From positions 372,001-436,000 of the forward strand of contig PGYK01000001.1 in assembly GCA_002839605.1 (NCBI GenBank): DNA of 64,000 nucleotides, given 5' to 3'. Shown here piece by piece: positions 1 to 64,000 of this stretch. A model generated the notes under the pieces. It was not told where the DNA came from. It saw only the letters and a program-made list of their open reading frames with translations, and searched no databases. Numbering within the stretch: position 1 is the stretch's first letter; every line of letters starts with the position of its first letter. Position numbers and translations under genes: made by a program. The stretch is from Methanomicrobiales archaeon HGW-Methanomicrobiales-3. GTDB lineage: Archaea > Halobacteriota > Methanomicrobia > Methanomicrobiales > Methanospirillaceae.

Positions 1-60
1 GACGGGCGAGATTCGGCCCACCTCCGCCTCGATCTTCCGGATAGCCTCTGCGATGTCCAT
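1..60 (-). CDS. Partial hypothetical protein (N-terminus only)
   Basis: An ATG at position 60 on the minus strand opens a frame that runs off the left edge, so only 20 residues are visible. They are helix-forming and charged (start MDIAEAIRKIEAEV). An AAGG stretch lies directly before the ATG. The gene follows the MazF-like gene on the same strand and could belong to the same transcript. No family can be assigned from this fragment. Confidence 0.45.
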   Translation of the reverse strand, partial: MDIAEAIRKIEAEVGRISPV

Positions 61-141
61 CCTTCGAGTGTCATCGCAGGAAATAATAAGGCTGCTGATG
101 CAGGGTCCGGGATACAGGGATCCTGGTGCTGGCCGTAACCG

Positions 142-522
142 TCAATGGCGGTTGCGCCCGGTCCTGTTTTGCGGTTGATGCCTGCCGGAGGAATGAGAGT
201 GCCGCTTTATTGGGTTGAGCTCCTCCAGGTACTCCGCGGTAACCCGGCCTTTCTTCCCGATCACATCCCCGCTGCGCAGAGTGACGATCCGGGACGTCAT
301 CACGTAACTTTCGCCAAAAAGATCGAGCCCGCCGGTTGCGAAATCATCGATGGAGAGCGGCAGGCAGGGCGCATCGGCCGGCGCTTTGCTGCTGACCGGG
401 CAGACCTGAACCGTGCCGTCATCGGATGTCCCGATAACCACAACCGGCCGGATCTTTGCCAGTGTCCGGTTGTCAAGTGCCACGGGTGCAAGGAGGACAT
501 CGCCTTTGCAGTACTGCCCCAT
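142..522 (-). CDS. PemK/MazF-family toxin-like protein
   Basis: The 126-residue product resembles MazF/PemK mRNA interferases. It has an N-terminal KGDVLLAPV strand, a KIRPVVVIG strand typical of the family, a CPVSSK segment and a VTLRSGDVIGKKGRV segment before the usual C-terminal helix. Family members are ribosome-independent or ribosome-associated endoribonucleases paired with a small antitoxin. No antitoxin gene is evident just upstream, where MazE-type partners normally sit. The last 25 residues after EYLEELN are basic, polar and unlike the family, whereas another reading frame continues with a more plausible helix (NKAALSFLRQ). A frameshift or altered C-terminus is therefore possible. 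Family call is good; activity is inferred. Confidence 0.7.
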   Translation of the reverse strand: MGQYCKGDVLLAPVALDNRTLAKIRPVVVIGTSDDGTVQVCPVSSKAPADAPCLPLSIDDFATGGLDLFGESYVMTSRIVTLRSGDVIGKKGRVTAEYLEELNPIKRHSHSSGRHQPQNRTGRNRH

Positions 523-622
523 GCCAACAATGTCCGGTGTGAAGGAACATAAGGAATTGGTTTTTTAAAAAAAACTGCTCTGTGGAAAACCTGCCAGAAA
601 TAATAGATTGATCTGCGATGGG

Positions 623-760
623 GCCACGGGCGCTCGGGGTCTCATCGACCCTCGCCCCGTGGAGCAGGAGGTAAATGGGCACTTGAAACTAAAATGATAG
701 AACCGGCGGTCAAGGGGGCTTGCCCCCTTGAGGAGCCTCCCTCCTCTTTAGGTAGAGAGG
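623..760. repeat. Cluster of GC-rich inverted repeats (REP-like)
   Basis: The gap between the MazF-like and AN1 genes holds successive inverted repeats. Arms CCACGGG (624-630) and CCCGTGG (656-662) enclose a second stem GGGTC/GACCC. Arms CAAGGGGGC (711-719) and GCCCCCTTG (722-730) form a perfect 9-bp stem with a 2-base spacer. A CT-rich/GA-rich imperfect pair follows at about 735-762. No open frame here looks coding. The layout resembles repetitive extragenic palindromes, but copies elsewhere cannot be checked from this window. Confidence 0.5.
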
Positions 761-861
761 GGGTCACCCTCGCAATTCCACAAAATGACACTGTGGGAAT
801 GATTTCTACAGAGCAAAAAAAAACCAGACTCATAAATGCCGGAAACACCTACCACAAAATC

Positions 862-1185
862 ATGACGCGATGCGATCACTGTGGCAACGAGTGCACGCTC
901 CCCTTCACCTGCCAGCACTGCGGGGGAAAGTTCTGTGCCGACTGCCGCCTCCCCCCCAACCACGACTGCACCGGTATCGGCAGCTGGAACGCCAAACCCC
1001 GGCCTGCCGTTGGGGCAAGCTACGGCAGCGGTGGCGGGGTGAGCGCGACAGGTGGGATTGTAACGGAACCCCGGCGCAGCGGTGCGAAGAAGGCGGCACC
1101 GGGCATCCCGTACCTGAAGATCATGGCAGTCATCATCGTTCTGGTCCTGCTCGGGCTCGCGTGGCTGGCACTCACCGGGTACTGA
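862..1185 (+). CDS. AN1-type zinc finger protein with C-terminal membrane anchor
   Basis: The 107-residue protein starts at the ATG followed by TRCDHCGNEC. The frame is open further upstream, but that part reads through the inverted repeats and is not protein-like. Residues 4-36 carry the AN1 cysteine/histidine pattern: two CxxC pairs, then C-x4-C-x2-C, and a final H-x-C (NHDC). A Gly/Ser-rich linker follows, and residues about 86-105 form one hydrophobic membrane segment. Small AN1-membrane proteins are common in Methanomicrobiales. A role in protein quality control or ubiquitin-like signalling is known for eukaryotic AN1 proteins but is not established here. Confidence 0.75.
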   Translation: MTRCDHCGNECTLPFTCQHCGGKFCADCRLPPNHDCTGIGSWNAKPRPAVGASYGSGGGVSATGGIVTEPRRSGAKKAAPGIPYLKIMAVIIVLVLLGLAWLALTGY

Positions 1186-1234
1186 TCACCGGAACGGAAC
1201 GTGCCGTCCCTTTAAAAGAAAAAGAATAATTTCG

Positions 1235-1504
1235 TTAGTTCGCTTCTGCTTTCTGGAGCAGGATCCGGCCCTTGGACGTAAGCCGGAGAACAATCTCGCT
1301 TGAGGACTTCCCACCGTCAAGGGTTCTGTTGGACAGCATGACCCGGACAGCAGAGCGTATGCTGCTCTCTCCATGGTCCGGGAGGAGTTGCTGAACCACG
1401 TGACCGATATGGCAACCCTGCTTCTCGCTGACTGCCTGGAGAATATGGATATGGATGGGGTCGGGCACGAAGACCTCAGGGGTTTTAAAGGATATAGCTT
1501 CCAT
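1235..1504 (-). CDS. Small winged-helix-like protein
   Basis: The 89-residue product has the look of a winged helix. One helix includes HIHILQAVSEKQG, a second covers HVVQQLLPDHG, a recognition-like helix reads SSIRSAVRVMLSNRTL, and the C-terminus is a beta-wing-like stretch with VLRLTSKGRILLQ. The phrase 'LTSKGRILL' is typical of PadR/MarR-type archaeal DNA-binding domains. No ligand-binding domain is attached. It points toward the AN1 gene and is divergent from the C39-like gene at 1696. A transcription regulator is the likely role, but the target is unknown. Confidence 0.6.
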   Translation of the reverse strand: MEAISFKTPEVFVPDPIHIHILQAVSEKQGCHIGHVVQQLLPDHGESSIRSAVRVMLSNRTLDGGKSSSEIVLRLTSKGRILLQKAEAN

Positions 1505-1695
1505 CTTAAGTTACCTCTTGGTGAATACCCGGTCTGCTGGTACCTGATGGGGGTACCAAAGACCGGCATTCCACATACGTATTGGATGTACGACATGAAG
1601 TAACCATTCCATATATACAAGGGGCAGATTGAACCGGCCCGGTCCGCAACAGGGTTCATCTGCTCCGGGTTCCAGAACTGATACAGGAATCATCG

Positions 1696-2448
1696 ATGCG
1701 CCGGTTGTATCTTCTCATCCTTGTCGCCAGTTTCGGCGTGATCATCGTCCTCGCAGCAGCGATTGTACTGACAAGCCCGGCCCTTAACGCTGCTGCCCTG
1801 CAGGCCGCTCCACCTGCAACGGTGCAGCCCGGGCCCGGCACCTCTCTCCCCCCATCTCCCTACTATACCGGCAGTGATTATTCCTCCCTGCAATCCAATG
1901 ATCACCTCACGGTTCTCCCGCTGAGCAGCTACCGGCAGCAGGTGACCAACTACAGCTGCGGGGCGGTCGCTGCCATGACCGTTCTGTCCTATTACAGGAT
2001 GCCGGTCAACAACAGCGATGCCGATGAGGTTCAAATCGCGCACGAGATATACCCCAATGTTTCCGAGACGACCGGCGTGAACCCGGAGCAGCTGGCGTCA
2101 TGGTTCGCCCGTCAGGGAATGAACGCAACGTGGGGCACCGGCGGGAGCCGGACGATGCTTCGCGAGAACCTGAAGAACGGGATCCCCACGATGGTGGAAT
2201 GGATCGACTGGGGCGGTCACTGGGTTGTGGTGGTCGGGTACGATGACCGTGGAACGGAGACTGTCTGGGACGATGTCATCATCTTTGCCGATTCCGTGGA
2301 CTGCCACGATGAACGGGTGGATGGGATCACGTATTTCAACTACGGAAGGTTCGATGCCATGTGGTTTGATGCGCACTACTTCCCAAAGAACATGCAGGAC
2401 CGGGCTTATGTCATCGCGGTACCCGGCACCACCCCGCTCCCGGCCTGA
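1696..2448 (+). CDS. Exported C39-family peptidase-like protein
   Basis: The 250-residue protein has an uncleaved or signal-type hydrophobic N-terminus (residues 4-26) and a Pro/Ala/Ser linker. The following domain matches the papain-like C39 fold: the nucleophile region is NYSCGAVAAMTVLSYY with Cys88, the catalytic His175 sits in GGHWVVVVGYDD, and Asp199 in IFADS can complete the triad. C39 domains cleave double-glycine leader peptides, but stand-alone exported members in archaea have unknown substrates. No ABC transporter domain is fused, unlike bacteriocin exporters. The protein probably acts on the outer face of the membrane. Confidence 0.75.
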   Translation: MRRLYLLILVASFGVIIVLAAAIVLTSPALNAAALQAAPPATVQPGPGTSLPPSPYYTGSDYSSLQSNDHLTVLPLSSYRQQVTNYSCGAVAAMTVLSYYRMPVNNSDADEVQIAHEIYPNVSETTGVNPEQLASWFARQGMNATWGTGGSRTMLRENLKNGIPTMVEWIDWGGHWVVVVGYDDRGTETVWDDVIIFADSVDCHDERVDGITYFNYGRFDAMWFDAHYFPKNMQDRAYVIAVPGTTPLPA

Positions 2449-2504
2449 AGAAAAAGGGATGGGTTTTTCTCTGGTTGCGGCACACAATCGGATCAGGGAC
2501 TGCC

Positions 2505-2858
2505 ATGAAGATCACGCGCCTGTATTCCGGAACCGACAACCAGTCTTATTTCGAGGAGATCGAGGTCCCGTTCGAGAGCCGTGAGGACTTTGGCCTTTTC
2601 ACGCTGCCCGAACCGGCCAAGGCGTTCTTCTTCCGCGAGATCCCGCCCGGCTGGACGTACGGGTGGCACACTGTTGTCTGCCGGGAGTATGTGGTTATGC
2701 TCGATGGTGAGGCGGAAGTTGAGGTCGGGAGCGGCGAGAAACGGGTGTTCCGGAAGGGCGATGTTCTGCTTGCCGAGGATCTGACCGGGCAGGGGCACCG
2801 GACCCGGGTGCTGGGGAAACGGGTGTGGCGGCAGATGTTTGTCACCCTTCCGGAATAA
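2505..2858 (+). CDS. Cupin-domain protein
   Basis: The 117-residue product (start MKITRLYSG) is a single small beta-barrel. The cupin core runs from about residue 38 to 105, with FFFREIPPGWTYGWH, then VVMLDGEAEVEVGSG and FRKGDVLLAEDLTGQGHR. The histidines at GWH and GQGHRTR occupy places where cupins bind metal, and the GDVLLAED turn is typical of cupin motif 2. Substrate cannot be deduced. The ATG used lies just after GGGACTGCC; a longer frame exists but its extra ten residues are not conserved-looking. Confidence 0.65.
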   Translation: MKITRLYSGTDNQSYFEEIEVPFESREDFGLFTLPEPAKAFFFREIPPGWTYGWHTVVCREYVVMLDGEAEVEVGSGEKRVFRKGDVLLAEDLTGQGHRTRVLGKRVWRQMFVTLPE

Positions 2859-2917
2859 TCTCCTCACCGATACCCTTTTCATTGGCGCATGCTCATGAGA
2901 GGATCAGGAGTCTGTAC

Positions 2918-3829
2918 GTGAAAGACGATTCAGGGATCAGCGAGGTGTTTGACGAGACCCTGATCCTTGCTCTTGTTGTGATTACCGCAGGGCTGGTTGG
3001 TGTGATGGCGCTCGGGTTTGTGATGCCTGTTGAGAAGACGGCATACGTGGTGCCCCGGTTCGGGGTTGTGGACGTCGACGGGAAGGATGTCATCACCGCC
3101 TTCAATCGCGGCGGCGACCCGCTCTATTTCAATACAACGCCGCTTGCGTCCTACCGGGCTGCCTTTTATGTTGATACGTCCGCGGGAAATTTCCGGGCGG
3201 TTCCGGTATCCAGCCTTGAAGTGTTCGGGCCCGGCGATACGGTCTACCTGTTTTATACCGGCACCGGGTTTTATGCCGTGGACCATCCTCCTGCGGGGGG
3301 TTCCGTGGTCACGCTCCCGCCCGGGAGGGTTGCGGTCCGGCTCGTGGATGTCAATTCCGGGGTTCTGATTGCGCAGGAGACGGTGGTAGAAGGGCCGGTG
3401 CTGACGGGAGTTACCACCGCAACGCCAACACCCGCGCCGACCCCGACCACAACCGGTACGCCAACAGCTACCGCTACGGTGACGCCGACCCCGACAGCTA
3501 CTGCCACGGCAACGGTGACGACAACAACTGCCACACCGACAGCTACGGCATCCCCGACCCCCTCCGGCTATACGGTATCCGTTTCATGGACGCCGCCCGG
3601 TGTGGGAGTCGGGACGATCACACCCCCGGGCACCTCCGGGGGTATCGTGAACATTGCTGCCGGGGCGAGCCAGACCTTCACCCTCACCCCCGGAAATACC
3701 AAGAGGGTGATCTCGATATCGCTGGACGGGTCGCAGGTTGGCGGGCCGGGTGCTGTTGGCCAGACGCTTTCCTACACCCTGACCAATGTGCAGGCTAACC
3801 ACAGCCTGACAGCAGTGTTCGGGAACTGA
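2918..3829 (+). CDS. Pilin-like surface protein with Thr/Pro linker and InlB-B-repeat-like domain
   Basis: A GTG start preceded by GGATCAGGAG gives a 303-residue protein. Its N-terminus is short and charged, followed by SEVFDETLILALVV and a long hydrophobic helix, the arrangement of archaeal type IV pilin-like proteins processed by a prepilin peptidase. A beta-rich domain follows (about 30-160), then a roughly 55-residue linker made almost only of Thr, Pro and Ala (about 165-215). The C-terminal 85 residues resemble a divergent InlB B-repeat (ITPPGTSGG, AAGASQTFTLTPG, VQANHSLTAVF). It is likely surface-exposed and glycosylated. The exact pilin subclass is uncertain. Confidence 0.65.
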   Translation: MKDDSGISEVFDETLILALVVITAGLVGVMALGFVMPVEKTAYVVPRFGVVDVDGKDVITAFNRGGDPLYFNTTPLASYRAAFYVDTSAGNFRAVPVSSLEVFGPGDTVYLFYTGTGFYAVDHPPAGGSVVTLPPGRVAVRLVDVNSGVLIAQETVVEGPVLTGVTTATPTPAPTPTTTGTPTATATVTPTPTATATATVTTTTATPTATASPTPSGYTVSVSWTPPGVGVGTITPPGTSGGIVNIAAGASQTFTLTPGNTKRVISISLDGSQVGGPGAVGQTLSYTLTNVQANHSLTAVFGN

Positions 3830-3988
3830 TCCCCTTCATCCTCTCTCTTCTGTACCTGCGGATTGGAATGCCCGTGGATGACGTTGTGCAGGTCCGGGGC
3901 CTGTATGCGCCTGCACGGTCCCATAAAGAGATCTCAAACCCTAATAACCCCCGCCATCCAACTTCCTACACAGGAGCACAACCACACC

Positions 3989-4657
3989 ATGAAGATCCTC
4001 GCAATCAATGGAAGCCCACGAACAATCCGGAGCACTACCCGCCTTCTCGTCCAGTCTGTTCTTGACGGCGCCACAGAGGCCGGTGCAGAAACCGATATCA
4101 TCGATCTCTGCGATCTCCGCGTCACTCCCTGCACTGCCTGTGAGGGGTGCTCGTTCAACGGGATCTGCGTGTACGATGACGATGTGCCGGCCCTTGTTGA
4201 GCGGATGAAGGGTGCGGACGGCATCATCTTTGCATCGCCCGTGTATATCGACAACGTATCGGGCCAGATGAAAATTTTCTTTGACCGGCTCGCCGACGCG
4301 ATCCATTACCAGCTGCTTTTTGGGAAATTCGGGTGTTCGGTAGCTACCACGCACACATCAGGAGGTGACGAGGTGGTGGCGTACCAGAACCACGTGCTGA
4401 ACTATCTCGCGGTTGTCTCGGTTGGCGGGATCAGTGTTGCAACGGGCGGGGACTCGTCCGCAGCAGAAACCCGCAGTGAGGATGCCCGGGCGCTGGGCCG
4501 GAAACTTGCCGGTGCAATCGCAAGCGGGTATTCCGATCCGGGACAGGAAGAAGAGATCGCGGGCAACCGGGAATTCTTCAAAGACCTTGTTGAGGAGAAC
4601 AGGGATTTCCGGCCGGATGACTACGAGCGCTGGGTACAGATGGGATGGATTCGATGA
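3989..4657 (+). CDS. Iron-sulfur flavoprotein, NADPH-dependent FMN reductase family
   Basis: The 222-residue protein begins MKILAINGSPR, the phosphate-binding loop of flavodoxin-like FMN proteins. Cys48, Cys51, Cys54 and Cys60 form a compact CxxCxxCx5C motif, the [4Fe-4S] site of methanogen iron-sulfur flavoproteins (Isf). The region with ADGIIFASPVYIDNVSGQMK matches the FMN-binding second loop. Isf proteins accept electrons from ferredoxin and help remove O2 or H2O2. The ATG at 3989 is chosen because it opens the first beta strand. The rubrerythrin gene 1.2 kb away fits an oxidative-stress role but is separately transcribed. Confidence 0.85.
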   Translation: MKILAINGSPRTIRSTTRLLVQSVLDGATEAGAETDIIDLCDLRVTPCTACEGCSFNGICVYDDDVPALVERMKGADGIIFASPVYIDNVSGQMKIFFDRLADAIHYQLLFGKFGCSVATTHTSGGDEVVAYQNHVLNYLAVVSVGGISVATGGDSSAAETRSEDARALGRKLAGAIASGYSDPGQEEEIAGNREFFKDLVEENRDFRPDDYERWVQMGWIR

Positions 4658-4833
4658 CGGCATGACACCCTTCATTGTGTTCCCTCTTTCGATGGGAGTT
4701 TCAATAACCGTTCATAACCCCCGATTGCGACCCCCCTGCCGGTCTTATGGGTATGGCAGGCAGCACATTTGGTTCCGAATTTTTCAATCCATCTCAACGG
4801 GACCGTGAAACAGGATGAGAGGATCTTTACCGG

Positions 4834-5316
4834 GTGATTCCGATGGATAACCAGGGACTGGATATACCAAAAACGATTGGGGAGAACATTGCGCTCATCG
4901 CCCTGCTCATCGTATGGCCGGCACTCATCCTGTACACAACGAGCCGTGTTTCTTGGGAGGTAATGGAACCGCACCAGGCTATATCCTACGCTCTTGCGGT
5001 CATCGCGATCCCGGTGTTCCTTGCAGCGCTTCCCGCAGCTACCGTCCTCCTCGGGTGGTTTACCCAAAGGAAGGCGGAATCCCTGCTCTTTGGGGCACTC
5101 TTTTTCCCCTGCTTTTATTGCATCGGCTTTTTCTTCTTCTCCCGCGGCAACATGGTCTTCATCCGCGTTCCCGAGACGGTCTTATATGTCGGCGGGCTCT
5201 CCGCGATATCCGGCCTTGCGGGGTATTGCGCAGCGCACCATGACCAGCGACATCTTGCTATCGCGATTGTCCTTGTCGGGCTCTGGGTTGTTGGCTTCCT
5301 GAGCGGGATTAACTAA
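4834..5316 (+). CDS. Multi-pass membrane protein of unknown function
   Basis: The 160-residue protein has four or five hydrophobic segments: about residues 19-36, 50-75, 83-104, 113-132 and 138-157. I do not recognise a family and see no enzymatic motif. The GTG at 4834 is favoured because GAGAGGATC lies about 11 bases upstream; an in-frame ATG three codons later is the alternative. It stands alone between the flavoprotein gene and a repeat-filled gap. Confidence 0.6.
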   Translation: MIPMDNQGLDIPKTIGENIALIALLIVWPALILYTTSRVSWEVMEPHQAISYALAVIAIPVFLAALPAATVLLGWFTQRKAESLLFGALFFPCFYCIGFFFFSRGNMVFIRVPETVLYVGGLSAISGLAGYCAAHHDQRHLAIAIVLVGLWVVGFLSGIN

Positions 5317-5553
5317 TACCCACAAAAAGGACTCCTGAGAACAGAGGGCAAGAACTGATCGCACCCATTAGTGCCAGCCACGGGGGACCTCCCCGACCCG
5401 TCCTCCGCTCCCCATCTCAAGGGGGGATTGGGCACTTCGGTATCCCTCCCGGATAATCCCGAATCGGAACGATTTCAAAAAGGAGATCACCAACCGGATC
5501 CCGGTAAAAAAACTACAATCGCGATCATGATCGCGATGAAAAAATATTCCGGA

Positions 5554-5810
5554 AAAATCGAAGAGCGTTTTTGATCTCAGAATCGCAGAGCGTTTTTTGT
5601 TTTGAAATCGATCATCGATTTTTGTTTTCAGATCGGATCGCGATTGAAATCCGGGATCACGAACGAGATTTCTGACGGAAGAGAAAATCGGGCCGCGGTT
5701 TTCGTACGAAAATCGATGAGCGATTTTGATCCCAGAATCGAAGAGCGTTTTTCGTTTTACAACCGAACATCGATTTTTATGCTCAAATCGCGATCACGAT
5801 CCCGATCAAA
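5554..5810. repeat. Interspersed repeat array built on GAATCG..AGAGCG..TTTTT units, duplicated at 155 bp
   Basis: Units of about 24-27 bases recur: AATCGAAGAGCGTTTTT at 5556, AATCGCAGAGCGTTTTT at 5581 and AAATCGATCATCGATTTTT at 5605, then AAATCGATGAGCGATTTT at 5710, AATCGAAGAGCGTTTTT at 5736 and AACCGAACATCGATTTTT at 5761. The first three and the last three line up with a constant offset of about 155 bases. AAATCGAT-C-ATCGATTT (5605-5621) and AAAATCG-ATGAG-CGATTTT are also inverted repeats. The rest of the gap (5317-5553 and 5811-5894) shows no gene; only weak frames cross it. Confidence 0.7.
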
Positions 5811-5894
5811 AACCCGTTCAGGATCCATCACGATCCCATTCTCAAGAGTACATAAGGTCCCGATCATGAACTGAAAAAAAGTGAAGGTATGGGG

Positions 5895-6467
5895 TTAATA
5901 ATTCTCAGCCAGCAGCTCGAAGTGCGCCTGCGGGTGGTCGCAGACCGGGCAGGTGGCGGGAGCGTTCTTGCCGCTGACAACATGGCCGCAGTTCCGGCAG
6001 TGCCACTTGGTTGCGGTTGCTGACTTGAAGGCCTTGCCCTTCGCCACATTCTCGTACAGCTTCCGGTACCGGGCCTCATGCTCTGCCTCGACCTTTGCCA
6101 CGTTCCGGAAGAGTTTTGCGATATCCTTGAACCCTTCCTTGTCGGCGATCTTGGCAAAGTCGGGGTAGAGCATGTCCCACTCCATCTTCTCGCCGTCAGC
6201 TGCGGCCTTGAGGTTCTCCTTCGTTGTCCCGATGACCCCGGCCGGGTAGCCGGCAGTGATCGTCACCTCGCCGCCCTTGAGCTGCTTGAAGAAGAGCTTG
6301 GCGTGCTCCCGCTCGTTCTGGGCAGTCTCCTCAAAGATTGCTGCGATCTGCTCGTAGCCTTCCTTCTTTGCCACGCTTGCAAAGAAACTGTAGCGGTTGC
6401 GGGCCTGCGACTCGCCGGCGAATGCTGCAAGGAGCGCTTTCTCGGTCTTGCTTCCTTTGAAGTTCAT
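5895..6467 (-). CDS. rbr: Rubrerythrin
   Basis: The 190-residue protein is a complete rubrerythrin, a cytoplasmic di-iron peroxidase that reduces H2O2 in anaerobes. Residues 1-140 are the ferritin-like four-helix domain, with iron-binding glutamates in the helices (AGESQARNRY, ETAQNEREHAKLF, KVEAEHEARY). The C-terminal rubredoxin domain has two CxxC pairs (WHCRNCGHV and ATCPVCDH) for an FeS4 centre. The ATG at 6467 is chosen over an upstream TTG because it begins the conserved MNFKGSKTEKAL sequence and lies 27 bases from a TATA box. Confidence 0.95.
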   Translation of the reverse strand: MNFKGSKTEKALLAAFAGESQARNRYSFFASVAKKEGYEQIAAIFEETAQNEREHAKLFFKQLKGGEVTITAGYPAGVIGTTKENLKAAADGEKMEWDMLYPDFAKIADKEGFKDIAKLFRNVAKVEAEHEARYRKLYENVAKGKAFKSATATKWHCRNCGHVVSGKNAPATCPVCDHPQAHFELLAENY

Positions 6468-6487
6468 AATCAATAGTGTAATCCCAC

Positions 6488-6500
6488 GGATTTAAAAAAG
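6488..6500 (-). promoter_or_regulatory. TATA box of rubrerythrin gene
   Basis: On the minus strand TTTTTTAAATCC is centred about 27 bases before the ATG, the normal archaeal TATA-to-start-site distance. The transcript would therefore begin at or very near the start codon. Confidence 0.6.
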
Positions 6501-6663
6501 GGTGGGGTTGCACGCGGGGTTTTTTGGTTTTCGCTCAGGACCGGCCGTAGGAAAATCTGGAAAATCCTCCCCGGTCGCCCTTTTTTAGTTCCAGGAGACC
6601 TGTCACCGACCTGTTATTTTTTATATTCCGGGAGTATCATTGGCATACTAACGGATCCCTGCC

Positions 6664-9600
6664 ATGATCTCTGTGCTGTACGTGGACGATGAACCCGACC
6701 TCTGCGAGCTGGGCCAGCTCTTCCTTGAGCAGTCCGGCGAAATGAAGGTCGATACCTGCACCTCTGCTAAGGAAGCTCTCGCCTCACCCGGATTCTCCCA
6801 GTATGACGCAGTCATCTCCGATTACCAGATGCCGGAGATGGACGGGATTGAGTTTTTACAGGCCGTGCGGGCAGAACACGGCGATCTCCCGTTCATCCTC
6901 TTCACCGGGCGGGGCAGGGAAGAGATCGTGATCGCGGCTATCAACCACGGGGTTGATTTTTATCTCCAGAAAGGCGGCGATCCCACCTCCCAGTTTGCCG
7001 AGCTTGCCCACAAGATCCGGATCGCGGTGGAACGGCGGCGTGCAAAGACTGCCCTGAAAAACTCCGAACACCGGTTTGCAGATATCATCAACTTCCTGCC
7101 CGACGCCACGTTTGCAATCGACCGGGAAGGGAAAGTGATCGCGTGGAACCGTGCCATGGAGGAGATGACGGATGTCCCTGCCGGGGAGATGCTGGGGAAG
7201 AGCGACCACGAGTACGGGCTGCCGTTCTACGGGGAGAAACGGCCGATTTTAATCGATCTTGTGTTCCGGGATGAGGAGGAGATCCGGACCCGGTATCCGT
7301 TTGTTGAGCGAAAAGAAGACAAGTTCATCTCGGAGATCTACATCCCGCGCCTGTATGGCGGAAAGGGGGCGTACCTGTGGTTCATCGCATCGCCCCTCTA
7401 TGATTCAGAGGGGGAGATTGTCGGGGCGGTTGAATCGATCCGGGACATCACGGACCGGAAGAGTGCAGAAGCGGCACTCTCCGAATCAGAGCAGCGGCTC
7501 AACAACATCATCAACTTCCTGCCCGACGCGACCCTGGCGGTAGATCTCGAGGGCCGGGTCATTGCATGGAACAAAGCAATCGAGGAGATGACGAATGTCC
7601 CTGCCGGGGAGATGCTGGGAAAGGGCGACCATGAATATGCCCTTCCGTTCTACGGAAAAAGGCGGAAGATCTTCCTTGACCTGATCTCCAATCCCGATGA
7701 TACCATTGCAGGTGAATACACGCATCTCGTACGGGAGAAGGATACCCTGATTGCCGAGACAAATCTCACCCGCCCGAAGGGTCAGAGTGTATCGCTGATG
7801 GTGAAGGCAAGCCCGCTCTATAACCGGCAGGGGGAGGTGGTCGGCGCTATCGAGTCGATGCGGGACATCACGGACCTGCGAAAAGCCGAGGAGGACGCAA
7901 TCCACACCCGAAAGGACTGGGAGACGATCTTCCGGGCCATCGGTCACCCGGCAATTATTCTTAACCCGGACAACCGGATCATCGATGCTAACGATGCCAT
8001 GGTTCGTGCCGCAAAACTGCCACTCTCTGACCTGCTTGGGAAGGCATGCTACGAGGTCTTCCATGCACCGGGGACAACCGCCCCCCCCAAACATTGCCCG
8101 TTCGAACAGGTAAAAACACACCCGATCACCGGGACCATGGAGGAGGACATCGAGGCGCTCGGAGGATATTATCATGTCAGCTGCACTCCCGTTTACACGG
8201 CAGACGGGACGCTTGAGAAGGTCATCCATATCGCCATGGACGTTACTGAACAGCGTCGGATCCGGGAGGAACTCACCGCAGCTTTGGAACAGATGACTGC
8301 ATCGCAGGAGCAGCTCAAAGCGCAGTTTGACGAGCTTGCAGCAAGCGAGCAGCGTATCCGCGAGAGCGAGGCAAAGTATCGCGAGCTTGCCGATTTGCTC
8401 CCCCAGGTAGTCTTCGAGATGGACCTTGACGGGAAGATAACGTACGCAAACGGGTATGCCCTCACTACGTTCGGTATGACCGGAGAAGGGCTTCCTGCGG
8501 GCATGCATGCCCTTGACGCGATCCACCCGTCCGATCACGGGCGCATCAGGGCGAACATGGAGAAGCTTGCCCGCGGCATCCCCTTTGACGATCACGAGTA
8601 CACCGCCGTTCGCTCTGACGGCTCACCCTTCCCCGTCGTTGTTTACAGTTCGCCCATCCATAAATCGGGACGGCTGATCGGGTTCAGGGGGATTATGGCC
8701 GACGTCTCGATTCTCAGGAAGGCCGAGGAGGCGCTCCGTGAGAGTGAGGAGAAGTACCGGATCCTCTTCAATAATGTCAACGACGCGATTTACCTGCATG
8801 AACTCCTGCCCGATGGTACTCCCGGCAGGTTCATTGAAGTTAACGAAGTGATGTGCACCCGCCTTGGTTATACCCGTGAGGAGCTGATCAGATTATCCGT
8901 CAGGGACATCGTCTCTTCAGCCCATCTTCCGAAAATGCAGGAGATCAGGGCCCGGATCCAGAAGGAGGGTCACCTGACCTTCATTGCCGAACACAAACGA
9001 AAAGACGCATCTCTCATCCCTGTGGAGGTCAACACCCGTCACTTCATCCTGAACCAAAAGCCCATTGTTCTTGCCTCGGCAAGGGATATCACAGATCGCC
9101 GGAGGCTCAAGGAAGAGAACCGCGTCCGCCAGCAGCAGCTGGACAACCTGCTCCAGAACGTTCCCGCAGGGATCTTCCGGACAACCATTGCACTGCCGGC
9201 ACAGCGGGTCATGGCAAATCCGGTGCTTGCCCAAATCTTCGGGTATGACTCCGTAGAGGAGTTCATGGCAAGCCCTCTTGATGAGTCCTATGTTGATAGT
9301 AAGGACCGGCAGGATATTGTCGAGCGCCTCCTCCGGGAAGGGGTTGTTTCAAACGCCGAGATACGGATGAAGAAGAAGGACGGCGAACACATCTGGGTCA
9401 GCATGTCAGCGGTTGCTGTTCCCGGCCCGGACGGTGCGATGCAGTACCTCGACGGGGTCCTCACGGATATCACGGCAAAAAAGAAAACCGAGGAGGCGCT
9501 CATCGAAGCCAACCGGAAGCTCAAGCTTCTCAACAGCGTCACCCGCCATGATATTACGAACCAGCTCCTCGCCCTCAATGGTTTCCTGCAGGTTGCATCA

Positions 9601-10137
9601 TCCAGGACAACGGATCCCGTGATGGTGGATTACCTCGCAAAGTTCCAGCGGATCGCCGAGACGATTTCGAGCCACATAGAATTTACAAGGGCATACCAGG
9701 AGCTGGGGATCAATGTCCCGGCATGGCTTCAGGTCGCTGACGTGATCAGGAAGACTCCGGGGAGCCATCCGGTTTCCTGTGACGGGTCCTGTCAGAAGAT
9801 CGAGATCTTTTCAGACCCAATGCTGGAACGCGTCTTTTTTAACCTGTTCGAGAATTCCGTCCGTCACGGGGAGCATGTAACAGGGATTGTGGTCCGTTGT
9901 GAACCGGCAGGGGAAAATCTCCGGATCATTATCGAGGATGACGGGGTCGGGATTCCCCAAAGCGATAAGGCGAAGATCTTCAACCGGGGGTTCGGGAAGA
10001 ACACGGGTCTTGGCCTCTTCCTGGTCAGGGAGATCCTTACCATCACCGGCATAACGATTGAGGAGACGGGGACGCCCGGTAACGGGGCGCGGTTCGAGAT
10101 GCTCGTCCCCAAAGGCGCATTCCGATACGGCGGGTAA
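6664..10137 (+). CDS. Hybrid sensor histidine kinase: receiver domain, six PAS-type domains, kinase core
   Basis: The 1157-residue cytoplasmic protein begins with a receiver domain (about 1-120) with Asp8, Asp9 and phosphoacceptor Asp53 in VISDYQMP. Six PAS-type domains follow to about residue 940; the first two are nearly duplicate copies (NFLPDAT...DVPAGEMLGK and NFLPDAT...NVPAGEMLGK). A coiled coil sits near residue 540. The kinase core has the phosphoacceptor in SVTRHDITNQ, an N-box FFNLFENSVRHG, and the G-boxes EDDGVGIP and GLGLFLVREI. No membrane segment is seen. A TATA-like TTTTTTATATTCC lies about 40 bases upstream. No DNA-binding response regulator is adjacent, so the output partner is unknown. 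Confidence 0.9.
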   Translation: MISVLYVDDEPDLCELGQLFLEQSGEMKVDTCTSAKEALASPGFSQYDAVISDYQMPEMDGIEFLQAVRAEHGDLPFILFTGRGREEIVIAAINHGVDFYLQKGGDPTSQFAELAHKIRIAVERRRAKTALKNSEHRFADIINFLPDATFAIDREGKVIAWNRAMEEMTDVPAGEMLGKSDHEYGLPFYGEKRPILIDLVFRDEEEIRTRYPFVERKEDKFISEIYIPRLYGGKGAYLWFIASPLYDSEGEIVGAVESIRDITDRKSAEAALSESEQRLNNIINFLPDATLAVDLEGRVIAWNKAIEEMTNVPAGEMLGKGDHEYALPFYGKRRKIFLDLISNPDDTIAGEYTHLVREKDTLIAETNLTRPKGQSVSLMVKASPLYNRQGEVVGAIESMRDITDLRKAEEDAIHTRKDWETIFRAIGHPAIILNPDNRIIDANDAMVRAAKLPLSDLLGKACYEVFHAPGTTAPPKHCPFEQVKTHPITGTMEEDIEALGGYYHVSCTPVYTADGTLEKVIHIAMDVTEQRRIREELTAALEQMTASQEQLKAQFDELAASEQRIRESEAKYRELADLLPQVVFEMDLDGKITYANGYALTTFGMTGEGLPAGMHALDAIHPSDHGRIRANMEKLARGIPFDDHEYTAVRSDGSPFPVVVYSSPIHKSGRLIGFRGIMADVSILRKAEEALRESEEKYRILFNNVNDAIYLHELLPDGTPGRFIEVNEVMCTRLGYTREELIRLSVRDIVSSAHLPKMQEIRARIQKEGHLTFIAEHKRKDASLIPVEVNTRHFILNQKPIVLASARDITDRRRLKEENRVRQQQLDNLLQNVPAGIFRTTIALPAQRVMANPVLAQIFGYDSVEEFMASPLDESYVDSKDRQDIVERLLREGVVSNAEIRMKKKDGEHIWVSMSAVAVPGPDGAMQYLDGVLTDITAKKKTEEALIEANRKLKLLNSVTRHDITNQLLALNGFLQVASSRTTDPVMVDYLAKFQRIAETISSHIEFTRAYQELGINVPAWLQVADVIRKTPGSHPVSCDGSCQKIEIFSDPMLERVFFNLFENSVRHGEHVTGIVVRCEPAGENLRIIIEDDGVGIPQSDKAKIFNRGFGKNTGLGLFLVREILTITGITIEETGTPGNGARFEMLVPKGAFRYGG

Positions 10138-10203
10138 ACCCCCTGTGCACGCGAACCTGGGGGAAAGCACCTCCCGGTCCGCAGGTGCAGCTCACTTCAG
10201 CAG

Positions 10204-13101
10204 TCACGGGCCTGTCGTGACCTTCCGGTAACCGTCCTTTGGCACGGTGATCTCAAACTGAACCCCACTTCCCGGCACCCCGTTCTCAGTGATGGAAATG
10301 CCGGTGATTGCGAGAATCTCCTGCGAGAGAAAGAGGCCAAGCCCGGTATGTTTGCCAAAACCTTTCCGGAAGAGCTTCTTTTTGTCAGCTTCCGTGATCC
10401 CCACCCCATTGTCGCGATAGGTTATGACAAGGCCAGTCTCCGTCTCACGGGCCGAAAATAACATCTCCGTGACATGCTCCCCGTGACGCTGCGAGTTCTC
10501 CATGAGGTTGAAGAAGACCTTGACGATCAGGGGGTCAGAAAAGATCTCGGTGTTGGAGACCTCGATGTGGATATCGACCCCTTCGGGGCTGAGCTGGTCT
10601 TTTGCCTCGTAAATGACGGACTCCGCATCCTGCCACCGCGGCGCATTGACCCCGATGTCCTGGTAATATTTCGTAAACTCGATCTGCCGCTGGATCGCCT
10701 CTGCCGCCTGGTCCTCTTTGTCGATGAATGCTTCGTACTGCGTGCCTTTGAGGTCTTCTTTTGAGAGTTCGAGATATGCCCGGAGGCCCATGATCTGGTT
10801 CAGGATATCGTGCCGGGTGATCGAAGAGAGCATGTTGAGCTTTTTGATCGCCCCTTTGAGCGCCTCCTCGATCTTCTTCCGCTCCGAGATATCCCGTATG
10901 ATCCCTTCTGTCCCCTCGTAATCGCCGCTCGTGTCCCGGCGCAGGCGGGCACTGATCGAGACCCAGAACGCCGACCCATCGGTCCTGACAAACTCGGTCT
11001 CCCAGTCCTGGACAACACCCCTGCCGGCCCTGAGCGCAGCAAGAAACTCTTCCCGTCGTGCAGGGTCTTTCCAGAGGGTAGTGACCGGTCTCCCTGCGAT
11101 GTCGTGGGGAGGAATGACCCGGAACATGGTTATGGCAGATGGGCTTGCCATGGCAATGCGGTTCTCGCGGTCCACCTGGAAGTATACGTCCTGGAGGTTC
11201 TCGATGATCCCCCGGTACCGCTCCTCGCTCTGCTGTAGTGCCTCTTCAGCACGTTTCCGTTCGGTAACGTCACGGTCTATCCCCCGGTACCCGGTAAACA
11301 CGCCGTCTTTTGAAAAGACCGGCACCCCGCTTGTCTCCAGTACGACCCCCTGCCCGTCCTTGCGGATGTTCCGGTTCTCGATTGCGGAGAACGGCAGGTG
11401 CCCGGCCATGTACGGGTCGAATATCACGTGCACGCGTTCCACCTCGTCCTGCGGCATGAAATCGAACGGTGTTCTGCCGATCACCTCATCGGGTGAATAC
11501 CCCAGCATCCCGCGTACCTGCGGGCTCGCGTAGGTATACGCGCCGGTCTCATCAACCTCCCAGATGAAATCATTGGTTGTCTCTACAAGCGACCGGAATT
11601 TCTGCTCGCTCTTCTGGAGCGCCTGTTCGGCATTGACCCGGGCGGTCACATCATGGATGACCCCCTCGATACCCTGTATGGTCCCCCGTGCGTCCTTGTA
11701 AAAGTGACTGCTCGATGTCACGTGCCGGGTCATGCCGAGCCGGTCTTTGAGCCGGAGCGGATATGCGTATACCGATCCTTTCTTTTTTAATGCTGCAAGG
11801 AACTGGTCACGTTCGGTCGGATCGGCGTACAGCACCGAGACGTTCTGCCCGATCAGGGATTCGGGGGAATCATACCCGCCTATCCGTATCCCGTTGGGGC
11901 TGACCATGGTGATGTTACCATCGAGATCCGTGCGGTAGAAGATGTCCTGCATGTTCTCGATGATGCTCCGGTAATTCTCTTCGCTCTCCCGCAGTGCCAG
12001 TTCGGCCCGGATCCTCTCGGCAATCTCCATCTCGCGGGCCTTCATGGCAAGACTCAGGTCAGTATGCGTGCGGGCGATGGTGATGGCAAGCCCGGCAATC
12101 TGGCTGATGAAATGGGTCAGGTTGATGTATTCATCCCGTGCTTCCGGAATCGAGACATGGTCAACCGAGAGGGTGCCGATCAAACTCCCGCCCGACTCCA
12201 CGGAAAAGAGGAAACTCTCCCCGTCTTCATTCCGGAAATAAAGTTGGGACGGATCTCTCTTCTGCCCGAAATGTGCCGGAGAAGGGTAGGCATGCGGGGG
12301 GATGCTCAGGATCTCGCCGGATCCCTGGTCGGTTGCCGGCAGGAACCCGACGCTCTTTGGCGAACAGATGGTGACGATCAGGTCAAGCACGTGATGGATG
12401 ACGGTCTTCTCGTCATGGATCCCGATGAGCCTGCCGGTAAGGTCAGCGACCATCGAGTAATCGGCCACGCGTTTCTCGGCCTGGCGGAGGGTTGATGCAC
12501 AGGATCCTCTCTCCTGAACTATCTGCCACTTACGGTATTCTGCGTTCAGGAGGCAGCTGAAATGCGCAAGGCCAACGGGGAGTGTCCGTGCAGGAAGCCC
12601 CGTAAAATCAGAGAACTCTGCAAGGACTGGCCCGGTACCGGCATGAACCCCCGTCTCAAGGAGAACGATTTCGGTAAGCGATTCGCCAAACATCTGCCGT
12701 GCAGTGGAACTGTCAAGCCCGTCACTCTCTGCATTCTGCCTCCACCGCATGAGCCAGCCGGGGAGGATCAGGTACGACCCCCGCTTCCGGAAATCTTCCA
12801 CGAGTGCTTCAGGAAGAAAGAACTGTGCCCCGGAACCTGTCAGCACGAGCGAAGGGTTATCTTTGACATCCCGGGGGATATCCATGGTGTTGGCGCACCC
12901 GCACCCGCAGAGGCAGATCGCGTTACCTGCCCCGGCCTGCTGTCCGAACTGGTCTTTTATGGTATCCCACACGGACCGGACATGGCCGCAGTGGAAGGGA
13001 AAGGACAGAGCCACTGCAAGGGGCATATCAGCGGAGGACAGTATTGCATCCACCTCGGGCCGGATATTTTCGCAGCAGAGGATGACGAACCGTTCTTCCA
13101 T
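10204..13101 (-). CDS. Sensor histidine kinase with DUF1638-like N-terminus, GAF and three PAS domains
   Basis: The 965-residue protein ends the corrinoid operon, starting 3 bases after the methyltransferase gene. Residues 1-205 resemble DUF1638: an early FVILCCENIRPEV strand, a cysteine-rich CLCGCGC segment, SYLILPGWL, and a late VLLETGVHAGTG segment. A GAF-type domain follows at about 215-345, then PAS domains at about 375-490, 500-620 and 625-745. The kinase core carries SITRHDILNQ, the N-box FFNLMENSQRHG and GLGLFLSQEI. No transmembrane helix is present. DUF1638 proteins are commonly encoded beside corrinoid methyltransferases, so the kinase may read methyl-corrinoid status. That role is inference; the DUF1638 match is by eye. 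Confidence 0.85.
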   Translation of the reverse strand: MEERFVILCCENIRPEVDAILSSADMPLAVALSFPFHCGHVRSVWDTIKDQFGQQAGAGNAICLCGCGCANTMDIPRDVKDNPSLVLTGSGAQFFLPEALVEDFRKRGSYLILPGWLMRWRQNAESDGLDSSTARQMFGESLTEIVLLETGVHAGTGPVLAEFSDFTGLPARTLPVGLAHFSCLLNAEYRKWQIVQERGSCASTLRQAEKRVADYSMVADLTGRLIGIHDEKTVIHHVLDLIVTICSPKSVGFLPATDQGSGEILSIPPHAYPSPAHFGQKRDPSQLYFRNEDGESFLFSVESGGSLIGTLSVDHVSIPEARDEYINLTHFISQIAGLAITIARTHTDLSLAMKAREMEIAERIRAELALRESEENYRSIIENMQDIFYRTDLDGNITMVSPNGIRIGGYDSPESLIGQNVSVLYADPTERDQFLAALKKKGSVYAYPLRLKDRLGMTRHVTSSSHFYKDARGTIQGIEGVIHDVTARVNAEQALQKSEQKFRSLVETTNDFIWEVDETGAYTYASPQVRGMLGYSPDEVIGRTPFDFMPQDEVERVHVIFDPYMAGHLPFSAIENRNIRKDGQGVVLETSGVPVFSKDGVFTGYRGIDRDVTERKRAEEALQQSEERYRGIIENLQDVYFQVDRENRIAMASPSAITMFRVIPPHDIAGRPVTTLWKDPARREEFLAALRAGRGVVQDWETEFVRTDGSAFWVSISARLRRDTSGDYEGTEGIIRDISERKKIEEALKGAIKKLNMLSSITRHDILNQIMGLRAYLELSKEDLKGTQYEAFIDKEDQAAEAIQRQIEFTKYYQDIGVNAPRWQDAESVIYEAKDQLSPEGVDIHIEVSNTEIFSDPLIVKVFFNLMENSQRHGEHVTEMLFSARETETGLVITYRDNGVGITEADKKKLFRKGFGKHTGLGLFLSQEILAITGISITENGVPGSGVQFEITVPKDGYRKVTTGP

Positions 13102-13104
13102 TGG

Positions 13105-14145
13105 TCACTCCGCAAGGGGGTACGTGCCGTATTTTTTCACCGCGGAGCTAATCGCCATCAGGACACGGTCAGGGACCTGCCAGGGAATCTCACCGTGGTT
13201 GTCCGAGAGGATAAACCCGCCCCCCTTTCCTGCCCGGGCGATTGTCTCTCTCACCCTTGCCTCTGCAATCTCCGGCGTCCAGCGCCGCATTTCGATACCG
13301 TTGAGGTTCCCAAGCACGGTGAGCCGTTTGTTGCAGGCCTGTTTCACCTCACCGATGTTCTCAAGGGCGCTTGTCCCGACAATGGCGGTGCCGGTGGTGG
13401 CAAGATCATCGATGATAGCAAGTGCGCGGCCGGAGGCGAGGTGAGTCGCTGTCGGCCCCTTGATCCGGGCGATCGTCTCCTTTGCAACCACCATGCCGGT
13501 CTTCCGGTACAGTTCCGGCGGGACACTGGTCGGGGACGAGACCGGGTCGAAGTAACAGATGGCGTGGGCGCCGGCTTCCAGCTGGGCATTTGCCCAGTCA
13601 ATACAGAACTGTTGGTTCTTCTTCATCAGCTCCCAGAACAGGTCCTTTTGCGTGTACATCAGGTCCAGATATGGTTCGAAGCCCATCTGCATTACCGGGA
13701 CCGAGAACGGCGACATCACAACACCGACAACCGGGATCTTGCCGGCAGATTGTGCTGCAAGCCCCCGGATACAGTCGGTAATCTTTTTGAGGCTTTCACA
13801 CGATGCGACTTCCGGCACGTCAATGGATACGATATCCTGCGGGGAGCGGATGATCGGTCGCCCCGCATTGGGCGGTCCGTCTGTGATATAGATGACATCG
13901 CCACCCCATGCTTCGACTTCTGCGGAGGCATAGAAGAACGGGTAATAACAATCGCTATCATATTTTTTCTGGAGAATCGTCTGCCCCCTGATGACATTCT
14001 CTGCCCGGGAGTAGTATTCCCGGATGGATAGGTTCAGCTCTTTTGCCCCGTGCATCGTGGTCAGGAGAAAGAGCGGGACCCGGTCCGGCTCTTTCTGGCC
14101 GATAGCAGTCATCGTGCGCTCGAATGGTGTCATGATATCGGTCAT
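13105..14145 (-). CDS. UroD-superfamily corrinoid methyltransferase homologue (MtaA/MtbA-like)
   Basis: The 346-residue protein follows the uroporphyrinogen-decarboxylase fold used by methylcobamide:coenzyme M methyltransferases. The start MTPFERTMTAIGQKEPDRVP is typical. Its ATG overlaps the stop of the corrinoid-protein gene by 4 bases, which couples the two. In MtaA/MtbA a zinc ion activates CoM through an HxC...C triad. Here the first motif reads THLASG (His235, Ala at the Cys position) and the second reads DNHGEIP (His317 where Cys is usual). It may therefore use another metal geometry or methyl acceptor, or be purely regulatory. I leave the gene symbol empty for that reason. Confidence 0.8.
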   Translation of the reverse strand: MTDIMTPFERTMTAIGQKEPDRVPLFLLTTMHGAKELNLSIREYYSRAENVIRGQTILQKKYDSDCYYPFFYASAEVEAWGGDVIYITDGPPNAGRPIIRSPQDIVSIDVPEVASCESLKKITDCIRGLAAQSAGKIPVVGVVMSPFSVPVMQMGFEPYLDLMYTQKDLFWELMKKNQQFCIDWANAQLEAGAHAICYFDPVSSPTSVPPELYRKTGMVVAKETIARIKGPTATHLASGRALAIIDDLATTGTAIVGTSALENIGEVKQACNKRLTVLGNLNGIEMRRWTPEIAEARVRETIARAGKGGGFILSDNHGEIPWQVPDRVLMAISSAVKKYGTYPLAE

Positions 14146-14801
14146 TGCCCATCACCCCCCGCCATCTCCTTCACCAGCGCAAGTGTGTCGGATGCCGTAT
14201 GTCCCATGGCATCGGCACCAACTTCATGCCAGAGTGTGGAGTCGAAGTTGAAGGGTGCTCCCCCGACGATCACCTTTGTCTGTGGCTGCGCTTTTTTAAT
14301 TTCTGCAATCGCTTGTTTTGCCCGGAGGGCTGCCGGAAGCATCAGGGTGGAGATGAGGAGGATCCTGATGTTATCCTTCGCGACCAGCTTCACGAGATCT
14401 TCAGCCATGACCCCGTGGCCGTAATCGGAGATCTCGTACCCTCCGGCCCGGAGCACTGAAACAACGATCCTCTTCCCGAGCGTATGGTGGTCCTCGAGCA
14501 CCGCGATTGCCATCTTCGGCTGTCCGATCCGCTGCGGGTCCCCGGGCGGGAGCATGGCGTCCACGATCTCCTCGCAGATCCGCCCGCTCATGTACACCTG
14601 CGAGAGCGCGACATCGCCAGCCTCCCATCGGCGGCCTACCTCCTCGAGTGCCGGCACAACGAGTGTCTCAAGGCACACGAACGGGGAACCGGGCGTGCAG
14701 GTCTCTTTGACGATCCTTCCCGCTTTCACCCGGTCAACAGAAAGGAGAGCCTCCTCCATCTCTGCGAGATTGGCTGATGGCGGGGCAACAGGACTTGTCA
14801 T
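14142..14801 (-). CDS. Corrinoid (B12-binding) methyltransferase protein
   Basis: The 219-residue protein has the two-domain layout of methyltransferase corrinoid subunits. Residues 10-90 form the helical cap domain. The B12-binding Rossmann domain follows, with the DxHxxG motif as EDHHTLG (Asp104, His106, Gly109), where His106 would be the lower cobalt ligand. Later GHGVMAEDLV and VGGAPFNF match the fold. Such proteins carry methyl groups between a substrate-specific methyltransferase and an acceptor enzyme. No substrate methyltransferase (MtaB, MtmB, MtsB type) is present here; the next gene is the UroD-type partner and the third is a sensor kinase. Confidence 0.9.
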   Translation of the reverse strand: MTSPVAPPSANLAEMEEALLSVDRVKAGRIVKETCTPGSPFVCLETLVVPALEEVGRRWEAGDVALSQVYMSGRICEEIVDAMLPPGDPQRIGQPKMAIAVLEDHHTLGKRIVVSVLRAGGYEISDYGHGVMAEDLVKLVAKDNIRILLISTLMLPAALRAKQAIAEIKKAQPQTKVIVGGAPFNFDSTLWHEVGADAMGHTASDTLALVKEMAGGDGQ

Positions 14802-14821
14802 ACGGGGAAATGCCCTGTGAT

Positions 14822-14835
14822 GCTATAAAAATATG
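14822..14835 (-). promoter_or_regulatory. TATA box of the corrinoid operon
   Basis: On the minus strand ATATTTTTATAGC is centred about 27 bases before the ATG of the corrinoid-protein gene. That implies a nearly leaderless transcript covering the three-gene operon. Confidence 0.6.
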
Positions 14836-14874
14836 GTGGCAGGGCCGCCCCTTTGAAAAACCGGAAGGGGATGG

Positions 14875-16269
14875 TTATCCAAACCCCCCGGACCGGCCCA
14901 TTTTCTTATCGAGCCAGTCGAATTTCCCGGCAAACGACTGCGCAAATGCCCCGAGCTGGCAGTGGGAGCCGGCACCGTATTCATCGGAGAAGATCATCAG
15001 TTCCTTATCACAGGTAAGGTGGTCGTAGAGCGCCTGTGCCTGCACCATTCCCGGGTCGAAATGGTCGGTCTTTCCGGCAGTTACCAGCGTGGGGCAACGG
15101 ATCTTTTCTGCGGAACCTTCCAGGGTCATATCCATCCATTTCGCCCAGAATAGTGCCGGTGAACTCGCGTTGAAAACATACATCCCGTTCTCATTCAGCC
15201 AGCGGGTGCCGGTGTCCCGTGCCATTGCCTGCCGGATCTCATTGTTGAATGCAGCCGGATCCGTTTCCAGCCATTCCTGCAGTTCCTTCTCCGTCATGTT
15301 CGCGGTGGGTCCGCCTCCCTTTTTCATGCCTTTTAGGAGGTTTAGCCCGACATCATAGGTGCCTGCGTCAGCTACAAGGGCTGAAATACGGGGCTCGTAG
15401 GCTGCACCCCGGGGGGCAAGGTACCCGCCAAGCGAGATCCCCCAGAGCGCGATCCGGTCGCTGTCGACATCGGGGCGGGCCACCGCATAATCCACCACCG
15501 GAGTAATCACATTCTCCCAGTCGGCCCGGAACGGGAGGTGCCGGACACGGATGATTTCGCCCTGCCCCGGACCCTCGAAGGTCAGGACATTGTATCCCCG
15601 TTTCAACCCTTCCATGGCGTACGGGTGGAGTTCCTCCTGGCACCCATCAAAGCCGGTCTGGACGATCAGGAGCGGCCGGGGTTTTTTAGCGTCATCGACC
15701 TTGTAGAAATAGCCCGGCAGGGTGGTGTTTTCGTAGGGGATGGCAACGATCTCGTACGGCACGGTGTCCAGCGCGAGCGCGTCACGGAATGCCTCCCGGC
15801 TCATCCCCCACGTTTCCACGATGCGGGGATCGGACGTGTTCCCGTGCAGGAAGAACTCGGAGGTGCGGTAGTACGTGGCGGCACGATAGTAAGCCTCCCG
15901 TGCGGTAACGGTATGGCCTGCCGCAAGACTCTCGTCCCCCGCTGCCCGGAAATGGTCCGCGGTCTTCTTCCACTCGGTGTACCAGCTCTCGACGTCCCCC
16001 TCTTTGATCCGGGACGCCGTGGCAAGGCACTCGCCGATGTCAGCTTCTCCGGCATACGTGGCGGCAAGTGTGCGTTCCAGTTCGAACGCGAACTCGGAAT
16101 CGGTAAAGACAAGGGTGGGGCAGGTGGAGCTCTGCGGCACGTCGGCCCGGGTCGATGGAACAGGTGCCGGGGACTCGCCCGCAGGAGCCATGCAGCCCGA
16201 AAATGCCGCAAGGATGGCAGCGATGCAGAGCGTGACGACCAAAAAAAGCCCCGGACCAGAACGTTTCAT
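14875..16269 (-). CDS. Exported alpha/beta-hydrolase lipoprotein
   Basis: The 464-residue product has a signal peptide ending in the lipobox-like FSGC (Cys near residue 26), so it is probably anchored outside the cell. An all-helical region (about 50-170) precedes an alpha/beta-hydrolase domain. The nucleophile elbow is WGISLGGYLA, the oxyanion region is LLIVQTGFDG, and the C-terminal TAGKTDHFDP and AGSHCQLG supply the acid and the histidine. The layout resembles FrsA/DUF1100-type esterases and dipeptidyl-peptidase-like hydrolases. Substrate unknown. It lies upstream of the corrinoid operon on the same strand, separated by 73 bases that hold that operon's own TATA box. Confidence 0.8.
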   Translation of the reverse strand: MKRSGPGLFLVVTLCIAAILAAFSGCMAPAGESPAPVPSTRADVPQSSTCPTLVFTDSEFAFELERTLAATYAGEADIGECLATASRIKEGDVESWYTEWKKTADHFRAAGDESLAAGHTVTAREAYYRAATYYRTSEFFLHGNTSDPRIVETWGMSREAFRDALALDTVPYEIVAIPYENTTLPGYFYKVDDAKKPRPLLIVQTGFDGCQEELHPYAMEGLKRGYNVLTFEGPGQGEIIRVRHLPFRADWENVITPVVDYAVARPDVDSDRIALWGISLGGYLAPRGAAYEPRISALVADAGTYDVGLNLLKGMKKGGGPTANMTEKELQEWLETDPAAFNNEIRQAMARDTGTRWLNENGMYVFNASSPALFWAKWMDMTLEGSAEKIRCPTLVTAGKTDHFDPGMVQAQALYDHLTCDKELMIFSDEYGAGSHCQLGAFAQSFAGKFDWLDKKMGRSGGFG

Positions 16270-16342
16270 GGAAGAGTGATCCCGTTGCAGGGAAGATAAT
16301 AATTGCGAAGCTCCGCTGGGGGAGATGAAATGGTAAAAGAAA

Positions 16343-16417
16343 CGGGCCTGAAGGGATTTGAACCCTTGACCTGCGGATTAAGAGTCCGCCGCTATGCCGA
16401 ACTAAGCTACAGACCCG
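16343..16417 (-). tRNA. tRNA-Lys (anticodon CTT)
   Basis: The minus strand folds into a full 75-base cloverleaf. The acceptor arms CGGGTCT and AGGCCCG pair with one G-U. The anticodon stem GCGGA/TCCGC encloses loop CTCTTAA, giving anticodon CTT for AAG codons. The T-arm contains GGTTCAAATCC. The 3' CCA is not encoded, and no intron is seen. Confidence 0.95.
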
Positions 16418-16517
16418 CGTTGTTAGGCCTAATAATGTGGTTGATGATTGCGAATAAAGGTTTTGGAGTACACCGGTTGGAATTCATTAATACCGTGGAG
16501 GGCAAGATCATCTGTAT

Positions 16518-17990
16518 ATGCCGCAGGAAGCCCCGTTTGAGCAGCAGGCACCCGGAAAATACTCAATTTTCGGCTGCGGGACGAACGGATACAACATCAT
16601 ATCAGAACTCGTAAAAGAGAACGAGCGCGTGGTGGTCATTGACAAGGACGAGTCCCGGGTGCGGCACCTCCGCGACCAGAAGTTCGATGCCTACCAGCGC
16701 GATATCGCCTCTTCCGAGATGCTCGCGGGGCTCCCGCTCTTCGAGATAGCCTTCGTGATGACCGGTGATCCGGACGCCAACCTTGCGGCAACTGCCACCA
16801 TCAGGAAACGCTACCCCCTCGCACAGGTGGTTGCCCGGGCAACAGACCCGGTGAACGGCGAGCGTCTCACGGCAGCAGGAGCAGATGTCGTCCTCTACCC
16901 GCAGGAGGTAGTGGCCCGGTCCGCAATCCTCCAGATTAAAAAGCAGCATGCAAGCCGGATCGCGCAGCGGCTGTTCAGCCTTATTGCAGGCTGGGAAGGA
17001 ACGCTTGGGATCATCACCCACAAGAACCCGGACCCGGACGCGATCGCGTCAGCCATGGCGCTTGCGGGGATCGCAAAACATGCCAACCCCACAACCCTCT
17101 CGACACGGATCTTCTATGAAGGCAACATCGGTCACCAGGAGAACCGGACGTTCGTGAACCTGCTGGACATCAAGATGGAGCGCCTGACTCCGGAAGCCCT
17201 CCTCCAGTGCAACTACCTTGCGATGGTCGACTGTTCCGGCCCGGGCTCGAACAACGATGTCCCGCCCCAGACGAAGATCCACATCGTCATCGATCACCAC
17301 CGTGACGGGAAATACACCCCGGCACAGGGGGCATTCACGGACATACGGCCGGGCGTTGGCGCCACGGCAAGCATCATCACTCAGTACCTGCAGGAACTTG
17401 ACGTGCCTGTCGACAAACGAGTGGCAACTGCTCTCCTGTACGGGATCCGTACCGATACCCGGGACTTCCGTCGCAACGTCACCCCGCAGGATATGAGTTA
17501 TGCCGGCTTCCTCCTGCCCCTGACCGACGCGGACCTGCTCGACAAGATCATGTCGCCGTCCATGTCGCAGGAGACGCTTGACGTCATCGGCACGGCAATC
17601 ACCAGCCGGAAGGTCCAGAGCGGCTACCTCTTCTCCAATGTGGGTTTTGTCATGAACCGCGACGCATTGCCGCAGGCAGCCGATATCCTGATCACGCTCG
17701 AAGGGGTGAACACCGCACTTGTGTATGGCATCACGGATACCGCGATCGTCATCTCGGCCCGGAACCGCGACATCCGTCTGCACGTGGGTAACGCCCTCTC
17801 AGAAGCGTTCGGAGATATGGGCGATGCGGGCGGCCACCCGAACATGGGGGCAGCAAGCCTGCCCCTCCATTACTTCGGTCAGGTGGAAGACAAGGAGCAG
17901 CTGCTCGAAATCGTGATCGAGCCGGTGCTCCAGAAGTTCAAGAACCTTGTCGGACTTGAGAACGAGGGGAAGAAAAATGGCGGACAATAA
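16518..17990 (+). CDS. RCK (TrkA-N) domain fused to DHH-family phosphoesterase
   Basis: The 490-residue protein starts with a nucleotide-binding Rossmann domain (residues 13-140, FGCGTNGYNII) of the RCK/TrkA-N type. A DHH phosphoesterase follows: THKNPDPDAIASAMAL (motif I), MVDCSGPG (motif II) and IDHHRDGK (motif III). A DHHA1-like domain with GDAGGHPNMGAAS ends the protein. The same architecture occurs in archaeal proteins thought to hydrolyse cyclic dinucleotides or short oligonucleotides, with the RCK part sensing a nucleotide. Residues for two metal ions are intact. It is followed 83 bases downstream by mptE. Confidence 0.85.
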   Translation: MPQEAPFEQQAPGKYSIFGCGTNGYNIISELVKENERVVVIDKDESRVRHLRDQKFDAYQRDIASSEMLAGLPLFEIAFVMTGDPDANLAATATIRKRYPLAQVVARATDPVNGERLTAAGADVVLYPQEVVARSAILQIKKQHASRIAQRLFSLIAGWEGTLGIITHKNPDPDAIASAMALAGIAKHANPTTLSTRIFYEGNIGHQENRTFVNLLDIKMERLTPEALLQCNYLAMVDCSGPGSNNDVPPQTKIHIVIDHHRDGKYTPAQGAFTDIRPGVGATASIITQYLQELDVPVDKRVATALLYGIRTDTRDFRRNVTPQDMSYAGFLLPLTDADLLDKIMSPSMSQETLDVIGTAITSRKVQSGYLFSNVGFVMNRDALPQAADILITLEGVNTALVYGITDTAIVISARNRDIRLHVGNALSEAFGDMGDAGGHPNMGAASLPLHYFGQVEDKEQLLEIVIEPVLQKFKNLVGLENEGKKNGGQ

Positions 17991-18073
17991 CCAGAATTCA
18001 CGCGCAATTTTGCCTGCACTGTTCAGGGCAGGTGAAGGAACCGATAGCGGGATCACATCAACCGGGAGGAACC

Positions 18074-18694
18074 ATGCAGTTCGCTGAGTGGGAGCCCCAT
18101 TACCAGGAGATCCTTGAATACTTCGGGTTCGAACGGGAAGCAGACGAGGAGGCGGCCCGGCTTCTGGCCTCGCTCCTCGATCATGACAATCTCCTCTCGC
18201 TCGCCTCGCTCACGGACGGCAACGAGGTAACGGTCTGCGGGAACGCCCCGTGCCTGAAGGACGATCTCGGGAAGGTCAGCGGGATCGTCTTTGCCGCCGA
18301 TGCCGCTGCCGAGGTGCTCGACTCCCACGGTATCCGGCCGGATGCGATCTTCACGGATCTCGACGGGGCCACTGACCGGTTCATCGAGATGAACCGGGAA
18401 GGCACCATCATCGTTGTCCACGCGCACGGGGACAACATGCCGCTCCTCCACCACTTGGTGCCCCGTTTTACCGGGAAAGTTGTCGGGACCACGCAGGCAG
18501 CCCCGCTCCCCCGGGTGTATAACTTCGGTGGTTTTTCAGATGGTGACCGGGCGGTCTTTGCCGCTGAGGAACTGGGCGCTTCGCACATCACGCTTGCGGG
18601 GTTCGATCCTGACGACGTCAATGTGGACCCGTTGAAACGCGGGAAACTCTTCTGGGCGCGCAAGCTCCTTGCTCTGATCGGCCACGAGGTATGA
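18074..18694 (+). CDS. mptE: 6-hydroxymethylpterin diphosphokinase MptE
   Basis: The 206-residue protein belongs to the archaeal DUF115/MptE family. It transfers diphosphate from ATP to 6-hydroxymethyl-7,8-dihydropterin in methanopterin synthesis. Typical elements are VCGNAPCL early on, PDAIFTDLDGATD, VVHAHGDN, GTTQ and GFSDGDRAVF. The start is the ATG preceded by GGGAGGAACC; a longer frame exists but lacks conserved sequence. The stop overlaps the start of the radical SAM gene by 4 bases (ATGA), so the two are translationally coupled. Confidence 0.85.
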   Translation: MQFAEWEPHYQEILEYFGFEREADEEAARLLASLLDHDNLLSLASLTDGNEVTVCGNAPCLKDDLGKVSGIVFAADAAAEVLDSHGIRPDAIFTDLDGATDRFIEMNREGTIIVVHAHGDNMPLLHHLVPRFTGKVVGTTQAAPLPRVYNFGGFSDGDRAVFAAEELGASHITLAGFDPDDVNVDPLKRGKLFWARKLLALIGHEV

Positions 18695-20334
18695 GCGGTT
18701 CGGCGTTCATCCTTGACGGGTACGTGGATGAGCCGGCATGCCTTGGCGTGCCGCCCTACCTCTCGCCGTATATCCGGACGGTGGCGGGAGCACTTGCCGG
18801 CCACGGGTTCACGGTCAGGTACCTGACCATCGACCAGCTGAGAAAGGACCCGTTACGCACGGCTGAACTGAACGCATCTGACCTGCTGGTCATGATCGCT
18901 GGCGTAACGGTTCCGGGGAAGTACCTGGGCGGTACCCCCGCAACCCTCACCGAGATCCAGCAGATCGGGCACATGGTCCGGGGCCCGAAGAAACTTCTCG
19001 GCGGCCCGATCGGGTTAGGTTATGCGGGCGAAGGCGGCGAGAAAGCGGTCCGGCAGGTGATTGGCGGGTTCGATGCACTCCTTTCGGGAGAACCGGCAAT
19101 CGCGCTTGATAATTACCTTGCCGGTAATGATCCTGCGGGAGCGCTGGATTATACTCGCACCGACCCCTGGAGCATTGCAGGTGCCGGCGTGGTCAGCCAG
19201 CACCCCGACTTCCCGTACGTGATGTGCGAGCTGGAGACGGCCCGGGGCTGCTCGCACGGTGCAACGGGCGGGTGCTCGTTCTGCACCGAGCCCTTCTACG
19301 GGATGCCCCGGTACCGCACGGCTGATGCGGTTGCCGGAGAGGTTGCAGCCCTTTATGCTCACGGGGCCCGGCACTTCCGGGTGGGCCGGCAGCCGGATAT
19401 CCTTGCCTACGGTGCAGGAGCCGGGGAGTACCCTGCCCCGGAACCAGAGAATGTTGAAGGGCTCTTCTCTGCCATCCGCGCCGCAGCACCCGACCTGAAA
19501 ACCCTGCATATCGACAACACCAACCCGGCAACCATCGCCCGGCACGAGGATGCGGCAAGGGAAACACTCCGGGTGATCATCCGGCATCACACATCGGGCG
19601 ATGTTGCAGCGTTCGGGATGGAGACTGCCGACCCGGCCGTTGTTGCGGCAAACAACCTGAAGGCGAATGCCGATGAGGTCTTCCGGGCAATCGGGATCGT
19701 CAATGAGGAAGGCGGGATGCGCCGGGACAATGTCCCCGAGCTCCTTCCCGGCATAAATTTTGTCTGCGGGCTTGCGGGCGAAACGGAGCAGACGTATGAT
19801 CTGAACGAGCAGTTCCTCGCCCGGGTCCTGAAAGCCGGCCTCATGGTCCGGCGCGTGAACATCCGGCAGGTGATGCCGTTTGAGGGCACCCGGGCCTATA
19901 CTGAGAATACGCTCGGGAAGCACGAGCGCCGGTTCAAAAAATTCAAGGAATTTGTCCGGACCAAAATCGATCTCCCGATGCTCCAGCGGGTCTTTCCCCT
20001 CGGCACCGTGCTCCGCGATGTACGGGTTGAGGTGGCGGGTGACCTCTCGTTCGGGCGGCAGCCGGGTTCCTACCCGATCCTTGTCGGCATCCCGCTCCGG
20101 CTTCCGGAACGGACGGTGACTGATGCCGTGGTGGTGGACTGGGGGATGCGGTCGGTGACGGCGTTGCCGGTGCCGGTACGGATCAACGAACTGCCGGCAT
20201 CTGCTGTCCGGTGGCTTCCGGGCGTGGGGAAGAAAAAAGTGGCAGCGGTTATTGCAAAGCGGCCGTTTGGGGATCTGGCGGCGTACCGGAAGGTGGCGGG
20301 GGGATCGGTCGTGGATGGGGTGATGGAGTTCTGA
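18691..20334 (+). CDS. Radical SAM protein with B12-binding-like N-terminus and C-terminal helix-hairpin-helix
   Basis: The 547-residue protein belongs to a conserved archaeal radical SAM family. Residues 1-150 resemble the Rossmann-like domain of B12-dependent radical SAM enzymes. The iron-sulfur cysteines are Cys187, Cys195 and Cys198, a C-x7-C-x2-C arrangement rather than the usual C-x3-C-x2-C. The AdoMet barrel continues to about 430. The last 55 residues contain a helix-hairpin-helix (ASAVRWLPGVGKKKVAAVIA), a nucleic-acid-binding element. RNA modification is therefore conceivable, but the coupling to mptE would also fit a pterin-related step. Function is not established. Confidence 0.8.
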   Translation: MSGSAFILDGYVDEPACLGVPPYLSPYIRTVAGALAGHGFTVRYLTIDQLRKDPLRTAELNASDLLVMIAGVTVPGKYLGGTPATLTEIQQIGHMVRGPKKLLGGPIGLGYAGEGGEKAVRQVIGGFDALLSGEPAIALDNYLAGNDPAGALDYTRTDPWSIAGAGVVSQHPDFPYVMCELETARGCSHGATGGCSFCTEPFYGMPRYRTADAVAGEVAALYAHGARHFRVGRQPDILAYGAGAGEYPAPEPENVEGLFSAIRAAAPDLKTLHIDNTNPATIARHEDAARETLRVIIRHHTSGDVAAFGMETADPAVVAANNLKANADEVFRAIGIVNEEGGMRRDNVPELLPGINFVCGLAGETEQTYDLNEQFLARVLKAGLMVRRVNIRQVMPFEGTRAYTENTLGKHERRFKKFKEFVRTKIDLPMLQRVFPLGTVLRDVRVEVAGDLSFGRQPGSYPILVGIPLRLPERTVTDAVVVDWGMRSVTALPVPVRINELPASAVRWLPGVGKKKVAAVIAKRPFGDLAAYRKVAGGSVVDGVMEF

Positions 20335-20386
20335 GATACATGAGGAGAAAGCAAAGATTCCCTGAATCTGCTTCAGGTATCCTGTC

Positions 20387-20409
20387 GGTTGCAGGAACCC
20401 TCTGCAACC
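20387..20409 (+). terminator. Hairpin between radical SAM gene and ABC operon
   Basis: Arms GGTTGCAG (20387-20394) and CTGCAACC (20402-20409) form a perfect 8-bp stem with a 7-base loop. A TTGTTTTTTCC stretch follows about 15 bases later. It may end the upstream transcript or act in the leader of the ABC operon 68 bases on. Confidence 0.4.
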
Positions 20410-20476
20410 AGAAACGGACCGAATTGTTTTTTCCTGTCCATGGTGAACTATCACTACTTTCACTGGTGACAATCTC

Positions 20477-21529
20477 ATGAACAGGAACACCCGGGTTACG
20501 ATCTTTGCAGGTCTCCTCATCCTCGTTTTGCTCGTGACTGGACTGCTGGTCACGTTTCCAGCAGTTCCGGCGGATATCCCGAAGAAGACGGTCGTTGTCT
20601 ACACGTCGGTAGACCAGATCTATTCCGAACCGGTTTTTCACGACTTCGAAAACGAGACCGGTATCCGGGTTCTTGCCGTTTATGATGTCGAGGCAACCAA
20701 AACCACCGGCCTTGTCAACCGCCTGATTGCCGAGAAGAACCGGCCCCGGGCTGACGTGTTCTGGAGCGGGGAGTTCGGTCAGACCATCCTCTTAAAGAAC
20801 GAAAGCGTGCTTACTGCCTACTCCTCTCCGTCAGCGGCGGATATTCCCCCTCAGTTTCTGGATGAAGATGATTACTGGACCGGTTTTGGCGGGAGGGCCC
20901 GGGTCTTCATTGTCAATACGGACCGGCTCACGCCCGACCAGTACCCTGAATCGATATACGATCTCCTGAGCGCCCGGTACGCGGGCAACACGGTCGGGAT
21001 TGCCTATCCGATGTTCGGTACCACGGCGACCCATGCTGCTGCCCTCTATAGTTATCTTGGCACGGATGAAGCAAGAGGATTCTTTACCAACATCAGCAAC
21101 CGTGAGGTCCGCGTGGTTGATGGCAACTCGGTAGTCCGTGACCTTGTTGTCGATGGTCAGCTGGCATTCGGCCTAACCGACACGGATGACGCATGTGGGG
21201 CAGTCGAGAAGGGGGCGCATGTGGCCATCATCGTCCCCGACCAGGGCGAGGGCCGGATGGGGACGCTCGTTATTCCCAACACGGTTGCCCTGATAGCCGG
21301 GGCACCGCATCCGGACGAGGCAAAGGCCTTCATCGATTACGTGCTGGATAAGAAAACCGAGGATGCGATGGTAAATTCCGGGTGGATCCAGATCCCGAGC
21401 CGCGATGTTCCGACAAAGACGGCCTGTATGAATATCACCGGGATCAAGGCGATGAACATCTCGTACCAGGAGGTATATACCGGAATTCCCGCCACCCAGA
21501 AGGATTTAATCGAGATCTTCATCCGATAA
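20477..21529 (+). CDS. ABC transporter substrate-binding protein, iron(III)/FbpA type
   Basis: The 350-residue protein has an N-terminal signal or membrane anchor (residues 7-30). The periplasmic-binding type II domain begins TVVVYTSVDQIYSEPV, typical of FbpA-like ferric-iron binders. RADVFWSGEF, FGGRARVFIVN and the GWIQIP ending are also characteristic. It is the first gene of a four-gene run with permease, ATPase and a beta-propeller protein. Ferric iron is the most likely ligand; thiamine or phosphonate binders share the fold and cannot be excluded. Confidence 0.85.
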   Translation: MNRNTRVTIFAGLLILVLLVTGLLVTFPAVPADIPKKTVVVYTSVDQIYSEPVFHDFENETGIRVLAVYDVEATKTTGLVNRLIAEKNRPRADVFWSGEFGQTILLKNESVLTAYSSPSAADIPPQFLDEDDYWTGFGGRARVFIVNTDRLTPDQYPESIYDLLSARYAGNTVGIAYPMFGTTATHAAALYSYLGTDEARGFFTNISNREVRVVDGNSVVRDLVVDGQLAFGLTDTDDACGAVEKGAHVAIIVPDQGEGRMGTLVIPNTVALIAGAPHPDEAKAFIDYVLDKKTEDAMVNSGWIQIPSRDVPTKTACMNITGIKAMNISYQEVYTGIPATQKDLIEIFIR

Positions 21530-21533
21530 TCCT

Positions 21534-23171
21534 ATGACCTTCCAACCGCTTTTTCCCAAAATGCGTGTACGAATATCCCTGGAACAATGCCTGCATGTCC
21601 TCATGGTGGCGCTGTTCATCATCCTGGTACTGAGTCCGCTGGCTGGGTTATGCCTGGATCTCCTGTATGATTTCCTGTCCGGGACCCTTGACCTTTCGGT
21701 GCTTACCTTCTTCTCACCCCGGCGCCTCTGGCTCCTTTTTGCCAGTATCGGCCTTGCCGCTACGGTTGCAGGTTCAGGAATCCTGGTAGGCGTCCTCGTT
21801 GTTTCTCTCCTCTGGCGGATCGCAAAAAAGGGCCTTGTTATCGTCCTTCTCACGGTACTTGCACTTGCCGCGATCCCCCCGTATATCCACGCTCTCACGT
21901 GGTCATCGCTCCTTGGGTACCTTACCGGGTTTCTTCCCGGCCTGACCATGACCGGCTGGGGAATCAGTTACTGGGTGGAACTGATGGCGCTCATCCCGCT
22001 TGCTACGCTCCTTGTTTGGATTGCGTTTGCATCGGTAGATCCCGCCCTGGTCGAGGCCGGGCGGGTCTTCCGGCCGGATATGGACGCGTTTCTTCACATC
22101 CATCTCCCACTTGCAGCCCCCGCCCTTGGTGCATCGTTTGGTTTTTTGTTTTTGCTCTGCTGTTCAGATTATTCGATCCCCTCACTTTTCGGCGCTGATG
22201 TCTATGCCCTGGAGATCTTCGCACAATTCAGCGCATCTGGAAGTTCGGCGCTCGCCTTCCTCTATGCCCTGCCTCTCATGGTCGTCATGATCGCCGTTAT
22301 CATCGCAAGCCGGTCGGGTATCCGCACCCTTGCCCAGACGCCGGACTGGCTGTCAGACCGGAAGGGGACGGCCCCCCTCTTCCCATGGCCGTTCATCCTG
22401 CTCCAGGTTCTTGCCTGTGGTGTTGTTCTCTTCCAGATCCTTGTCCTTGTTTCCGGCCTTCTCCTCACAACCGGCACCATGAGCACATTAACCCGTTCGG
22501 TTGAGATGGCTCAGGGCGAACTGGTGTACAGCCTTCTGGTAGCGGCGGGTGTTGTTATCGTATCCCTTCCGCTGGCTCTTGCTGCTGCGCATGAACTGAA
22601 ACAACCGGGCCTTCGCGGGGGGATCTCATGGGGCCTTGTCCTCCTGCCGCTCGCCATGCCGGCTTCTTTAACCGGCATTGGCCTCATCCTTTTCTGGAAC
22701 ACTCCCGGGATGGCAGTAATCTACCCCGATTTGCTGATGCCTGTCCTTGCAGGGGTGGCCCGGTTTGCCCCGTTTGCTGCAATCATTCTTTTTGTTCAGC
22801 TCCGGTTCATCGACCCGGTCCTCTTTGATGCAGCAGCGGTCTTTTCCCGCAGCTTGCTGAAAACCTGGGTACGGGTCCGCCTTCCGTTGTATGTTCCCGG
22901 ACTGCTTGTTGCGGCGGGAATCCTTGCAGCGCTGACGCTTGCCGAACTCGGTGCAACCCTTGTCGTTGCGCCGCCGGGATACGGTACAATAACCCTGCGG
23001 ATTTACAATTACCTCCATTACGGGTCAGCGGGGGAAGTGGCAGGCTTATGTCTCATGATCACGATACTCTGTCTCATTGTAGGTGTATGTACGGTTGTCG
23101 CTGTCACCTGGCTTTACCGTGATGGCAGGGAAAAACGACCAGAAGGAGATCCGGTACATGATCGTTCTTGA
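21534..23171 (+). CDS. ABC transporter permease, fused two-domain FbpB type
   Basis: The 545-residue protein has about twelve membrane segments and two copies of the binding-protein-dependent transport domain, as in FbpB/ThiP. Each half carries the cytoplasmic coupling loop before its last helices (FASVDPALVEAGRVF and FIDPVLFDAAAVF). It starts 4 bases after the binding-protein gene and overlaps the ATPase gene by 14 bases. An alternative ATG lies nine codons in. The partner is the ATPase at 23158. Confidence 0.9.
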   Translation: MTFQPLFPKMRVRISLEQCLHVLMVALFIILVLSPLAGLCLDLLYDFLSGTLDLSVLTFFSPRRLWLLFASIGLAATVAGSGILVGVLVVSLLWRIAKKGLVIVLLTVLALAAIPPYIHALTWSSLLGYLTGFLPGLTMTGWGISYWVELMALIPLATLLVWIAFASVDPALVEAGRVFRPDMDAFLHIHLPLAAPALGASFGFLFLLCCSDYSIPSLFGADVYALEIFAQFSASGSSALAFLYALPLMVVMIAVIIASRSGIRTLAQTPDWLSDRKGTAPLFPWPFILLQVLACGVVLFQILVLVSGLLLTTGTMSTLTRSVEMAQGELVYSLLVAAGVVIVSLPLALAAAHELKQPGLRGGISWGLVLLPLAMPASLTGIGLILFWNTPGMAVIYPDLLMPVLAGVARFAPFAAIILFVQLRFIDPVLFDAAAVFSRSLLKTWVRVRLPLYVPGLLVAAGILAALTLAELGATLVVAPPGYGTITLRIYNYLHYGSAGEVAGLCLMITILCLIVGVCTVVAVTWLYRDGREKRPEGDPVHDRS

Positions 23172-23802
23172 AGATGTCTGCAAGGCATTTGGGAATACCG
23201 TAGCTGTTGACCAGGTATCCCTCGTGATTCCTGATCGTGCACGGGTTGCCATTCTCGGCCCCTCCGGCAGCGGAAAGACCACCCTCCTGCGCCTGGTTGC
23301 CGGGCTTGAAATGCCGGATAAGGGGACTATCTCCATGGGCGGTCACGCGGTCAGCGGCAGCGATGTCTTTGTTCCCCCGTCAGAACGCAGAATCGGGTTT
23401 GTCTTCCAGTCGGGAGCACTCTGGCCGCACATGACCGTTGCAGAAAATATTCTGTTTGCTTTCAATGCACTGCCGGAAGGCGAACAGCAGCGGCGGCTCG
23501 ATCTTCTCCTCGATCGCATGGCGATCCCTAACCTGCGGGATCGCTATCCCGACCAGATATCCGGCGGGGAAGCGCGACGTGTGGCGCTGGCGCGTGCCCT
23601 TGCCCCCCGGCCGGAGATTCTGCTATTGGACGAACCGCTCACCAATCTTGACCACGCTCTCCGAGAGGAACTCCTTGTCCTGATCGCAGAGTCGGCAAGG
23701 GAAGAAGGGTCTATCATGCTTTATGTTACTCACGATGAGCACGAAGCAGCCATAGTTGCGGATTCCACCATCCGGTTTAAGGCAGGCCGGGTATTGGAGT
23801 GA
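23158..23802 (+). CDS. ABC transporter ATP-binding protein
   Basis: This 214-residue ATPase has all the expected motifs: Walker A GPSGSGKTT, a Q-loop at VFQSG, the signature ISGGEARRVALARAL, Walker B ILLLDEP and the switch histidine in VTHDEHEA. It is short for the FbpC class because the C-terminal TOBE-like regulatory domain is missing. The ATG is preceded by AGAAGGAGAT and overlaps the permease gene end. It powers the transporter encoded just upstream. Confidence 0.95.
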   Translation: MIVLEDVCKAFGNTVAVDQVSLVIPDRARVAILGPSGSGKTTLLRLVAGLEMPDKGTISMGGHAVSGSDVFVPPSERRIGFVFQSGALWPHMTVAENILFAFNALPEGEQQRRLDLLLDRMAIPNLRDRYPDQISGGEARRVALARALAPRPEILLLDEPLTNLDHALREELLVLIAESAREEGSIMLYVTHDEHEAAIVADSTIRFKAGRVLE

Positions 23803-23811
23803 TCAGGATCC

Positions 23812-24828
23812 ATGCCCGGCAAAAATCACGGGATGCTGGTGAAAAATACCCTCTATCTTAGTATCGGGATCCTTATCATCGCCGCGATGATCTTCACGCT
23901 CCAGGTAGCTCTCGGCTACGTGCAGGTGAAGAGTACGCCCCCCGGTTGGGAGATTATCCGGCCTCCTGCCGAAGTCTCAACGCTCCTTATCGATGACGAT
24001 ATTGTCTGGACTGGAGGAAAAGAGGGAATCGTCCTCATCAGCCGGACCAACAGATCCCGTATCTCCCTTCCAGCAGGTGCCCCCCCGACGAGTTATGTCC
24101 GGCAGATATTTCAGGACCGGAATGGAAGCATCTGGATAGCACATGATGGCGGGCTTATCCGGTTCGAGGAAGGGTCATGGCAGGTCATCAGCCCGGCTCC
24201 GGAAATTCCCTTCCGGCGCGTGGTAAGCCTGGCCCAGCACCGGGACGGCAGCATCATTGCCGGGACAGATGCTGATGCATTTGTTGAAACCAGCAGCGGG
24301 TGGCAGAGCCTCCGCTCCCGTGGCATGCCCCCGGTTGCCCTGGCAGAAGTTATCCTGGTCACCCGTTACGGTGAGATCTGGGTGGGGTGCGGCGAACCTA
24401 TGCGGGGCGCACTTCTCCGGTTTGACGGAGATGCCTGGCACCAGTATACCATGAAAGATGGTCTTCCTCACCCATCCGTACGGGCGCTGGCGGAGGATTC
24501 TGACGGGGTGGTCTGGGTGGCAACCGGCTACTCGCGAAGCGGGGGAGCTGCCCGGTTTTTCAACGGCTCCTGGACGAATTTGACGGTCATGGATGGTCTG
24601 GCCGGTGAGTCCACCCGCTCGGTATCTTTCGATCAGGATGGCCGGGTGTGGATTGGATCAGAGTACGACGGGATTGTTATCTGGTCTGGCAGACCCGAAG
24701 CAGTCATTACCGAGAAAGACGGGCTTGCCGGCAATGAAGTCAAGGCCATGGTGCAGGAACCCGATGGAACCTTCTGGTTTGGTACGGAGAACGGGCTGTC
24801 CCGTGTCGATCGAGCTGTTGTGATCTGA
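23812..24828 (+). CDS. Membrane-anchored beta-propeller (Reg_prop repeat) protein
   Basis: The 338-residue protein has one N-terminal membrane helix (about 11-35). The rest consists of two-component-regulator-propeller repeats recognisable by DRNGSIWIAHDGGL, RYGEIWVGCG, DSDGVVWVATG, DQDGRVWIGSE and EPDGTFWFGTE. These repeats build an extracytoplasmic beta-propeller sensor. Only 9 bases separate it from the ATPase gene, so it is likely cotranscribed with the transporter. Unlike most Reg_prop proteins it has no attached kinase or regulator domain. A substrate-sensing or docking role next to the transporter is inference. Confidence 0.75.
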   Translation: MPGKNHGMLVKNTLYLSIGILIIAAMIFTLQVALGYVQVKSTPPGWEIIRPPAEVSTLLIDDDIVWTGGKEGIVLISRTNRSRISLPAGAPPTSYVRQIFQDRNGSIWIAHDGGLIRFEEGSWQVISPAPEIPFRRVVSLAQHRDGSIIAGTDADAFVETSSGWQSLRSRGMPPVALAEVILVTRYGEIWVGCGEPMRGALLRFDGDAWHQYTMKDGLPHPSVRALAEDSDGVVWVATGYSRSGGAARFFNGSWTNLTVMDGLAGESTRSVSFDQDGRVWIGSEYDGIVIWSGRPEAVITEKDGLAGNEVKAMVQEPDGTFWFGTENGLSRVDRAVVI

Positions 24829-24998
24829 GACCGTGCATTTTTCCCTTAATTACAGGCCTCCTGTATGAAATTTGCCGGTTTTATTATCATGCATTGGATG
24901 TCAGGTAACCTTCACAGAATTGCATAAATACCAAGCCAAAAGATATCGTGTATCTCATCATCAGTCCAGGTTCCCGGAACAACAGGCGAGGGAGATCT

Positions 24999-26897
24999 AT
25001 GCAGTTTGACGAAGCACAACGGAGACAAACAGATCTTGCAGCCCGGCTCCGCCAGGGGATACTAACTCCTGCCCAGTATGCTGAAGCTGTCGGCAAGCTT
25101 CAGGTAATGGACGCCAGTGGCGTATGGTGGCAGCCCAGCCCGGATGGTACCGGCTGGTTGCGTTATGATGGTACCCGGTGGCTTGCGGCAAATCCCCCAC
25201 TACAGGATAGCAGGCAATACCCGCCCGGCACGAACGCCCCGCCTGAACGCGCAAAGGACTTCAACGAGTTTAAATCCTCGCTGATGTCGGTAGATGATTT
25301 CAAGAAGATCTCAAAGGAAGTTCCGCTGGCCAAACGCCCGCAGAAGTGGTGGGATCTTCTCTCGATTCTCGGGGGGATCGTTGGCGCGATCCTCTGGTTC
25401 CTGTACGGGGGGATCCGGAGCGGAAAGGAGGGGTTGGATCTCATCACGCCGCTTCTTATGATTGCAATCCCGATAGTGCTCGTCTGGTTCCGTGCTGACA
25501 TCGACCAGATGCTCCAGCCGCTCCAGCCGACCCGGAGAAAAATATCCAAGATCCTCTTGATCGGTCTTGGGATTGCAACCCCGTTCCTGACAGCATGGAT
25601 CCTGTATAATATCTTCAATATCAGCCAGTATCCCCTGATGCAGGCCAATATAGTCGTCGGGACGCTTGCAGCCTACGCCATTACCCGGGATCCCCAGTCC
25701 GGTCTATTGCCCAAACATGCTCCCGGTGTTGCAAATGCCCTGATCCTGTTCACCATCGTTCTCTGTTCGTGCATCATTGCTCCTGTCATGGCGGATGACT
25801 GCGCACGCGACCCGCTCAATGCCCAGGACTGCCTGCGGACCAATGGGTACGCTGAAGGGATGGCAGGAACTGCGGCCGCGATCATATCCATCCTCGTTAA
25901 CGGTCCGATCATAATGCAGACACTCATCCAGGGCGGCTCGGGAGCCGGAGCCTCTGTGCGGACCGCACCCCCGGTTATAATTCCCGGTGGGGGAGGGACA
26001 GCAACCGTCACGGGTGGAGATGGTACGGACCCGGTAAGCAAATGGATTGCGACGCGGACCACGTATCCGGGGAGCTGGATCCTGTCTCCTGATGGGAAGT
26101 CGGTCAAGATGGAGGGTCTGTCCGGCTACGAGATCCCGGTAGAATGGATTACCGGCACATCTGAAAACGAGATTGAGAATATCATCTTCGGTACTGAAAT
26201 TCCATCTTCAGATCACGAAGAGCTTGCAAACACGATAACCCAGGAAATTGACGGCACGGATCTTGAGGCATTTACCCGTTCCAGGTGGGTTGAGATGGGG
26301 GACGAGGAGAAGAAGGACGCGCTCACCCGGCTTGCCCAGAACCTCGGCAAACAGCTGGGCGAGAGCCGTGTCACGGTGGAACTGGATCCGAATATGATCT
26401 TTGGCAATGGAGAACCCATGGATGCATGTTTCACGAATGGTACCGTGAAAATCAACCCCAATAGCAGTCTCTGGAACAAACCGGGAGAGATGATCGAGCG
26501 CCTAGCTCACGAGGTGAAACACCAGCAACAGGGCAACCCGAACAATCCCATGGAGAATGAGGCTGCGCGAAACGCTGCAACCGTCAACGACCAAAATTAT
26601 CACACGTTCGATAGTGATCCGGTTAAGTATTCGGGCCAGTATGTCGAGAATGATTGCAACTCCTTTGGCCAGAATGTCCGCAGCAAGCTCCGTGGCAAGG
26701 CGATAGCTGAACAGGAAGAGAAACTGTTTAATTTCCTTGGTGAGCTGAAGGATGCAGCCGGCAAGAAATCCGGTGCCCCGAAGATGACACTGGATGATAT
26801 CAAAAAGGATCCTCAGGGTTTCCTCGACCACCTTGAAAAGAACCCGGACCAGAAAGCAAAATTCGTAAAGATCCTCAAGCGCAACAAAGGGATGTGA
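24999..26897 (+). CDS. Multi-pass membrane protein with C-terminal HExxH zincin-like domain
   Basis: The 632-residue protein starts at the ATG after GGGAGATCT. Residues 1-60 hold a SHOCT-like helical piece (LRQGILTPAQYAEAVGKL) followed by WWQPSPDGTGWLRYDGTRW. Five to six membrane segments lie between about 115 and 320. A long soluble C-terminus carries LAHEVKHQQQ with the zinc-binding HExxH at residues 504-508. Downstream ENEAARNAA and QYVENDCNSFG could give the third ligand. The motif context resembles metallopeptidase domains of polymorphic toxins and phage proteins. The gene overlaps or abuts the zinc-ribbon gene at 26903. Confidence 0.7.
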   Translation: MQFDEAQRRQTDLAARLRQGILTPAQYAEAVGKLQVMDASGVWWQPSPDGTGWLRYDGTRWLAANPPLQDSRQYPPGTNAPPERAKDFNEFKSSLMSVDDFKKISKEVPLAKRPQKWWDLLSILGGIVGAILWFLYGGIRSGKEGLDLITPLLMIAIPIVLVWFRADIDQMLQPLQPTRRKISKILLIGLGIATPFLTAWILYNIFNISQYPLMQANIVVGTLAAYAITRDPQSGLLPKHAPGVANALILFTIVLCSCIIAPVMADDCARDPLNAQDCLRTNGYAEGMAGTAAAIISILVNGPIIMQTLIQGGSGAGASVRTAPPVIIPGGGGTATVTGGDGTDPVSKWIATRTTYPGSWILSPDGKSVKMEGLSGYEIPVEWITGTSENEIENIIFGTEIPSSDHEELANTITQEIDGTDLEAFTRSRWVEMGDEEKKDALTRLAQNLGKQLGESRVTVELDPNMIFGNGEPMDACFTNGTVKINPNSSLWNKPGEMIERLAHEVKHQQQGNPNNPMENEAARNAATVNDQNYHTFDSDPVKYSGQYVENDCNSFGQNVRSKLRGKAIAEQEEKLFNFLGELKDAAGKKSGAPKMTLDDIKKDPQGFLDHLEKNPDQKAKFVKILKRNKGM

Positions 26898-26902
26898 TCC
26901 TG

Positions 26903-27535
26903 ATGCCTCGTGAACTCAGCCCAAAAGAACAGCAGGATGTCCTGAACCACCCCGCCCTCCCGATAGCAACTGCACTGGCGAAACTCGGGTATACGCCAGC
27001 TTCGGGGGTCTGGGATGCTGCCCTGCGAATGCACCGCACTCCCGATCTTGCGCGGGACCTGATGATCTATGTTGAAGCAGGTCAGCCAGCCATTAACTAC
27101 GATCTGTCGGTCCCGAAAAACCTCTTCAAGTCCCTTCCGCATGGCTATAGTATTGCCACTCTGATGCGCGACTTCCGGTTAAAAATCACGGGAGCATTTT
27201 TACTTGCCTCAGATCTTGTTGTAAATACGGAGGCAACCCTCAATCTCCTGGAACGGTTTACCCGGGACGGTGTCTGGATCACTGATGCCGATGGGAGGCA
27301 CGGGCTTTTTCAGCCCAGTGGATCATCCCATCACACTCCTGCAGCAGATACCTCTGATGAGATCTCTGCAAAGGATCTTTTGGATCTTATCGACCAGGTG
27401 GAATCGCAAAGATCTGTGCGACAGGAGATTTTGTCCCCATCCGGATCCCTTCAACAGCACTCCCACTGCACACAGTGTGGCACAAAAATCCAGCCAGGAA
27501 AGAAATTCTGCCCAAATTGTGGTGCAAAGGTGTAA
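26903..27535 (+). CDS. Hypothetical protein with C-terminal zinc ribbon
   Basis: The 210-residue protein has no signal peptide. Residues 1-135 are of unknown type, with a helical N-terminus and a mixed middle part. The last 25 residues are a zinc ribbon (CTQCGTKI and FCPNCGAKV). The ATG is used; an in-frame GTG three codons earlier overlaps the stop of the zincin gene. The tight spacing suggests the two proteins act together, possibly as a membrane enzyme and its cytoplasmic partner. No function is assigned. Confidence 0.6.
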   Translation: MPRELSPKEQQDVLNHPALPIATALAKLGYTPASGVWDAALRMHRTPDLARDLMIYVEAGQPAINYDLSVPKNLFKSLPHGYSIATLMRDFRLKITGAFLLASDLVVNTEATLNLLERFTRDGVWITDADGRHGLFQPSGSSHHTPAADTSDEISAKDLLDLIDQVESQRSVRQEILSPSGSLQQHSHCTQCGTKIQPGKKFCPNCGAKV

Positions 27536-28058
27536 AAAAGGACCTGGGTCGCTCACCCCAAAAATCAAACCGGCAGATAAAAAAACTGCAGAACGTATCA
27601 AAAGCACCAAATCACAGTCAACCGTGCAGAGTTTCCGAATTTGTGGATGACGGAATCCGGAAGCGGCCGGTATTCTTTTTTTTTAGGATGATCAGGCGAG
27701 GGCCGCCTCATGCACGGGATCCGGAATGTTCCCCCTTCGAATATTGCCGATCCTGAATGATTTCTGCGATACTGTTGACCCCCTATTGCAAAAAATTCAG
27801 ATGTTGCGAATTAAATGACCATTGTCCTGTAATTCGCGAATAAATGTCAACCTCAAACCCCCCTGGAAACGAGCTCCGAAGAAGGGAAATTGTGTTATAC
27901 AAGGGATTTTTTCCATGGGGTATATGGCCAGACCCCAATCGGACGGGGGCTTGTGAGGTTTCCCGCAGAAACCGGTTGCGGATACGACCCGGCTGATGCA
28001 CCGGATCGGAGAATATAAAAAACCTGAGTGAACATTTACACGAACGAGGATCTGAACC
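27536..28058. other. Intergenic region with one inverted repeat
   Basis: No convincing gene is present. GCGAATTA (27806-27813) and TAATTCGC (27830-27837) form an 8-bp inverted repeat with a 16-base spacer. A run of nine T bases lies near 27676-27684 and may end the upstream transcript. The rest looks unremarkable. Confidence 0.4.
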
Positions 28059-29048
28059 ATGACAACCCAGAATCCAGCACCGTCCTCAACCTGCCCGCAC
28101 TGTCACCAGCCATTGACCCCGGGAGTAAAATTCTGCGAGAGCTGTGGAGCGAAGATCGAACAAGCCCCGGTCTGTACCAATTGCGGTGCACCGCTCACCC
28201 CGGGGGTAAAGTTCTGCGAGCTCTGCGGTGAACCCGTGACGCAAGCCGGGCCGGCACCAGCCGCTGCCGCCACTGTTCCGGTTCCGGCAAAACCGGAACC
28301 CCCCGAACAGCCCACGAAACCAGAAGAGATCTCCGTCCCTGAACCAGAACCGGGACCCCAACAGGGCGCTCTCCCCGATCCTGCTGAACCCTCCGCTGAA
28401 CCCTCCGCTGAACCCTCCGCTGAACCAGAACCGGCTCCCGCACAGGAACCCGTTTCCGCAGGGGATAAGGGGGCACAGGAACCGGCAGAAGAGATTCCGG
28501 TACCGGCTCCCCTTAAGCCGGTTCAGGTTCCGGCATCACCATCCGGTGCCGGGTCCTCCTCAAAGACCCTCATCATCGCCGGTATCGTTGGGCTTCTCGT
28601 CATCGCGGCGATCGCCATCTTCGTTGTCCTCCCCATGCTCTCCGGTGCCGGGGGCGGAAGTGATGGAAACGGGCAGGGTACCGTAACCACAACGACAACT
28701 CTCCCGTCATCGCAAGGATCGGGGATTTCCTTCGAACCCCTGCCCACGCAGAAACTTCCCTTCAACCTTGAAGTGATCTACCAGGTGGAGCGGAGCCCCA
28801 TCACCGGCATTGTCACGGTAACGTTCTCAGGAGGGTCCGGCCTGAACGGCATTGCGGAAACCCTCATCACGGTGACACGGTCGGACGGGCAGGTCCTGAC
28901 CAAGTCGTGGAAACCTGCCCGTATCGGGGATTCGGTTACTGTTCAGGGAACCACGATGACCGACCGGGTTGAGGTGGTCACAAACTTCTACAACGGGGAT
29001 TCGTACAGGTGCTTTGACCAGGTCTTCGAATACAAGAAACGGAACTGA
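28059..29048 (+). CDS. Double zinc-ribbon protein with Pro/Glu-rich linker and membrane helix
   Basis: The 329-residue protein begins with two similar zinc ribbons (CPHCHQ...FCESCGAK and CTNCGAP...FCELCGEP), each with the phrase LTPGVKFCE. A Pro/Glu/Ala linker of about 110 residues follows, containing three exact EPSA repeats. One membrane helix lies at about residues 170-192, and a beta-rich domain of about 100 residues follows outside. The ribbons face the cytoplasm if the topology is N-in. Such ribbon-linker-anchor proteins are common in Methanoregula-like genomes, but their role is unknown. Confidence 0.7.
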   Translation: MTTQNPAPSSTCPHCHQPLTPGVKFCESCGAKIEQAPVCTNCGAPLTPGVKFCELCGEPVTQAGPAPAAAATVPVPAKPEPPEQPTKPEEISVPEPEPGPQQGALPDPAEPSAEPSAEPSAEPEPAPAQEPVSAGDKGAQEPAEEIPVPAPLKPVQVPASPSGAGSSSKTLIIAGIVGLLVIAAIAIFVVLPMLSGAGGGSDGNGQGTVTTTTTLPSSQGSGISFEPLPTQKLPFNLEVIYQVERSPITGIVTVTFSGGSGLNGIAETLITVTRSDGQVLTKSWKPARIGDSVTVQGTTMTDRVEVVTNFYNGDSYRCFDQVFEYKKRN

Positions 29049-29056
29049 TTTTTTTA
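29049..29056 (+). terminator. Oligo-T terminator
   Basis: Seven T bases directly follow the stop codon, in a 20-base gap between convergent genes. This matches archaeal oligo-T termination. Confidence 0.5.
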
Positions 29057-29068
29057 ACCTCCGGTAGT

Positions 29069-30202
29069 CTAAATCTGCCGGAGTTCTGTTACTTTTAAGA
29101 TATCCGTACGGGTGACAATCCCGAGGATCTTTCCTTCCTGCACCACCGGTATCCGCCCGATATCGTGGGACGACATGATGCGAAGAGCATCGATGACCGG
29201 CGCCGTTGGCGGGAGGGTGATCACCTCGCGGCTCATCACGTCCCGCACCTGCATGGCATCGCGATCGATGGGGGAGGTCCGGTTTAAGTCGGCAAGCGTG
29301 ATGATGCCGATGAGGGAATCCCGTTCAACTACCGGAAAACCGAGGTGCTTGCTTGCGTACATCATATCCACAACCTGGCTGACCGGGAGGTTCGGCGGCA
29401 CTGCGGTAACCGGGGCGCTCATCATCGATCCAACCGTCACGTCCTGCAAAAGATGGCTGTATTTTACCGCCGTCGACTCCATACCCGCCCCGATGTAGAT
29501 GAAGAGGGCAATCAGGATCAGGAACGGCGAGAAGGTGACAAGGCCGACAATACCAAAGAGGACGGCAAACCCCCTGCCGACATTGGCAGCGATCCGGGTC
29601 GCCTCGTGGAGCGGCATCCGGGTGGCGAGCCATGCCCGGAGCACCCTGCCGCCATCCATGGGAAATGCCGGGATCAGGTTGAAGAAACAGAGGATGATGT
29701 TGAGGATCCCGAGATACCCGGTAATGAATATGAGGAGCCCGGCAACAGGGGGATCGGTGACTGCCAGCGGGATCACGTACACAAAGGCACAGCAGATGAT
29801 GCCAAAGACCAGGCTTGCAAGGGGGCCGACAAGCGCCATCGGGAGTTCGGCCTGGGGATCCGGCGTCCCCTCTTCCATGGTTGCCATCCCGCCAAAGATC
29901 ATCAGCGTGATGCTGGTGATCCCGATCCCCTTACTCCGGGCAACCAGCGAGTGGGCGAGCTCGTGGACGAGCACCCCGATGAACAGTCCGAGCGAGACGA
30001 CAACGCCCAATACCCAGGGCATGAAACCTGCGGAGAGGAGGGTGGTATCGATGGGGACGCCGAAAAGGCCAAACAGCATATCGACCGTGAGCAGGATCTG
30101 GCTCGCGATGATCCATGCAAAAAGGGGGATGACCAGCAGGAACGTGTAGTGAATCAGGATCGGAATACCAAATAAATGCCCGATTCGAAACGATCCGTCC
30201 AT
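29069..30202 (-). CDS. Site-2-type zinc protease (M50) with CBS domains
   Basis: The 377-residue membrane protease has HELAH at residues 80-84 and the third ligand region NLIPAFPMDGGR, both hallmarks of S2P-family intramembrane proteases. About six membrane segments are present. Two CBS motifs follow (about 255-375, with VSQVVDMMYASKHLGFPVV and VIDALRIMSSHDIGRIPVV), which usually bind adenine nucleotides. The enzyme probably cleaves membrane-bound regulators or remnant signal peptides under nucleotide control. It is divergent from the PRC-barrel gene with only 51 bases between the starts. Confidence 0.9.
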   Translation of the reverse strand: MDGSFRIGHLFGIPILIHYTFLLVIPLFAWIIASQILLTVDMLFGLFGVPIDTTLLSAGFMPWVLGVVVSLGLFIGVLVHELAHSLVARSKGIGITSITLMIFGGMATMEEGTPDPQAELPMALVGPLASLVFGIICCAFVYVIPLAVTDPPVAGLLIFITGYLGILNIILCFFNLIPAFPMDGGRVLRAWLATRMPLHEATRIAANVGRGFAVLFGIVGLVTFSPFLILIALFIYIGAGMESTAVKYSHLLQDVTVGSMMSAPVTAVPPNLPVSQVVDMMYASKHLGFPVVERDSLIGIITLADLNRTSPIDRDAMQVRDVMSREVITLPPTAPVIDALRIMSSHDIGRIPVVQEGKILGIVTRTDILKVTELRQI

Positions 30203-30210
30203 GATAATGG

Positions 30211-30240
30211 GTTATCTTTTTAACTCTTAAGTATATACTT
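30211..30240. promoter_or_regulatory. Divergent promoter with palindromic TATA box
   Basis: AAGTATATACTT (30229-30240) is a perfect 12-base palindrome. Read leftward it is centred about 32 bases before the protease ATG. CTTTTTAAC (30216-30224) could serve the PRC-barrel gene, whose ATG is about 34 bases away. Confidence 0.45.
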
Positions 30241-30253
30241 TCATCTGATAACG

Positions 30254-30520
30254 ATGGAAGCCCAGATTACAGATTTATTCGGTCTGCAGATTTATACCGA
30301 AAAAGGTATGTTTATCGGAGAGGTCGAGGATGTGGTCATTGATGTTGACGGTAAGAAGATCGACTCCGTCGTGGTTGGCAAAGTCAACGACCAGCTCTTC
30401 GAGCTCAAGAATTACAAGGGCCTCAAGATCCCCTACCGGATCATCAGCGCCATTGACGATATTGTCCTGATCCGCCACCTCCCCGGCGCGTTCGCCGGCG
30501 GCAGCGGCTCCGAAGAATAA
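30254..30520 (+). CDS. PRC-barrel domain protein
   Basis: The 88-residue protein is a single PRC barrel: an initial TDLFGLQIYTEKGMFIGEVEDVVID strand pair, VVVGKVNDQ, and a terminal KIPYRIISAIDDIVLI. Archaeal stand-alone PRC proteins are small cytoplasmic beta-barrels, some linked to RNA processing or cell division (CdpB-type). This one is divergent from the S2P gene. Its specific partner is not evident. Confidence 0.85.
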   Translation: MEAQITDLFGLQIYTEKGMFIGEVEDVVIDVDGKKIDSVVVGKVNDQLFELKNYKGLKIPYRIISAIDDIVLIRHLPGAFAGGSGSEE

Positions 30521-30587
30521 GATACCATATGACGGGCGGCACGCGGGATGCCCCCTCTTGTCCATTCTTTCCCGCAATGGTACCTGT

Positions 30588-31319
30588 ATGGAGAACCGGG
30601 AGATCTTTTCTGCAATCACCGCACTTCCCCCCGTTTTTGTACGGCTCGACGGCCGGACCTTCCACCGGCTGACCGAATGTCTCGGCTTAGAGAAACCCTT
30701 TGACGAGTTCTTCCACAAGGGGATGGTCACCACCTGCACCTCGCTTCTTGCAGAGAGCGGCCTCAACCCGGATCTCGCCTTCACCTTTTCTGACGAGATC
30801 AGCCTGTACTTCACCCGGCTGCCTTTCAGCGGCAGGGTGGAGAAGATCGATTCGGTTGCCGCCTCCTATGCGGCGAGCGCCCTGACCCTTGCCTTTGGCG
30901 GCACGACCCTCTTGTCGTTCGATTCCCGGGTGATCCCGGCAACGCCCGCCTATGCGCTGGAATATCTCAATAACCGGCAGAGCGAGGCGTGGCGCAACCA
31001 TATCAATGCTTACTGCCAGCAGGCACTTATCGAGGAAGGGATGGACTCGCGGGCAGCAGCAGAAAAACTCCGGGGCCTCCCGGCAAAAGCCCTTCACGAG
31101 ATGATGCACGAACGGGGGTTCAACCTGGCAACAACCCCGGCATGGCAGCGGCGGGGCACGCTCGTGTACAAGAAACTCACGGAGAAGGAGGGGTTCAACC
31201 CGATCACGCAGGAGACGGTGACGGTTGAGCGCAGCGCTGTAACCACCGATACCGACCTCCCGCTCTTCACAACCCCGGAGGGCCAGGAGTTTTTACGCCG
31301 TGTGCTTGGCGGGGCGTGA
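30588..31319 (+). CDS. Thg1-like protein (3'-5' tRNA polymerase family)
   Basis: The 243-residue protein matches the Thg1/TLP family, which adds nucleotides 3'-5' to tRNA ends for repair or G-1 addition. Asp21 in VRLDGRTFHRL and Asp69 in FTFSDEISLYF are the metal-binding carboxylates. HINAYCQQALIEEGM and FNLATTPAWQRRGTLVYK are also typical of the archaeal branch. The ATG at 30588 is used because it opens the conserved MENREIFSAI sequence; an upstream in-frame start gives a non-conserved extension. Confidence 0.85.
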   Translation: MENREIFSAITALPPVFVRLDGRTFHRLTECLGLEKPFDEFFHKGMVTTCTSLLAESGLNPDLAFTFSDEISLYFTRLPFSGRVEKIDSVAASYAASALTLAFGGTTLLSFDSRVIPATPAYALEYLNNRQSEAWRNHINAYCQQALIEEGMDSRAAAEKLRGLPAKALHEMMHERGFNLATTPAWQRRGTLVYKKLTEKEGFNPITQETVTVERSAVTTDTDLPLFTTPEGQEFLRRVLGGA

Positions 31320-31322
31320 GGA

Positions 31323-31330
31323 TTTTTTTT
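31323..31330 (+). terminator. Oligo-T terminator after Thg1-like gene
   Basis: Eight T bases begin 4 bases after the stop codon, without a strong hairpin. This fits archaeal intrinsic termination. Confidence 0.5.
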
Positions 31331-31447
31331 ACCGGGATCTGTTCCGGTATTCTGGTATTCTGACGACCCTTTGGAAAAAAACAGGGGGAAATTTTCCCAC
31401 ATCCCTGTCAATAAATACGATTGCAGAAAACAGCCTTGTGTCAGGAG

Positions 31448-31534
31448 GTGATACAACTGTTTGACTGGGTACTGTTCCTCAAGATTGTTATTGCAGTTCT
31501 TGAGGCGATCCTGCAGAACCTGCCGGTTGTGTAA
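31448..31534 (+). CDS. Candidate 28-residue hydrophobic peptide
   Basis: In the 432-base gap between the converging Thg1-like and ileS genes, AATAAATA (31412-31419) is followed by AGGAGGTGAT (31443-31452), a near-perfect ribosome-binding sequence. A GTG that overlaps it opens a 28-residue frame of amphipathic-hydrophobic character (LFDWVLFLKIVIAVLEAI). The start is a problem because the GTG lies inside the presumed ribosome site. A TTG eight bases further opens a different frame that runs antisense into ileS. Hairpins CCTCAAGA/TCTTGAGG (31477-31505) and CCGGTT/AACCGG (31523-31538) lie in the same stretch, so a structured RNA is an alternative. Confidence 0.25.
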   Translation: MIQLFDWVLFLKIVIAVLEAILQNLPVV

Positions 31535-31751
31535 CCGGGGTTTTGAGGATCCAGAAGGAAATTGTCTCTTATTTTTTTCATGGGCCACGGAAAGAAAACC
31601 CAAAAAAATTTGCACAAGTAACTCTCTTCTGCCACGTTGGAGCCCGGAGCCCCCTCTCATTCCCGGGAACGGATTCTGTAAAAAACAGAGCGAACCCTGC
31701 AAAAAACGAGGGGTTTTCGAGTTCGCGGCGAATCAAAAAAAAGGAGCAGAA

Positions 31752-34700
31752 TTATGCTGCTTTGCCAATGCCTACAGTCATCGCTACGCCTTCCACGTCC
31801 CACTCTTTAACGGAGGAGTATTTCGCGGCGTCGATTGTGGCCCCGTCCTTTGCAAACTTAAACGAGGTTGCCCGGACTTCGTCCCCGATAAGGGCAATAA
31901 TCGCATCCGTTTGCAGGAGGGCGAGAACCCGCTGGTCGCTGACCGAGACTTCGGCGTCGATCATGTCCTCGACCGCCAGATCGAGCTGCTTGCGCATATC
32001 CTGGATACGGCGGATCACTTCGCGGGCATACCCTTCCGCTTCAAGGTCCGGGGTGAGCGCGACATCCACGTATACCGTCCCATCGGTCATCGGTGCAGAG
32101 AAGATATCGGCAGGGAGTTTCTCCGTAAACGTTACCTGGTCTGCTCCAATCTCGAACGAGGCACCGTTGTCCGTGAGCGTGAACGTGCGCCCGGCATCGA
32201 TAGCTGCCTTGATCGCGTTGCCGTCCGCAGCATCAATGAGGCTTTTGACCCTGAACGAATCCTTGCCAAAACCCTTGCCGAGCGCCTTCATGACCGGTTC
32301 CGCGTGCCAGCCGACCCGGTCCCAGCGCCCCATGACGACCGTGACTTTCCGGGCATTGGCCCGGTCCATGCAGACCGCATTCAGCCGCCAGATCGCGTTC
32401 CGGACTGCATCCGATCCCGTGACTACGACCACTTCTGCAACCGGCCAGCGGAGCTTGCGCTTGCCGGTCTGCCGTGCATTGGCGCTTGCCTCGTCAAACG
32501 AGCGGACGATGGCAACCGCACCCTCGAGCGTTGCGTCCACGAGCGCCGAATCGCCGGCGTTCCAGTCCAGCAGGTGGACGCTTGCCGGGTCGTTTTTGCA
32601 CCGGAGGTTCTGGTAGATCTCTTCGGTGAGGTGCGGGCAGAACGGGGCAAGGATGCCCATGAGCCGGCGCATCACGTAGTAGATCGTCTCGTACGCAAAC
32701 ACCTTCTGCTCGGACTCTCCTTCAAGCCACATCCGGGGCCGGACGAGCTGGACGTACCAGCGCGAGAGGTCTTCTAAGATGAAGTTCACGATCTCACGGG
32801 TTGCCCGGTGGAGCTGGCATTCTTTTACTGCCGCATCCACGGTTACCGCAACCGAGTTGATCCGGGATATGATAAACCGGTCCTCGTCCGGCATCCGGGA
32901 CAGGTTTTTCCGGATCGCGGCGTCGTCCCAGACCCCTCCGGTTGATTCCGGCTCGAACGCGTCGAGGATCATGTACGGGATGGGGAACCGGTACACGTTC
33001 CAGAGGATGTTGACCGCCCGGTTGATGGTGCCAACACCCTCCATGTTGAACTTGAGATCGTCCCATGGGGCTGAAGAGGAGAGGATGTAGAGCCGCAGGA
33101 CATCGACCCCGACCTTATCGATAACATCGGTCGGGTTCACCACGTTCCCGAGGCTTTTTGACATCTTCTTGCCCTCGGCATCAAGCGCAAACCCGTGCAT
33201 GCAGACGCTTTTGTACGGCGCTTTGCCAAACGCAATCGTGCTTGCCCCGAGCTGGGAGTAGAACCACCCGCGGGTCTGGTCCTGCCCCTCGGCAATGAAG
33301 TCCGCGGGCCACAGGCTCTCGAAGTCCTCTGTCCGGTTCGGGAAGCCCAGTGTTGCCCACGAAGCAACTGCGGAATCAAACCAGACATCGAAGATGTCCT
33401 CGACGCGCTTCATGCTGCCGCCGCACTGGCAGGGGATCGTCACTTCGTCCACGTACGGCCGGTGGGGGTCTGGCAGCGGTTTCCCGCTCAGCTTCTCCAG
33501 TTCCGCGATGGTTCCGACAACGTGATACTTGTCGCATTTTGTGCAGACCCAGACAGGGATTGGGATGCCCCAGTACCGCTGGCGGGAGACACACCAGTCC
33601 CGGGCCTCCTTGATCCAGTCATAGAACCGGGCGCTGCCGGCCCACTCGGGGTACCACGTGACCTTTTCTACTTCCTTCAGCATCAGGTCCCGCATCTCGG
33701 AAGCTTTCAAGAACCACTGGGACGTTGCCCGGAAGATGATCGGGGTCTTGCACCGCCAGCAGTGGCCGTACCGGTGGGTAACGGTCTCTTTTGCGAGCAG
33801 GAAATCCCCAAGGGCGATGAGGACATTCTCGTTTGATTCCCTGACGTACTGGCCGGCAAACTCTCCCGCCTCCTCCCTGAACTTCCCGGCGCCGTCCACC
33901 GGGCAGACGATGGCGAGTCCCTCCTTTGTCCCCAGGACATAGTCGTCCCAGCCATGGCCGGGGGCAATGTGGACCATACCGGTGTTCTCCAGGGCAACGA
34001 AGTCTCCGGCAACAACTTTGTGGTCGATATCGCGCTGGAGCGGCACCTGTGCAGTGAGCGGGGAGTCATACTTCCACCCCACGAGTTCTGCACCCTTCTT
34101 CGTCTCAAGAACCGTAAAGTCCTTGTACCGGGCTTTTTTGAGCACGGACTTGACGAGCGGCTCGGCGATCCAGAGGAGATCTTCTTTCCCGTCCTTCTTT
34201 GCAAGGACTTTGGCGTACTCAAAGTCCTTTGAGACGGCAACCGCAACGTTGGCCGGAAGCGTCCAGGGGGTTGTTGTCCAGATGACCAGGAACTCGGATT
34301 CTTTTCCGGTTATGGGGAACTTGACGAAGACCGAGGGGTCGTTCTCGTCCCAGTATTCCACTTCGGCATCGGCAATGGCCGTCTCGCACCGTGGGCACCA
34401 GTTCACGACGCGGTGGCCGCGTTCGAGCATGCCCTTCTCCTCTGCCTTTGCAAGCGTCCACCACGCCGCTTCAATATAATCGGGCGTCACCGTCTGGTAT
34501 GCGCCCGCGAAATCGAGCCAGACCCCGAGCGCCTCGAACTGGTCGTCCATGAGCTTCTTGTTGGTTATGGCAAAGGTGCGGCACTTCTCGATGAATGCCT
34601 GGATCCCGAACGTCTCGATGTCCTTTTTCGAGGCAAAACCGAGCTCCTGCTCAACCTTGACCTCGATAGGGAGACCGTGCATGTCGTAGCCGGCCCGGTC

Positions 34701-34937
34701 AATGACGTTCCGGCCGTTCATGCGGTGGTACCGCAGGAGACTGTCTTTTAAGATCTTGTTCCACGCGGTCCCGATGTGGATGTGGCCGGTGGTGTACGGC
34801 GGGCCGTCCACAAAGAAGAACGGTTTTCCCGCACTGCGGTGCTGCTTTACGGTCTTGTAGGTATCGTGCGTGCGCCAGTATTCCTGCACCTCACGCTCGA
34901 TTGCTTTTGCGCTGAAGTTCGCGGTGACTTCCTTCAA
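31752..34937 (-). CDS. ileS: Isoleucyl-tRNA synthetase
   Basis: The 1061-residue cytoplasmic enzyme charges tRNA-Ile. The class I HIGH motif appears in GPPYTTGHIHIGTAWNK near residue 50 and KMSKS in GKKMSKSLGN near residue 590. The editing domain (CP1) lies between them and includes WTTTPWTLPAN and GHGWDDY. The zinc-binding and anticodon-binding regions follow. Length suits the archaeal/eukaryotic-type enzyme. The start is a TTG preceded by GAGGGGAAT; no ATG lies near the conserved N-terminus. Confidence 0.95.
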   Translation of the reverse strand: MKEVTANFSAKAIEREVQEYWRTHDTYKTVKQHRSAGKPFFFVDGPPYTTGHIHIGTAWNKILKDSLLRYHRMNGRNVIDRAGYDMHGLPIEVKVEQELGFASKKDIETFGIQAFIEKCRTFAITNKKLMDDQFEALGVWLDFAGAYQTVTPDYIEAAWWTLAKAEEKGMLERGHRVVNWCPRCETAIADAEVEYWDENDPSVFVKFPITGKESEFLVIWTTTPWTLPANVAVAVSKDFEYAKVLAKKDGKEDLLWIAEPLVKSVLKKARYKDFTVLETKKGAELVGWKYDSPLTAQVPLQRDIDHKVVAGDFVALENTGMVHIAPGHGWDDYVLGTKEGLAIVCPVDGAGKFREEAGEFAGQYVRESNENVLIALGDFLLAKETVTHRYGHCWRCKTPIIFRATSQWFLKASEMRDLMLKEVEKVTWYPEWAGSARFYDWIKEARDWCVSRQRYWGIPIPVWVCTKCDKYHVVGTIAELEKLSGKPLPDPHRPYVDEVTIPCQCGGSMKRVEDIFDVWFDSAVASWATLGFPNRTEDFESLWPADFIAEGQDQTRGWFYSQLGASTIAFGKAPYKSVCMHGFALDAEGKKMSKSLGNVVNPTDVIDKVGVDVLRLYILSSSAPWDDLKFNMEGVGTINRAVNILWNVYRFPIPYMILDAFEPESTGGVWDDAAIRKNLSRMPDEDRFIISRINSVAVTVDAAVKECQLHRATREIVNFILEDLSRWYVQLVRPRMWLEGESEQKVFAYETIYYVMRRLMGILAPFCPHLTEEIYQNLRCKNDPASVHLLDWNAGDSALVDATLEGAVAIVRSFDEASANARQTGKRKLRWPVAEVVVVTGSDAVRNAIWRLNAVCMDRANARKVTVVMGRWDRVGWHAEPVMKALGKGFGKDSFRVKSLIDAADGNAIKAAIDAGRTFTLTDNGASFEIGADQVTFTEKLPADIFSAPMTDGTVYVDVALTPDLEAEGYAREVIRRIQDMRKQLDLAVEDMIDAEVSVSDQRVLALLQTDAIIALIGDEVRATSFKFAKDGATIDAAKYSSVKEWDVEGVAMTVGIGKAA

Positions 34938-35092
34938 AAAATTCCCCTCGTGTATGCTCTCCGGCCGGATCCGATGCGGACGGTTGTGCGTGAAGGAATG
35001 TTAGCGGTACTGCACAAAGTAGTTTTTCTCTTGTGCCGGTATTCGGTTCCCGACCGTCTGGCAGCGAACGCGCCGCCGTCTTCCCGTCGTAA

Positions 35093-35101
35093 GCCATATA
35101 T
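35093..35101 (+). promoter_or_regulatory. TATA box of lipoprotein gene
   Basis: CCATATATT is centred about 28 bases before the ATG at 35125, the normal archaeal distance. Confidence 0.5.
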
Positions 35102-35124
35102 TGTCCGGCTCGTAATGCACTTGT

Positions 35125-35688
35125 ATGAAACTTCCTGCACCGGTATTTTTTTGTGCCGCCCTGATCATCCTGACTATGCTCATCGCTGGCTGCACCACGA
35201 ACACGACTGCCCCTGCCACCCCTCAGGCAACTCCCGCCCCGGCTGCCGCAGCCACATCGGAATTCCCTGCAACTCCTGCTGCGGTAAAAACTGCCGACAT
35301 CGACACCACGATCACGGTCCGGTTCAACGACTTTGCCTGCCTGGATGTCCAGGAGGAGCTGGGCAAAGCGTATCTTTACCCGGGCGAAAAATTTACCCTC
35401 TCTGCCGCTTCCCCCGCAGTCTCCGGCGTGAATGTGAATGTCCTCTTCGTGGACGAGAACGACCAGCTTGGCGTGCGGAATATCCGGCCTGCATGGGATG
35501 TTGTCCAGAAAAAATGGGTGTACGAAGGGATCGTGCCGCTCGTCCAGTTCAACGATATCACGACACCGGTGGAGAAGACCTTCACCATCAAGACCCAGAG
35601 CAAATACTACATCTGCGCTGACGACCGCAAGGAGACCGGTTCAAACGACGTGATGCTCCGGGTGCCGGTGAAACTGAAACGTCTCTGA
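35125..35688 (+). CDS. Secreted lipoprotein of unknown function
   Basis: The 187-residue protein has a signal peptide with lipobox LIAGC (Cys near residue 23), followed by a Thr/Ala/Pro linker (about 25-55). The remaining 130 residues are beta-rich, possibly an immunoglobulin-like fold with 'KYYICADDR' near the end. No family is recognised. It is divergent from ileS and 40 bases upstream of the phosphorylase gene on the same strand. Confidence 0.65.
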   Translation: MKLPAPVFFCAALIILTMLIAGCTTNTTAPATPQATPAPAAAATSEFPATPAAVKTADIDTTITVRFNDFACLDVQEELGKAYLYPGEKFTLSAASPAVSGVNVNVLFVDENDQLGVRNIRPAWDVVQKKWVYEGIVPLVQFNDITTPVEKTFTIKTQSKYYICADDRKETGSNDVMLRVPVKLKRL

Positions 35689-35728
35689 CCCCCCATTTTT
35701 TTAGAGTATCAGAAAAGTATTTCCCTGC

Positions 35729-37921
35729 ATGAGGACAGAGCAATCGTTTGCTGTGTCGTATCAGGACAACCGTTTTACCCATATTCCGCCGCGGCTGGCC
35801 GGCCTTGTCGATCTTGCGTACAACCTCTGGTGGAGCTGGCACCCCGAGGCGCGGATCCTCTTCAAGCAGCTCAACCAGCTTGCGTGGAAGGCAAGCATCC
35901 ACAACCCGGTCCGGATGCTCCGCGACACCCCGCAGGAATATTTCCTTGCTGCCGAGATGAACGAGGAGTACCTGCGGCGCTACGACATCATTATGAACCG
36001 GTTCCGGCGTTACATGAAAACTACCACCGGCTGGTTCCGTGAGCGGTACCCGGAGAGTAAGACCCTGACCATCGCATACTTCTCCGCGGAGTACGGCCTG
36101 CACCACTCCCTCCCGATGTATGCCGGGGGCCTCGGGTTCCTTGCCGGCGATCACCTCAAGGAGTGCAGCGATCTCGGGGTCCCGCTCGTTGCCGTCGGGT
36201 TCATGTACTCGGAAGGGTACCTGCACCAGCACATCCTGCCCGACGGCTGGCAGGAAGGGATCCAGGAGACCCTCGACCGTGATGCAGCACCGGTCCAGCG
36301 GGTGCTGAATGCCGAAGGAGAACAACTGGTCGTGCAGGTGCCCCATATCGAGCCTCCCATCTTTGTCGCGGTCTGGAAGGTGGATGTCGGGAAAGTCCCG
36401 CTTTACCTTCTCGATACGGACATCCCGCTTAACGATGCAGAGAACCGGAGGATCTCCTCCAACCTCTACACTGCCGACCGCGAGGAACGGTTACGGCAGG
36501 AGATCGTGCTTGGTATCGGGGGGCGGAAGGTGCTGCACGAGATGGGCATCATGTACTCGGCCGTGCATCTCAACGAGGGCCATCCCGCCTTTGCCCTGCT
36601 GGAGCGGATCCGGGAACGGGTGGAACGCGGGATCCCGTTTGAAGAGGCCGTCAACCAGGTCCGGCTCACCTCGGTGTTCACCACCCATACCCCGGTTGCG
36701 GCGGGTCATGATGCATTCTCCACGGACCTGATGGACCGGTACTTCTCAACCTACTATCCGGCGCTTGGGATCACAAAAGAAGAGTTCCTCATGCTCGGGC
36801 GTCACCCGGACTTCCCCGAAAGCGGGTTCAACATGACGGTGCTTGCCATGCGCCTCTCTGCGTATCATAACGCAGTATCTGAGCGCCACGGGGAAGTTAC
36901 CCGGCTGATGTGGACGAACCTCTGGCCCAGCCTGCCGGCCGAGAAGAGCCCGATCGATGCGATCACCAACGGCGTGCACCTTCCCACGTGGATGAACCCC
37001 CGGATCGAGGATCTCCTTGACACCTACTTCTACCCGGTCACCCCGAACTGGCAGCAGGAACACGATGATCCGGCAATCTGGAACCTTGTGGACGAGATCC
37101 CGGACCGGATGCTCTGGGACCTCCATTTCGATCTCAAGATCAAGCTCATCAACCGGATGCGGGAACGCAAACGGCTGAAGTGGGCAAAGCTGCAGGAAGA
37201 TCCCCTCTCGCTCGTTGCCGAGGGTCTGCTTTTGAACCCGTCCATTTTAACCATCGGGTTTGCCCGCCGGTTTGCCACCTACAAGCGCTCCGATCTCATC
37301 TTTTTTGACAGGGAGCGCCTGAAGCGGATTGTCTGTAACAAGTGGCGCCCGGTCCAGTTCATCTTTGCCGGTAAAGCCCATCCCTCTGATTACGAAGGGA
37401 AACGAATCCTCCAGAAGATCTACCGGCTTGCGCAGGAGCCGGAATTTGAGGGTCGGATCGCGTTTGTCGAGGATTATTCCGAACAGACCGCCCAGTACCT
37501 TGTCCACGGGGTCGATGTCTGGCTCAACAACCCGGTACCTCCTCTTGAAGCGAGCGGCACGAGCGGGATGAAAGCGGCCATGAACGGCGTGATCAACCTG
37601 AGCATCCTTGACGGCTGGTGGCTTGAGGGCTACAACGGGAAGAACGGCTGGGCGTTCGGGAGCCCGGCGCCGGGCAGCGACCGGGACGCGGCCGACGCTA
37701 ACGCCCTCTATGATATTCTTGAGCGCGAGGTGGTGCCGCTTTACTACTCTGCCTCGCTGGACGGGATCCCGCATGGCTGGGTAAAGATGATGAAGGAGTC
37801 GATAAAGAGCAATGCCCCACGGTTCTCCGCACGCCGAATGGTCAAGGAGTATGTCGTGAAATATTACCCGCAACTGGTGACCGGAGCCGACCTGGCCTAT
37901 TCCTGCACAATCCGGAGGTAG
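35729..37921 (+). CDS. glgP: Alpha-glucan (glycogen/maltodextrin) phosphorylase
   Basis: The 730-residue enzyme belongs to glycosyltransferase family 35. It releases glucose 1-phosphate from alpha-1,4-glucan using pyridoxal phosphate. The cofactor lysine lies near residue 615 in EASGTSGMKAAMNG. Other family landmarks are AYFSAEYGLHHSLPMYAGGLG, VAVGFMYSEGYLHQ, HTPVAAGHD and RRFATYKRSDL. It is the shorter GT35 type found in archaea and some bacteria, starting with an N-terminal DUF3417-like segment (YNLWWSWHPEAR). No glycogen synthase gene is adjacent. Confidence 0.92.
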   Translation: MRTEQSFAVSYQDNRFTHIPPRLAGLVDLAYNLWWSWHPEARILFKQLNQLAWKASIHNPVRMLRDTPQEYFLAAEMNEEYLRRYDIIMNRFRRYMKTTTGWFRERYPESKTLTIAYFSAEYGLHHSLPMYAGGLGFLAGDHLKECSDLGVPLVAVGFMYSEGYLHQHILPDGWQEGIQETLDRDAAPVQRVLNAEGEQLVVQVPHIEPPIFVAVWKVDVGKVPLYLLDTDIPLNDAENRRISSNLYTADREERLRQEIVLGIGGRKVLHEMGIMYSAVHLNEGHPAFALLERIRERVERGIPFEEAVNQVRLTSVFTTHTPVAAGHDAFSTDLMDRYFSTYYPALGITKEEFLMLGRHPDFPESGFNMTVLAMRLSAYHNAVSERHGEVTRLMWTNLWPSLPAEKSPIDAITNGVHLPTWMNPRIEDLLDTYFYPVTPNWQQEHDDPAIWNLVDEIPDRMLWDLHFDLKIKLINRMRERKRLKWAKLQEDPLSLVAEGLLLNPSILTIGFARRFATYKRSDLIFFDRERLKRIVCNKWRPVQFIFAGKAHPSDYEGKRILQKIYRLAQEPEFEGRIAFVEDYSEQTAQYLVHGVDVWLNNPVPPLEASGTSGMKAAMNGVINLSILDGWWLEGYNGKNGWAFGSPAPGSDRDAADANALYDILEREVVPLYYSASLDGIPHGWVKMMKESIKSNAPRFSARRMVKEYVVKYYPQLVTGADLAYSCTIRR

Positions 37922-38006
37922 GGGAAGTACTGCTCGTGGTTCCTGCGGGTTTTTTTATCAATAACCGCAGATCTCTCAACACGTGAAAAATAACACGAGG
38001 CACGAG

Positions 38007-39440
38007 ATGACAGTACCTTTTCCGCTCCTCATTGGTGGAGTAAAAAAACAGGCCCGCGAGACCATCACCGTCCGGTTCCCGTATACCGGGGAAGTCTATG
38101 CGCAGGTTTGTCAGACCGGAACAAACGAGCTCAACGCTGCAGTTGCGGCAGCCTGTGCCGGCTATGAGAAGACCCGGGTGATGACCAGTTACGAGCGTTC
38201 GGAAATCCTCTTCCGGCTCGCGGACGCGATCCACAACCGCTCGGAAGAGCTTGCCGAAGTGCTCGTCATGGAGGGTGGCAAGACGAGGAAGTTTGCAACT
38301 GCCGAAGTTGCCCGGGCCGAGGTCACGGTGAGGACAACGGCCGAGGAGGCGAAACGGATCTATGGCGAGGTGATCCCGCTCGACTGGAGCCCCGACACGG
38401 CCGGCCGGACCGGGTTCATCCAACGGTTCCCGATCGGGCCGGTTGTCGGGATCGTGCCGTTCAACTTCCCGCTCAACCTTGCCTGCCACAAGCTTGCCCC
38501 GGCCATTGCCGCAGGAAACTCCATCATCCTCAAACCCGCGTCTGCAACGCCCGTCTCAAGCCTGATCCTCGGCGATCTCGTGGTCGCGGCGGGTCTCCCT
38601 CCTGAAGCAATCAGCGTTGTTCCCTGTTCCGGGGGGAAAGCCGAGCAGCTCGTTAAGGATCCCCGGGTAGCCTTCCTCTCGTTCACCGGTTCCCCTGCGG
38701 TAGGCTGGCACCTGCGGTCGATTGCGGGGCGCACGAAAGTGGGCCTTGAACTTGGCGGCAATGCTGCAGCCATCATCCACGAGGACGCGAACCTTGATTT
38801 CGCCGCAGTGCGGATCGCAACCGGCGGGTTTGTGAACGCCGGGCAGGTCTGCATATCCGTCCAGCGGGTGCTCATCCACCGCCCGGTCTACGAGCAGGCT
38901 CTTGAAAAGATCCTTGCAGCGGTAAAAGCCCTGAAGTGTGGTGATCCCCGCGACCCGGCAACCGATGTCGGGCCGATGATCGACCGGCTCAAGGCGGAGG
39001 AGGCGTACCGCAAGGTGCAGGACGCTGTAAAGCAGGGAGCAACGATCCTCTGCGGCGGAGGGCTTGAAGAGAACATGTTCGAGCCGACCGTGCTTGCAAA
39101 CACCACGCCCGCGATGCGGGTGAACAAAGAGGAGGTGTTCGGGCCGGTCATCTCGGTCACCCCGTACGACGACTTTTCTGAAGCTCTTACCCTTGCCAAT
39201 GACGGCGAGTTCGGGTTGCAGGTTGGTATCTTCACCCAAAATATCAACCGGGCAATGCAGGCATTTTCCTCTATGGACGTGGGCGGGGTCATCATCAACG
39301 ATATCCCCACGTTCCGTGTCGACCAGATGCCCTATGGCGGGGCAAAAGCATCCGGGCTCGGGCGCGAGGGACCGCGCTATGCAATCGAGGAGATGACGGA
39401 GATGCGGCTGATGGTTATCAACCGCGATGGCGGACTTTAG
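38007..39440 (+). CDS. Aldehyde dehydrogenase, lactaldehyde dehydrogenase (CofA)-like
   Basis: The 477-residue NAD(P)-dependent aldehyde dehydrogenase has the catalytic Cys in FVNAGQVCISVQR and the general-base Glu in LELGGNAAAII. FNFPLNLACHKLAPA, SFTGSPAVGWHL and EEVFGPVI are also typical. Closest recalled relatives are methanogen lactaldehyde/glyceraldehyde dehydrogenases; CofA makes lactate for coenzyme F420. The start is the ATG after ACGAGGCACGAG; an upstream GTG would add eight residues. Substrate cannot be fixed from sequence alone. Confidence 0.8.
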   Translation: MTVPFPLLIGGVKKQARETITVRFPYTGEVYAQVCQTGTNELNAAVAAACAGYEKTRVMTSYERSEILFRLADAIHNRSEELAEVLVMEGGKTRKFATAEVARAEVTVRTTAEEAKRIYGEVIPLDWSPDTAGRTGFIQRFPIGPVVGIVPFNFPLNLACHKLAPAIAAGNSIILKPASATPVSSLILGDLVVAAGLPPEAISVVPCSGGKAEQLVKDPRVAFLSFTGSPAVGWHLRSIAGRTKVGLELGGNAAAIIHEDANLDFAAVRIATGGFVNAGQVCISVQRVLIHRPVYEQALEKILAAVKALKCGDPRDPATDVGPMIDRLKAEEAYRKVQDAVKQGATILCGGGLEENMFEPTVLANTTPAMRVNKEEVFGPVISVTPYDDFSEALTLANDGEFGLQVGIFTQNINRAMQAFSSMDVGGVIINDIPTFRVDQMPYGGAKASGLGREGPRYAIEEMTEMRLMVINRDGGL

Positions 39441-39467
39441 GAAAAAAATGTGGTGTCTGTAACGATC

Positions 39468-39911
39468 ATGAAGATGCAGGTAGCGATAATCGGGGCATCG
39501 GTCTGCTCAGAGGAGGAGTATGCAACCGCAGAGCAGGCAGGCCGGCTGGTTGCCCATCACCACGCAACGCTCATCTGCGGCGGGATGGGTGGCGTGATGG
39601 AGGCTGCCTGTAAAGGGGCTCGCGGGGCCGGCGGAAGAACGATCGGGATCCTTCCGGACACCGGAAACGGCAACCCGTATCTCGATGTCGTGATCCGGAC
39701 CGGTCTTGGTCATGCACGGAATGTGGTGGTGGTCCAGTCGGCCGATGCAGTGATTGCAATCGGGGGAAGCCACGGAACGCTCTCCGAGCTCGCGATTGCC
39801 CTGAAACTGGGAAAACCCATCTTCGGCATCAATTCGTGGGACATTGAAGGAGTTGTCCAGTGTAGTGGCGCAGAGGAAGCAGTAGAGCGGGCCGTTGGAC
39901 GGTTTGCCTGA
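39468..39911 (+). CDS. TIGR00725/LOG-like Rossmann protein
   Basis: The 147-residue protein is a compact Rossmann fold with VAIIGASVCS, LICGGMGGVMEAACKGAR and AIGGSHGTLSELAIAL. These are the nucleotide-binding and GG-xG-T-xxE elements of the lysine-decarboxylase-like (LOG) superfamily, whose plant and bacterial members release cytokinin bases from nucleotides. The archaeal short type is uncharacterised. It starts 27 bases after the aldehyde dehydrogenase gene and may be cotranscribed. Confidence 0.75.
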   Translation: MKMQVAIIGASVCSEEEYATAEQAGRLVAHHHATLICGGMGGVMEAACKGARGAGGRTIGILPDTGNGNPYLDVVIRTGLGHARNVVVVQSADAVIAIGGSHGTLSELAIALKLGKPIFGINSWDIEGVVQCSGAEEAVERAVGRFA

Positions 39912-39973
39912 GAACTCATGCGTCCCCATCCCGACCACCACCCTTATTCCCCCTTCTGTCCCACTAAGCAGTA

Positions 39974-41290
39974 ATGCGGATTGCATTCGTCAACTCCCGG
40001 CAGGACAAGGCCGGCATCAATATCCGCCACCATCTTGAGCAACTGCTCAGCGACCCGGCCGGGACATGGCAGCGACCTGACCGTTCGTACACGTTCCATG
40101 ATACCGAAGACCGGCTCATCAACGCTGCCGGAATTGACCGCGGGATGGATACCGATCTCATCATCTTCATCTCCCGCCATGCCAGCACAAAACCGATGCC
40201 GGTCCTCACCACCCACGTGACCGGCAACTTCCGGGCCGCTGAACTTGGCGGAACGCCCGGGACGTTGACGCCTGCCAACCCGGTGATGATGCAGGCAGTC
40301 CTCCGTTCGCTCGCCCGGCACTGCCCGGAGGGCTACCAGGTAGCGTACGAGGTGACCCACCACGGGCCGACCGGCCTTACCCTCCCCTCCTTCTTTGTCG
40401 AGATCGGCAGTACCGAGAAGGAGTGGACCGACCCGGCAGCGGGCCGGGCGGTGGCGATGAGCATCCTTGAGGCAGCGCCCCTGAATGCAATCCCCCTCAT
40501 CGGGTTTGGCGGGATCCACTATGCAATCCGCCAGACCGATCTTGCCCTGACCACCCGGGGAGCATTCGGGCACATCGCCCACACGCGGGAAGTACCCGTC
40601 ATGACCCGGGAGATGGCAGGAGAGATGCAGCGCATGAGCGGTGCCGTTGCAGCCTATATCGACCGGAAAGCGCTTAACCGCGAAGATCTCAACCGGTTGA
40701 TAACCATGCTCGACGAACTCGCCATTCCCCGGCTTTCAGGTAGCGAGATCGCCGCGATGGGCAACCTCTCCTGGGAGCGGTACCGGGCGGTCCGGGAGCT
40801 GGCAGAGACGATCACGCCAAACGCACGCTGTTACATCCACGGCCTTGAGGACAACGCCGGCTCGCTCGCGGTGGTCCGGGCAGACCCGGTACTGCTGGCC
40901 GAAACCATCCGGTGCAACGAACCGGGGCTTGTCTCCGCCCTTGATTCCCTGCCCCTGGTGCATGTGTCCACGCAGAATAACTGCTTCCTTGCCGATTTCA
41001 TTACTCACGATAAGGATTCATCAAAAATAATAAATGATTTAAATACATTGTGCGTAAAAATCATACGTAATAAAGAGATCACTGCAACGGAGAAAGATCA
41101 CTTGATCATCACTAAGGTCCGGTTTGACCCTCACAAAGCGCGCGAACTGGGGGTCATGCCCGGACCATTTTACCAGCAGCTGGCATCAGGCCAGACAATT
41201 TCTGTCAATGGCAGGGAGATCACTCCTGACATGGTGTCATCCTGCAGCCAGACAAAAATCCACATCCCGGGGTTGGAGAAGTATTTATGA
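39974..41290 (+). CDS. dtdA: D-aminoacyl-tRNA deacylase (archaeal DTD2 type)
   Basis: The 438-residue protein matches archaeal/plant DTD2, which removes D-amino acids from mischarged tRNA. The N-terminal 265 residues hold the catalytic domain: [30 protein letters not shown] and [10 protein letters not shown]-terminal extension of about 170 residues includes [13 protein letters not shown] and continues to the end, as seen in some methanomicrobial homologues. A short stretch near 41030-41100 is visibly AT-richer. The stop overlaps the ftsZ start by 4 bases. Confidence 0.88.
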
Positions 41291-42378
41291 GGTCCATTGT
41301 TGAAGAGGCACTTACGAGGGCGAGGGACGAGCCAGTCAAGTCCACGCAGAATAACGAAGATCTTGACCAGATCCTGTCCGAACTCAAGACAGAGATCGCA
41401 GTCATCGGCTGCGGTGGCGGCGGGTCGAACACCATCTCCCGCATGATGGAAGAGGGGATCCACGGGGCCAAACTCATCGCCATGAACACCGATGCCCAGC
41501 ACCTGATCCGCACCCATGCAGACCAGCGCATCCTTGTCGGCCGGCAGCGGACCCGGGGTCTCGGCGCCGGTTCCATCCCCCAGATCGGGGAGGAAGCCGC
41601 GCTTGAGAACGAACAGGAGATCCGCGCCGTAGTCTCGGGCTGCGACATGGTCTTCATCACGGTCGGTCTTGGCGGCGGTACCGGAACCGGTGTCGCACCG
41701 GTTGTTGCAAAAGCTGCCCGTGAAGAGGGCGCCCTCACCATCGCGATCGTTACCCTCCCGTTCGCGGCGGAAGGCGCAATCCGGATGGAGAACGCGGAGG
41801 CCGGCCTCGAACGCCTCCGGGACGTGGCGGACACCGTCATTGTTGTGCCCAATGACAAGCTCCTCGAAGTTGTCCCGAAACTCCCCCTCTACGCAGCCTT
41901 CAAGGTGGCCGACGAGGTTCTCATGCGTGCCGTCAAGGGCATCACCGAACTCATCACCATGCCCGGTCTCGTCAACCTCGACTTTGCCGATGTGCGCACA
42001 GTCATGGAGCGCGGCGGTGTTGCCATGATCGGGATGGGCGAGAGCGATTCAGAAGATAAGGCGGCAGACTCGGTCAAGAAAGCGATCCGTTCCCCGCTGC
42101 TGGACGTGGATATCAGCGGCGCAACTGCCGCGCTGGTCAATGTCATCGGCGGCCCGGACATGACCATGGAAGAGGCAGAAGGCGTTGTGCAGGAAGTCTA
42201 TAACCGGGTGGACGAGAATGCCCGGATCATCTGGGGTGCCCAGATCGATCCGTCGATGCAGAACAAGATGCGGACCCTGCTTGTGGTAACTGGCGTACGG
42301 TCGCCACAAATATATGGTCGGAATGAGAAACTTACCCCCAAAGTACAGAAACAGTTTGAGATCGATTTTCTCAAGTGA
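41287..42378 (+). CDS. ftsZ: Cell division protein FtsZ
   Basis: The 363-residue tubulin homologue has the GTP-binding signature GGGTGTG in [15 protein letters not shown] and the T1 loop [13 protein letters not shown]. The synergy loop DFADVRTVM contacts the next subunit to trigger GTP hydrolysis. A short N-terminal extension (about 40 residues) and a brief basic C-terminus flank the core. FtsZ polymers form the division ring. It heads the ftsZ-secE-spt5 order common in Euryarchaeota and is coupled to dtdA by overlap. Confidence 0.95.
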
Positions 42379-42384
42379 TACCAT

Positions 42385-42594
42385 ATGGAAATTTCAAAAC
42401 CTGATTTCAAGACAGACGCTATCCATGAGGAGTTAGTCCGTAAATACTGGCGGGTCCTCAAACTCGCGCGCACACCCACCCGGGAAGAGTTCACCAAGAT
42501 CGCAACCGTTGCAGCTGCAGGTGTCCTCGTCATCGGCATGGTCGGCTTTGTCATCTACGTATGCTTCGAACACCAGACGCTGCTTGGGTTCTGA
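42385..42594 (+). CDS. secE: Preprotein translocase subunit SecE (Sec61 gamma)
   Basis: The 69-residue protein has an amphipathic N-terminal helix (residues 14-35, YWRVLKLARTPTREEF) and one membrane helix (about 40-62, VAAAGVLVIGMVGFVIYV). This is the archaeal Sec61-gamma pattern. It clamps SecY in the membrane protein channel. Only 6 bases separate it from ftsZ and 8 from spt5. Confidence 0.92.
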   Translation: MEISKPDFKTDAIHEELVRKYWRVLKLARTPTREEFTKIATVAAAGVLVIGMVGFVIYVCFEHQTLLGF

Positions 42595-42602
42595 ATCCAG
42601 CG

Positions 42603-43142
42603 ATGACCATGACACAGCCAACTCCCCCCGCAGCCCCCGGCACCGCGGCACCGGCAGAACCCGTGGTTCCTGAGGTCTTCAATAACCGCATCTTTGCCAT
42701 CAAGACCACGTCCAAGCAGGAGCGGACGGTTGCGGATAATATCCTCAAGGCGATCGAGACCAAGGCAACCGATGTCAAGGTAACGTCCATCATCGTCCCG
42801 AATGAACTGCAGGGCTACGTGCTCGTGGAAACCCCCGAGAAGATGAACCGTATCGAGCAGCTCGTCGAGATGATCGCCCACGCGCGTGTCGTTGTCAAGG
42901 GTGAGACGAGCCTTGCCGAGGTCGGCCATTTCCTCATCCCCAAGCCGGTTGTTGCCGGCATTGAAGAGGGCACGATCGTTGAACTCATCGCCGGGCCGTT
43001 CAAGGGCGAGAAGGCGGTTGTCAAGCGGGTTGATTCCTCTAAGGAAGAGATCACGGTCGAGCTCTACGAGAGCGTGGTCCCGATCCCGATCACCGTCCGC
43101 GGCGACAATGTCCGCGTGGTCGAGAAGTTCTCGGACCGGTAA
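42603..43142 (+). CDS. spt5: Transcription elongation factor Spt5 (NusG homologue)
   Basis: The 179-residue protein has an Ala/Pro-rich N-terminal tail, an NGN domain (about 28-115, IFAIKTTSKQERTVADNI ... QGYVLVE) that binds the RNA polymerase clamp, and a KOW domain (about 120-175, IEEGTIVELIAGPFKGEKAVV). It acts with Spt4 in processive transcription. In many euryarchaea rpl11 follows directly; here it lies 15.5 kb away. Confidence 0.93.
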   Translation: MTMTQPTPPAAPGTAAPAEPVVPEVFNNRIFAIKTTSKQERTVADNILKAIETKATDVKVTSIIVPNELQGYVLVETPEKMNRIEQLVEMIAHARVVVKGETSLAEVGHFLIPKPVVAGIEEGTIVELIAGPFKGEKAVVKRVDSSKEEITVELYESVVPIPITVRGDNVRVVEKFSDR

Positions 43143-43144
43143 CT

Positions 43145-43155
43145 CTCTTTTTTTT
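43145..43155 (+). terminator. Oligo-T terminator after spt5
   Basis: A run of eight T bases begins a few bases past the stop, ending the dtdA-ftsZ-secE-spt5 unit. Confidence 0.5.
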
Positions 43156-43276
43156 GCGAACGCAACGGTGTTGTTCGTTTGAACCTGATGTGTGCCACTG
43201 GTACCCATGGGTTTCCAGGCCGGCTTTTTGTTGGTTTCTCACTGAGGAACTCTTGTGCAAAAACGGCTCCAACAAA

Positions 43277-43304
43277 TTTATATTGTAAATATCCATACAT
43301 TTAC
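43277..43304 (+). promoter_or_regulatory. TATA box plus inverted-repeat operator (copy 1)
   Basis: TTTATATT is followed by GTAAATAT-CCAT-ACATTTAC, an inverted repeat with 7 of 8 arm positions matching and a 4-base spacer. It ends 2 bases before the ATG of the DUF3821 gene. The 28-base block differs by one base from the block before the HTH regulator gene at 44414. A repressor bound here would cover the transcription start. Confidence 0.7.
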
Positions 43305-43306
43305 GC

Positions 43307-44218
43307 ATGTCATCAAGTGACAGCAACACCCGGCTGGCATTTCGAACGCTGGCCCTGCTGCTCATCATTGCATGCGCAGCCGTATTGTCGATAGCTCCCG
43401 TCTCTGCTGAAACAGGAGTCACGATTATTGCACAAGGAGACCAGTCCTATTACCGCGGAGAGCGCGTGGTCTTCCATGGTGTAAATTCGGATTCCGACAC
43501 AACGTACCTCTTCATCACCGGTCCCGGCATATCAGAAAACGGAGGAACGCTCACTGCACCGGAGGAGGATGTGGTCAGCGGGGATCCCGGCACATTCACG
43601 CAGGCAGCAACAAAGCCCGACCAGTCCTGGGAATTTGTCCTGTATACGGACAGTCTCAATTTCACTGCCGGGTCTTACACGGTATATGCTGTGAGCCAGC
43701 CCATGGCAAAAGATGATATCGGGACAATAAGCTCTGATGATGTCAAGGCCATCTTCAAAATGCCATTCATATCAGCCGCGATCTCCCCGAAGCCAATTCT
43801 GGCAGGACAGCCATTCACGGTATCCGGCTATGCGGAAGGCGACCCGCCCGCAGTCCAGCTCTGGATACTCGGCGACACCTTCTTCTCTCTCATAACTGTC
43901 CCGGTTGACAATGAGGCGAATTATTTGTTCACTGCCGATGCCGGGTTCTCTGAAAAGCTCGCCGCGGGGAACTATTACCTTATCGCGGAGCATTCGATGG
44001 CGGACAACCAGTTCGACATTGTATTTGACGGAGAATCCGTCATCGCCCGGGAGAACGGAGACAGTACGAGACTCTTCAGGGTCAGGGGCCCGGGGAGTTT
44101 GCAGGGATACGATGCGGCAGAGGCGATTGTGTCTGCCCTCATTGAACGCGAAAAAGGGGAAAAAATCTATGAAAGGGACACCCATGCAATCGCCCGGTTT
44201 ACCGTGAATGAGACCTGA
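43307..44218 (+). CDS. Secreted DUF3821 (S-layer-type) protein
   Basis: The 303-residue protein has a signal peptide (to about residue 36, VSAETG). The body resembles the DUF3821 beta-sandwich of Methanomicrobiales S-layer glycoproteins: QGDQSYYRGERVVFHGVNSDSDTTYLFITGPG, WEFVLYTDSLNFTAGSYTVYAV and a second Ig-like part around ISPKPILAGQPFTVSG. No C-terminal membrane anchor or sorting helix is visible, and the protein stops shortly after the RDTHAIARFTV strand. It is therefore likely secreted or held non-covalently. Its promoter nearly duplicates that of the next gene, suggesting shared control. Confidence 0.75.
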   Translation: MSSSDSNTRLAFRTLALLLIIACAAVLSIAPVSAETGVTIIAQGDQSYYRGERVVFHGVNSDSDTTYLFITGPGISENGGTLTAPEEDVVSGDPGTFTQAATKPDQSWEFVLYTDSLNFTAGSYTVYAVSQPMAKDDIGTISSDDVKAIFKMPFISAAISPKPILAGQPFTVSGYAEGDPPAVQLWILGDTFFSLITVPVDNEANYLFTADAGFSEKLAAGNYYLIAEHSMADNQFDIVFDGESVIARENGDSTRLFRVRGPGSLQGYDAAEAIVSALIEREKGEKIYERDTHAIARFTVNET

Positions 44219-44383
44219 TCCGTTTCAAAACGGGCACATGAGGATCCGACCGGGCAGAAGTGCAGGACTCGCATTTCCCGCCCCGCGGTCTGCCATTGGA
44301 ACCGATTGTGGAGGGCCGGCTGGAGGCAGTCCGGTTCTCTTTCTTTTTCCCAAAAATGAAACCGCAACGCCGCCTCCAATACT

Positions 44384-44411
44384 TTTATATTGTAAATGTC
44401 CATACATTTAC
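44384..44411 (+). promoter_or_regulatory. TATA box plus inverted-repeat operator (copy 2)
   Basis: TTTATATT (44384-44391) is followed by perfect 8-base arms GTAAATGT (44392-44399) and ACATTTAC (44404-44411) with spacer CCAT. The ATG of the regulator lies 2 bases further. The position, covering the expected start of a leaderless transcript, is that of an autoregulatory operator. Confidence 0.75.
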
Positions 44412-44413
44412 TT

Positions 44414-44863
44414 ATGTTCCTTCCGGTCAACGAAAAACAGTTCGGCTTCTGGAAGATGCGGCGCACCGGGATGACCAACATCTCTATTGCGAACCTGCTC
44501 GGTATCACGCGGCAGGGTGTCTCCCAGGCACTCCGCGCAATGGACGAGAAGATCGAGTCCTCATTACGCGAGATGGCACAGTCAAACAAGATCCAGATCG
44601 AGAAGATCGATGTGGAGAAAGGCGTCCTCTTCGGCCGTTCGGTCCCGTTCCAGACCAATGCGTACGTCTTTGTCTCAGAGAAGCACGGCATGCAGGTCTG
44701 GTACGAGCATGATGGCGATTGCGGATCCTGCGATGAGTACACAAAATGTATTGAGTTCATCTGGGACTTTGCCTCCGAGCTTGGGATAAAGATTGAGAAA
44801 ACCGCCGACCCGACAAAGATGGCAGAGGAACTTCTGGCAAAGATCCGGGGGTTGAGTGGATGA
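44414..44863 (+). CDS. HTH transcription regulator with C-terminal Cys-containing sensor domain
   Basis: The 149-residue protein has a Tfx-like N-terminal helix-turn-helix (about 5-45, GMTNISIANLLGITRQGVSQALRAM). A beta-rich domain follows, then a CGSC-x5-C cluster near residue 105-115 (GDCGSCDEYTKC) that could bind metal or form a redox switch. The ATG at 44414 fits a leaderless transcript; an ATG six codons earlier lies inside the operator. It heads a five-gene run in which every junction is an ATGA overlap, and it likely regulates its own operon and the DUF3821 gene. Confidence 0.8.
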   Translation: MFLPVNEKQFGFWKMRRTGMTNISIANLLGITRQGVSQALRAMDEKIESSLREMAQSNKIQIEKIDVEKGVLFGRSVPFQTNAYVFVSEKHGMQVWYEHDGDCGSCDEYTKCIEFIWDFASELGIKIEKTADPTKMAEELLAKIRGLSG

Positions 44864-45954
44864 ATCTCGTTTCCTCTGTCGCAGACCGGTTGCTCGGCCT
44901 GTGCCGGAAACCACCGGCCCTCCGCAGTATGCAGGCAGATTTTGTTCACCTGCCCGGGATCGCCCACGAGGGAATCCCAGATGGCGGGAGCGGAGGATCG
45001 GGCATACTCCATCGGGGAATCGGAGCAGCGTTCTCAGGTATGAGGACCCTGAACCGGAACCGGCAGCTCCTCTGGTTTTCGCTCCTTACCGGGCTCGTGC
45101 TGGCCGGAAATGCTGTTGCTGAAGGGGCACTCTGGTACATCAACCGGACCCTGCAACCGGATAGTATCGGATTATATGTCCAGGACTTTTTCCTCAGTTT
45201 TGCAACACTGTTCTGCCTGTTGATCCTGCTGGCGGGCCTTGTCGTAAGCCTCTCTTCACAGAAAGATGGTCATGCGTTGTTTTTTGAGGGGCTCGCAGGA
45301 GCGAAAAAATACGTAAAACCCCTTCTCCTGTGGTCGATGATTCTGGCCCTCGCAGGCATCCTGCTCTTCCGGATCTGGGTTGGTCTTTTTACCGGGATGC
45401 CTCCTGAGTTCCGGTTCCTCCTTAACTTCGGACCTTATTTCTTTGACAGCATGATCACCCAGTTCCCTTTCAACTGGACGCTCGACTGGGCAATGCTAAC
45501 TGAGATCCCGGGCTACGGGGGACGAACGCTTCTGTTATTGATCTATCCTTTCGGGTTCATGAGAACCATGAACTTCCTTGTTATCACCCTGCTCATGTTT
45601 GTCATGACCCCGTTTGTCGTACCCCTCATCGTCATCGAAAAGAAGACCCTCATAGGGGCAGTTATGGGATCGTTTGCCATGATGAAAAAGACCTGGGCCG
45701 AGATAATTTCCTGTGCAATCTTCCTTGGAATTATCGTATCCGGTATGTTCCTTACGTACCTGCTCGTCCAGGCAGTATCCGGGATAGTGGATCCCTATAA
45801 TACGGTGATGTTCCATCCCACCATTGCCTGGATTACTTTTGCCGTTATCTTTAATCTCGCACTGGTAACCATTGCGTTTGTCACGGCAACCGTCGGGGGG
45901 ATCGCATCGCTGCATATTTACCGGAATGCTGGTACCCAAGAGGGATCTGTATGA
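44860..45954 (+). CDS. Multi-pass membrane protein, paralogue 1 of cluster
   Basis: The 364-residue protein starts with a soluble part carrying GLCRKPPALRSM (residues 13-24) and Gly/His-rich linkers. About six membrane segments follow between 70 and 355. Distinctive shared stretches include NRNRQLLWFSLLTGLVLAG, FVVPLIVIEKKTLIGAVMGSFAMMKKTW and a terminal TVGGIASLHIYRN. Paralogues 2 and 3 show the same order. The topology recalls the DUF7847/YIP1-like membrane groups, but no function is known. Its ATG overlaps the regulator stop by 4 bases. Confidence 0.75.
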   Translation: MNLVSSVADRLLGLCRKPPALRSMQADFVHLPGIAHEGIPDGGSGGSGILHRGIGAAFSGMRTLNRNRQLLWFSLLTGLVLAGNAVAEGALWYINRTLQPDSIGLYVQDFFLSFATLFCLLILLAGLVVSLSSQKDGHALFFEGLAGAKKYVKPLLLWSMILALAGILLFRIWVGLFTGMPPEFRFLLNFGPYFFDSMITQFPFNWTLDWAMLTEIPGYGGRTLLLLIYPFGFMRTMNFLVITLLMFVMTPFVVPLIVIEKKTLIGAVMGSFAMMKKTWAEIISCAIFLGIIVSGMFLTYLLVQAVSGIVDPYNTVMFHPTIAWITFAVIFNLALVTIAFVTATVGGIASLHIYRNAGTQEGSV

Positions 45955-47093
45955 TCCAGGACGCTGACGCTGACGGGCAGGGGCTCGGACTCTGCCGAAA
46001 GGCCCCGGTGCTCCGCACAGCCCCGGCCGTCCTCAATGAGGGTGCAGTGAACGTGCCGGCTGCACCGGGCGGCGGGGAGTCTTATTACCAATCGGGCCCT
46101 GTCGCAAGCGGTCTCTTTACAATTCTATGTGGGGCAAAACTTATGATCCGGAACCGGCAGCTTTTGTGGTTCCCGCTCCTTCTCGCCCTTGTGCTGGCAG
46201 GACAATTCATGCTCCTGTGGGGGTGCAATGTGGCTTTCGGGACCGATGGTGGATCGCTCGTCATTGGTTCTCCGGCTGTGGTATTTCTGGTCGAGCTGCC
46301 GGCAATCTTCTTCTTTGTGTTCCTGCTTGCAGGCATTTACCTGTGCCTTTCCTCCGGCCGGCCTGCCCCGTTCTTCCACGCGCTGGTGCGGGCACGGGTG
46401 TATCTGCGACCGCTTACCCTCTGGTCCTTCTGTCTTGCGATCGCCACCACTCTGCTCTTCCTCGCCGGTCTGAACCTGTCCGGGCTCCCGTTCACAGCAT
46501 ACGCGCCGTTTGATGCAGCACCGTGGTTTCAACCGCTAAATGCCTTCTCGACCCTCCAGGCCTTCCTGAACCTCGCGCTGGTACGGTTCCCTTTTAACGC
46601 GACGCTCTCCCACGTTGCATATGCCTCCCTTGGCGTTTCAGGTGGCACGCTCCATCTCTTCAATGCGTACAATGATACCATCCGTTATTTCCCCATCTTA
46701 CTGGCGATCAACGTACTTATGTTCGTTGTCACTCTCTTTGTTGTCCCCCTGCTCATACTGGAGAAGCGACGCCTGAAGGAGGCTGTTTGCGGATCCTTTG
46801 CGCTGGTGAAGGGAAACTGTGCTGAGGTTGCTTCCTGTGGCCTTGGTCTCTGCATTATTCTACTGATGGCCTCCCTCACGTTCGGTCTCTTTCATGTCGC
46901 CGGATTCGATGGGGTGGAGAACCATGGCAGTACTATACAGATATACTGGGAACGCCCTGCCGAAGTGTGGATGGCCATCGGGTTCCTGTACACTCTCGGG
47001 CTTGCCGGACTTGCCACGTTCATAGCAGCGATTGGGGGGATTGCGGCGTATCAGCTCTTCGGGAATGCAAAGCAGCGGGAGCGTGCTCCATGA
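45951..47093 (+). CDS. Multi-pass membrane protein, paralogue 2 of cluster
   Basis: The 380-residue protein opens with a soluble segment containing LGLCRKAPVLRTAPAVL (residues 12-28), nearly the same as in paralogue 3. Membrane segments run from about 65 to 370. NRQLLWFPLLLALVLAG, FVVPLLILEKRRLKEAVCGSFALVKGN and IAAIGGIAAYQLFGN align with paralogue 1. Both junctions are ATGA overlaps. No catalytic motif is seen. Coupled translation suggests fixed stoichiometry in one membrane complex, which is inference. Confidence 0.75.
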   Translation: MIQDADADGQGLGLCRKAPVLRTAPAVLNEGAVNVPAAPGGGESYYQSGPVASGLFTILCGAKLMIRNRQLLWFPLLLALVLAGQFMLLWGCNVAFGTDGGSLVIGSPAVVFLVELPAIFFFVFLLAGIYLCLSSGRPAPFFHALVRARVYLRPLTLWSFCLAIATTLLFLAGLNLSGLPFTAYAPFDAAPWFQPLNAFSTLQAFLNLALVRFPFNATLSHVAYASLGVSGGTLHLFNAYNDTIRYFPILLAINVLMFVVTLFVVPLLILEKRRLKEAVCGSFALVKGNCAEVASCGLGLCIILLMASLTFGLFHVAGFDGVENHGSTIQIYWERPAEVWMAIGFLYTLGLAGLATFIAAIGGIAAYQLFGNAKQRERAP

Positions 47094-48208
47094 CCCGGGA
47101 GTCAGGGATAGTCTTTCCCCGACTCGGCCTCTGCCGGAAAGCCCCGGTGCTCTGCACGGTCCCGGCCGTCCTCATGAGCGAGACCGGCACAGCCATCTCA
47201 TCGCAGCCGGGCGGAAACCCTGCCCCCTCTGGCCGTGGCGGCAGCATCCGGCACGGGATCCGGATCGCAACGGGGAGCATCGGGGCGCTGTTCCGCGTGC
47301 GGTCGCTTGTCTGGTTCGTTATCCTGTCCTCTCTTGTCATGCTCATCCTTCCTCTCGCCCGCTGGTGGCGCATTTCCCTTACCGGGCCAGACCACCCGTT
47401 TGTGTTCACGGTCCCGGTGAGCGGGAAGGTACTGGTGAACACGTTCATGGTCTTCGATATCAACCTCCTCCTGCTGGAGATGGTCTGCCTCTCCTGCTTC
47501 ACGCTCGTGCTTGCAGGCCTCATCCTGCACCGGAATAATCCGAAAAAGATTACGGCCCCGGTCCGCGAGAGTTTTTTTAGGATCAACGGCCATACCGGGT
47601 CGCTCCTTGGCCTCGCCCTGCTCCTTTCCGTTATCGCTTGGCTCGCCTACGAGGTTGTCTCCCAGACCCGCTTCTTTGGCGGGATCGCACATGCCATCTC
47701 CATGGCGCTCTTTCACCTTCCCTACGCCTACTACTTCTCAAATGAACTGTCCGGGGCGCTCTACTTCGCATTCGAGCTGATGGTCATCAACCTTGTCGTT
47801 CTCTTCATCGCGCTCCAGGTCATCCCTGGAATCGTTCTCGGGAACCAGGGCCTCTTCCCCGCCTTTGCCGGTGCGGGATCGCTCCTGAAAAGGTCGTGGC
47901 GCGAGGTCCTTGGCTGCGCGATGGTCTTCGGGTTGATCTTCCTTGGCGTTGCCGCGATTGCCCTCCTGATCGGCCAGTCGCCCCTCCTCCTCAGCCACGA
48001 TTACGACTTCTTCCTCCAGGTCTCCCGCGGGCAGGTGCTGATGAGCGTGGTCTGCTACGGTTTTATGGTAGCCTGCTGGACTGTTATGGCCGCATGGCTC
48101 ACCGCAGCCGGTATTGCGGTTGCCGATCTCTACGCGGAACAGGGTCCTTGGTCCGAATCGGCAGTTTCTCTCACCGAACGACCCGGGAATCCGGAGCCGG
48201 CCCGATGA
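47090..48208 (+). CDS. Multi-pass membrane protein, paralogue 3 of cluster
   Basis: The 372-residue protein begins MTRESGIVFPRLGLCRKAPVL, carrying the cluster motif at residues 12-21, then a Pro/Gly linker and about six membrane segments from residue 70. AGSLLKRSWREVLGCAMVFG matches the GSFA...K..W.E motif of the other two, and the C-terminal AAWLTAAGIAVADLYAEQG corresponds to their GGIA ending. The 25 bases coding for part of that ending recur exactly at 49001, in a remnant. Function unknown. Confidence 0.75.
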   Translation: MTRESGIVFPRLGLCRKAPVLCTVPAVLMSETGTAISSQPGGNPAPSGRGGSIRHGIRIATGSIGALFRVRSLVWFVILSSLVMLILPLARWWRISLTGPDHPFVFTVPVSGKVLVNTFMVFDINLLLLEMVCLSCFTLVLAGLILHRNNPKKITAPVRESFFRINGHTGSLLGLALLLSVIAWLAYEVVSQTRFFGGIAHAISMALFHLPYAYYFSNELSGALYFAFELMVINLVVLFIALQVIPGIVLGNQGLFPAFAGAGSLLKRSWREVLGCAMVFGLIFLGVAAIALLIGQSPLLLSHDYDFFLQVSRGQVLMSVVCYGFMVACWTVMAAWLTAAGIAVADLYAEQGPWSESAVSLTERPGNPEPAR

Positions 48209-48945
48209 CCCGTCTGTCTGATATCGTCTCCTGCTGGCTGGGGTTATGCCCGAACCGGCCTGCATCCAGAGCCCGGAACCGGATCTCTTCTCTTGAGACC
48301 CCGCCGCTCAAACCACTGGAAAAAAATGTGTACTCTGTCAAGGGTATCCTTGCCGAGTATAGCAATACCGAACCAGTGCGGGGTTTTGTCATCGCGCTTG
48401 TCGCCGCTGCCGTTGGGATCCTTGTGTTTGGTATTTTTTTCTTGCTGGCATTTCCCCTGCGCTATTATGCTGTTCTGTTCACTCCGCTGCTCCTCATTGG
48501 CATGATGGTCATGGTCATACAGGGCTACAAGAGGGCATCGCTTGAGATATCATCCGATACAGTTACCATCCGCCGGTTCTTCCATGCGCCGGTAGTAATC
48601 CGGAGAGACACTATAGAAACAGTAACGATACAGCCGACGATGTTGCCCGTGCCACTACGGCACCTGAAGATTATGTATCTTATTTTAATGCCAGTCCTCT
48701 CCGCTATCCTCCTTATTCTCGAATATCACGACATGATCGCTGGAACTAGCGATCCGGGTCGGTTCCTTGCAGATCTGGTTTTTTATCCTTGCATCTGCCT
48801 GTTTTTCATTGCCTTCTACAACCACAACTCCCTGAAGTCGACGTTTCCGGAAACTCTTGTCATCACGACGACCGAAAAGAAGACTGCCAGGATCTACAAT
48901 GATGATCCATCAGGTATAGCTGGGATACTGCGACCATCTCCCTGA
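48205..48945 (+). CDS. DUF1673-like membrane protein with PH-like segment
   Basis: The 246-residue protein begins MTRLSDIVSCWLGLCPNRP. From memory, DUF1673 proteins of Methanosarcina start similarly with a WCPN-type motif. Two membrane helices at about 70-112 are followed by a beta-rich stretch (ASLEISSDTVTIRRFF, VVIRRDTIETVTI) resembling a bacterial PH domain, then two more helices at about 155-175 and 190-208. It ends the ATGA-coupled run. The N-terminal LGLCxxxP links it to the three paralogues although the rest of the sequence differs. Confidence 0.7.
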   Translation: MTRLSDIVSCWLGLCPNRPASRARNRISSLETPPLKPLEKNVYSVKGILAEYSNTEPVRGFVIALVAAAVGILVFGIFFLLAFPLRYYAVLFTPLLLIGMMVMVIQGYKRASLEISSDTVTIRRFFHAPVVIRRDTIETVTIQPTMLPVPLRHLKIMYLILMPVLSAILLILEYHDMIAGTSDPGRFLADLVFYPCICLFFIAFYNHNSLKSTFPETLVITTTEKKTARIYNDDPSGIAGILRPSP

Positions 48946-48999
48946 AACCCCTGTACCATAAGGCACCTATTTTTTTACAAAGGTCACAAGGCATTGCCC

Positions 49000-49119
49000 C
49001 GGCTCACCGCAGCCGGTATTGCGGTGGCTGATATTTATCGCCAGGGGGCAGGAACAGGATTCCCAAAACAGCAGGTCGGGTCGGGCATCCCCGTGTCAGG
49101 GTCGATTGGGAACCAATAA
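49000..49119 (+). pseudogene. Remnant of a cluster-type membrane protein gene (C-terminal end)
   Basis: Positions 49001-49025 repeat exactly 48096-48120 inside paralogue 3. The same frame then continues GIAVADIYRQGAG to a stop at 49117-49119, with synonymous-type changes relative to GIAVADLYAEQG. Nothing protein-like precedes position 48999 in this frame, so only the last helix and tail of a fourth paralogue survive. Confidence 0.6.
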
Positions 49120-49134
49120 CCCTGTTCACTCCCT

Positions 49135-51297
49135 TTAGCCTCTGGCCTCACCCTCTTCCATCCGGTACGCCCCTTTCGGGACCCGGATCTCGAAACAGAC
49201 GCCCCTCTCCGGCTCACCGGTTTCATCAATCATAATGCCGGTGATCGAGAGGATCTCACGCGAGAGGAAAAGGCCAAGCCCGGTATTTTTCCCAAACCCT
49301 TTCTGGAAAAGATACCGCTTGTCGGCTGCATCCACCCCGGCCCCGTTGTCCCGGTAGGAGATGACGAGCCCGTCTCCTGTCTCGCGGGCATCCAATGATA
49401 TCAATGAGACCTCTCCCCCGTGACGCAGGGTGTTCTCGATGAGGTTATAGAACACCTTCCCAATCAGCGGATCTGCGTAAAGCAAAATCCCCCCAACCTT
49501 CACGCTCACTTCAGTTGCCCCAAGCGGCAGCTGCGCCGCAGCAGACCGGAAGACCTCCTCCACCTCCTGCCATTGGGGGGCTTTGACCCCGAGGTCCTGG
49601 TAGATGCGGGTGAACTCGATCTGGCGCTGGATCGCCTCAGCCGCTCTCTCCTGGTGGGCAATAAACCCGAGCAGTTCGGGGTCGCTCACCTGCTCCCGCG
49701 TGAGTTCCAGAAACGCCCGCAGTCCCATGAGCTGGTTGAGGATATCGTGGCGGGTGATTGAAGAGAGCATATTGAGTTTCTTTAACGCCAGCATAAGCGC
49801 AAGCTCGGTCTGCTTGCGCTCTGTGATATCCCGTATGATCCCGACAATGAACTCTTCACCTGCGGTATTGGTGTACCGGGTCTTCTTGGTGACGATGGTA
49901 TGGGTGTTTCCATACGAGTCCGTGAGCGTCTCCTCGTTCTCGTTCTCATGACCCGTTGCAAAGACCCCGTCATCCATTGTCCGGTACGTGTCAGCCTCAT
50001 CTTTCCTGAAAAAGTCATAATCGGTCTTCCCCACAAGTTCCTCGCGGGAATGCCCGGTGAACTGGCAGAAACTGTCGTTGACCTTGACAAACCGGTATTC
50101 CCTGTCTTTGATGAAGAGGGGATCTGCCATCGTGTTGATGACCGCATCCAGATAGGTATTTGATTCTCTGAGGGCCCGATCGATCATCTTCTGGTGGGTG
50201 ACATCGCGGAGCGACTCGATTGCGCCCACGGTCTTCCCATTTTCGTCAGACAGGGGAACTGCTGTCAGCCAGAAGTCAATACTCGTCCCGTCCGGCCGGT
50301 GCGTCACCGCCTCTGCACGGATCGTCTGCCCCTGCCTGCGATACCGTGGATAGGCTTTTTCGATCGCGTCCAAATCCCCGTGCAGGACCATGTCGATAAG
50401 GACCGGGTGGGGACTGTGATAAAACCAGGTCGCATACGCATAATCGCCTTTGCCAAGGATGCCTGATGCCGGAATGCCGGTCAGCTCCTCGCATGCCCGG
50501 TTCCATGCCACAACCTTTCCGTCCCGGTCGATCACAAACGTGGGGTCGGGCAAAAAGTCGATGATCTCCGCGAGGCGCCGGGAGGTATCGCGGAGTTTGT
50601 CCTCCACCCGCTTTCGCTCGGTAACATCCCTGCCAATCACCTGAATCCCGTTGATTTGGCCTTCCTGGTAGATCGGGGAGCCGAAGAACTCGATGAAGGC
50701 ATAATTCCCGTCCTTCTTTTTCATGCGGAGCGCGATGGCTTCCTTTTGTGTTCCCGACACGCTCTTTCGCATGCTTTCCGCCATCGGTGCAAGGTCGTCC
50801 GGGTGAAAGAAATCAACAGGCATCTTCCGGTTGAGCTCGGCCGGCTCATACCCGAGGATCTTCTTCACCGAGGGGGAGACATAGGTGGTCTTTCCGGTCG
50901 TTTCCGTGAGCAGGATGATATCGGAGCTTCGCTCGGCAACGCCGCGGAACTGCATCTCGCTCTCCCGCATCCTCCGTGTCAGGAACGAAACAAAGGCGCC
51001 GACAAGGATGAATATAGCAATCCTTCCCGCAACTGCCATCAGGTCTCCGTCAGGAAAGATAATCAACGTTATACCGAAGTAAACTGCGGAGATGGCGCAC
51101 GCAAAGAGGGTTCCCCGGCTGGGGAAGTAGTATGCGGTGAGGATGATGGGGATATAGAAGAGGTGCGGGAATACCGTAGAAAGTCCCATCGAGAGCCCGT
51201 AGATGTTGAATGCGACAACGAGTGCTGCGATCACCCCGATAATGACGGTCAGAAAATTATGCCGTTCCTGCAGGGTGGTGATGAAGGCGCGGTCCAT
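49135..51297 (-). CDS. Membrane sensor histidine kinase with three PAS domains
   Basis: The 720-residue protein has about four N-terminal membrane segments (residues 15-105). PAS domains lie at about 115-230, 240-365 and 370-485; the second shares the DFLPDPTFVIDRDGKVVAWNRA signature with the kinase at 6664. The kinase core has the phosphoacceptor in SITRHDILNQ, the N-box FYNLIENTLRHG, and GLGLFLSREI. No response regulator is adjacent. It converges on the membrane-protein cluster and is followed upstream by a second kinase on the same strand. Confidence 0.88.
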   Translation of the reverse strand: MDRAFITTLQERHNFLTVIIGVIAALVVAFNIYGLSMGLSTVFPHLFYIPIILTAYYFPSRGTLFACAISAVYFGITLIIFPDGDLMAVAGRIAIFILVGAFVSFLTRRMRESEMQFRGVAERSSDIILLTETTGKTTYVSPSVKKILGYEPAELNRKMPVDFFHPDDLAPMAESMRKSVSGTQKEAIALRMKKKDGNYAFIEFFGSPIYQEGQINGIQVIGRDVTERKRVEDKLRDTSRRLAEIIDFLPDPTFVIDRDGKVVAWNRACEELTGIPASGILGKGDYAYATWFYHSPHPVLIDMVLHGDLDAIEKAYPRYRRQGQTIRAEAVTHRPDGTSIDFWLTAVPLSDENGKTVGAIESLRDVTHQKMIDRALRESNTYLDAVINTMADPLFIKDREYRFVKVNDSFCQFTGHSREELVGKTDYDFFRKDEADTYRTMDDGVFATGHENENEETLTDSYGNTHTIVTKKTRYTNTAGEEFIVGIIRDITERKQTELALMLALKKLNMLSSITRHDILNQLMGLRAFLELTREQVSDPELLGFIAHQERAAEAIQRQIEFTRIYQDLGVKAPQWQEVEEVFRSAAAQLPLGATEVSVKVGGILLYADPLIGKVFYNLIENTLRHGGEVSLISLDARETGDGLVISYRDNGAGVDAADKRYLFQKGFGKNTGLGLFLSREILSITGIMIDETGEPERGVCFEIRVPKGAYRMEEGEARG

Positions 51298-51490
51298 TGA
51301 TGTCCCCCTTAAAAGACGTTCGGTTGTGTGATCCTGTTGTGCTGGTAATACTAATACTTGGTGTTTGCCGGATTCCCGTCCTGAACCAGCCCCCCGGCAG
51401 TTTCATCATGCAGAATCGCGGGCCCGATGGTGCCCGGCCCGATTCCCGCTCTTCGATCAGAGGGTGTTCAGGAGCCCGGCACCCCGCAGA

Positions 51491-51595
51491 TCACGATGTC
51501 TGTTTCTTCCGCTTCTTGTTGATCGCGTCCCGCGTATGAGCCGCTGCGGCAGATATTGCGAGCAGCGTGACCCAATTCTTCCCGAACTCTGGCAT
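51491..51595 (-). CDS. Candidate small protein, 34 residues
   Basis: Between the two kinase genes a short minus-strand frame starts at an ATG and codes for a 34-residue product with a hydrophobic middle (WVTLLAISAAAAH) and a basic tail (NKKRKKQ), a plausible single-pass topology. No clear ribosome site or TATA box is seen, and a longer in-frame reading overlaps the neighbouring kinase gene. The rest of the 51298-51656 gap holds nothing recognisable. Confidence 0.25.
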   Translation of the reverse strand: MPEFGKNWVTLLAISAAAAHTRDAINKKRKKQTS

Positions 51596-51656
51596 ATCCG
51601 TCACTATCGGAGGATTGCCCGAAAAGATAACCCGGCTGACCACAACGGAAAAAACC

Positions 51657-53465
51657 TTATTTCCTTTTGAGGCGGTACCCGTGCTTTGGCACCCCGATCT
51701 CGAACCGTGCACCGGCGCCGGGTTCGCCCCTCTCCCGGATGGTGATATCCGTGATTGCAAGGATCTCCCGGGCAAGGAACAGGCCCCTTCCGCCTTTCAG
51801 GTTATAATCCCGTAAAAAGATCTTCTCCTTATCCGGTTCCACGATCCCGGGTCCATTGTCCTCGATCGAGATCGTAAGGCCATCCGGCCCTTCCCTGTAC
51901 TGGATCCTCACTTCCGATGCCCCATTGCCATGGAGGAGAACGTTCTCCATCAGGATGAAAAAGACATCCTCAAGCAGGGGGTCTGCATAGATCTCAAGAC
52001 CTTCAAGATCTACGGTCCTTCTCATCCGGGCAAAGTCCAGGTGGGAGATCGCGTTGAGCAGCGCGATGTTTGCGTCCTGCCAGAGCGGCTTTCCGATCCC
52101 CAGATCCTGGAACTTCTTTGCTGACTGCATTGATCTCAAAACCGAATGCAGGATCTCCCCGCTCCGTTTGAGGAAATCTGCTGCCTTTGTGCCGGGCACC
52201 TCGTTCTTTGCAAGGTCAATGAATCCGTTGATGGAGAAGATCGCGTTCTTGATCTCATCGAACGTGAGCGAGTTCAACATGCTCAGTTTCTTTCGTGCTT
52301 CAAGGAGTGCCTGCTCGTTCTTTTTCAGCTCATGGAAGTTGTGCCGCAGCTCCTCCTCGGTTGCGGATATCTGCTCATATGCTGCATTGATCTCCATCAG
52401 GTTCTGCCGGAGTCTCTCCTCTGTCTCGCGCAGCCGCTCGTATGCAGTTTTGAGCTCCTCATTCCTCGTTCTGAGTTCCTCTTCTGCCAGCTTCCGGCTT
52501 TGAATCTCTGCCCGGAGGTCCTCGTTTTTATTTAAGAGTTCGGCGGTCTTTTTCTCAACCTCCCGTTTGAGGATGAGGCTCATGATGACGAAAAGGACAG
52601 CGAGGAACGCGATCCCGCCAAGGCCCCAGAAGAGCCAGGGGGGAATTGTGGAACCGGCTTCTATCCCGTACCACTTCTGCATCGCCCGGTTGTACGGGGA
52701 TGAGGGGCTGGTTTTTCCTTGTGCAATTCCGCGGTCAAGAGCAACAAGGAGGTCCGAATTCTTTCCTTTCTGCACGGCAAACGTCATCTGGACCGGGTTG
52801 AACATCACCGGTGTTGCCGCAAGACCGTACGTCTTTGCATCCTCCTGGGCCGCGGTGTTGTAGACAACCAGGGCGTCTGCTTCACCGGCCGCTGTAGCAG
52901 AAAAAACTGCACCGGGTGTATCCATGTCAAGCAGCGTGACATTGACATTGAACTTTTCTGCATAATCCAGAAATCCGATCCCGCTCTGTGCTCCCCTGAC
53001 CGATGCTACCCGTTTCCCGTCAAGGTCAAGGATGGTATTGATGCCGGACCCCGGGCGTGCATACACCTGTGACCAGACCGAAAGGGCCGATTCATTGCCA
53101 AAGTCATATGACTTCTGGCGTTCCGGCGTACTGGTAACTGCCGGCATGATATCGATCTCGCCGGCATCCAGCCGGCCCCAGCTCTCGGTGAGCGATCCAC
53201 TGATCCAGATGACATTCCAGCCCTCTCTTTGGGCGATATCTTCGACTACATCAACAAAGAAGCCGGCCGGGACTCCCCGCTCATTGGTATAGAGCGAGGG
53301 TTTGAGTTCCGTTAAGGCAATTTTCACGTCCCGTTCAGCAAAAGCGGGGGTGACAAGAGCAGCAAGGAGGAGAATAGCGATGCCTAGTATGAACGCACGG
53401 TGCAGGACGCACGACTTCCTTTTTCCAGCCACGCGGGGGTTTGGTGTATGGGTGCCGGATTGCAT
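51657..53465 (-). CDS. Kinase-like sensor with solute-binding domain, lacking the phosphoacceptor His
   Basis: The 602-residue protein has a signal/anchor (about 22-43) and an extracytoplasmic family 3 solute-binding domain (about 46-268, with GVPAGFFVDVVEDIA and GRLDAGEIDIMPAVT). A membrane helix (277-299) and a long coiled coil (300-395) follow. The dimerisation helix reads SLTFDEIKN: Asp403 stands where the other three kinases here have His in TRHDI. The ATPase part looks intact (FFILMENVLLHG, EDNGPGI, GGRGLFLAREI). It may therefore signal through a partner kinase or by ATPase-driven contacts rather than autophosphorylation at the usual site. Confidence 0.85.
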   Translation of the reverse strand: MQSGTHTPNPRVAGKRKSCVLHRAFILGIAILLLAALVTPAFAERDVKIALTELKPSLYTNERGVPAGFFVDVVEDIAQREGWNVIWISGSLTESWGRLDAGEIDIMPAVTSTPERQKSYDFGNESALSVWSQVYARPGSGINTILDLDGKRVASVRGAQSGIGFLDYAEKFNVNVTLLDMDTPGAVFSATAAGEADALVVYNTAAQEDAKTYGLAATPVMFNPVQMTFAVQKGKNSDLLVALDRGIAQGKTSPSSPYNRAMQKWYGIEAGSTIPPWLFWGLGGIAFLAVLFVIMSLILKREVEKKTAELLNKNEDLRAEIQSRKLAEEELRTRNEELKTAYERLRETEERLRQNLMEINAAYEQISATEEELRHNFHELKKNEQALLEARKKLSMLNSLTFDEIKNAIFSINGFIDLAKNEVPGTKAADFLKRSGEILHSVLRSMQSAKKFQDLGIGKPLWQDANIALLNAISHLDFARMRRTVDLEGLEIYADPLLEDVFFILMENVLLHGNGASEVRIQYREGPDGLTISIEDNGPGIVEPDKEKIFLRDYNLKGGRGLFLAREILAITDITIRERGEPGAGARFEIGVPKHGYRLKRK

Positions 53466-53710
53466 AGTATGATTATTCCCAGGATCTGTTTTGCTGTATG
53501 ACGCTTGTTGATTGGATATGTCTGTGATGTATTATGCTTTTGCATAATTGCCACCGCAAAAGGGCTGCCGAATCCTGAGGGAAGATCTGGTACTCTGTGC
53601 CCTGGTGACGGCCCGGCTCCCTCTTTTCCTGAACGGGTCGTATCAGGGCGGACCGGAATGACAATCTTATCACCCTGCCCGGCCAACCTTCTGGTATACG
53701 ATACCGGAGC

Positions 53711-54274
53711 GTGTCCTGCATTTTGAGTTTTGCCATCCCAACTGAACGGCTTGTTCTTGAAGATCTGACCGCAGCTGATCTCCCCGATCTCCGCAGGATT
53801 GCAACGGATCGCGGGCTGATGAAGTACGTGCTTCTCTGGCTTGAGAACGATGAGCAGATCGAAGCGTTCCTCAAAGATGCGATCGATGAGGCGGCAAAAG
53901 AGAGACGGATGGATTATGTGCTCGCTGTGCGTGACCCGGCAACCGGGAAATTTGCCGGCCTGACGTTCATCGAGATTGACCGCGAACTCACGAGCACAGC
54001 GGAAGTCGGGTTCGTCCTGCTGCCAGAGTACTGCAGGAACGGGTACGGGTCGGAGATCTTACACGCGTTTTTGAAATTCGGGTTTGATGAGCTCGGGATG
54101 CACCGGGTGTACGGGAAGTGCGATGAGTTAAATATCGCATCGGCCCGGCTCTTGGAGAAGGGTGGCCTCACGTACGAGGGAACACTCCGCGAGCATGTCT
54201 GGCTCCGCGATCACTGGCGCTCGACCCGGTATTACGGGATTCTCGAAGAGGAGTGGAAAGTCCGCAGGTCCTAA
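53711..54274 (+). CDS. GNAT acetyltransferase, RimJ/RimL type
   Basis: The 187-residue protein starts at a GTG after GGAGC and opens with IPTERLVLEDLTAADLPDL, typical of RimJ/RimL acetyltransferases. The acetyl-CoA-binding region is VGFVLLPEYCRNGYGSEIL, followed by GMHRVYGKCDELNIASARLLEKGG and a W..D..Y ending. Such enzymes acetylate N-termini of ribosomal or other proteins, or small amines. It is divergent from the sensor gene by 245 bases with no other feature seen. Confidence 0.85.
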   Translation: MSCILSFAIPTERLVLEDLTAADLPDLRRIATDRGLMKYVLLWLENDEQIEAFLKDAIDEAAKERRMDYVLAVRDPATGKFAGLTFIEIDRELTSTAEVGFVLLPEYCRNGYGSEILHAFLKFGFDELGMHRVYGKCDELNIASARLLEKGGLTYEGTLREHVWLRDHWRSTRYYGILEEEWKVRRS

Positions 54275-54353
54275 GAAGGGCCTGATGACCGCTTCCCGTT
54301 GCGACCGCATGGTTCATGTCCCGGTCAATGCTCCTGAATTCCGGCTCCGTGGC

Positions 54354-55202
54354 TCACAGCCAGACTTCCGCGATCCGGATCCAGCCGTCCGCGGGTGACG
54401 TGAAGAACCGGTTTATTCCGGTTCGCTCCCGCTCGATCTCGTGCATGGTGTGGTGGACGATGCGGGTGCATCCGACCGGAGCGAGAATAGTGTCAAGCTC
54501 CTGCCCGCTGTTGGTTGTTGTCCCGCCCTGGTTGCAGTCGCGATTGATGGCCCGCCAGACGCCCCGGGGATACTTCTGGCGCTCTTCCGGCACCAGCCGG
54601 CACGGCAGCAGGTAATCGAAGATTATCCGGTTCTTTGCGTACTGCGACGCGAACTGTGCTGCCATTCCAGAAAGGATTGCGGGCGGGAGGTAATATGAGA
54701 TCCCTTCCATGACAACGCATGCCGGGTGTGCGGGGTCGTATCGGCCGGTCCCGCGTAAGGCAGCAATGGTTCCCGGAATATCGGAGAGGTCTGCGGTAAC
54801 GCACCGGATCTTCCCGGCATGTTCCGGCGCCGCGTTTTCATACAGGCGCTGCTTCTCTTCCATGCCATGGATGTCGGTCTCGATTTTGGATGCAATCGCG
54901 TCACCGCAGTCGTCAAGCAGCTCGAGCGCGAGCGGTGACTTGCCGGCCGCCATGATGATGACCTGGCAAGGTCGTCCCGCACCGCGTACGAACCGGCCCG
55001 CGAGCCTGTGGATCCAGAATTTCCGGTTGAGGAGCACCTCGCTGTACCACGGGCAGGCACGCTCGCACTCCTGCCGCAGACTTTCACCGGCCGAGAGGTC
55101 GAGCAGCGCGTAGAAGCGGGCGGCGCTTCCCGTGCGGTACAATTGCTCTGACCAGAGCATTACGAGTGCCGCTGTCGGTTCGATCCGGGTGTGATCGTGC
55201 AT
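54354..55202 (-). CDS. SAM-dependent methyltransferase, leucine-carboxyl-methyltransferase-like
   Basis: The 282-residue protein has the class I methyltransferase core: CQVIIMAAGKSPLALELL for AdoMet binding, then KIETDIHGMEEKQRL and VVMEGISYYLPPAI, the last typical of the LCMT/PPM family. Those enzymes methylate carboxyl groups or polyketide-type acids. The ATG giving MHDHTRIEPTAAL is preferred; the frame is open 25 codons further up, but that part is not conserved-looking. No obvious partner is encoded nearby. Confidence 0.7.
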   Translation of the reverse strand: MHDHTRIEPTAALVMLWSEQLYRTGSAARFYALLDLSAGESLRQECERACPWYSEVLLNRKFWIHRLAGRFVRGAGRPCQVIIMAAGKSPLALELLDDCGDAIASKIETDIHGMEEKQRLYENAAPEHAGKIRCVTADLSDIPGTIAALRGTGRYDPAHPACVVMEGISYYLPPAILSGMAAQFASQYAKNRIIFDYLLPCRLVPEERQKYPRGVWRAINRDCNQGGTTTNSGQELDTILAPVGCTRIVHHTMHEIERERTGINRFFTSPADGWIRIAEVWL

Positions 55203-55366
55203 AGCTTGTGAATCAGGGTTTACCGGAGGGCTGAAATACTGTTTGATGCCCGCGGGATGCACAGGAGCCGTCGTCACTCCCGGATTTCAGGCTGAACCAC
55301 GGACGGGCTGCAACCATGCGGAACCGGATCGATCGCGTTTTTCCCTTTCATGCCAATACGGTAGGC

Positions 55367-56155
55367 ATGAAGTGTGCGTACGGAATTCTTCTCCTGGTCG
55401 TTTTTCTGCTGGCTTGCGGGTGCACGGGAACCCCGCCGGAAATGCCGGCCTCGGTGCAGACAATGCCCGACATTGCGGCCACAGTATCCCCTGCAGTTCC
55501 TGCAACCGGCGCTGTCCTTGCAGAACTCTCCGATGTCCGCCCCAATGCAACGCTTGCGCTGCAGCCCGGGACGGTCCTTGTCTCATTCCGGGCAGAGGAT
55601 GCACAGAAGATGACCTTTGGTTTTACGAATGGAGGCGATTATGCTGAAATGTCGGAGATCGAAGTCACCGGGCCGTATGCCGGCACGCTCGCGTTCGGTC
55701 CTCCGGACGCGGGAGGATACCAGCTGAACATCACGGGATCCGGCCGGTGGACGGCAACGGCTGCTCTTCCGGATGCAGCTGCACATCTTGCGGTCCCGGT
55801 GAACCTGTCCGGCAGCGGCACGGCGGTTTCCCCGGTCTTCGCGCTGGAAGCGGGAGAATATATCTTTGCACGGAACGAGACCGGTCTCTCTTCGCCCCTC
55901 TACGAACTCCGGTTCGCAAACGGGAGCTACCTCATGGACGCGAACAACACCTGCGTCCAGCCGTGCTTAGGCATGGACTCGGCCCACTCTTTCACGTTCA
56001 TCGAAATTCCGGAGAGCGGAGAGTATTTCCTGAGCGTCCTGCCACGTTCCAGTCCCCACCCGTGGAACGTCACCATCAGCGCGGTCCCTGTCATCCTCCC
56101 TCTCGGGCCCGGGCCGGTGATCCTGCAGACCCCCCTAGTGCAGCCGGACACCTGA
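55367..56155 (+). CDS. Secreted lipoprotein, beta-rich
   Basis: The 262-residue protein has a signal peptide (GILLLVVFLLACGC) with a lipobox-type cysteine near residue 18-20 and an Ala/Pro/Val linker. The remainder is beta-rich with evenly spaced short strands and several potential N-glycosylation sites (NAT, NIT, NLS, NGS, NNT). I do not recognise a family. The ATG at 55367 gives the signal peptide; a longer upstream start does not look genuine. Confidence 0.6.
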   Translation: MKCAYGILLLVVFLLACGCTGTPPEMPASVQTMPDIAATVSPAVPATGAVLAELSDVRPNATLALQPGTVLVSFRAEDAQKMTFGFTNGGDYAEMSEIEVTGPYAGTLAFGPPDAGGYQLNITGSGRWTATAALPDAAAHLAVPVNLSGSGTAVSPVFALEAGEYIFARNETGLSSPLYELRFANGSYLMDANNTCVQPCLGMDSAHSFTFIEIPESGEYFLSVLPRSSPHPWNVTISAVPVILPLGPGPVILQTPLVQPDT

Positions 56156-57019
56156 TACCATCCCCCGGGTCCGCAGGGGATTTCCCTCCAGGCCTGTATC
56201 CCATAACCGGGATGGGCCAATCCGGGCCCTGTGCGGCCCCGGATTGCCTTTCCGGGGGATCCCGGATCTGAATTTGGTGCAAAAAGGGGGTATTTATGTA
56301 CATGGGTTTTTGTTCCGGGCACGCTCCTTTGGATTCATGGAAATCCATGCATTATCCGCAGCGCTGTAAAATGAAAATAGAGCTGAAATACGTGGCAGAT
56401 CACAGGAAAGATCGACCTCTACTACCTGTCAAAGAAAAGAACCCCTGTTTTGGGCCTTCCATTTCGCAGGGGTATTCCGGCCCTGGCAGGGTTGATGCAT
56501 CCCTCTGACCCCGCAGTCTCCGTCGGAGAGTCCCTGCGGAATCTTGTCAGACGCTTGTCGCCTCTATGATTCTCCGACGTGAGATCTGTGATCCGGGACC
56601 CGATCCGGCCGCAAGATCAACGTCCTGGACCAGATGTCACCCCCCTTTTGGCCAACAGAACGCATCTATGGGCGCCTTTTTGCTGGGTAAATTCTCGCGT
56701 TTTTTTTGGGACAGGGAGTTGGGCGATCTGAGGGGAGATCGGCCGCTGGAACTGGTCTAAACCGGCAGGTTTTCCGGCACGATTTTTGCTGATTTTGGCC
56801 TATCGGGAGGAGAAATGAACAGATCTCAAAATAACCGGCTCATTTTTTCGCAAATGCGGCATATTTTTAGATCCTGGTTGAGGGAACGGGGGCCATTTTG
56901 GCGCCGGATTGGAGGATCTCCCCAACACCTGGCCCGTGGTGTGTGGATGGTTTGTGAAACAACGACAAAGATTATCCTCTGTCGGTTCGAACAAGTACGA
57001 TAGCCAAAGGGAGATGACC
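56156..57019. other. Long intergenic region with a strong hairpin
   Basis: No frame here looks like a real gene. At 56511-56539 arms CCGCAG + TCTCCG pair with CGGAGA + CTGCGG, giving a 12-bp stem with a 4-base bulge, a candidate structured RNA. CATGG-AAAT-CCATG (56336-56349) is a minor inverted repeat. Oligo-T runs occur near 56701-56708. The region separates a lipoprotein gene from hicBA. Confidence 0.4.
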
Positions 57020-57220
57020 ATGCACCTCAAAGTTGTGATCACCAAAGGAGAGGACGGCTGGTATGTCGTCACTGTCCCCGCTTTGCCTGGCTGTATCTCG
57101 CAGGGCCGGACTATCAAAGAAGCAAAACAGAATATCAAGGAGGCGATCTCCCTGTATCTTGAACCCGAAGAGGATATCATTCCCGGTAAAGGGGCAAGAG
57201 TCATCGAGGTTGCCGTTTGA
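57020..57220 (+). CDS. hicB: HicB-family antitoxin
   Basis: The 66-residue protein is a short HicB of the UPF0150 type: LKVVITKGEDGWYVVTVPALPGCISQGRTIKEAKQN..., a partial RNase-H-like fold without an added DNA-binding domain. The ATG at 57020 lies about 7 bases from GGGAG; another ATG two codons earlier is possible. The stop overlaps the hicA TTG start by 3 bases, so the pair is translationally coupled with the antitoxin first. Such HicB proteins bind and block HicA. Confidence 0.85.
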   Translation: MHLKVVITKGEDGWYVVTVPALPGCISQGRTIKEAKQNIKEAISLYLEPEEDIIPGKGARVIEVAV

Positions 57221-57447
57221 AACATCTCCCGGTTATTTCCGGAAATGATGCGATACGGGTGCTGACCCGGGCCGGATTTTCTTTTGTACGCCAGAAAGGC
57301 AGCCATGTGCGGATGAAAAAGCAGCTTCCCGATACTACGCTGAACGTGACAATCCCCCTCCACGATGAACTTGACCGGACAACGCTTCGCTCAATCATCA
57401 AGGCAGCCGAAATTTCCGAAGAGGAGTTTCTGCATTTGCTGGAATGA
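57217..57447 (+). CDS. hicA: HicA-family toxin
   Basis: The 76-residue protein matches HicA mRNA interferases, with VISGNDAIRVLTRAGFSFVRQKGSH and the conserved catalytic His30 in GSHVRM, followed by VTIPLHDELDRTTLRSIIKAAEIS. It degrades mRNA when freed from HicB. The start is TTG within the hicB stop (TTGA), which should keep toxin output low relative to antitoxin. The pair lies next to an AT-rich gene, consistent with a transferred segment. Confidence 0.88.
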   Translation: MKHLPVISGNDAIRVLTRAGFSFVRQKGSHVRMKKQLPDTTLNVTIPLHDELDRTTLRSIIKAAEISEEEFLHLLE

Positions 57448-57608
57448 TTTTGTGCTGGCTTGGAATAGGCGAGTCTGCCCCCCTGCTGATGCGGGTTGCC
57501 CGGCCGCCAAGTCGGGGCCTTGCTGGGAGAGGGAAAGTCGGATTTTTTTTCTGGGTCTTGTTTTCGCAATAGAAAAGGCGTATTGCTGTTTGATGCGTAT
57601 TTTAATTT

Positions 57609-58445
57609 ATGAAAATCGAGTTCAATCTCCTTCTTCTTGGAATTCTTTTTTCAATATTATTTACATTCACATCCGGCTGCATTGCCACTACTGGAATCAA
57701 CGTTTGTATGGATGCATATTACCATGCTCAATATCCCATGATAGAAAATGAAGGGAATAACATAATCAACAACATCGTGGCTGATACAAGACAATATGGA
57801 TCAAACTCAACACGACTAATTAAAATTGCGGATCATATCACAAAAGATTTCACGGATATCTATTGGCCATCCCAGCAAAATGAAAAATATTTTTGTTACT
57901 ACTCGCCCAGCGATGGAAAAGGCGAATGGATCTGGTGTGCGCCATACAATGGTTTTTTCGGAAAAAATCCTAGGTTATATGGATACATTACAGACAAGCG
58001 CGGGGGAGTAAGAACAATCCTCTCGAATGAGCTAGCCTATAATCCAGAATGGATAGCGTATCAGAAAACGGGCGCCTGTGAAGCATTATCCATTTTCTTT
58101 AATGAAACCGCAAACAGATCCGGTTTTGTTACACGAATGGTTCGTTCGGATGGTGCATTTAATTGTGGGGGCCATACTTGGAATGAAGTTTTGATCGATG
58201 GCGAATGGAAATATTATGATGTTCAACTCTATGGTCAGATTAAAAATTCAACTAAAGCGACAGATTGGTTTGGCAACCAAAGTGATTACGGAATAAAATC
58301 TGGTTCGAATCGATGTGATTTAACTAAATATGGAGTCTATGTTTTTACCTCAGACTCTATTGGGTATGGTGAAAATTTAACTCAGTACTATGATCCATTG
58401 AATGAATGTCCGCATGGAGTTCATTATCCAAACGATTGTAATTGA
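57609..58445 (+). CDS. Transglutaminase-like lipoprotein, AT-rich
   Basis: The 278-residue protein has a signal peptide with lipobox TSGC (Cys24). A transglutaminase/papain-like triad is present: Cys157 in KTGACEALSIFF, His189 in CGGHTWNEVLIDGEW and Asp204 in YYDVQ. It may cleave or cross-link surface proteins or peptides. Base composition is visibly lower in GC than the surrounding genes, and Asn, Ile, Lys and Tyr are unusually frequent, suggesting recent transfer. It follows hicBA by 160 bases. Confidence 0.75.
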   Translation: MKIEFNLLLLGILFSILFTFTSGCIATTGINVCMDAYYHAQYPMIENEGNNIINNIVADTRQYGSNSTRLIKIADHITKDFTDIYWPSQQNEKYFCYYSPSDGKGEWIWCAPYNGFFGKNPRLYGYITDKRGGVRTILSNELAYNPEWIAYQKTGACEALSIFFNETANRSGFVTRMVRSDGAFNCGGHTWNEVLIDGEWKYYDVQLYGQIKNSTKATDWFGNQSDYGIKSGSNRCDLTKYGVYVFTSDSIGYGENLTQYYDPLNECPHGVHYPNDCN

Positions 58446-58576
58446 ATGATGATAAAAAGTTGAGATTATATTGTTCCACCACTGGGGCGCCCCGCGAGGT
58501 TGGCGGCGGTTATCCAATTTGTAAATGGACGTTTGTTATCATTCATATATCCTGAAAATCCTAATTTCCAAGATCA

Positions 58577-58637
58577 CCTTTAAGTCATTTCCCATCAATA
58601 TTTACAGACCCAAGCTTGAATCCCTCCAACAGAGGGA
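58577..58637 (+). promoter_or_regulatory. Likely promoter and leader hairpin of the ribosomal stalk operon
   Basis: CCTTTAAGT (58577-58585) could be the TATA box, placing the start near 58605. In the leader, TCCCTC (58621-58626) and GAGGGA (58632-58637) form a hairpin with loop CAACA, ending 18 bases before the rpl11 ATG. Confidence 0.35.
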
Positions 58638-58655
58638 CGGCATGGTGCAAAGACT

Positions 58656-59132
58656 ATGGCAGAAGTGGTCGAGGTTTTAGTACCCGGCGGAAAGGCTACA
58701 GCAGGTCCCCCATTAGGACCCTCGCTCGGACCACTCGGTATCAACGTGAAGGGAGTCGTAGACGAGATCAACAAGAAGACCGCCTCATTCAACGGAATGC
58801 AGGTCCCGGTCAAGATCGAAGTCGACGCAAAAAAGAACTTCACGGTCACCGTGGGTATCCCCCCGGTGTCGGCACTCATTAAAAAAGAGGCCGGTATCGA
58901 GAAAGGTTCCAAAGAGCCCAACGCCATTGTGGCAGGAAACCTGCCATTCGAGGCCGCTGTCAGAATTGCCAACATGAAACTCGAGAGCATGCTCTCCTAC
59001 GAGCTGAAGACTGCCGTCAAGGAAGTCATCGGCACGTGTGTCAGCATCGGAGTAACCGTTGACGGCAAGAAACCCAAAGAGGTTCTCGCCCTCATCGCAG
59101 AAGGCAAGTACGACAGCCAGCTCGCGAAATAA
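58656..59132 (+). CDS. rpl11: Ribosomal protein L11 (uL11)
   Basis: The 158-residue protein is a full archaeal L11: [26 protein letters not shown] at the N-terminus and the rRNA-binding C-terminal domain with [25 protein letters not shown]. It binds the GTPase-associated centre of 23S rRNA with the stalk proteins encoded next. It heads the rpl11-rpl1-P0-rpl12 operon. Confidence 0.96.
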
Positions 59133-59188
59133 ACAGGAGAAAACCATAGGAGATCGAACGATCGGTCGCATAACTATGGAGGAATCTG

Positions 59189-59833
59189 ATGGTTGATAGG
59201 GCCAAAATTTTAGACGCCGTAAAAACGGCGATTGAGAAAGCGCCAGAGCGTAAGTTCTCTGAGAGCATCGATATTACCGTCAATCTCAAGAATATCGATA
59301 TGGCGCAGCCGAAGAATCGTATCGACGAGACGATTATGCTCCCCCACGGCACGGGCGAAAAGATCCAGATCTGTGTCATCGGGAAGGGCGACATCGTCAC
59401 GCAGGCAAAGGAAGCCAGCGTCGACCTGATCATCGGCCCTGAAGAAGTTGAGCGGCTCGGTGGCGAACCCCGCGAAGCAAGAAAAGTTGCCAGTACCTAC
59501 CGGTACTTCCTTGCAGAAACGGCGGTCATGCCCGGTGTCGGCCGGTACTTAGGTCCCCGGCTCGGTCCGAGGGGCAGAATGCCCATGCCGATCCCGCCGC
59601 AGCAGGACATCCGCCCGATTGTCGAGCGCCTGCGCAACTCGGTGAAGATCCGTACCAAAGACAAGAAGATCTTCTCCACCAAGGTCGGTACAACGGCAAT
59701 GACGCCGGAGCAGGTTGCTGAGAACATCGAGACGATCGTCAAGAGGGTAGAATCTGTTCTTGAACAGGGTCCCTTAAACGTCCGGTCCGTCTTTGTCAAG
59801 ACCACCATGGGTCCCGCAGTGAGGCTGGAATAA
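59189..59833 (+). CDS. rpl1: Ribosomal protein L1 (uL1)
   Basis: The 214-residue protein matches archaeal L1, with KILDAVKTAIEKAPERKFSESIDITVNLKNIDM, the second-domain signature GRYLGPRLGPRGRMP and a C-terminal SVFVKTTMGPAVRLE. It binds the L1 stalk of 23S rRNA and, in methanogens, can repress its own operon by binding mRNA. GAGGAATCTG precedes the ATG. Its stop overlaps the P0 start by 1 base. Confidence 0.96.
   Translation: MVDRAKILDAVKTAIEKAPERKFSESIDITVNLKNIDMAQPKNRIDETIMLPHGTGEKIQICVIGKGDIVTQAKEASVDLIIGPEEVERLGGEPREARKVASTYRYFLAETAVMPGVGRYLGPRLGPRGRMPMPIPPQQDIRPIVERLRNSVKIRTKDKKIFSTKVGTTAMTPEQVAENIETIVKRVESVLEQGPLNVRSVFVKTTMGPAVRLE
59215..59230 (+). promoter_or_regulatory. Hairpin early in rpl1 coding region (possible L1 autoregulatory site)
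   Basis: CGCCGT (59215-59220) and ACGGCG (59225-59230) form a 6-bp stem with loop AAAA, beginning 26 bases past the rpl1 ATG. In Methanococcus the known L1 mRNA target lies about 30 bases inside its gene, so the position fits. A second stem CCATAG/CTATGG flanks the intergenic sequence just before the ATG. Confidence 0.35.
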
Positions 59834-60681
59834 TGGCGTTATATACCCACCACCTCCCCGCGTGGAAACATGACGAGGTCGAAGAGATCAAGAAGAACGC
59901 AAAAGAGTACAAGCTCATCGGGCTTGTCGACATGTACGGGATCCCCGCCCAGCAGATGCAGCAGATCCGCCGGAACCTCCGCGGAAAGGCTGTCATCAAG
60001 ATGACGCGGAACACCCTCATCACGCACGCGTTCAACGAGATCGGCGGAGAAGTCGGGAAACTGACCAAGTACCTCTCCGGCCACTCGGCGATCATCTTCA
60101 CCAACGACAACCCGTTCAAGCTCTTCAAGCAGCTCGAGAAGACCAAGACCAAGATGGCGGCAAAGCCCGGTGAGAAAGCGCCGGAGGACATCGTCATCGA
60201 GAAGGGTCCCACGAGCTTCAAGCCGGGCCCGATTGTCGGCGAGCTCCAGCAGGCCGGCATCCCCGCAGCAATCGAGAGCGGCAAGGTCAAGATCAAGGAG
60301 ACCAAGACCGTTGTCAAGAAAGGCGGCGTCATCTCGGCAAAACTTGCAGCAGTGCTCGCAAAACTCGATATCAAGCCCATGGACGTAGGACTTGCCCTGC
60401 AGGTCGCGTACCATGATGGCGGGATCTTCGAGCCTTCGGTACTGGCAGTTGACGAGACGGTCATCCTCGGACAGATCGCACTTGCCAGCAGGCAGGCACT
60501 CGCCCTCTCGGTCGAAGCAGCAATCCCGACGAAGGACTCGATGGATGCAATCCTGATTAAGGCAGTCAGGGATGCACGCGGCGTTGCAATCGAAGCCGCA
60601 ATCTACGAGAAAGACGTTGTCGATGCGATTATCGGTAAAGCCACACGAGAAAGCCAGGTCCTCAAGACCCTGGTAAAATAA
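59833..60681 (+). CDS. rplP0: Ribosomal protein L10 / acidic P0 (uL10)
   Basis: The 282-residue stalk base protein has the rRNA-binding head (about 1-200, HHLPAWKHDEVEEIKKNAKEY, MTRNTLITHAF) and the helical spine that binds L12 dimers (about 205-280). It ends with RESQVLKTLVK and lacks the Ala/Glu-rich tail ending in GLGALFG that many archaeal P0 proteins share with L12. It connects the L12 multimers to the ribosome. Confidence 0.94.
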   Translation: MALYTHHLPAWKHDEVEEIKKNAKEYKLIGLVDMYGIPAQQMQQIRRNLRGKAVIKMTRNTLITHAFNEIGGEVGKLTKYLSGHSAIIFTNDNPFKLFKQLEKTKTKMAAKPGEKAPEDIVIEKGPTSFKPGPIVGELQQAGIPAAIESGKVKIKETKTVVKKGGVISAKLAAVLAKLDIKPMDVGLALQVAYHDGGIFEPSVLAVDETVILGQIALASRQALALSVEAAIPTKDSMDAILIKAVRDARGVAIEAAIYEKDVVDAIIGKATRESQVLKTLVK

Positions 60682-60714
60682 TATTTGAGATTAACAAACA
60701 TTAGGTGAACTACG

Positions 60715-61023
60715 ATGGAATATATCTACGCAGCACTTCTCCTCCACAAGGCAGGAAAGAAGGTCGATGAGAACGGCGTCAAGGCAGTCCTGACCGCCGC
60801 AGGTGTAGCAGCAGACGACTCACGCATCAAGGCGCTCATTGCAGCACTCGATGGCGTCAACATTGAGGAAGCAATCAAGGCAGCAGCAGCAGCCCCGGTC
60901 GCCGTTGCAGCAGCAGCACCCGCAGCAGCAGGCGCAGCACCCGCCAAGGAAGAGGCAAAGGAAGAGGACAAGAAGGCAGAAGAAGAGAGCGGCATGGCAG
61001 GGCTCGGTGCCCTGTTCGGCTAA
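60715..61023 (+). CDS. rpl12: Ribosomal protein L12 (P1/P2 type)
   Basis: The 102-residue acidic stalk protein starts [21 protein letters not shown], the dimerisation domain. A long Ala-rich hinge (about 60-82) follows, then an acidic segment and the factor-binding tail [10 protein letters not shown]. It recruits translation GTPases. It ends the operon and is followed by an oligo-T tract. Confidence 0.96.
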
Positions 61024-61026
61024 ATC

Positions 61027-61044
61027 TTTTTTTTCTTCTTATTC
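61027..61044 (+). terminator. Oligo-T terminator of the ribosomal stalk operon
   Basis: An eight-base T run starts 4 bases after the stop, followed by further CTTCTT. No strong hairpin precedes it. Confidence 0.55.
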
Positions 61045-61111
61045 TTCAGGGTATTCTGTTCTAAAAAAAATTTCCGGGTGAGCGAAGCGGCCGGAACCCG
61101 ACCCTGTTGTG

Positions 61112-61633
61112 TCACCCCATCCCCAGCGCAACGGCCGGAAAGAGTTTTGCCAGGTACACCATGTTCGGTTCGCCCGTCAAAATGTGCAGGCCGGCAACCA
61201 GCGCAAGCAGTCCCAGTTCCGCATAGAAAGGGTAACTGATCCCGGCGTATGACCGCTCGCATCGGCTGATTTTCCGGGAGGTGTAGAGCGCCTCGATGAT
61301 TGCAACAATCCAGATACCTAAAAAAATCTGGCTGTTGTACGGGGTTGCGATGTACCCGAACGAGATGAGGAGGAACGAGAGGAAGAAGAGAATGCCCTTT
61401 GTGGTGTCGCCGTTGTAGAACTGACCCAGCCCGACACCTATGAACGACAGGACGAGCGTTATCCCGATCTTCGGGAGCCCGACAACGTATATCTCCGGTT
61501 TGTGGCTTGAAGGAGCGTCCAGTGCGTTCTGGTCGGTAAATTTCCGGTGGCAGGCACGGCAGAAGTACTCGTCGTACGTGAACATTGCCCCGCAATACGG
61601 GCATTTTCGCCCGATCTGCTCCTTGCTTGCCAT
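61112..61633 (-). CDS. Zinc-ribbon membrane protein with TM2-like region
   Basis: The 173-residue protein begins with a zinc ribbon (CPYCGAMFTYDEYFCRACH, residues 11-29). Four or five membrane segments follow from about residue 56. The first pair, with GVGLGQFYNGDTTKGILFFLS, resembles the TM2 domain. The last segments end near residue 170. Such proteins are widespread in archaea without known function. It converges on the ribosomal operon. Confidence 0.75.
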   Translation of the reverse strand: MASKEQIGRKCPYCGAMFTYDEYFCRACHRKFTDQNALDAPSSHKPEIYVVGLPKIGITLVLSFIGVGLGQFYNGDTTKGILFFLSFLLISFGYIATPYNSQIFLGIWIVAIIEALYTSRKISRCERSYAGISYPFYAELGLLALVAGLHILTGEPNMVYLAKLFPAVALGMG

Positions 61634-61739
61634 TATTAGAGAGAATATTAAAAAACGAGACTACATAGAGTTTGTGGAAAAATAACCAGTTTTATGCGGA
61701 AAAAATGAAATTTCCCGTGAACCCGTCCCGGTTCTACAC

Positions 61740-62738
61740 TCATACCGGCATGCCGGTATAGATGTTGTGCTTGGTTGCCATGATCTTTACCCGCAGCTGA
61801 CCGGACAGCTTCGTGCAGTTGTAAACCGAGACCACGCGGTTGTTCGCAACGCCGAGCATCTCGCCATGGATCCAGCCCGGCGCCCGGATCTCAACCGTCA
61901 CTTTATCGCCTTTCTGCATCGTGAGGGGTACAAACTGCTGCCGCCGGGTCCCAAAGTCCCGTTCCATGTCAAGCCGGAGGGGGATCTTTGCCTCCTCTTC
62001 CCAGGGTTTGATGCTCCGGTTAAAGAACTGCCACCAGCTCTGGGCTTTCACACCTTTGGGCGACCGGCCGTACCGGTAGTGCTCGAACTTCTGGATCCCG
62101 AGCGGCGGGAAGCGTTTTCCCGCACCGATCTCCTGTGCAAACCGGATAAGTTTTGGGATCTCGGCATCATTGATCCCCGGAATGTAGACCGGGGCAACGA
62201 GGAGGTCGATTGTACTGGCAGTGATCTCCTTTGCGGTTGCGACGATAGTGTTCACATCGTACCAGTCCACCCCGGCCAGCATGCGCGAGAGTTCCGGGTC
62301 GAGGGCATGGAGGGAGAGGTTGATCCGGTCGAGACCGGCGGACTCCAGCGCTGCGATCTTTTTTGAATCGAGAAGGGTGCCATTCGTCTGGACGGAGATT
62401 GTCCTGACCTCATCGATCGTTCTGAGTGCAGCTACCAGGCGGGGAAGGTCATGGTACATCAGCGGCTCACCGGGAGAGTCGATGTGGCACTCCACCCCCG
62501 GCCCCTTGAACCCCGCGATCTCCCGGATTGCTTCTATAAGGTAATCGGTCTCTACCTCATAGCTCGTTGCCCGGGTTTTTGACTGCGGACCCGCATCCAC
62601 CGAGCAGAACGGGCAGTTGATGTTGCACCCGCAGCTGGGCCGGACCTGCAACAGGCTCGTGCCCCGGTCGATGACCCCGAAATAGAGCGAGCCCATCAGC
62701 GGGATATCCGACTCGCGGGTGATCCTGACGTGTGTCAT
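61740..62738 (-). CDS. Radical SAM protein with C-terminal TRAM-like domain
   Basis: The 332-residue protein has the canonical cluster motif CNINCPFC (C-x3-C-x2-C, about residues 38-45), in RPSCGCNINCPFCSVDAG. The AdoMet barrel includes HIDSPGEPLMY, VQTNGTLL and LSLHALDP, ending near residue 250. The last 65 residues form a beta-barrel reminiscent of TRAM (QFVPLTMQKGDKVTVEI, GEMLGVANNRVVSVYN), which binds RNA. A tRNA or rRNA modification role is plausible but not shown. It is 27 bases from the gene upstream and probably cotranscribed. Confidence 0.8.
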   Translation of the reverse strand: MTHVRITRESDIPLMGSLYFGVIDRGTSLLQVRPSCGCNINCPFCSVDAGPQSKTRATSYEVETDYLIEAIREIAGFKGPGVECHIDSPGEPLMYHDLPRLVAALRTIDEVRTISVQTNGTLLDSKKIAALESAGLDRINLSLHALDPELSRMLAGVDWYDVNTIVATAKEITASTIDLLVAPVYIPGINDAEIPKLIRFAQEIGAGKRFPPLGIQKFEHYRYGRSPKGVKAQSWWQFFNRSIKPWEEEAKIPLRLDMERDFGTRRQQFVPLTMQKGDKVTVEIRAPGWIHGEMLGVANNRVVSVYNCTKLSGQLRVKIMATKHNIYTGMPV

Positions 62739-62765
62739 GAAAAGAAGATCCGTAAGATCCCGGAA

Positions 62766-63194
62766 TCAGGCCCCGTCCTTTTTAATGCGGCAGCCGATCC
62801 ACTCCCCGCGGTCCATCTCCGGGGCCGGGTTCTCCATCCGCGCAAAGACGAACGCAAACGCCTCCACATCCACCGGCATCCTGCCGTTCTTTTTGCAGAA
62901 ATTTACAAAAGCATCGTACATGTGCTCAAACGGGACGCGTGCATCCACATCCCCGACGAGCATCTCCTCGTGGAACCGCCAGATCCCCTCGAACTCCCGC
63001 TCATCGTCAACCAGCTGGCGGGTGATCTCAAGATCAACCGCCTCCACTGCATCCTGCTTCCGTGATGCCGTTTCCAGGTCCTGGTAGTAATCCGTCACAA
63101 CGGCGAGGCCCTGCCGGAGATCATTGAGCTCCTGCTCAAGGTTTTTGAGTTTCTTCTCCTGTTCCGGAGGCTGATCGGAGGTGTCCGTCACCAT
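62766..63194 (-). CDS. Hypothetical coiled-coil protein
   Basis: The 142-residue protein has an N-terminal coiled coil (about 10-60, EQEKKLKNLEQELNDLRQGL) and a mixed domain with MYDAFVNFCKKNGRMPVDVEAFAFVF and a final GEWIGCRIKK. I do not recognise the family. It lies between hypF and the radical SAM gene on the same strand and overlaps neither. Confidence 0.6.
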   Translation of the reverse strand: MVTDTSDQPPEQEKKLKNLEQELNDLRQGLAVVTDYYQDLETASRKQDAVEAVDLEITRQLVDDEREFEGIWRFHEEMLVGDVDARVPFEHMYDAFVNFCKKNGRMPVDVEAFAFVFARMENPAPEMDRGEWIGCRIKKDGA

Positions 63195-63251
63195 TGATCT
63201 CCTTTTTTCTTTTCAGGACAGATAAAGTGCGCGAATGTACCGGTGCGGATG

Positions 63252-64000
63252 TCATTCCTGCAACATTTTTCCCGCATACATGCACTGGCCAAACGAGACG
63301 CAGCCGTCGCCGAGCGGGTACTCGTTGTTGATGATGCAGGTAAATCCCCGGGCAATGATCTCGCGCCGGATCGTTTCGCGGATGGCATGGTTGTAGGCAA
63401 CCCCGCCGGAGAGCGCGATCTTCTTCATCCCATCCCGCTCTGCTGCACGGATTGCCATCTGTGCAATCCCGCGGGCAAGGTTGAACTGGAACGAGGCAGC
63501 GATGTCGCAGGCAACCTGCCGGTCACCGGCGCGTGCATCCATCATCCGGTCAAACGCGGTCTCCATGAGGGCCCGGCCGGAGAGCATCCCGCACCCCGCA
63601 TCCGTTGTTGTGACGAGATCCCAGGTCTCGGCTGTACCGGCAGCAGCGGCGGATTCAAGTTTCATTGCCGGCTCTCCATCGTAGGACCGCTCGCGGCAGA
63701 TCCCGAGAAGTGCCGATGCCGCGTCAAGGAGCCGGCCGGTGCTCGTGGTCCGGCTGACATTGAAATCCCGTTCCACCTGCTGGCTGAGCAGCCGGAGTTC
63801 CACATCGCCCCAGCCCCGCAAGGCAAGGAGGGATAGCACCCGCTCGTCCGGCAGTACGCCGTAGAGCATCCGCTCGGGGAACCGGGTCGCAAGATCGCCG
63901 CCGGGCATGGCAACCGGTTCAAGGTGGGCTACCCGGCGCAGGTCCGGCACCTGGCCGCTGAAGATCTCCGAGCCCCAGATCGTGCCATCGTCGCCATACC
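63252..64000 (-). CDS. hypF: Carbamoyltransferase HypF, C-terminal part (runs off the window)
   Basis: The frame is open to the right edge, so about 249 C-terminal residues are visible. They match the Kae1-like/HypF C-terminal domain: DGTIWGSEIF near the edge, VAMPGGDLATRFPERMLYGVL, NVSRTTSTGRLLDAASALLGI, and the ending ALSGGVAYNHAIRETIRREII with GDGCVSFGQ. HypF makes the carbamoyl group for the CN ligands of [NiFe]-hydrogenase with HypE. The start lies beyond the window; a GTG at 63950 is internal. Confidence 0.9.
   Translation of the reverse strand, partial: YGDDGTIWGSEIFSGQVPDLRRVAHLEPVAMPGGDLATRFPERMLYGVLPDERVLSLLALRGWGDVELRLLSQQVERDFNVSRTTSTGRLLDAASALLGICRERSYDGEPAMKLESAAAAGTAETWDLVTTTDAGCGMLSGRALMETAFDRMMDARAGDRQVACDIAASFQFNLARGIAQMAIRAAERDGMKKIALSGGVAYNHAIRETIRREIIARGFTCIINNEYPLGDGCVSFGQCMYAGKMLQE

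Follow-up and report, generated by a model that had tools for sequence, protein, structure and literature searches.

What is the function of a corrinoid protein and a methyltransferase whose genes run directly into a gene for a sensor histidine kinase? The question is raised by a locus of the methanogen HGW-Methanomicrobiales-3, located in the window, that is the whole stretch of 64,000 nucleotides of DNA that was analysed. From the evidence set out below we conclude that the three genes are one example of a widespread signalling cassette.

Organisation of the three-gene locus

All three genes lie on the minus strand. The gene for the corrinoid (cobalamin-binding) protein (14142..14801, 219 aa) comes first, followed by that of a methyltransferase with the URO-D/MtaA fold (13105..14145, 346 aa) and by the sensor histidine kinase gene (10204..13101, 965 aa). 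The stop of the corrinoid gene and the start of the methyltransferase gene share 4 bases (14142-14145), and only 3 bases separate the methyltransferase stop (13105) from the ATG of the kinase (13101). A putative TATA-like promoter box, ATATTTTTATA, can be read from the minus strand at 14834-14824 (14824..14834), approximately 22-33 nt upstream of the corrinoid ATG; four related loci have a comparable box in the same position. The overlap, the short gap and the retained box make it very likely that the three genes form one transcription unit. The layout and the TATA box of the original prediction were thus confirmed. Elsewhere in the window (16518-17990, plus strand) a gene was found in which a TrkA-N domain is fused to DHH/DHHA1 phosphoesterase domains.

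The corrinoid protein and the methyltransferase

The corrinoid protein showed the typical elements of a cognate corrinoid protein, namely a helical cap and a B12-binding domain (Pfam B12-binding, 2.6e-18; B12-binding_2, 1.1e-11) together with the DxHxxG, SxL and GG motifs of base-off cobalamin binding (D104-x-H106-x-x-G109, S151-x-L153 and G180-G181). The cobalt-binding motif was retained in 103/104 relatives in the alignment. The curated score of TIGR02370 was not reached (75 bits vs 215).

The methyltransferase is clearly a member of the URO-D family (PF01208, 172 bits vs a cut-off of 23.9; E 2e-50) and its closest solved structure is MtaA (4ay7, E 3e-18), while the curated score for MtaA/CmuA (TIGR01463) was not reached (92 bits vs 235). 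The difference from the known enzymes is most evident at the metal site. In all 17 canonical MtaA/MtbA-type proteins compared, zinc is bound by HxC...C, whereas the cassette enzyme has H-x-A237 ... H317-G-E319 at this position. In other words, the first cysteine is replaced by alanine and the last by histidine, and an invariant glutamate follows two residues beyond this histidine. A237, H317 and E319 were found in each of the 105 relatives aligned. Since the HxC...C zinc site is lost, the cassette methyltransferase probably does not activate a thiol in the manner of MtaA; for the same reason a role as coenzyme M methyltransferase was set aside. Many polar residues are invariant in the alignment, which suggests an active or at least a ligand-binding site. 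The protein may use another metal or another substrate, or it may be a descendant that only binds its ligand. Among the three components, conservation is highest in this protein, with a mean identity of 62% over 51 loci (corrinoid protein 45%, DUF1638 domain 23%).

According to the original prediction the locus contains no substrate-specific methyltransferase. This is doubtful. The only methyltransferase of the locus lacks the thiol-activating zinc site of MtaA and MtbA, so that the signal molecule may well be encountered by this very enzyme.

Domain structure of the sensor kinase

Pfam searches, alignments and structural models divided the kinase into a DUF1638-like N-terminal domain (residues ~1-200; 12502..13101), a GAF domain (residues 206-362; 12016..12486), three PAS domains (residues ~370-745; 10867..11994, three stretches in Pfam), a HisKA-like helix and a HATPase catalytic domain (residues 859-956; 10234..10527; PF02518, 2.9e-12), all coordinates referring to the minus strand. 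The putative phospho-acceptor is H764 within SITRHDILNQ (codon 10810..10812, minus strand), in an alignment column that is at least 90% conserved among 26 kinases. With a conserved H-box histidine and a HATPase domain the protein has both hallmarks of a two-component kinase. PAS domains are a less constant element; they were present in only 10/26 archaeal relatives and many relatives have none.

It might be questioned whether the N-terminus is related to DUF1638 at all, as the original prediction had proposed. The window protein matched PF07796 over residues 105-182 (E 1.7e-4) with 22 bits, under the cut-off of 27 bits, but the family was matched by 50/57 other relatives (best 5.8e-15), and also by 12/26 archaeal sensors. 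A profile of the archaeal N-termini aligned with a canonical DUF1638 profile over 81 columns (E 2e-5, probability 77). The domain was modelled confidently as an alpha/beta fold (pLDDT 90). A search of the PDB with this model gave no match under E 0.001, the best hit (Z 8.4, rmsd 4.8 over 157 residues) being near background, and a sequence search found no solved DUF1638 structure. On the strength of the profile matches we conclude that the N-terminus is a divergent DUF1638 domain.

The GAF domain, which lies between the DUF1638 and PAS domains, had escaped the original prediction and was mostly missed by Pfam. Its model matched GAF structures over 150 residues (Z 16.2, rmsd 2.6). A GAF region was found in 83/83 third genes and is the sole domain common to all those examined.

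Conservation of the gene order

Two surveys approached the gene order from opposite ends of the locus. When 232 genomes of the order were searched with the N-terminal domain of the kinase, 26 carriers were found. The methyltransferase gene was directly upstream of the sensor gene in all of them, and a corrinoid gene was detected upstream of the methyltransferase in 25/26. The exception is a contig (L015/L040) with a shortened methyltransferase and no corrinoid match. In the second survey, 84,980 species genomes were scanned with a methyltransferase profile and the best 80 of 345 relatives were analysed. Among these best 80, three loci stop at a contig end, and a sensor gene stood beside the pair in 76 of the 77 that were testable. 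A DUF1638-type sensor adjoined the pair in 70 loci, six (L081, L082, L083, L089, L091 and L112) had a GAF protein without DUF1638, and L067 had neither type of sensor. DUF1638 is therefore not indispensable for the linkage. The order of the corrinoid and methyltransferase genes is inverted in L128, and the contig of L105 breaks off at the corrinoid end. Genomes of the kinase-first set recur in six of the 80 loci, and L029 (G188) and L075 are one and the same contig of 8869 bases.

Judging from their source names, the carriers include beta- and gammaproteobacteria, Desulfobacterota, Bacteroidota, Chloroflexota, Nitrospirae, Verrucomicrobia, Riflebacteria, Aminicenantes and SAR324 among the bacteria, and Methanosarcinaceae and Methanomassiliicoccaceae among the archaea. 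As a control, canonical MtaA/CmuA loci of methanogens were inspected, and no such sensor was found within ~1.5 kb in any of 20. The linkage (26/26 and 76/77 vs 0/20) thus far exceeds chance. The three-gene order is kept in relatives from many phyla and many of these relatives match DUF1638, so that the original prediction was not refuted and is supported in part.

Output domains and neighbouring signalling genes

The output of the third gene varies while the input pair is constant. Among 57 relatives, 45 had a HATPase domain and 5 had GGDEF, and some had additional response-regulator or Hpt domains. In several loci the output position is taken by a CxxC domain without any kinase. This short C-terminal domain (LPICxxCKxIRDDKGYW...FSHxICxxC) follows GAF in L081, L082, L083, L089, L091, L093, L112 and L130. 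No family was assigned to it in the Pfam tally; it may be an output or a metal-binding domain.

Signalling genes were also common next to the cassette. The next downstream gene on the same strand encoded a receiver in 15/24 loci and an EAL or GGDEF domain in 5/24, and upstream neighbours often had receivers, PAS or kinase domains. Large PAS/receiver signalling genes lie directly upstream in L030, L031, L033, L034 and L035, some of them overlapping the corrinoid gene. Receivers of a single subfamily, with 46-76% identity to that of Azoarcus, adjoin the cassette in 16 bacterial loci. In Azoarcus sp. KH32C the cassette, whose three proteins are WP_015451904/905/906, and a receiver-kinase protein are located on plasmid pAZKH (NC_020548.1, 271288-276437; L188/L189) within a methanol-oxidation island that comprises fae, fhc, mch and genes for a PQQ dehydrogenase and RuBisCO. 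A general link to methanol or formaldehyde was considered and rejected. Fae was found in just 3/40 bacterial carriers, so that methanol can account for one case at most.

The operon in the window contains no response regulator, and the receiver subfamily of the bacterial cassettes is also absent from the window. At the 3' end of the cassette lies a convergent gene (6664-10137, plus strand) for a receiver-PAS-histidine kinase hybrid of 1157 aa. In a sister locus (L028) the convergent gene has the same receiver-PAS layout, but a kinase domain was not detected at the chosen threshold; in another sister locus a PAS-kinase without receiver is encoded. The hybrid kinase at 6664-10137 is therefore at most a candidate partner of the cassette.

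The host genome and reductive activation

The host genome comprises 2.59 Mb in 18 contigs. Its single URO-D protein is the cassette methyltransferase, neither MTTB nor MtaB was found in it, and it encodes two B12-binding_2 proteins, that of the cassette and one other, and one DUF1638 protein. There is thus no evident methylotrophic pathway for the cassette to serve, and a methylotrophic role in this host is unlikely. The other B12-binding_2 protein, a stand-alone protein of 357 aa, is encoded on contig 7 (G000; L166, 1084-2157, minus strand). It does not have the full DxHxxG motif, the first Asp being changed to Glu, and the adjacent gene resembles that of a radical-SAM maturase; it may be another cobalamin regulator.

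Two activases of the RACo type are encoded on contigs other than that of the triad. In the order as a whole RACo was present in 21/26 carriers vs 113/206 other genomes (p 0.012, not corrected for phylogeny). Among the bacterial carriers it was found in 17/40 and not found in 23/40, including Thiocapsa marina and Zoogloea oleivorans, several of these assemblies being incomplete. A strict requirement for a RamA-type activase was rejected on this basis, and the cassette seems not to depend on RACo. In the many carriers that lack it, a repeated methyl cycle through Co(I) would need another reductant.

A model for signalling by the cassette

How might these components work together? The corrinoid protein and the URO-D-fold methyltransferase would form an input pair. 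A small methylated or methyl-accepting compound would react at the methyltransferase, and the corrinoid would thereby change in its methylation or its redox state. The sensor would dock on the corrinoid protein with its DUF1638 domain and relay the change through GAF to the output, a histidine kinase here and a diguanylate cyclase or another domain elsewhere. As the best model, we infer that the kinase reads either the methylation of the corrinoid or its redox state; docking, the nature of the readout and the direction of signalling are the inferred parts. The role given to DUF1638 is in keeping with its tie to corrinoid reactivation in Phaeobacter (PMC5764234), and a functional tie of this kind is also described elsewhere (PMC12478193). 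Over 51 loci, pairwise distances of the DUF1638 domain correlated best with those of the corrinoid protein (r 0.60) and less well with those of the methyltransferase (r 0.35) or of the GAF domain in the same sensor (r 0.36), values that are not corrected for species phylogeny. The reading of the locus as a sensory system, made in the original prediction, gains from the strict conservation of the triad, the exchange of outputs, the adjoining response regulators and a host without similar methyltransferases. That the kinase would respond to methyl transfer, as was also suggested there, is a further and more tentative step. Taken as a whole, with a methyl-transfer pair as input and the state of the corrinoid read by a DUF1638-GAF sensor, the model is in our view probably correct.

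The same components can be arranged differently. If the corrinoid were a gauge of redox state or oxygen, what the kinase reads would be Co(I)/Co(II), with the methyltransferase doing no more than resetting the cofactor. Such a gauge would suit the many carriers that lack a RamA-type activase, as well as the link of DUF1638 to redox reactivation of corrinoids, and the GAF model resembles the redox GAF of DosS, among many other GAF structures. Against it stands a methyltransferase that is the best conserved component and whose many invariant polar residues suggest specific recognition of a small molecule, and we consider the gauge unlikely. The high conservation of the methyltransferase also weighs against the proposal that the cassette reports cobamide supply, with the apo- or holo-form of the corrinoid protein setting kinase activity. 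As this proposal demands, almost every locus has a dedicated corrinoid protein, but the methyltransferase would be superfluous, and cobamide uptake or synthesis genes were not prominent among the commonest families in the neighbour tallies. A cobamide gauge is therefore very improbable.

Finally, the pair might be a small metabolic pathway for demethylation, and the kinase might merely regulate the pair and the genes around it. The methanol-oxidation island of Azoarcus KH32C is what one would expect in this case, but the scarcity of Fae among bacterial carriers is not, nor is the lack of a second methyltransferase or acceptor enzyme alongside. Moreover, DUF1638 is not a free protein but a fused part of the sensor, and it is the outputs that vary while the input pair is fixed. 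Such a pathway thus has a slim chance of being the answer. The preferred reading remains that of a methyl-transfer pair read by a sensor. Its broadest form, a chemosensor spanning phyla in which enzymatic methyl transfer to a corrinoid is the act of detection and DUF1638-GAF turns the state of the cobalt into a kinase or cyclic-di-GMP signal, is more tentative, and we would put its chances at slightly below even.

If this reading is right, corrinoid methyl transfer, known as a metabolic reaction, also serves to detect small methylated molecules, and the detector is shared by methanogens, Bacteroidota, Chloroflexota, sulfate reducers and sulfur oxidisers. DUF1638, which is needed for corrinoid function in Phaeobacter, would then serve to read or activate the corrinoid protein. 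The retention of a corrinoid methyltransferase pair by a methanogen that has no methylotrophic methyltransferases would be explained as well.

Comparison with known systems

No description of the cassette was found in the open-access papers searched. Each component is of a known kind, be it sensor kinase, corrinoid protein or URO-D methyltransferase; their fixed combination as an input that spans phyla and is joined to exchangeable outputs appears to be new. The sensor kinases RdmS and MsmS, likewise of methanogens, are encoded next to genes for methyl-sulfide methyltransferases and have GAF domains. The title of the report on RdmS of Methanosarcina acetivorans, as cited in PMC11784639, calls it a 'methyltransferase associated' kinase. 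Neither protein has an H-box, and RdmS has no autokinase activity (PMC11784639), whereas the cassette kinase has the conserved H764. A DUF1638 domain or a triad operon is not described for either of them in the literature consulted.

MtaA, MtbA and CmuA with their cognate corrinoid proteins share folds and pairing with the cassette but have the zinc ligands HxC...C, where the cassette has HxA...H and does not reach the curated subfamily scores. DUF1638 proteins such as PGA1_c13340 of Phaeobacter have the homologous domain in the same corrinoid context; they are free-standing, whereas in the cassette the domain is fused to a GAF-kinase. Type 1 mlp clusters (PMC10418091) combine MtaA-like proteins with a corrinoid protein and are, like the cassette, widespread in bacteria and archaea. 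They differ in having several Mlps and a reductive activase, in being confined to anaerobes and in that no kinase is mentioned (PMC10418091). Membership of the triad in this type was rejected, as it has one methyltransferase and no activase. CarH, a DNA-binding repressor that responds to light through adenosylcobalamin, and other cobalamin-based regulators use a B12-binding domain for sensing, as the cassette would do. In contrast to the CarH repressor, the B12 protein of the cassette is a separate protein that has a methyltransferase and a kinase as its partners.
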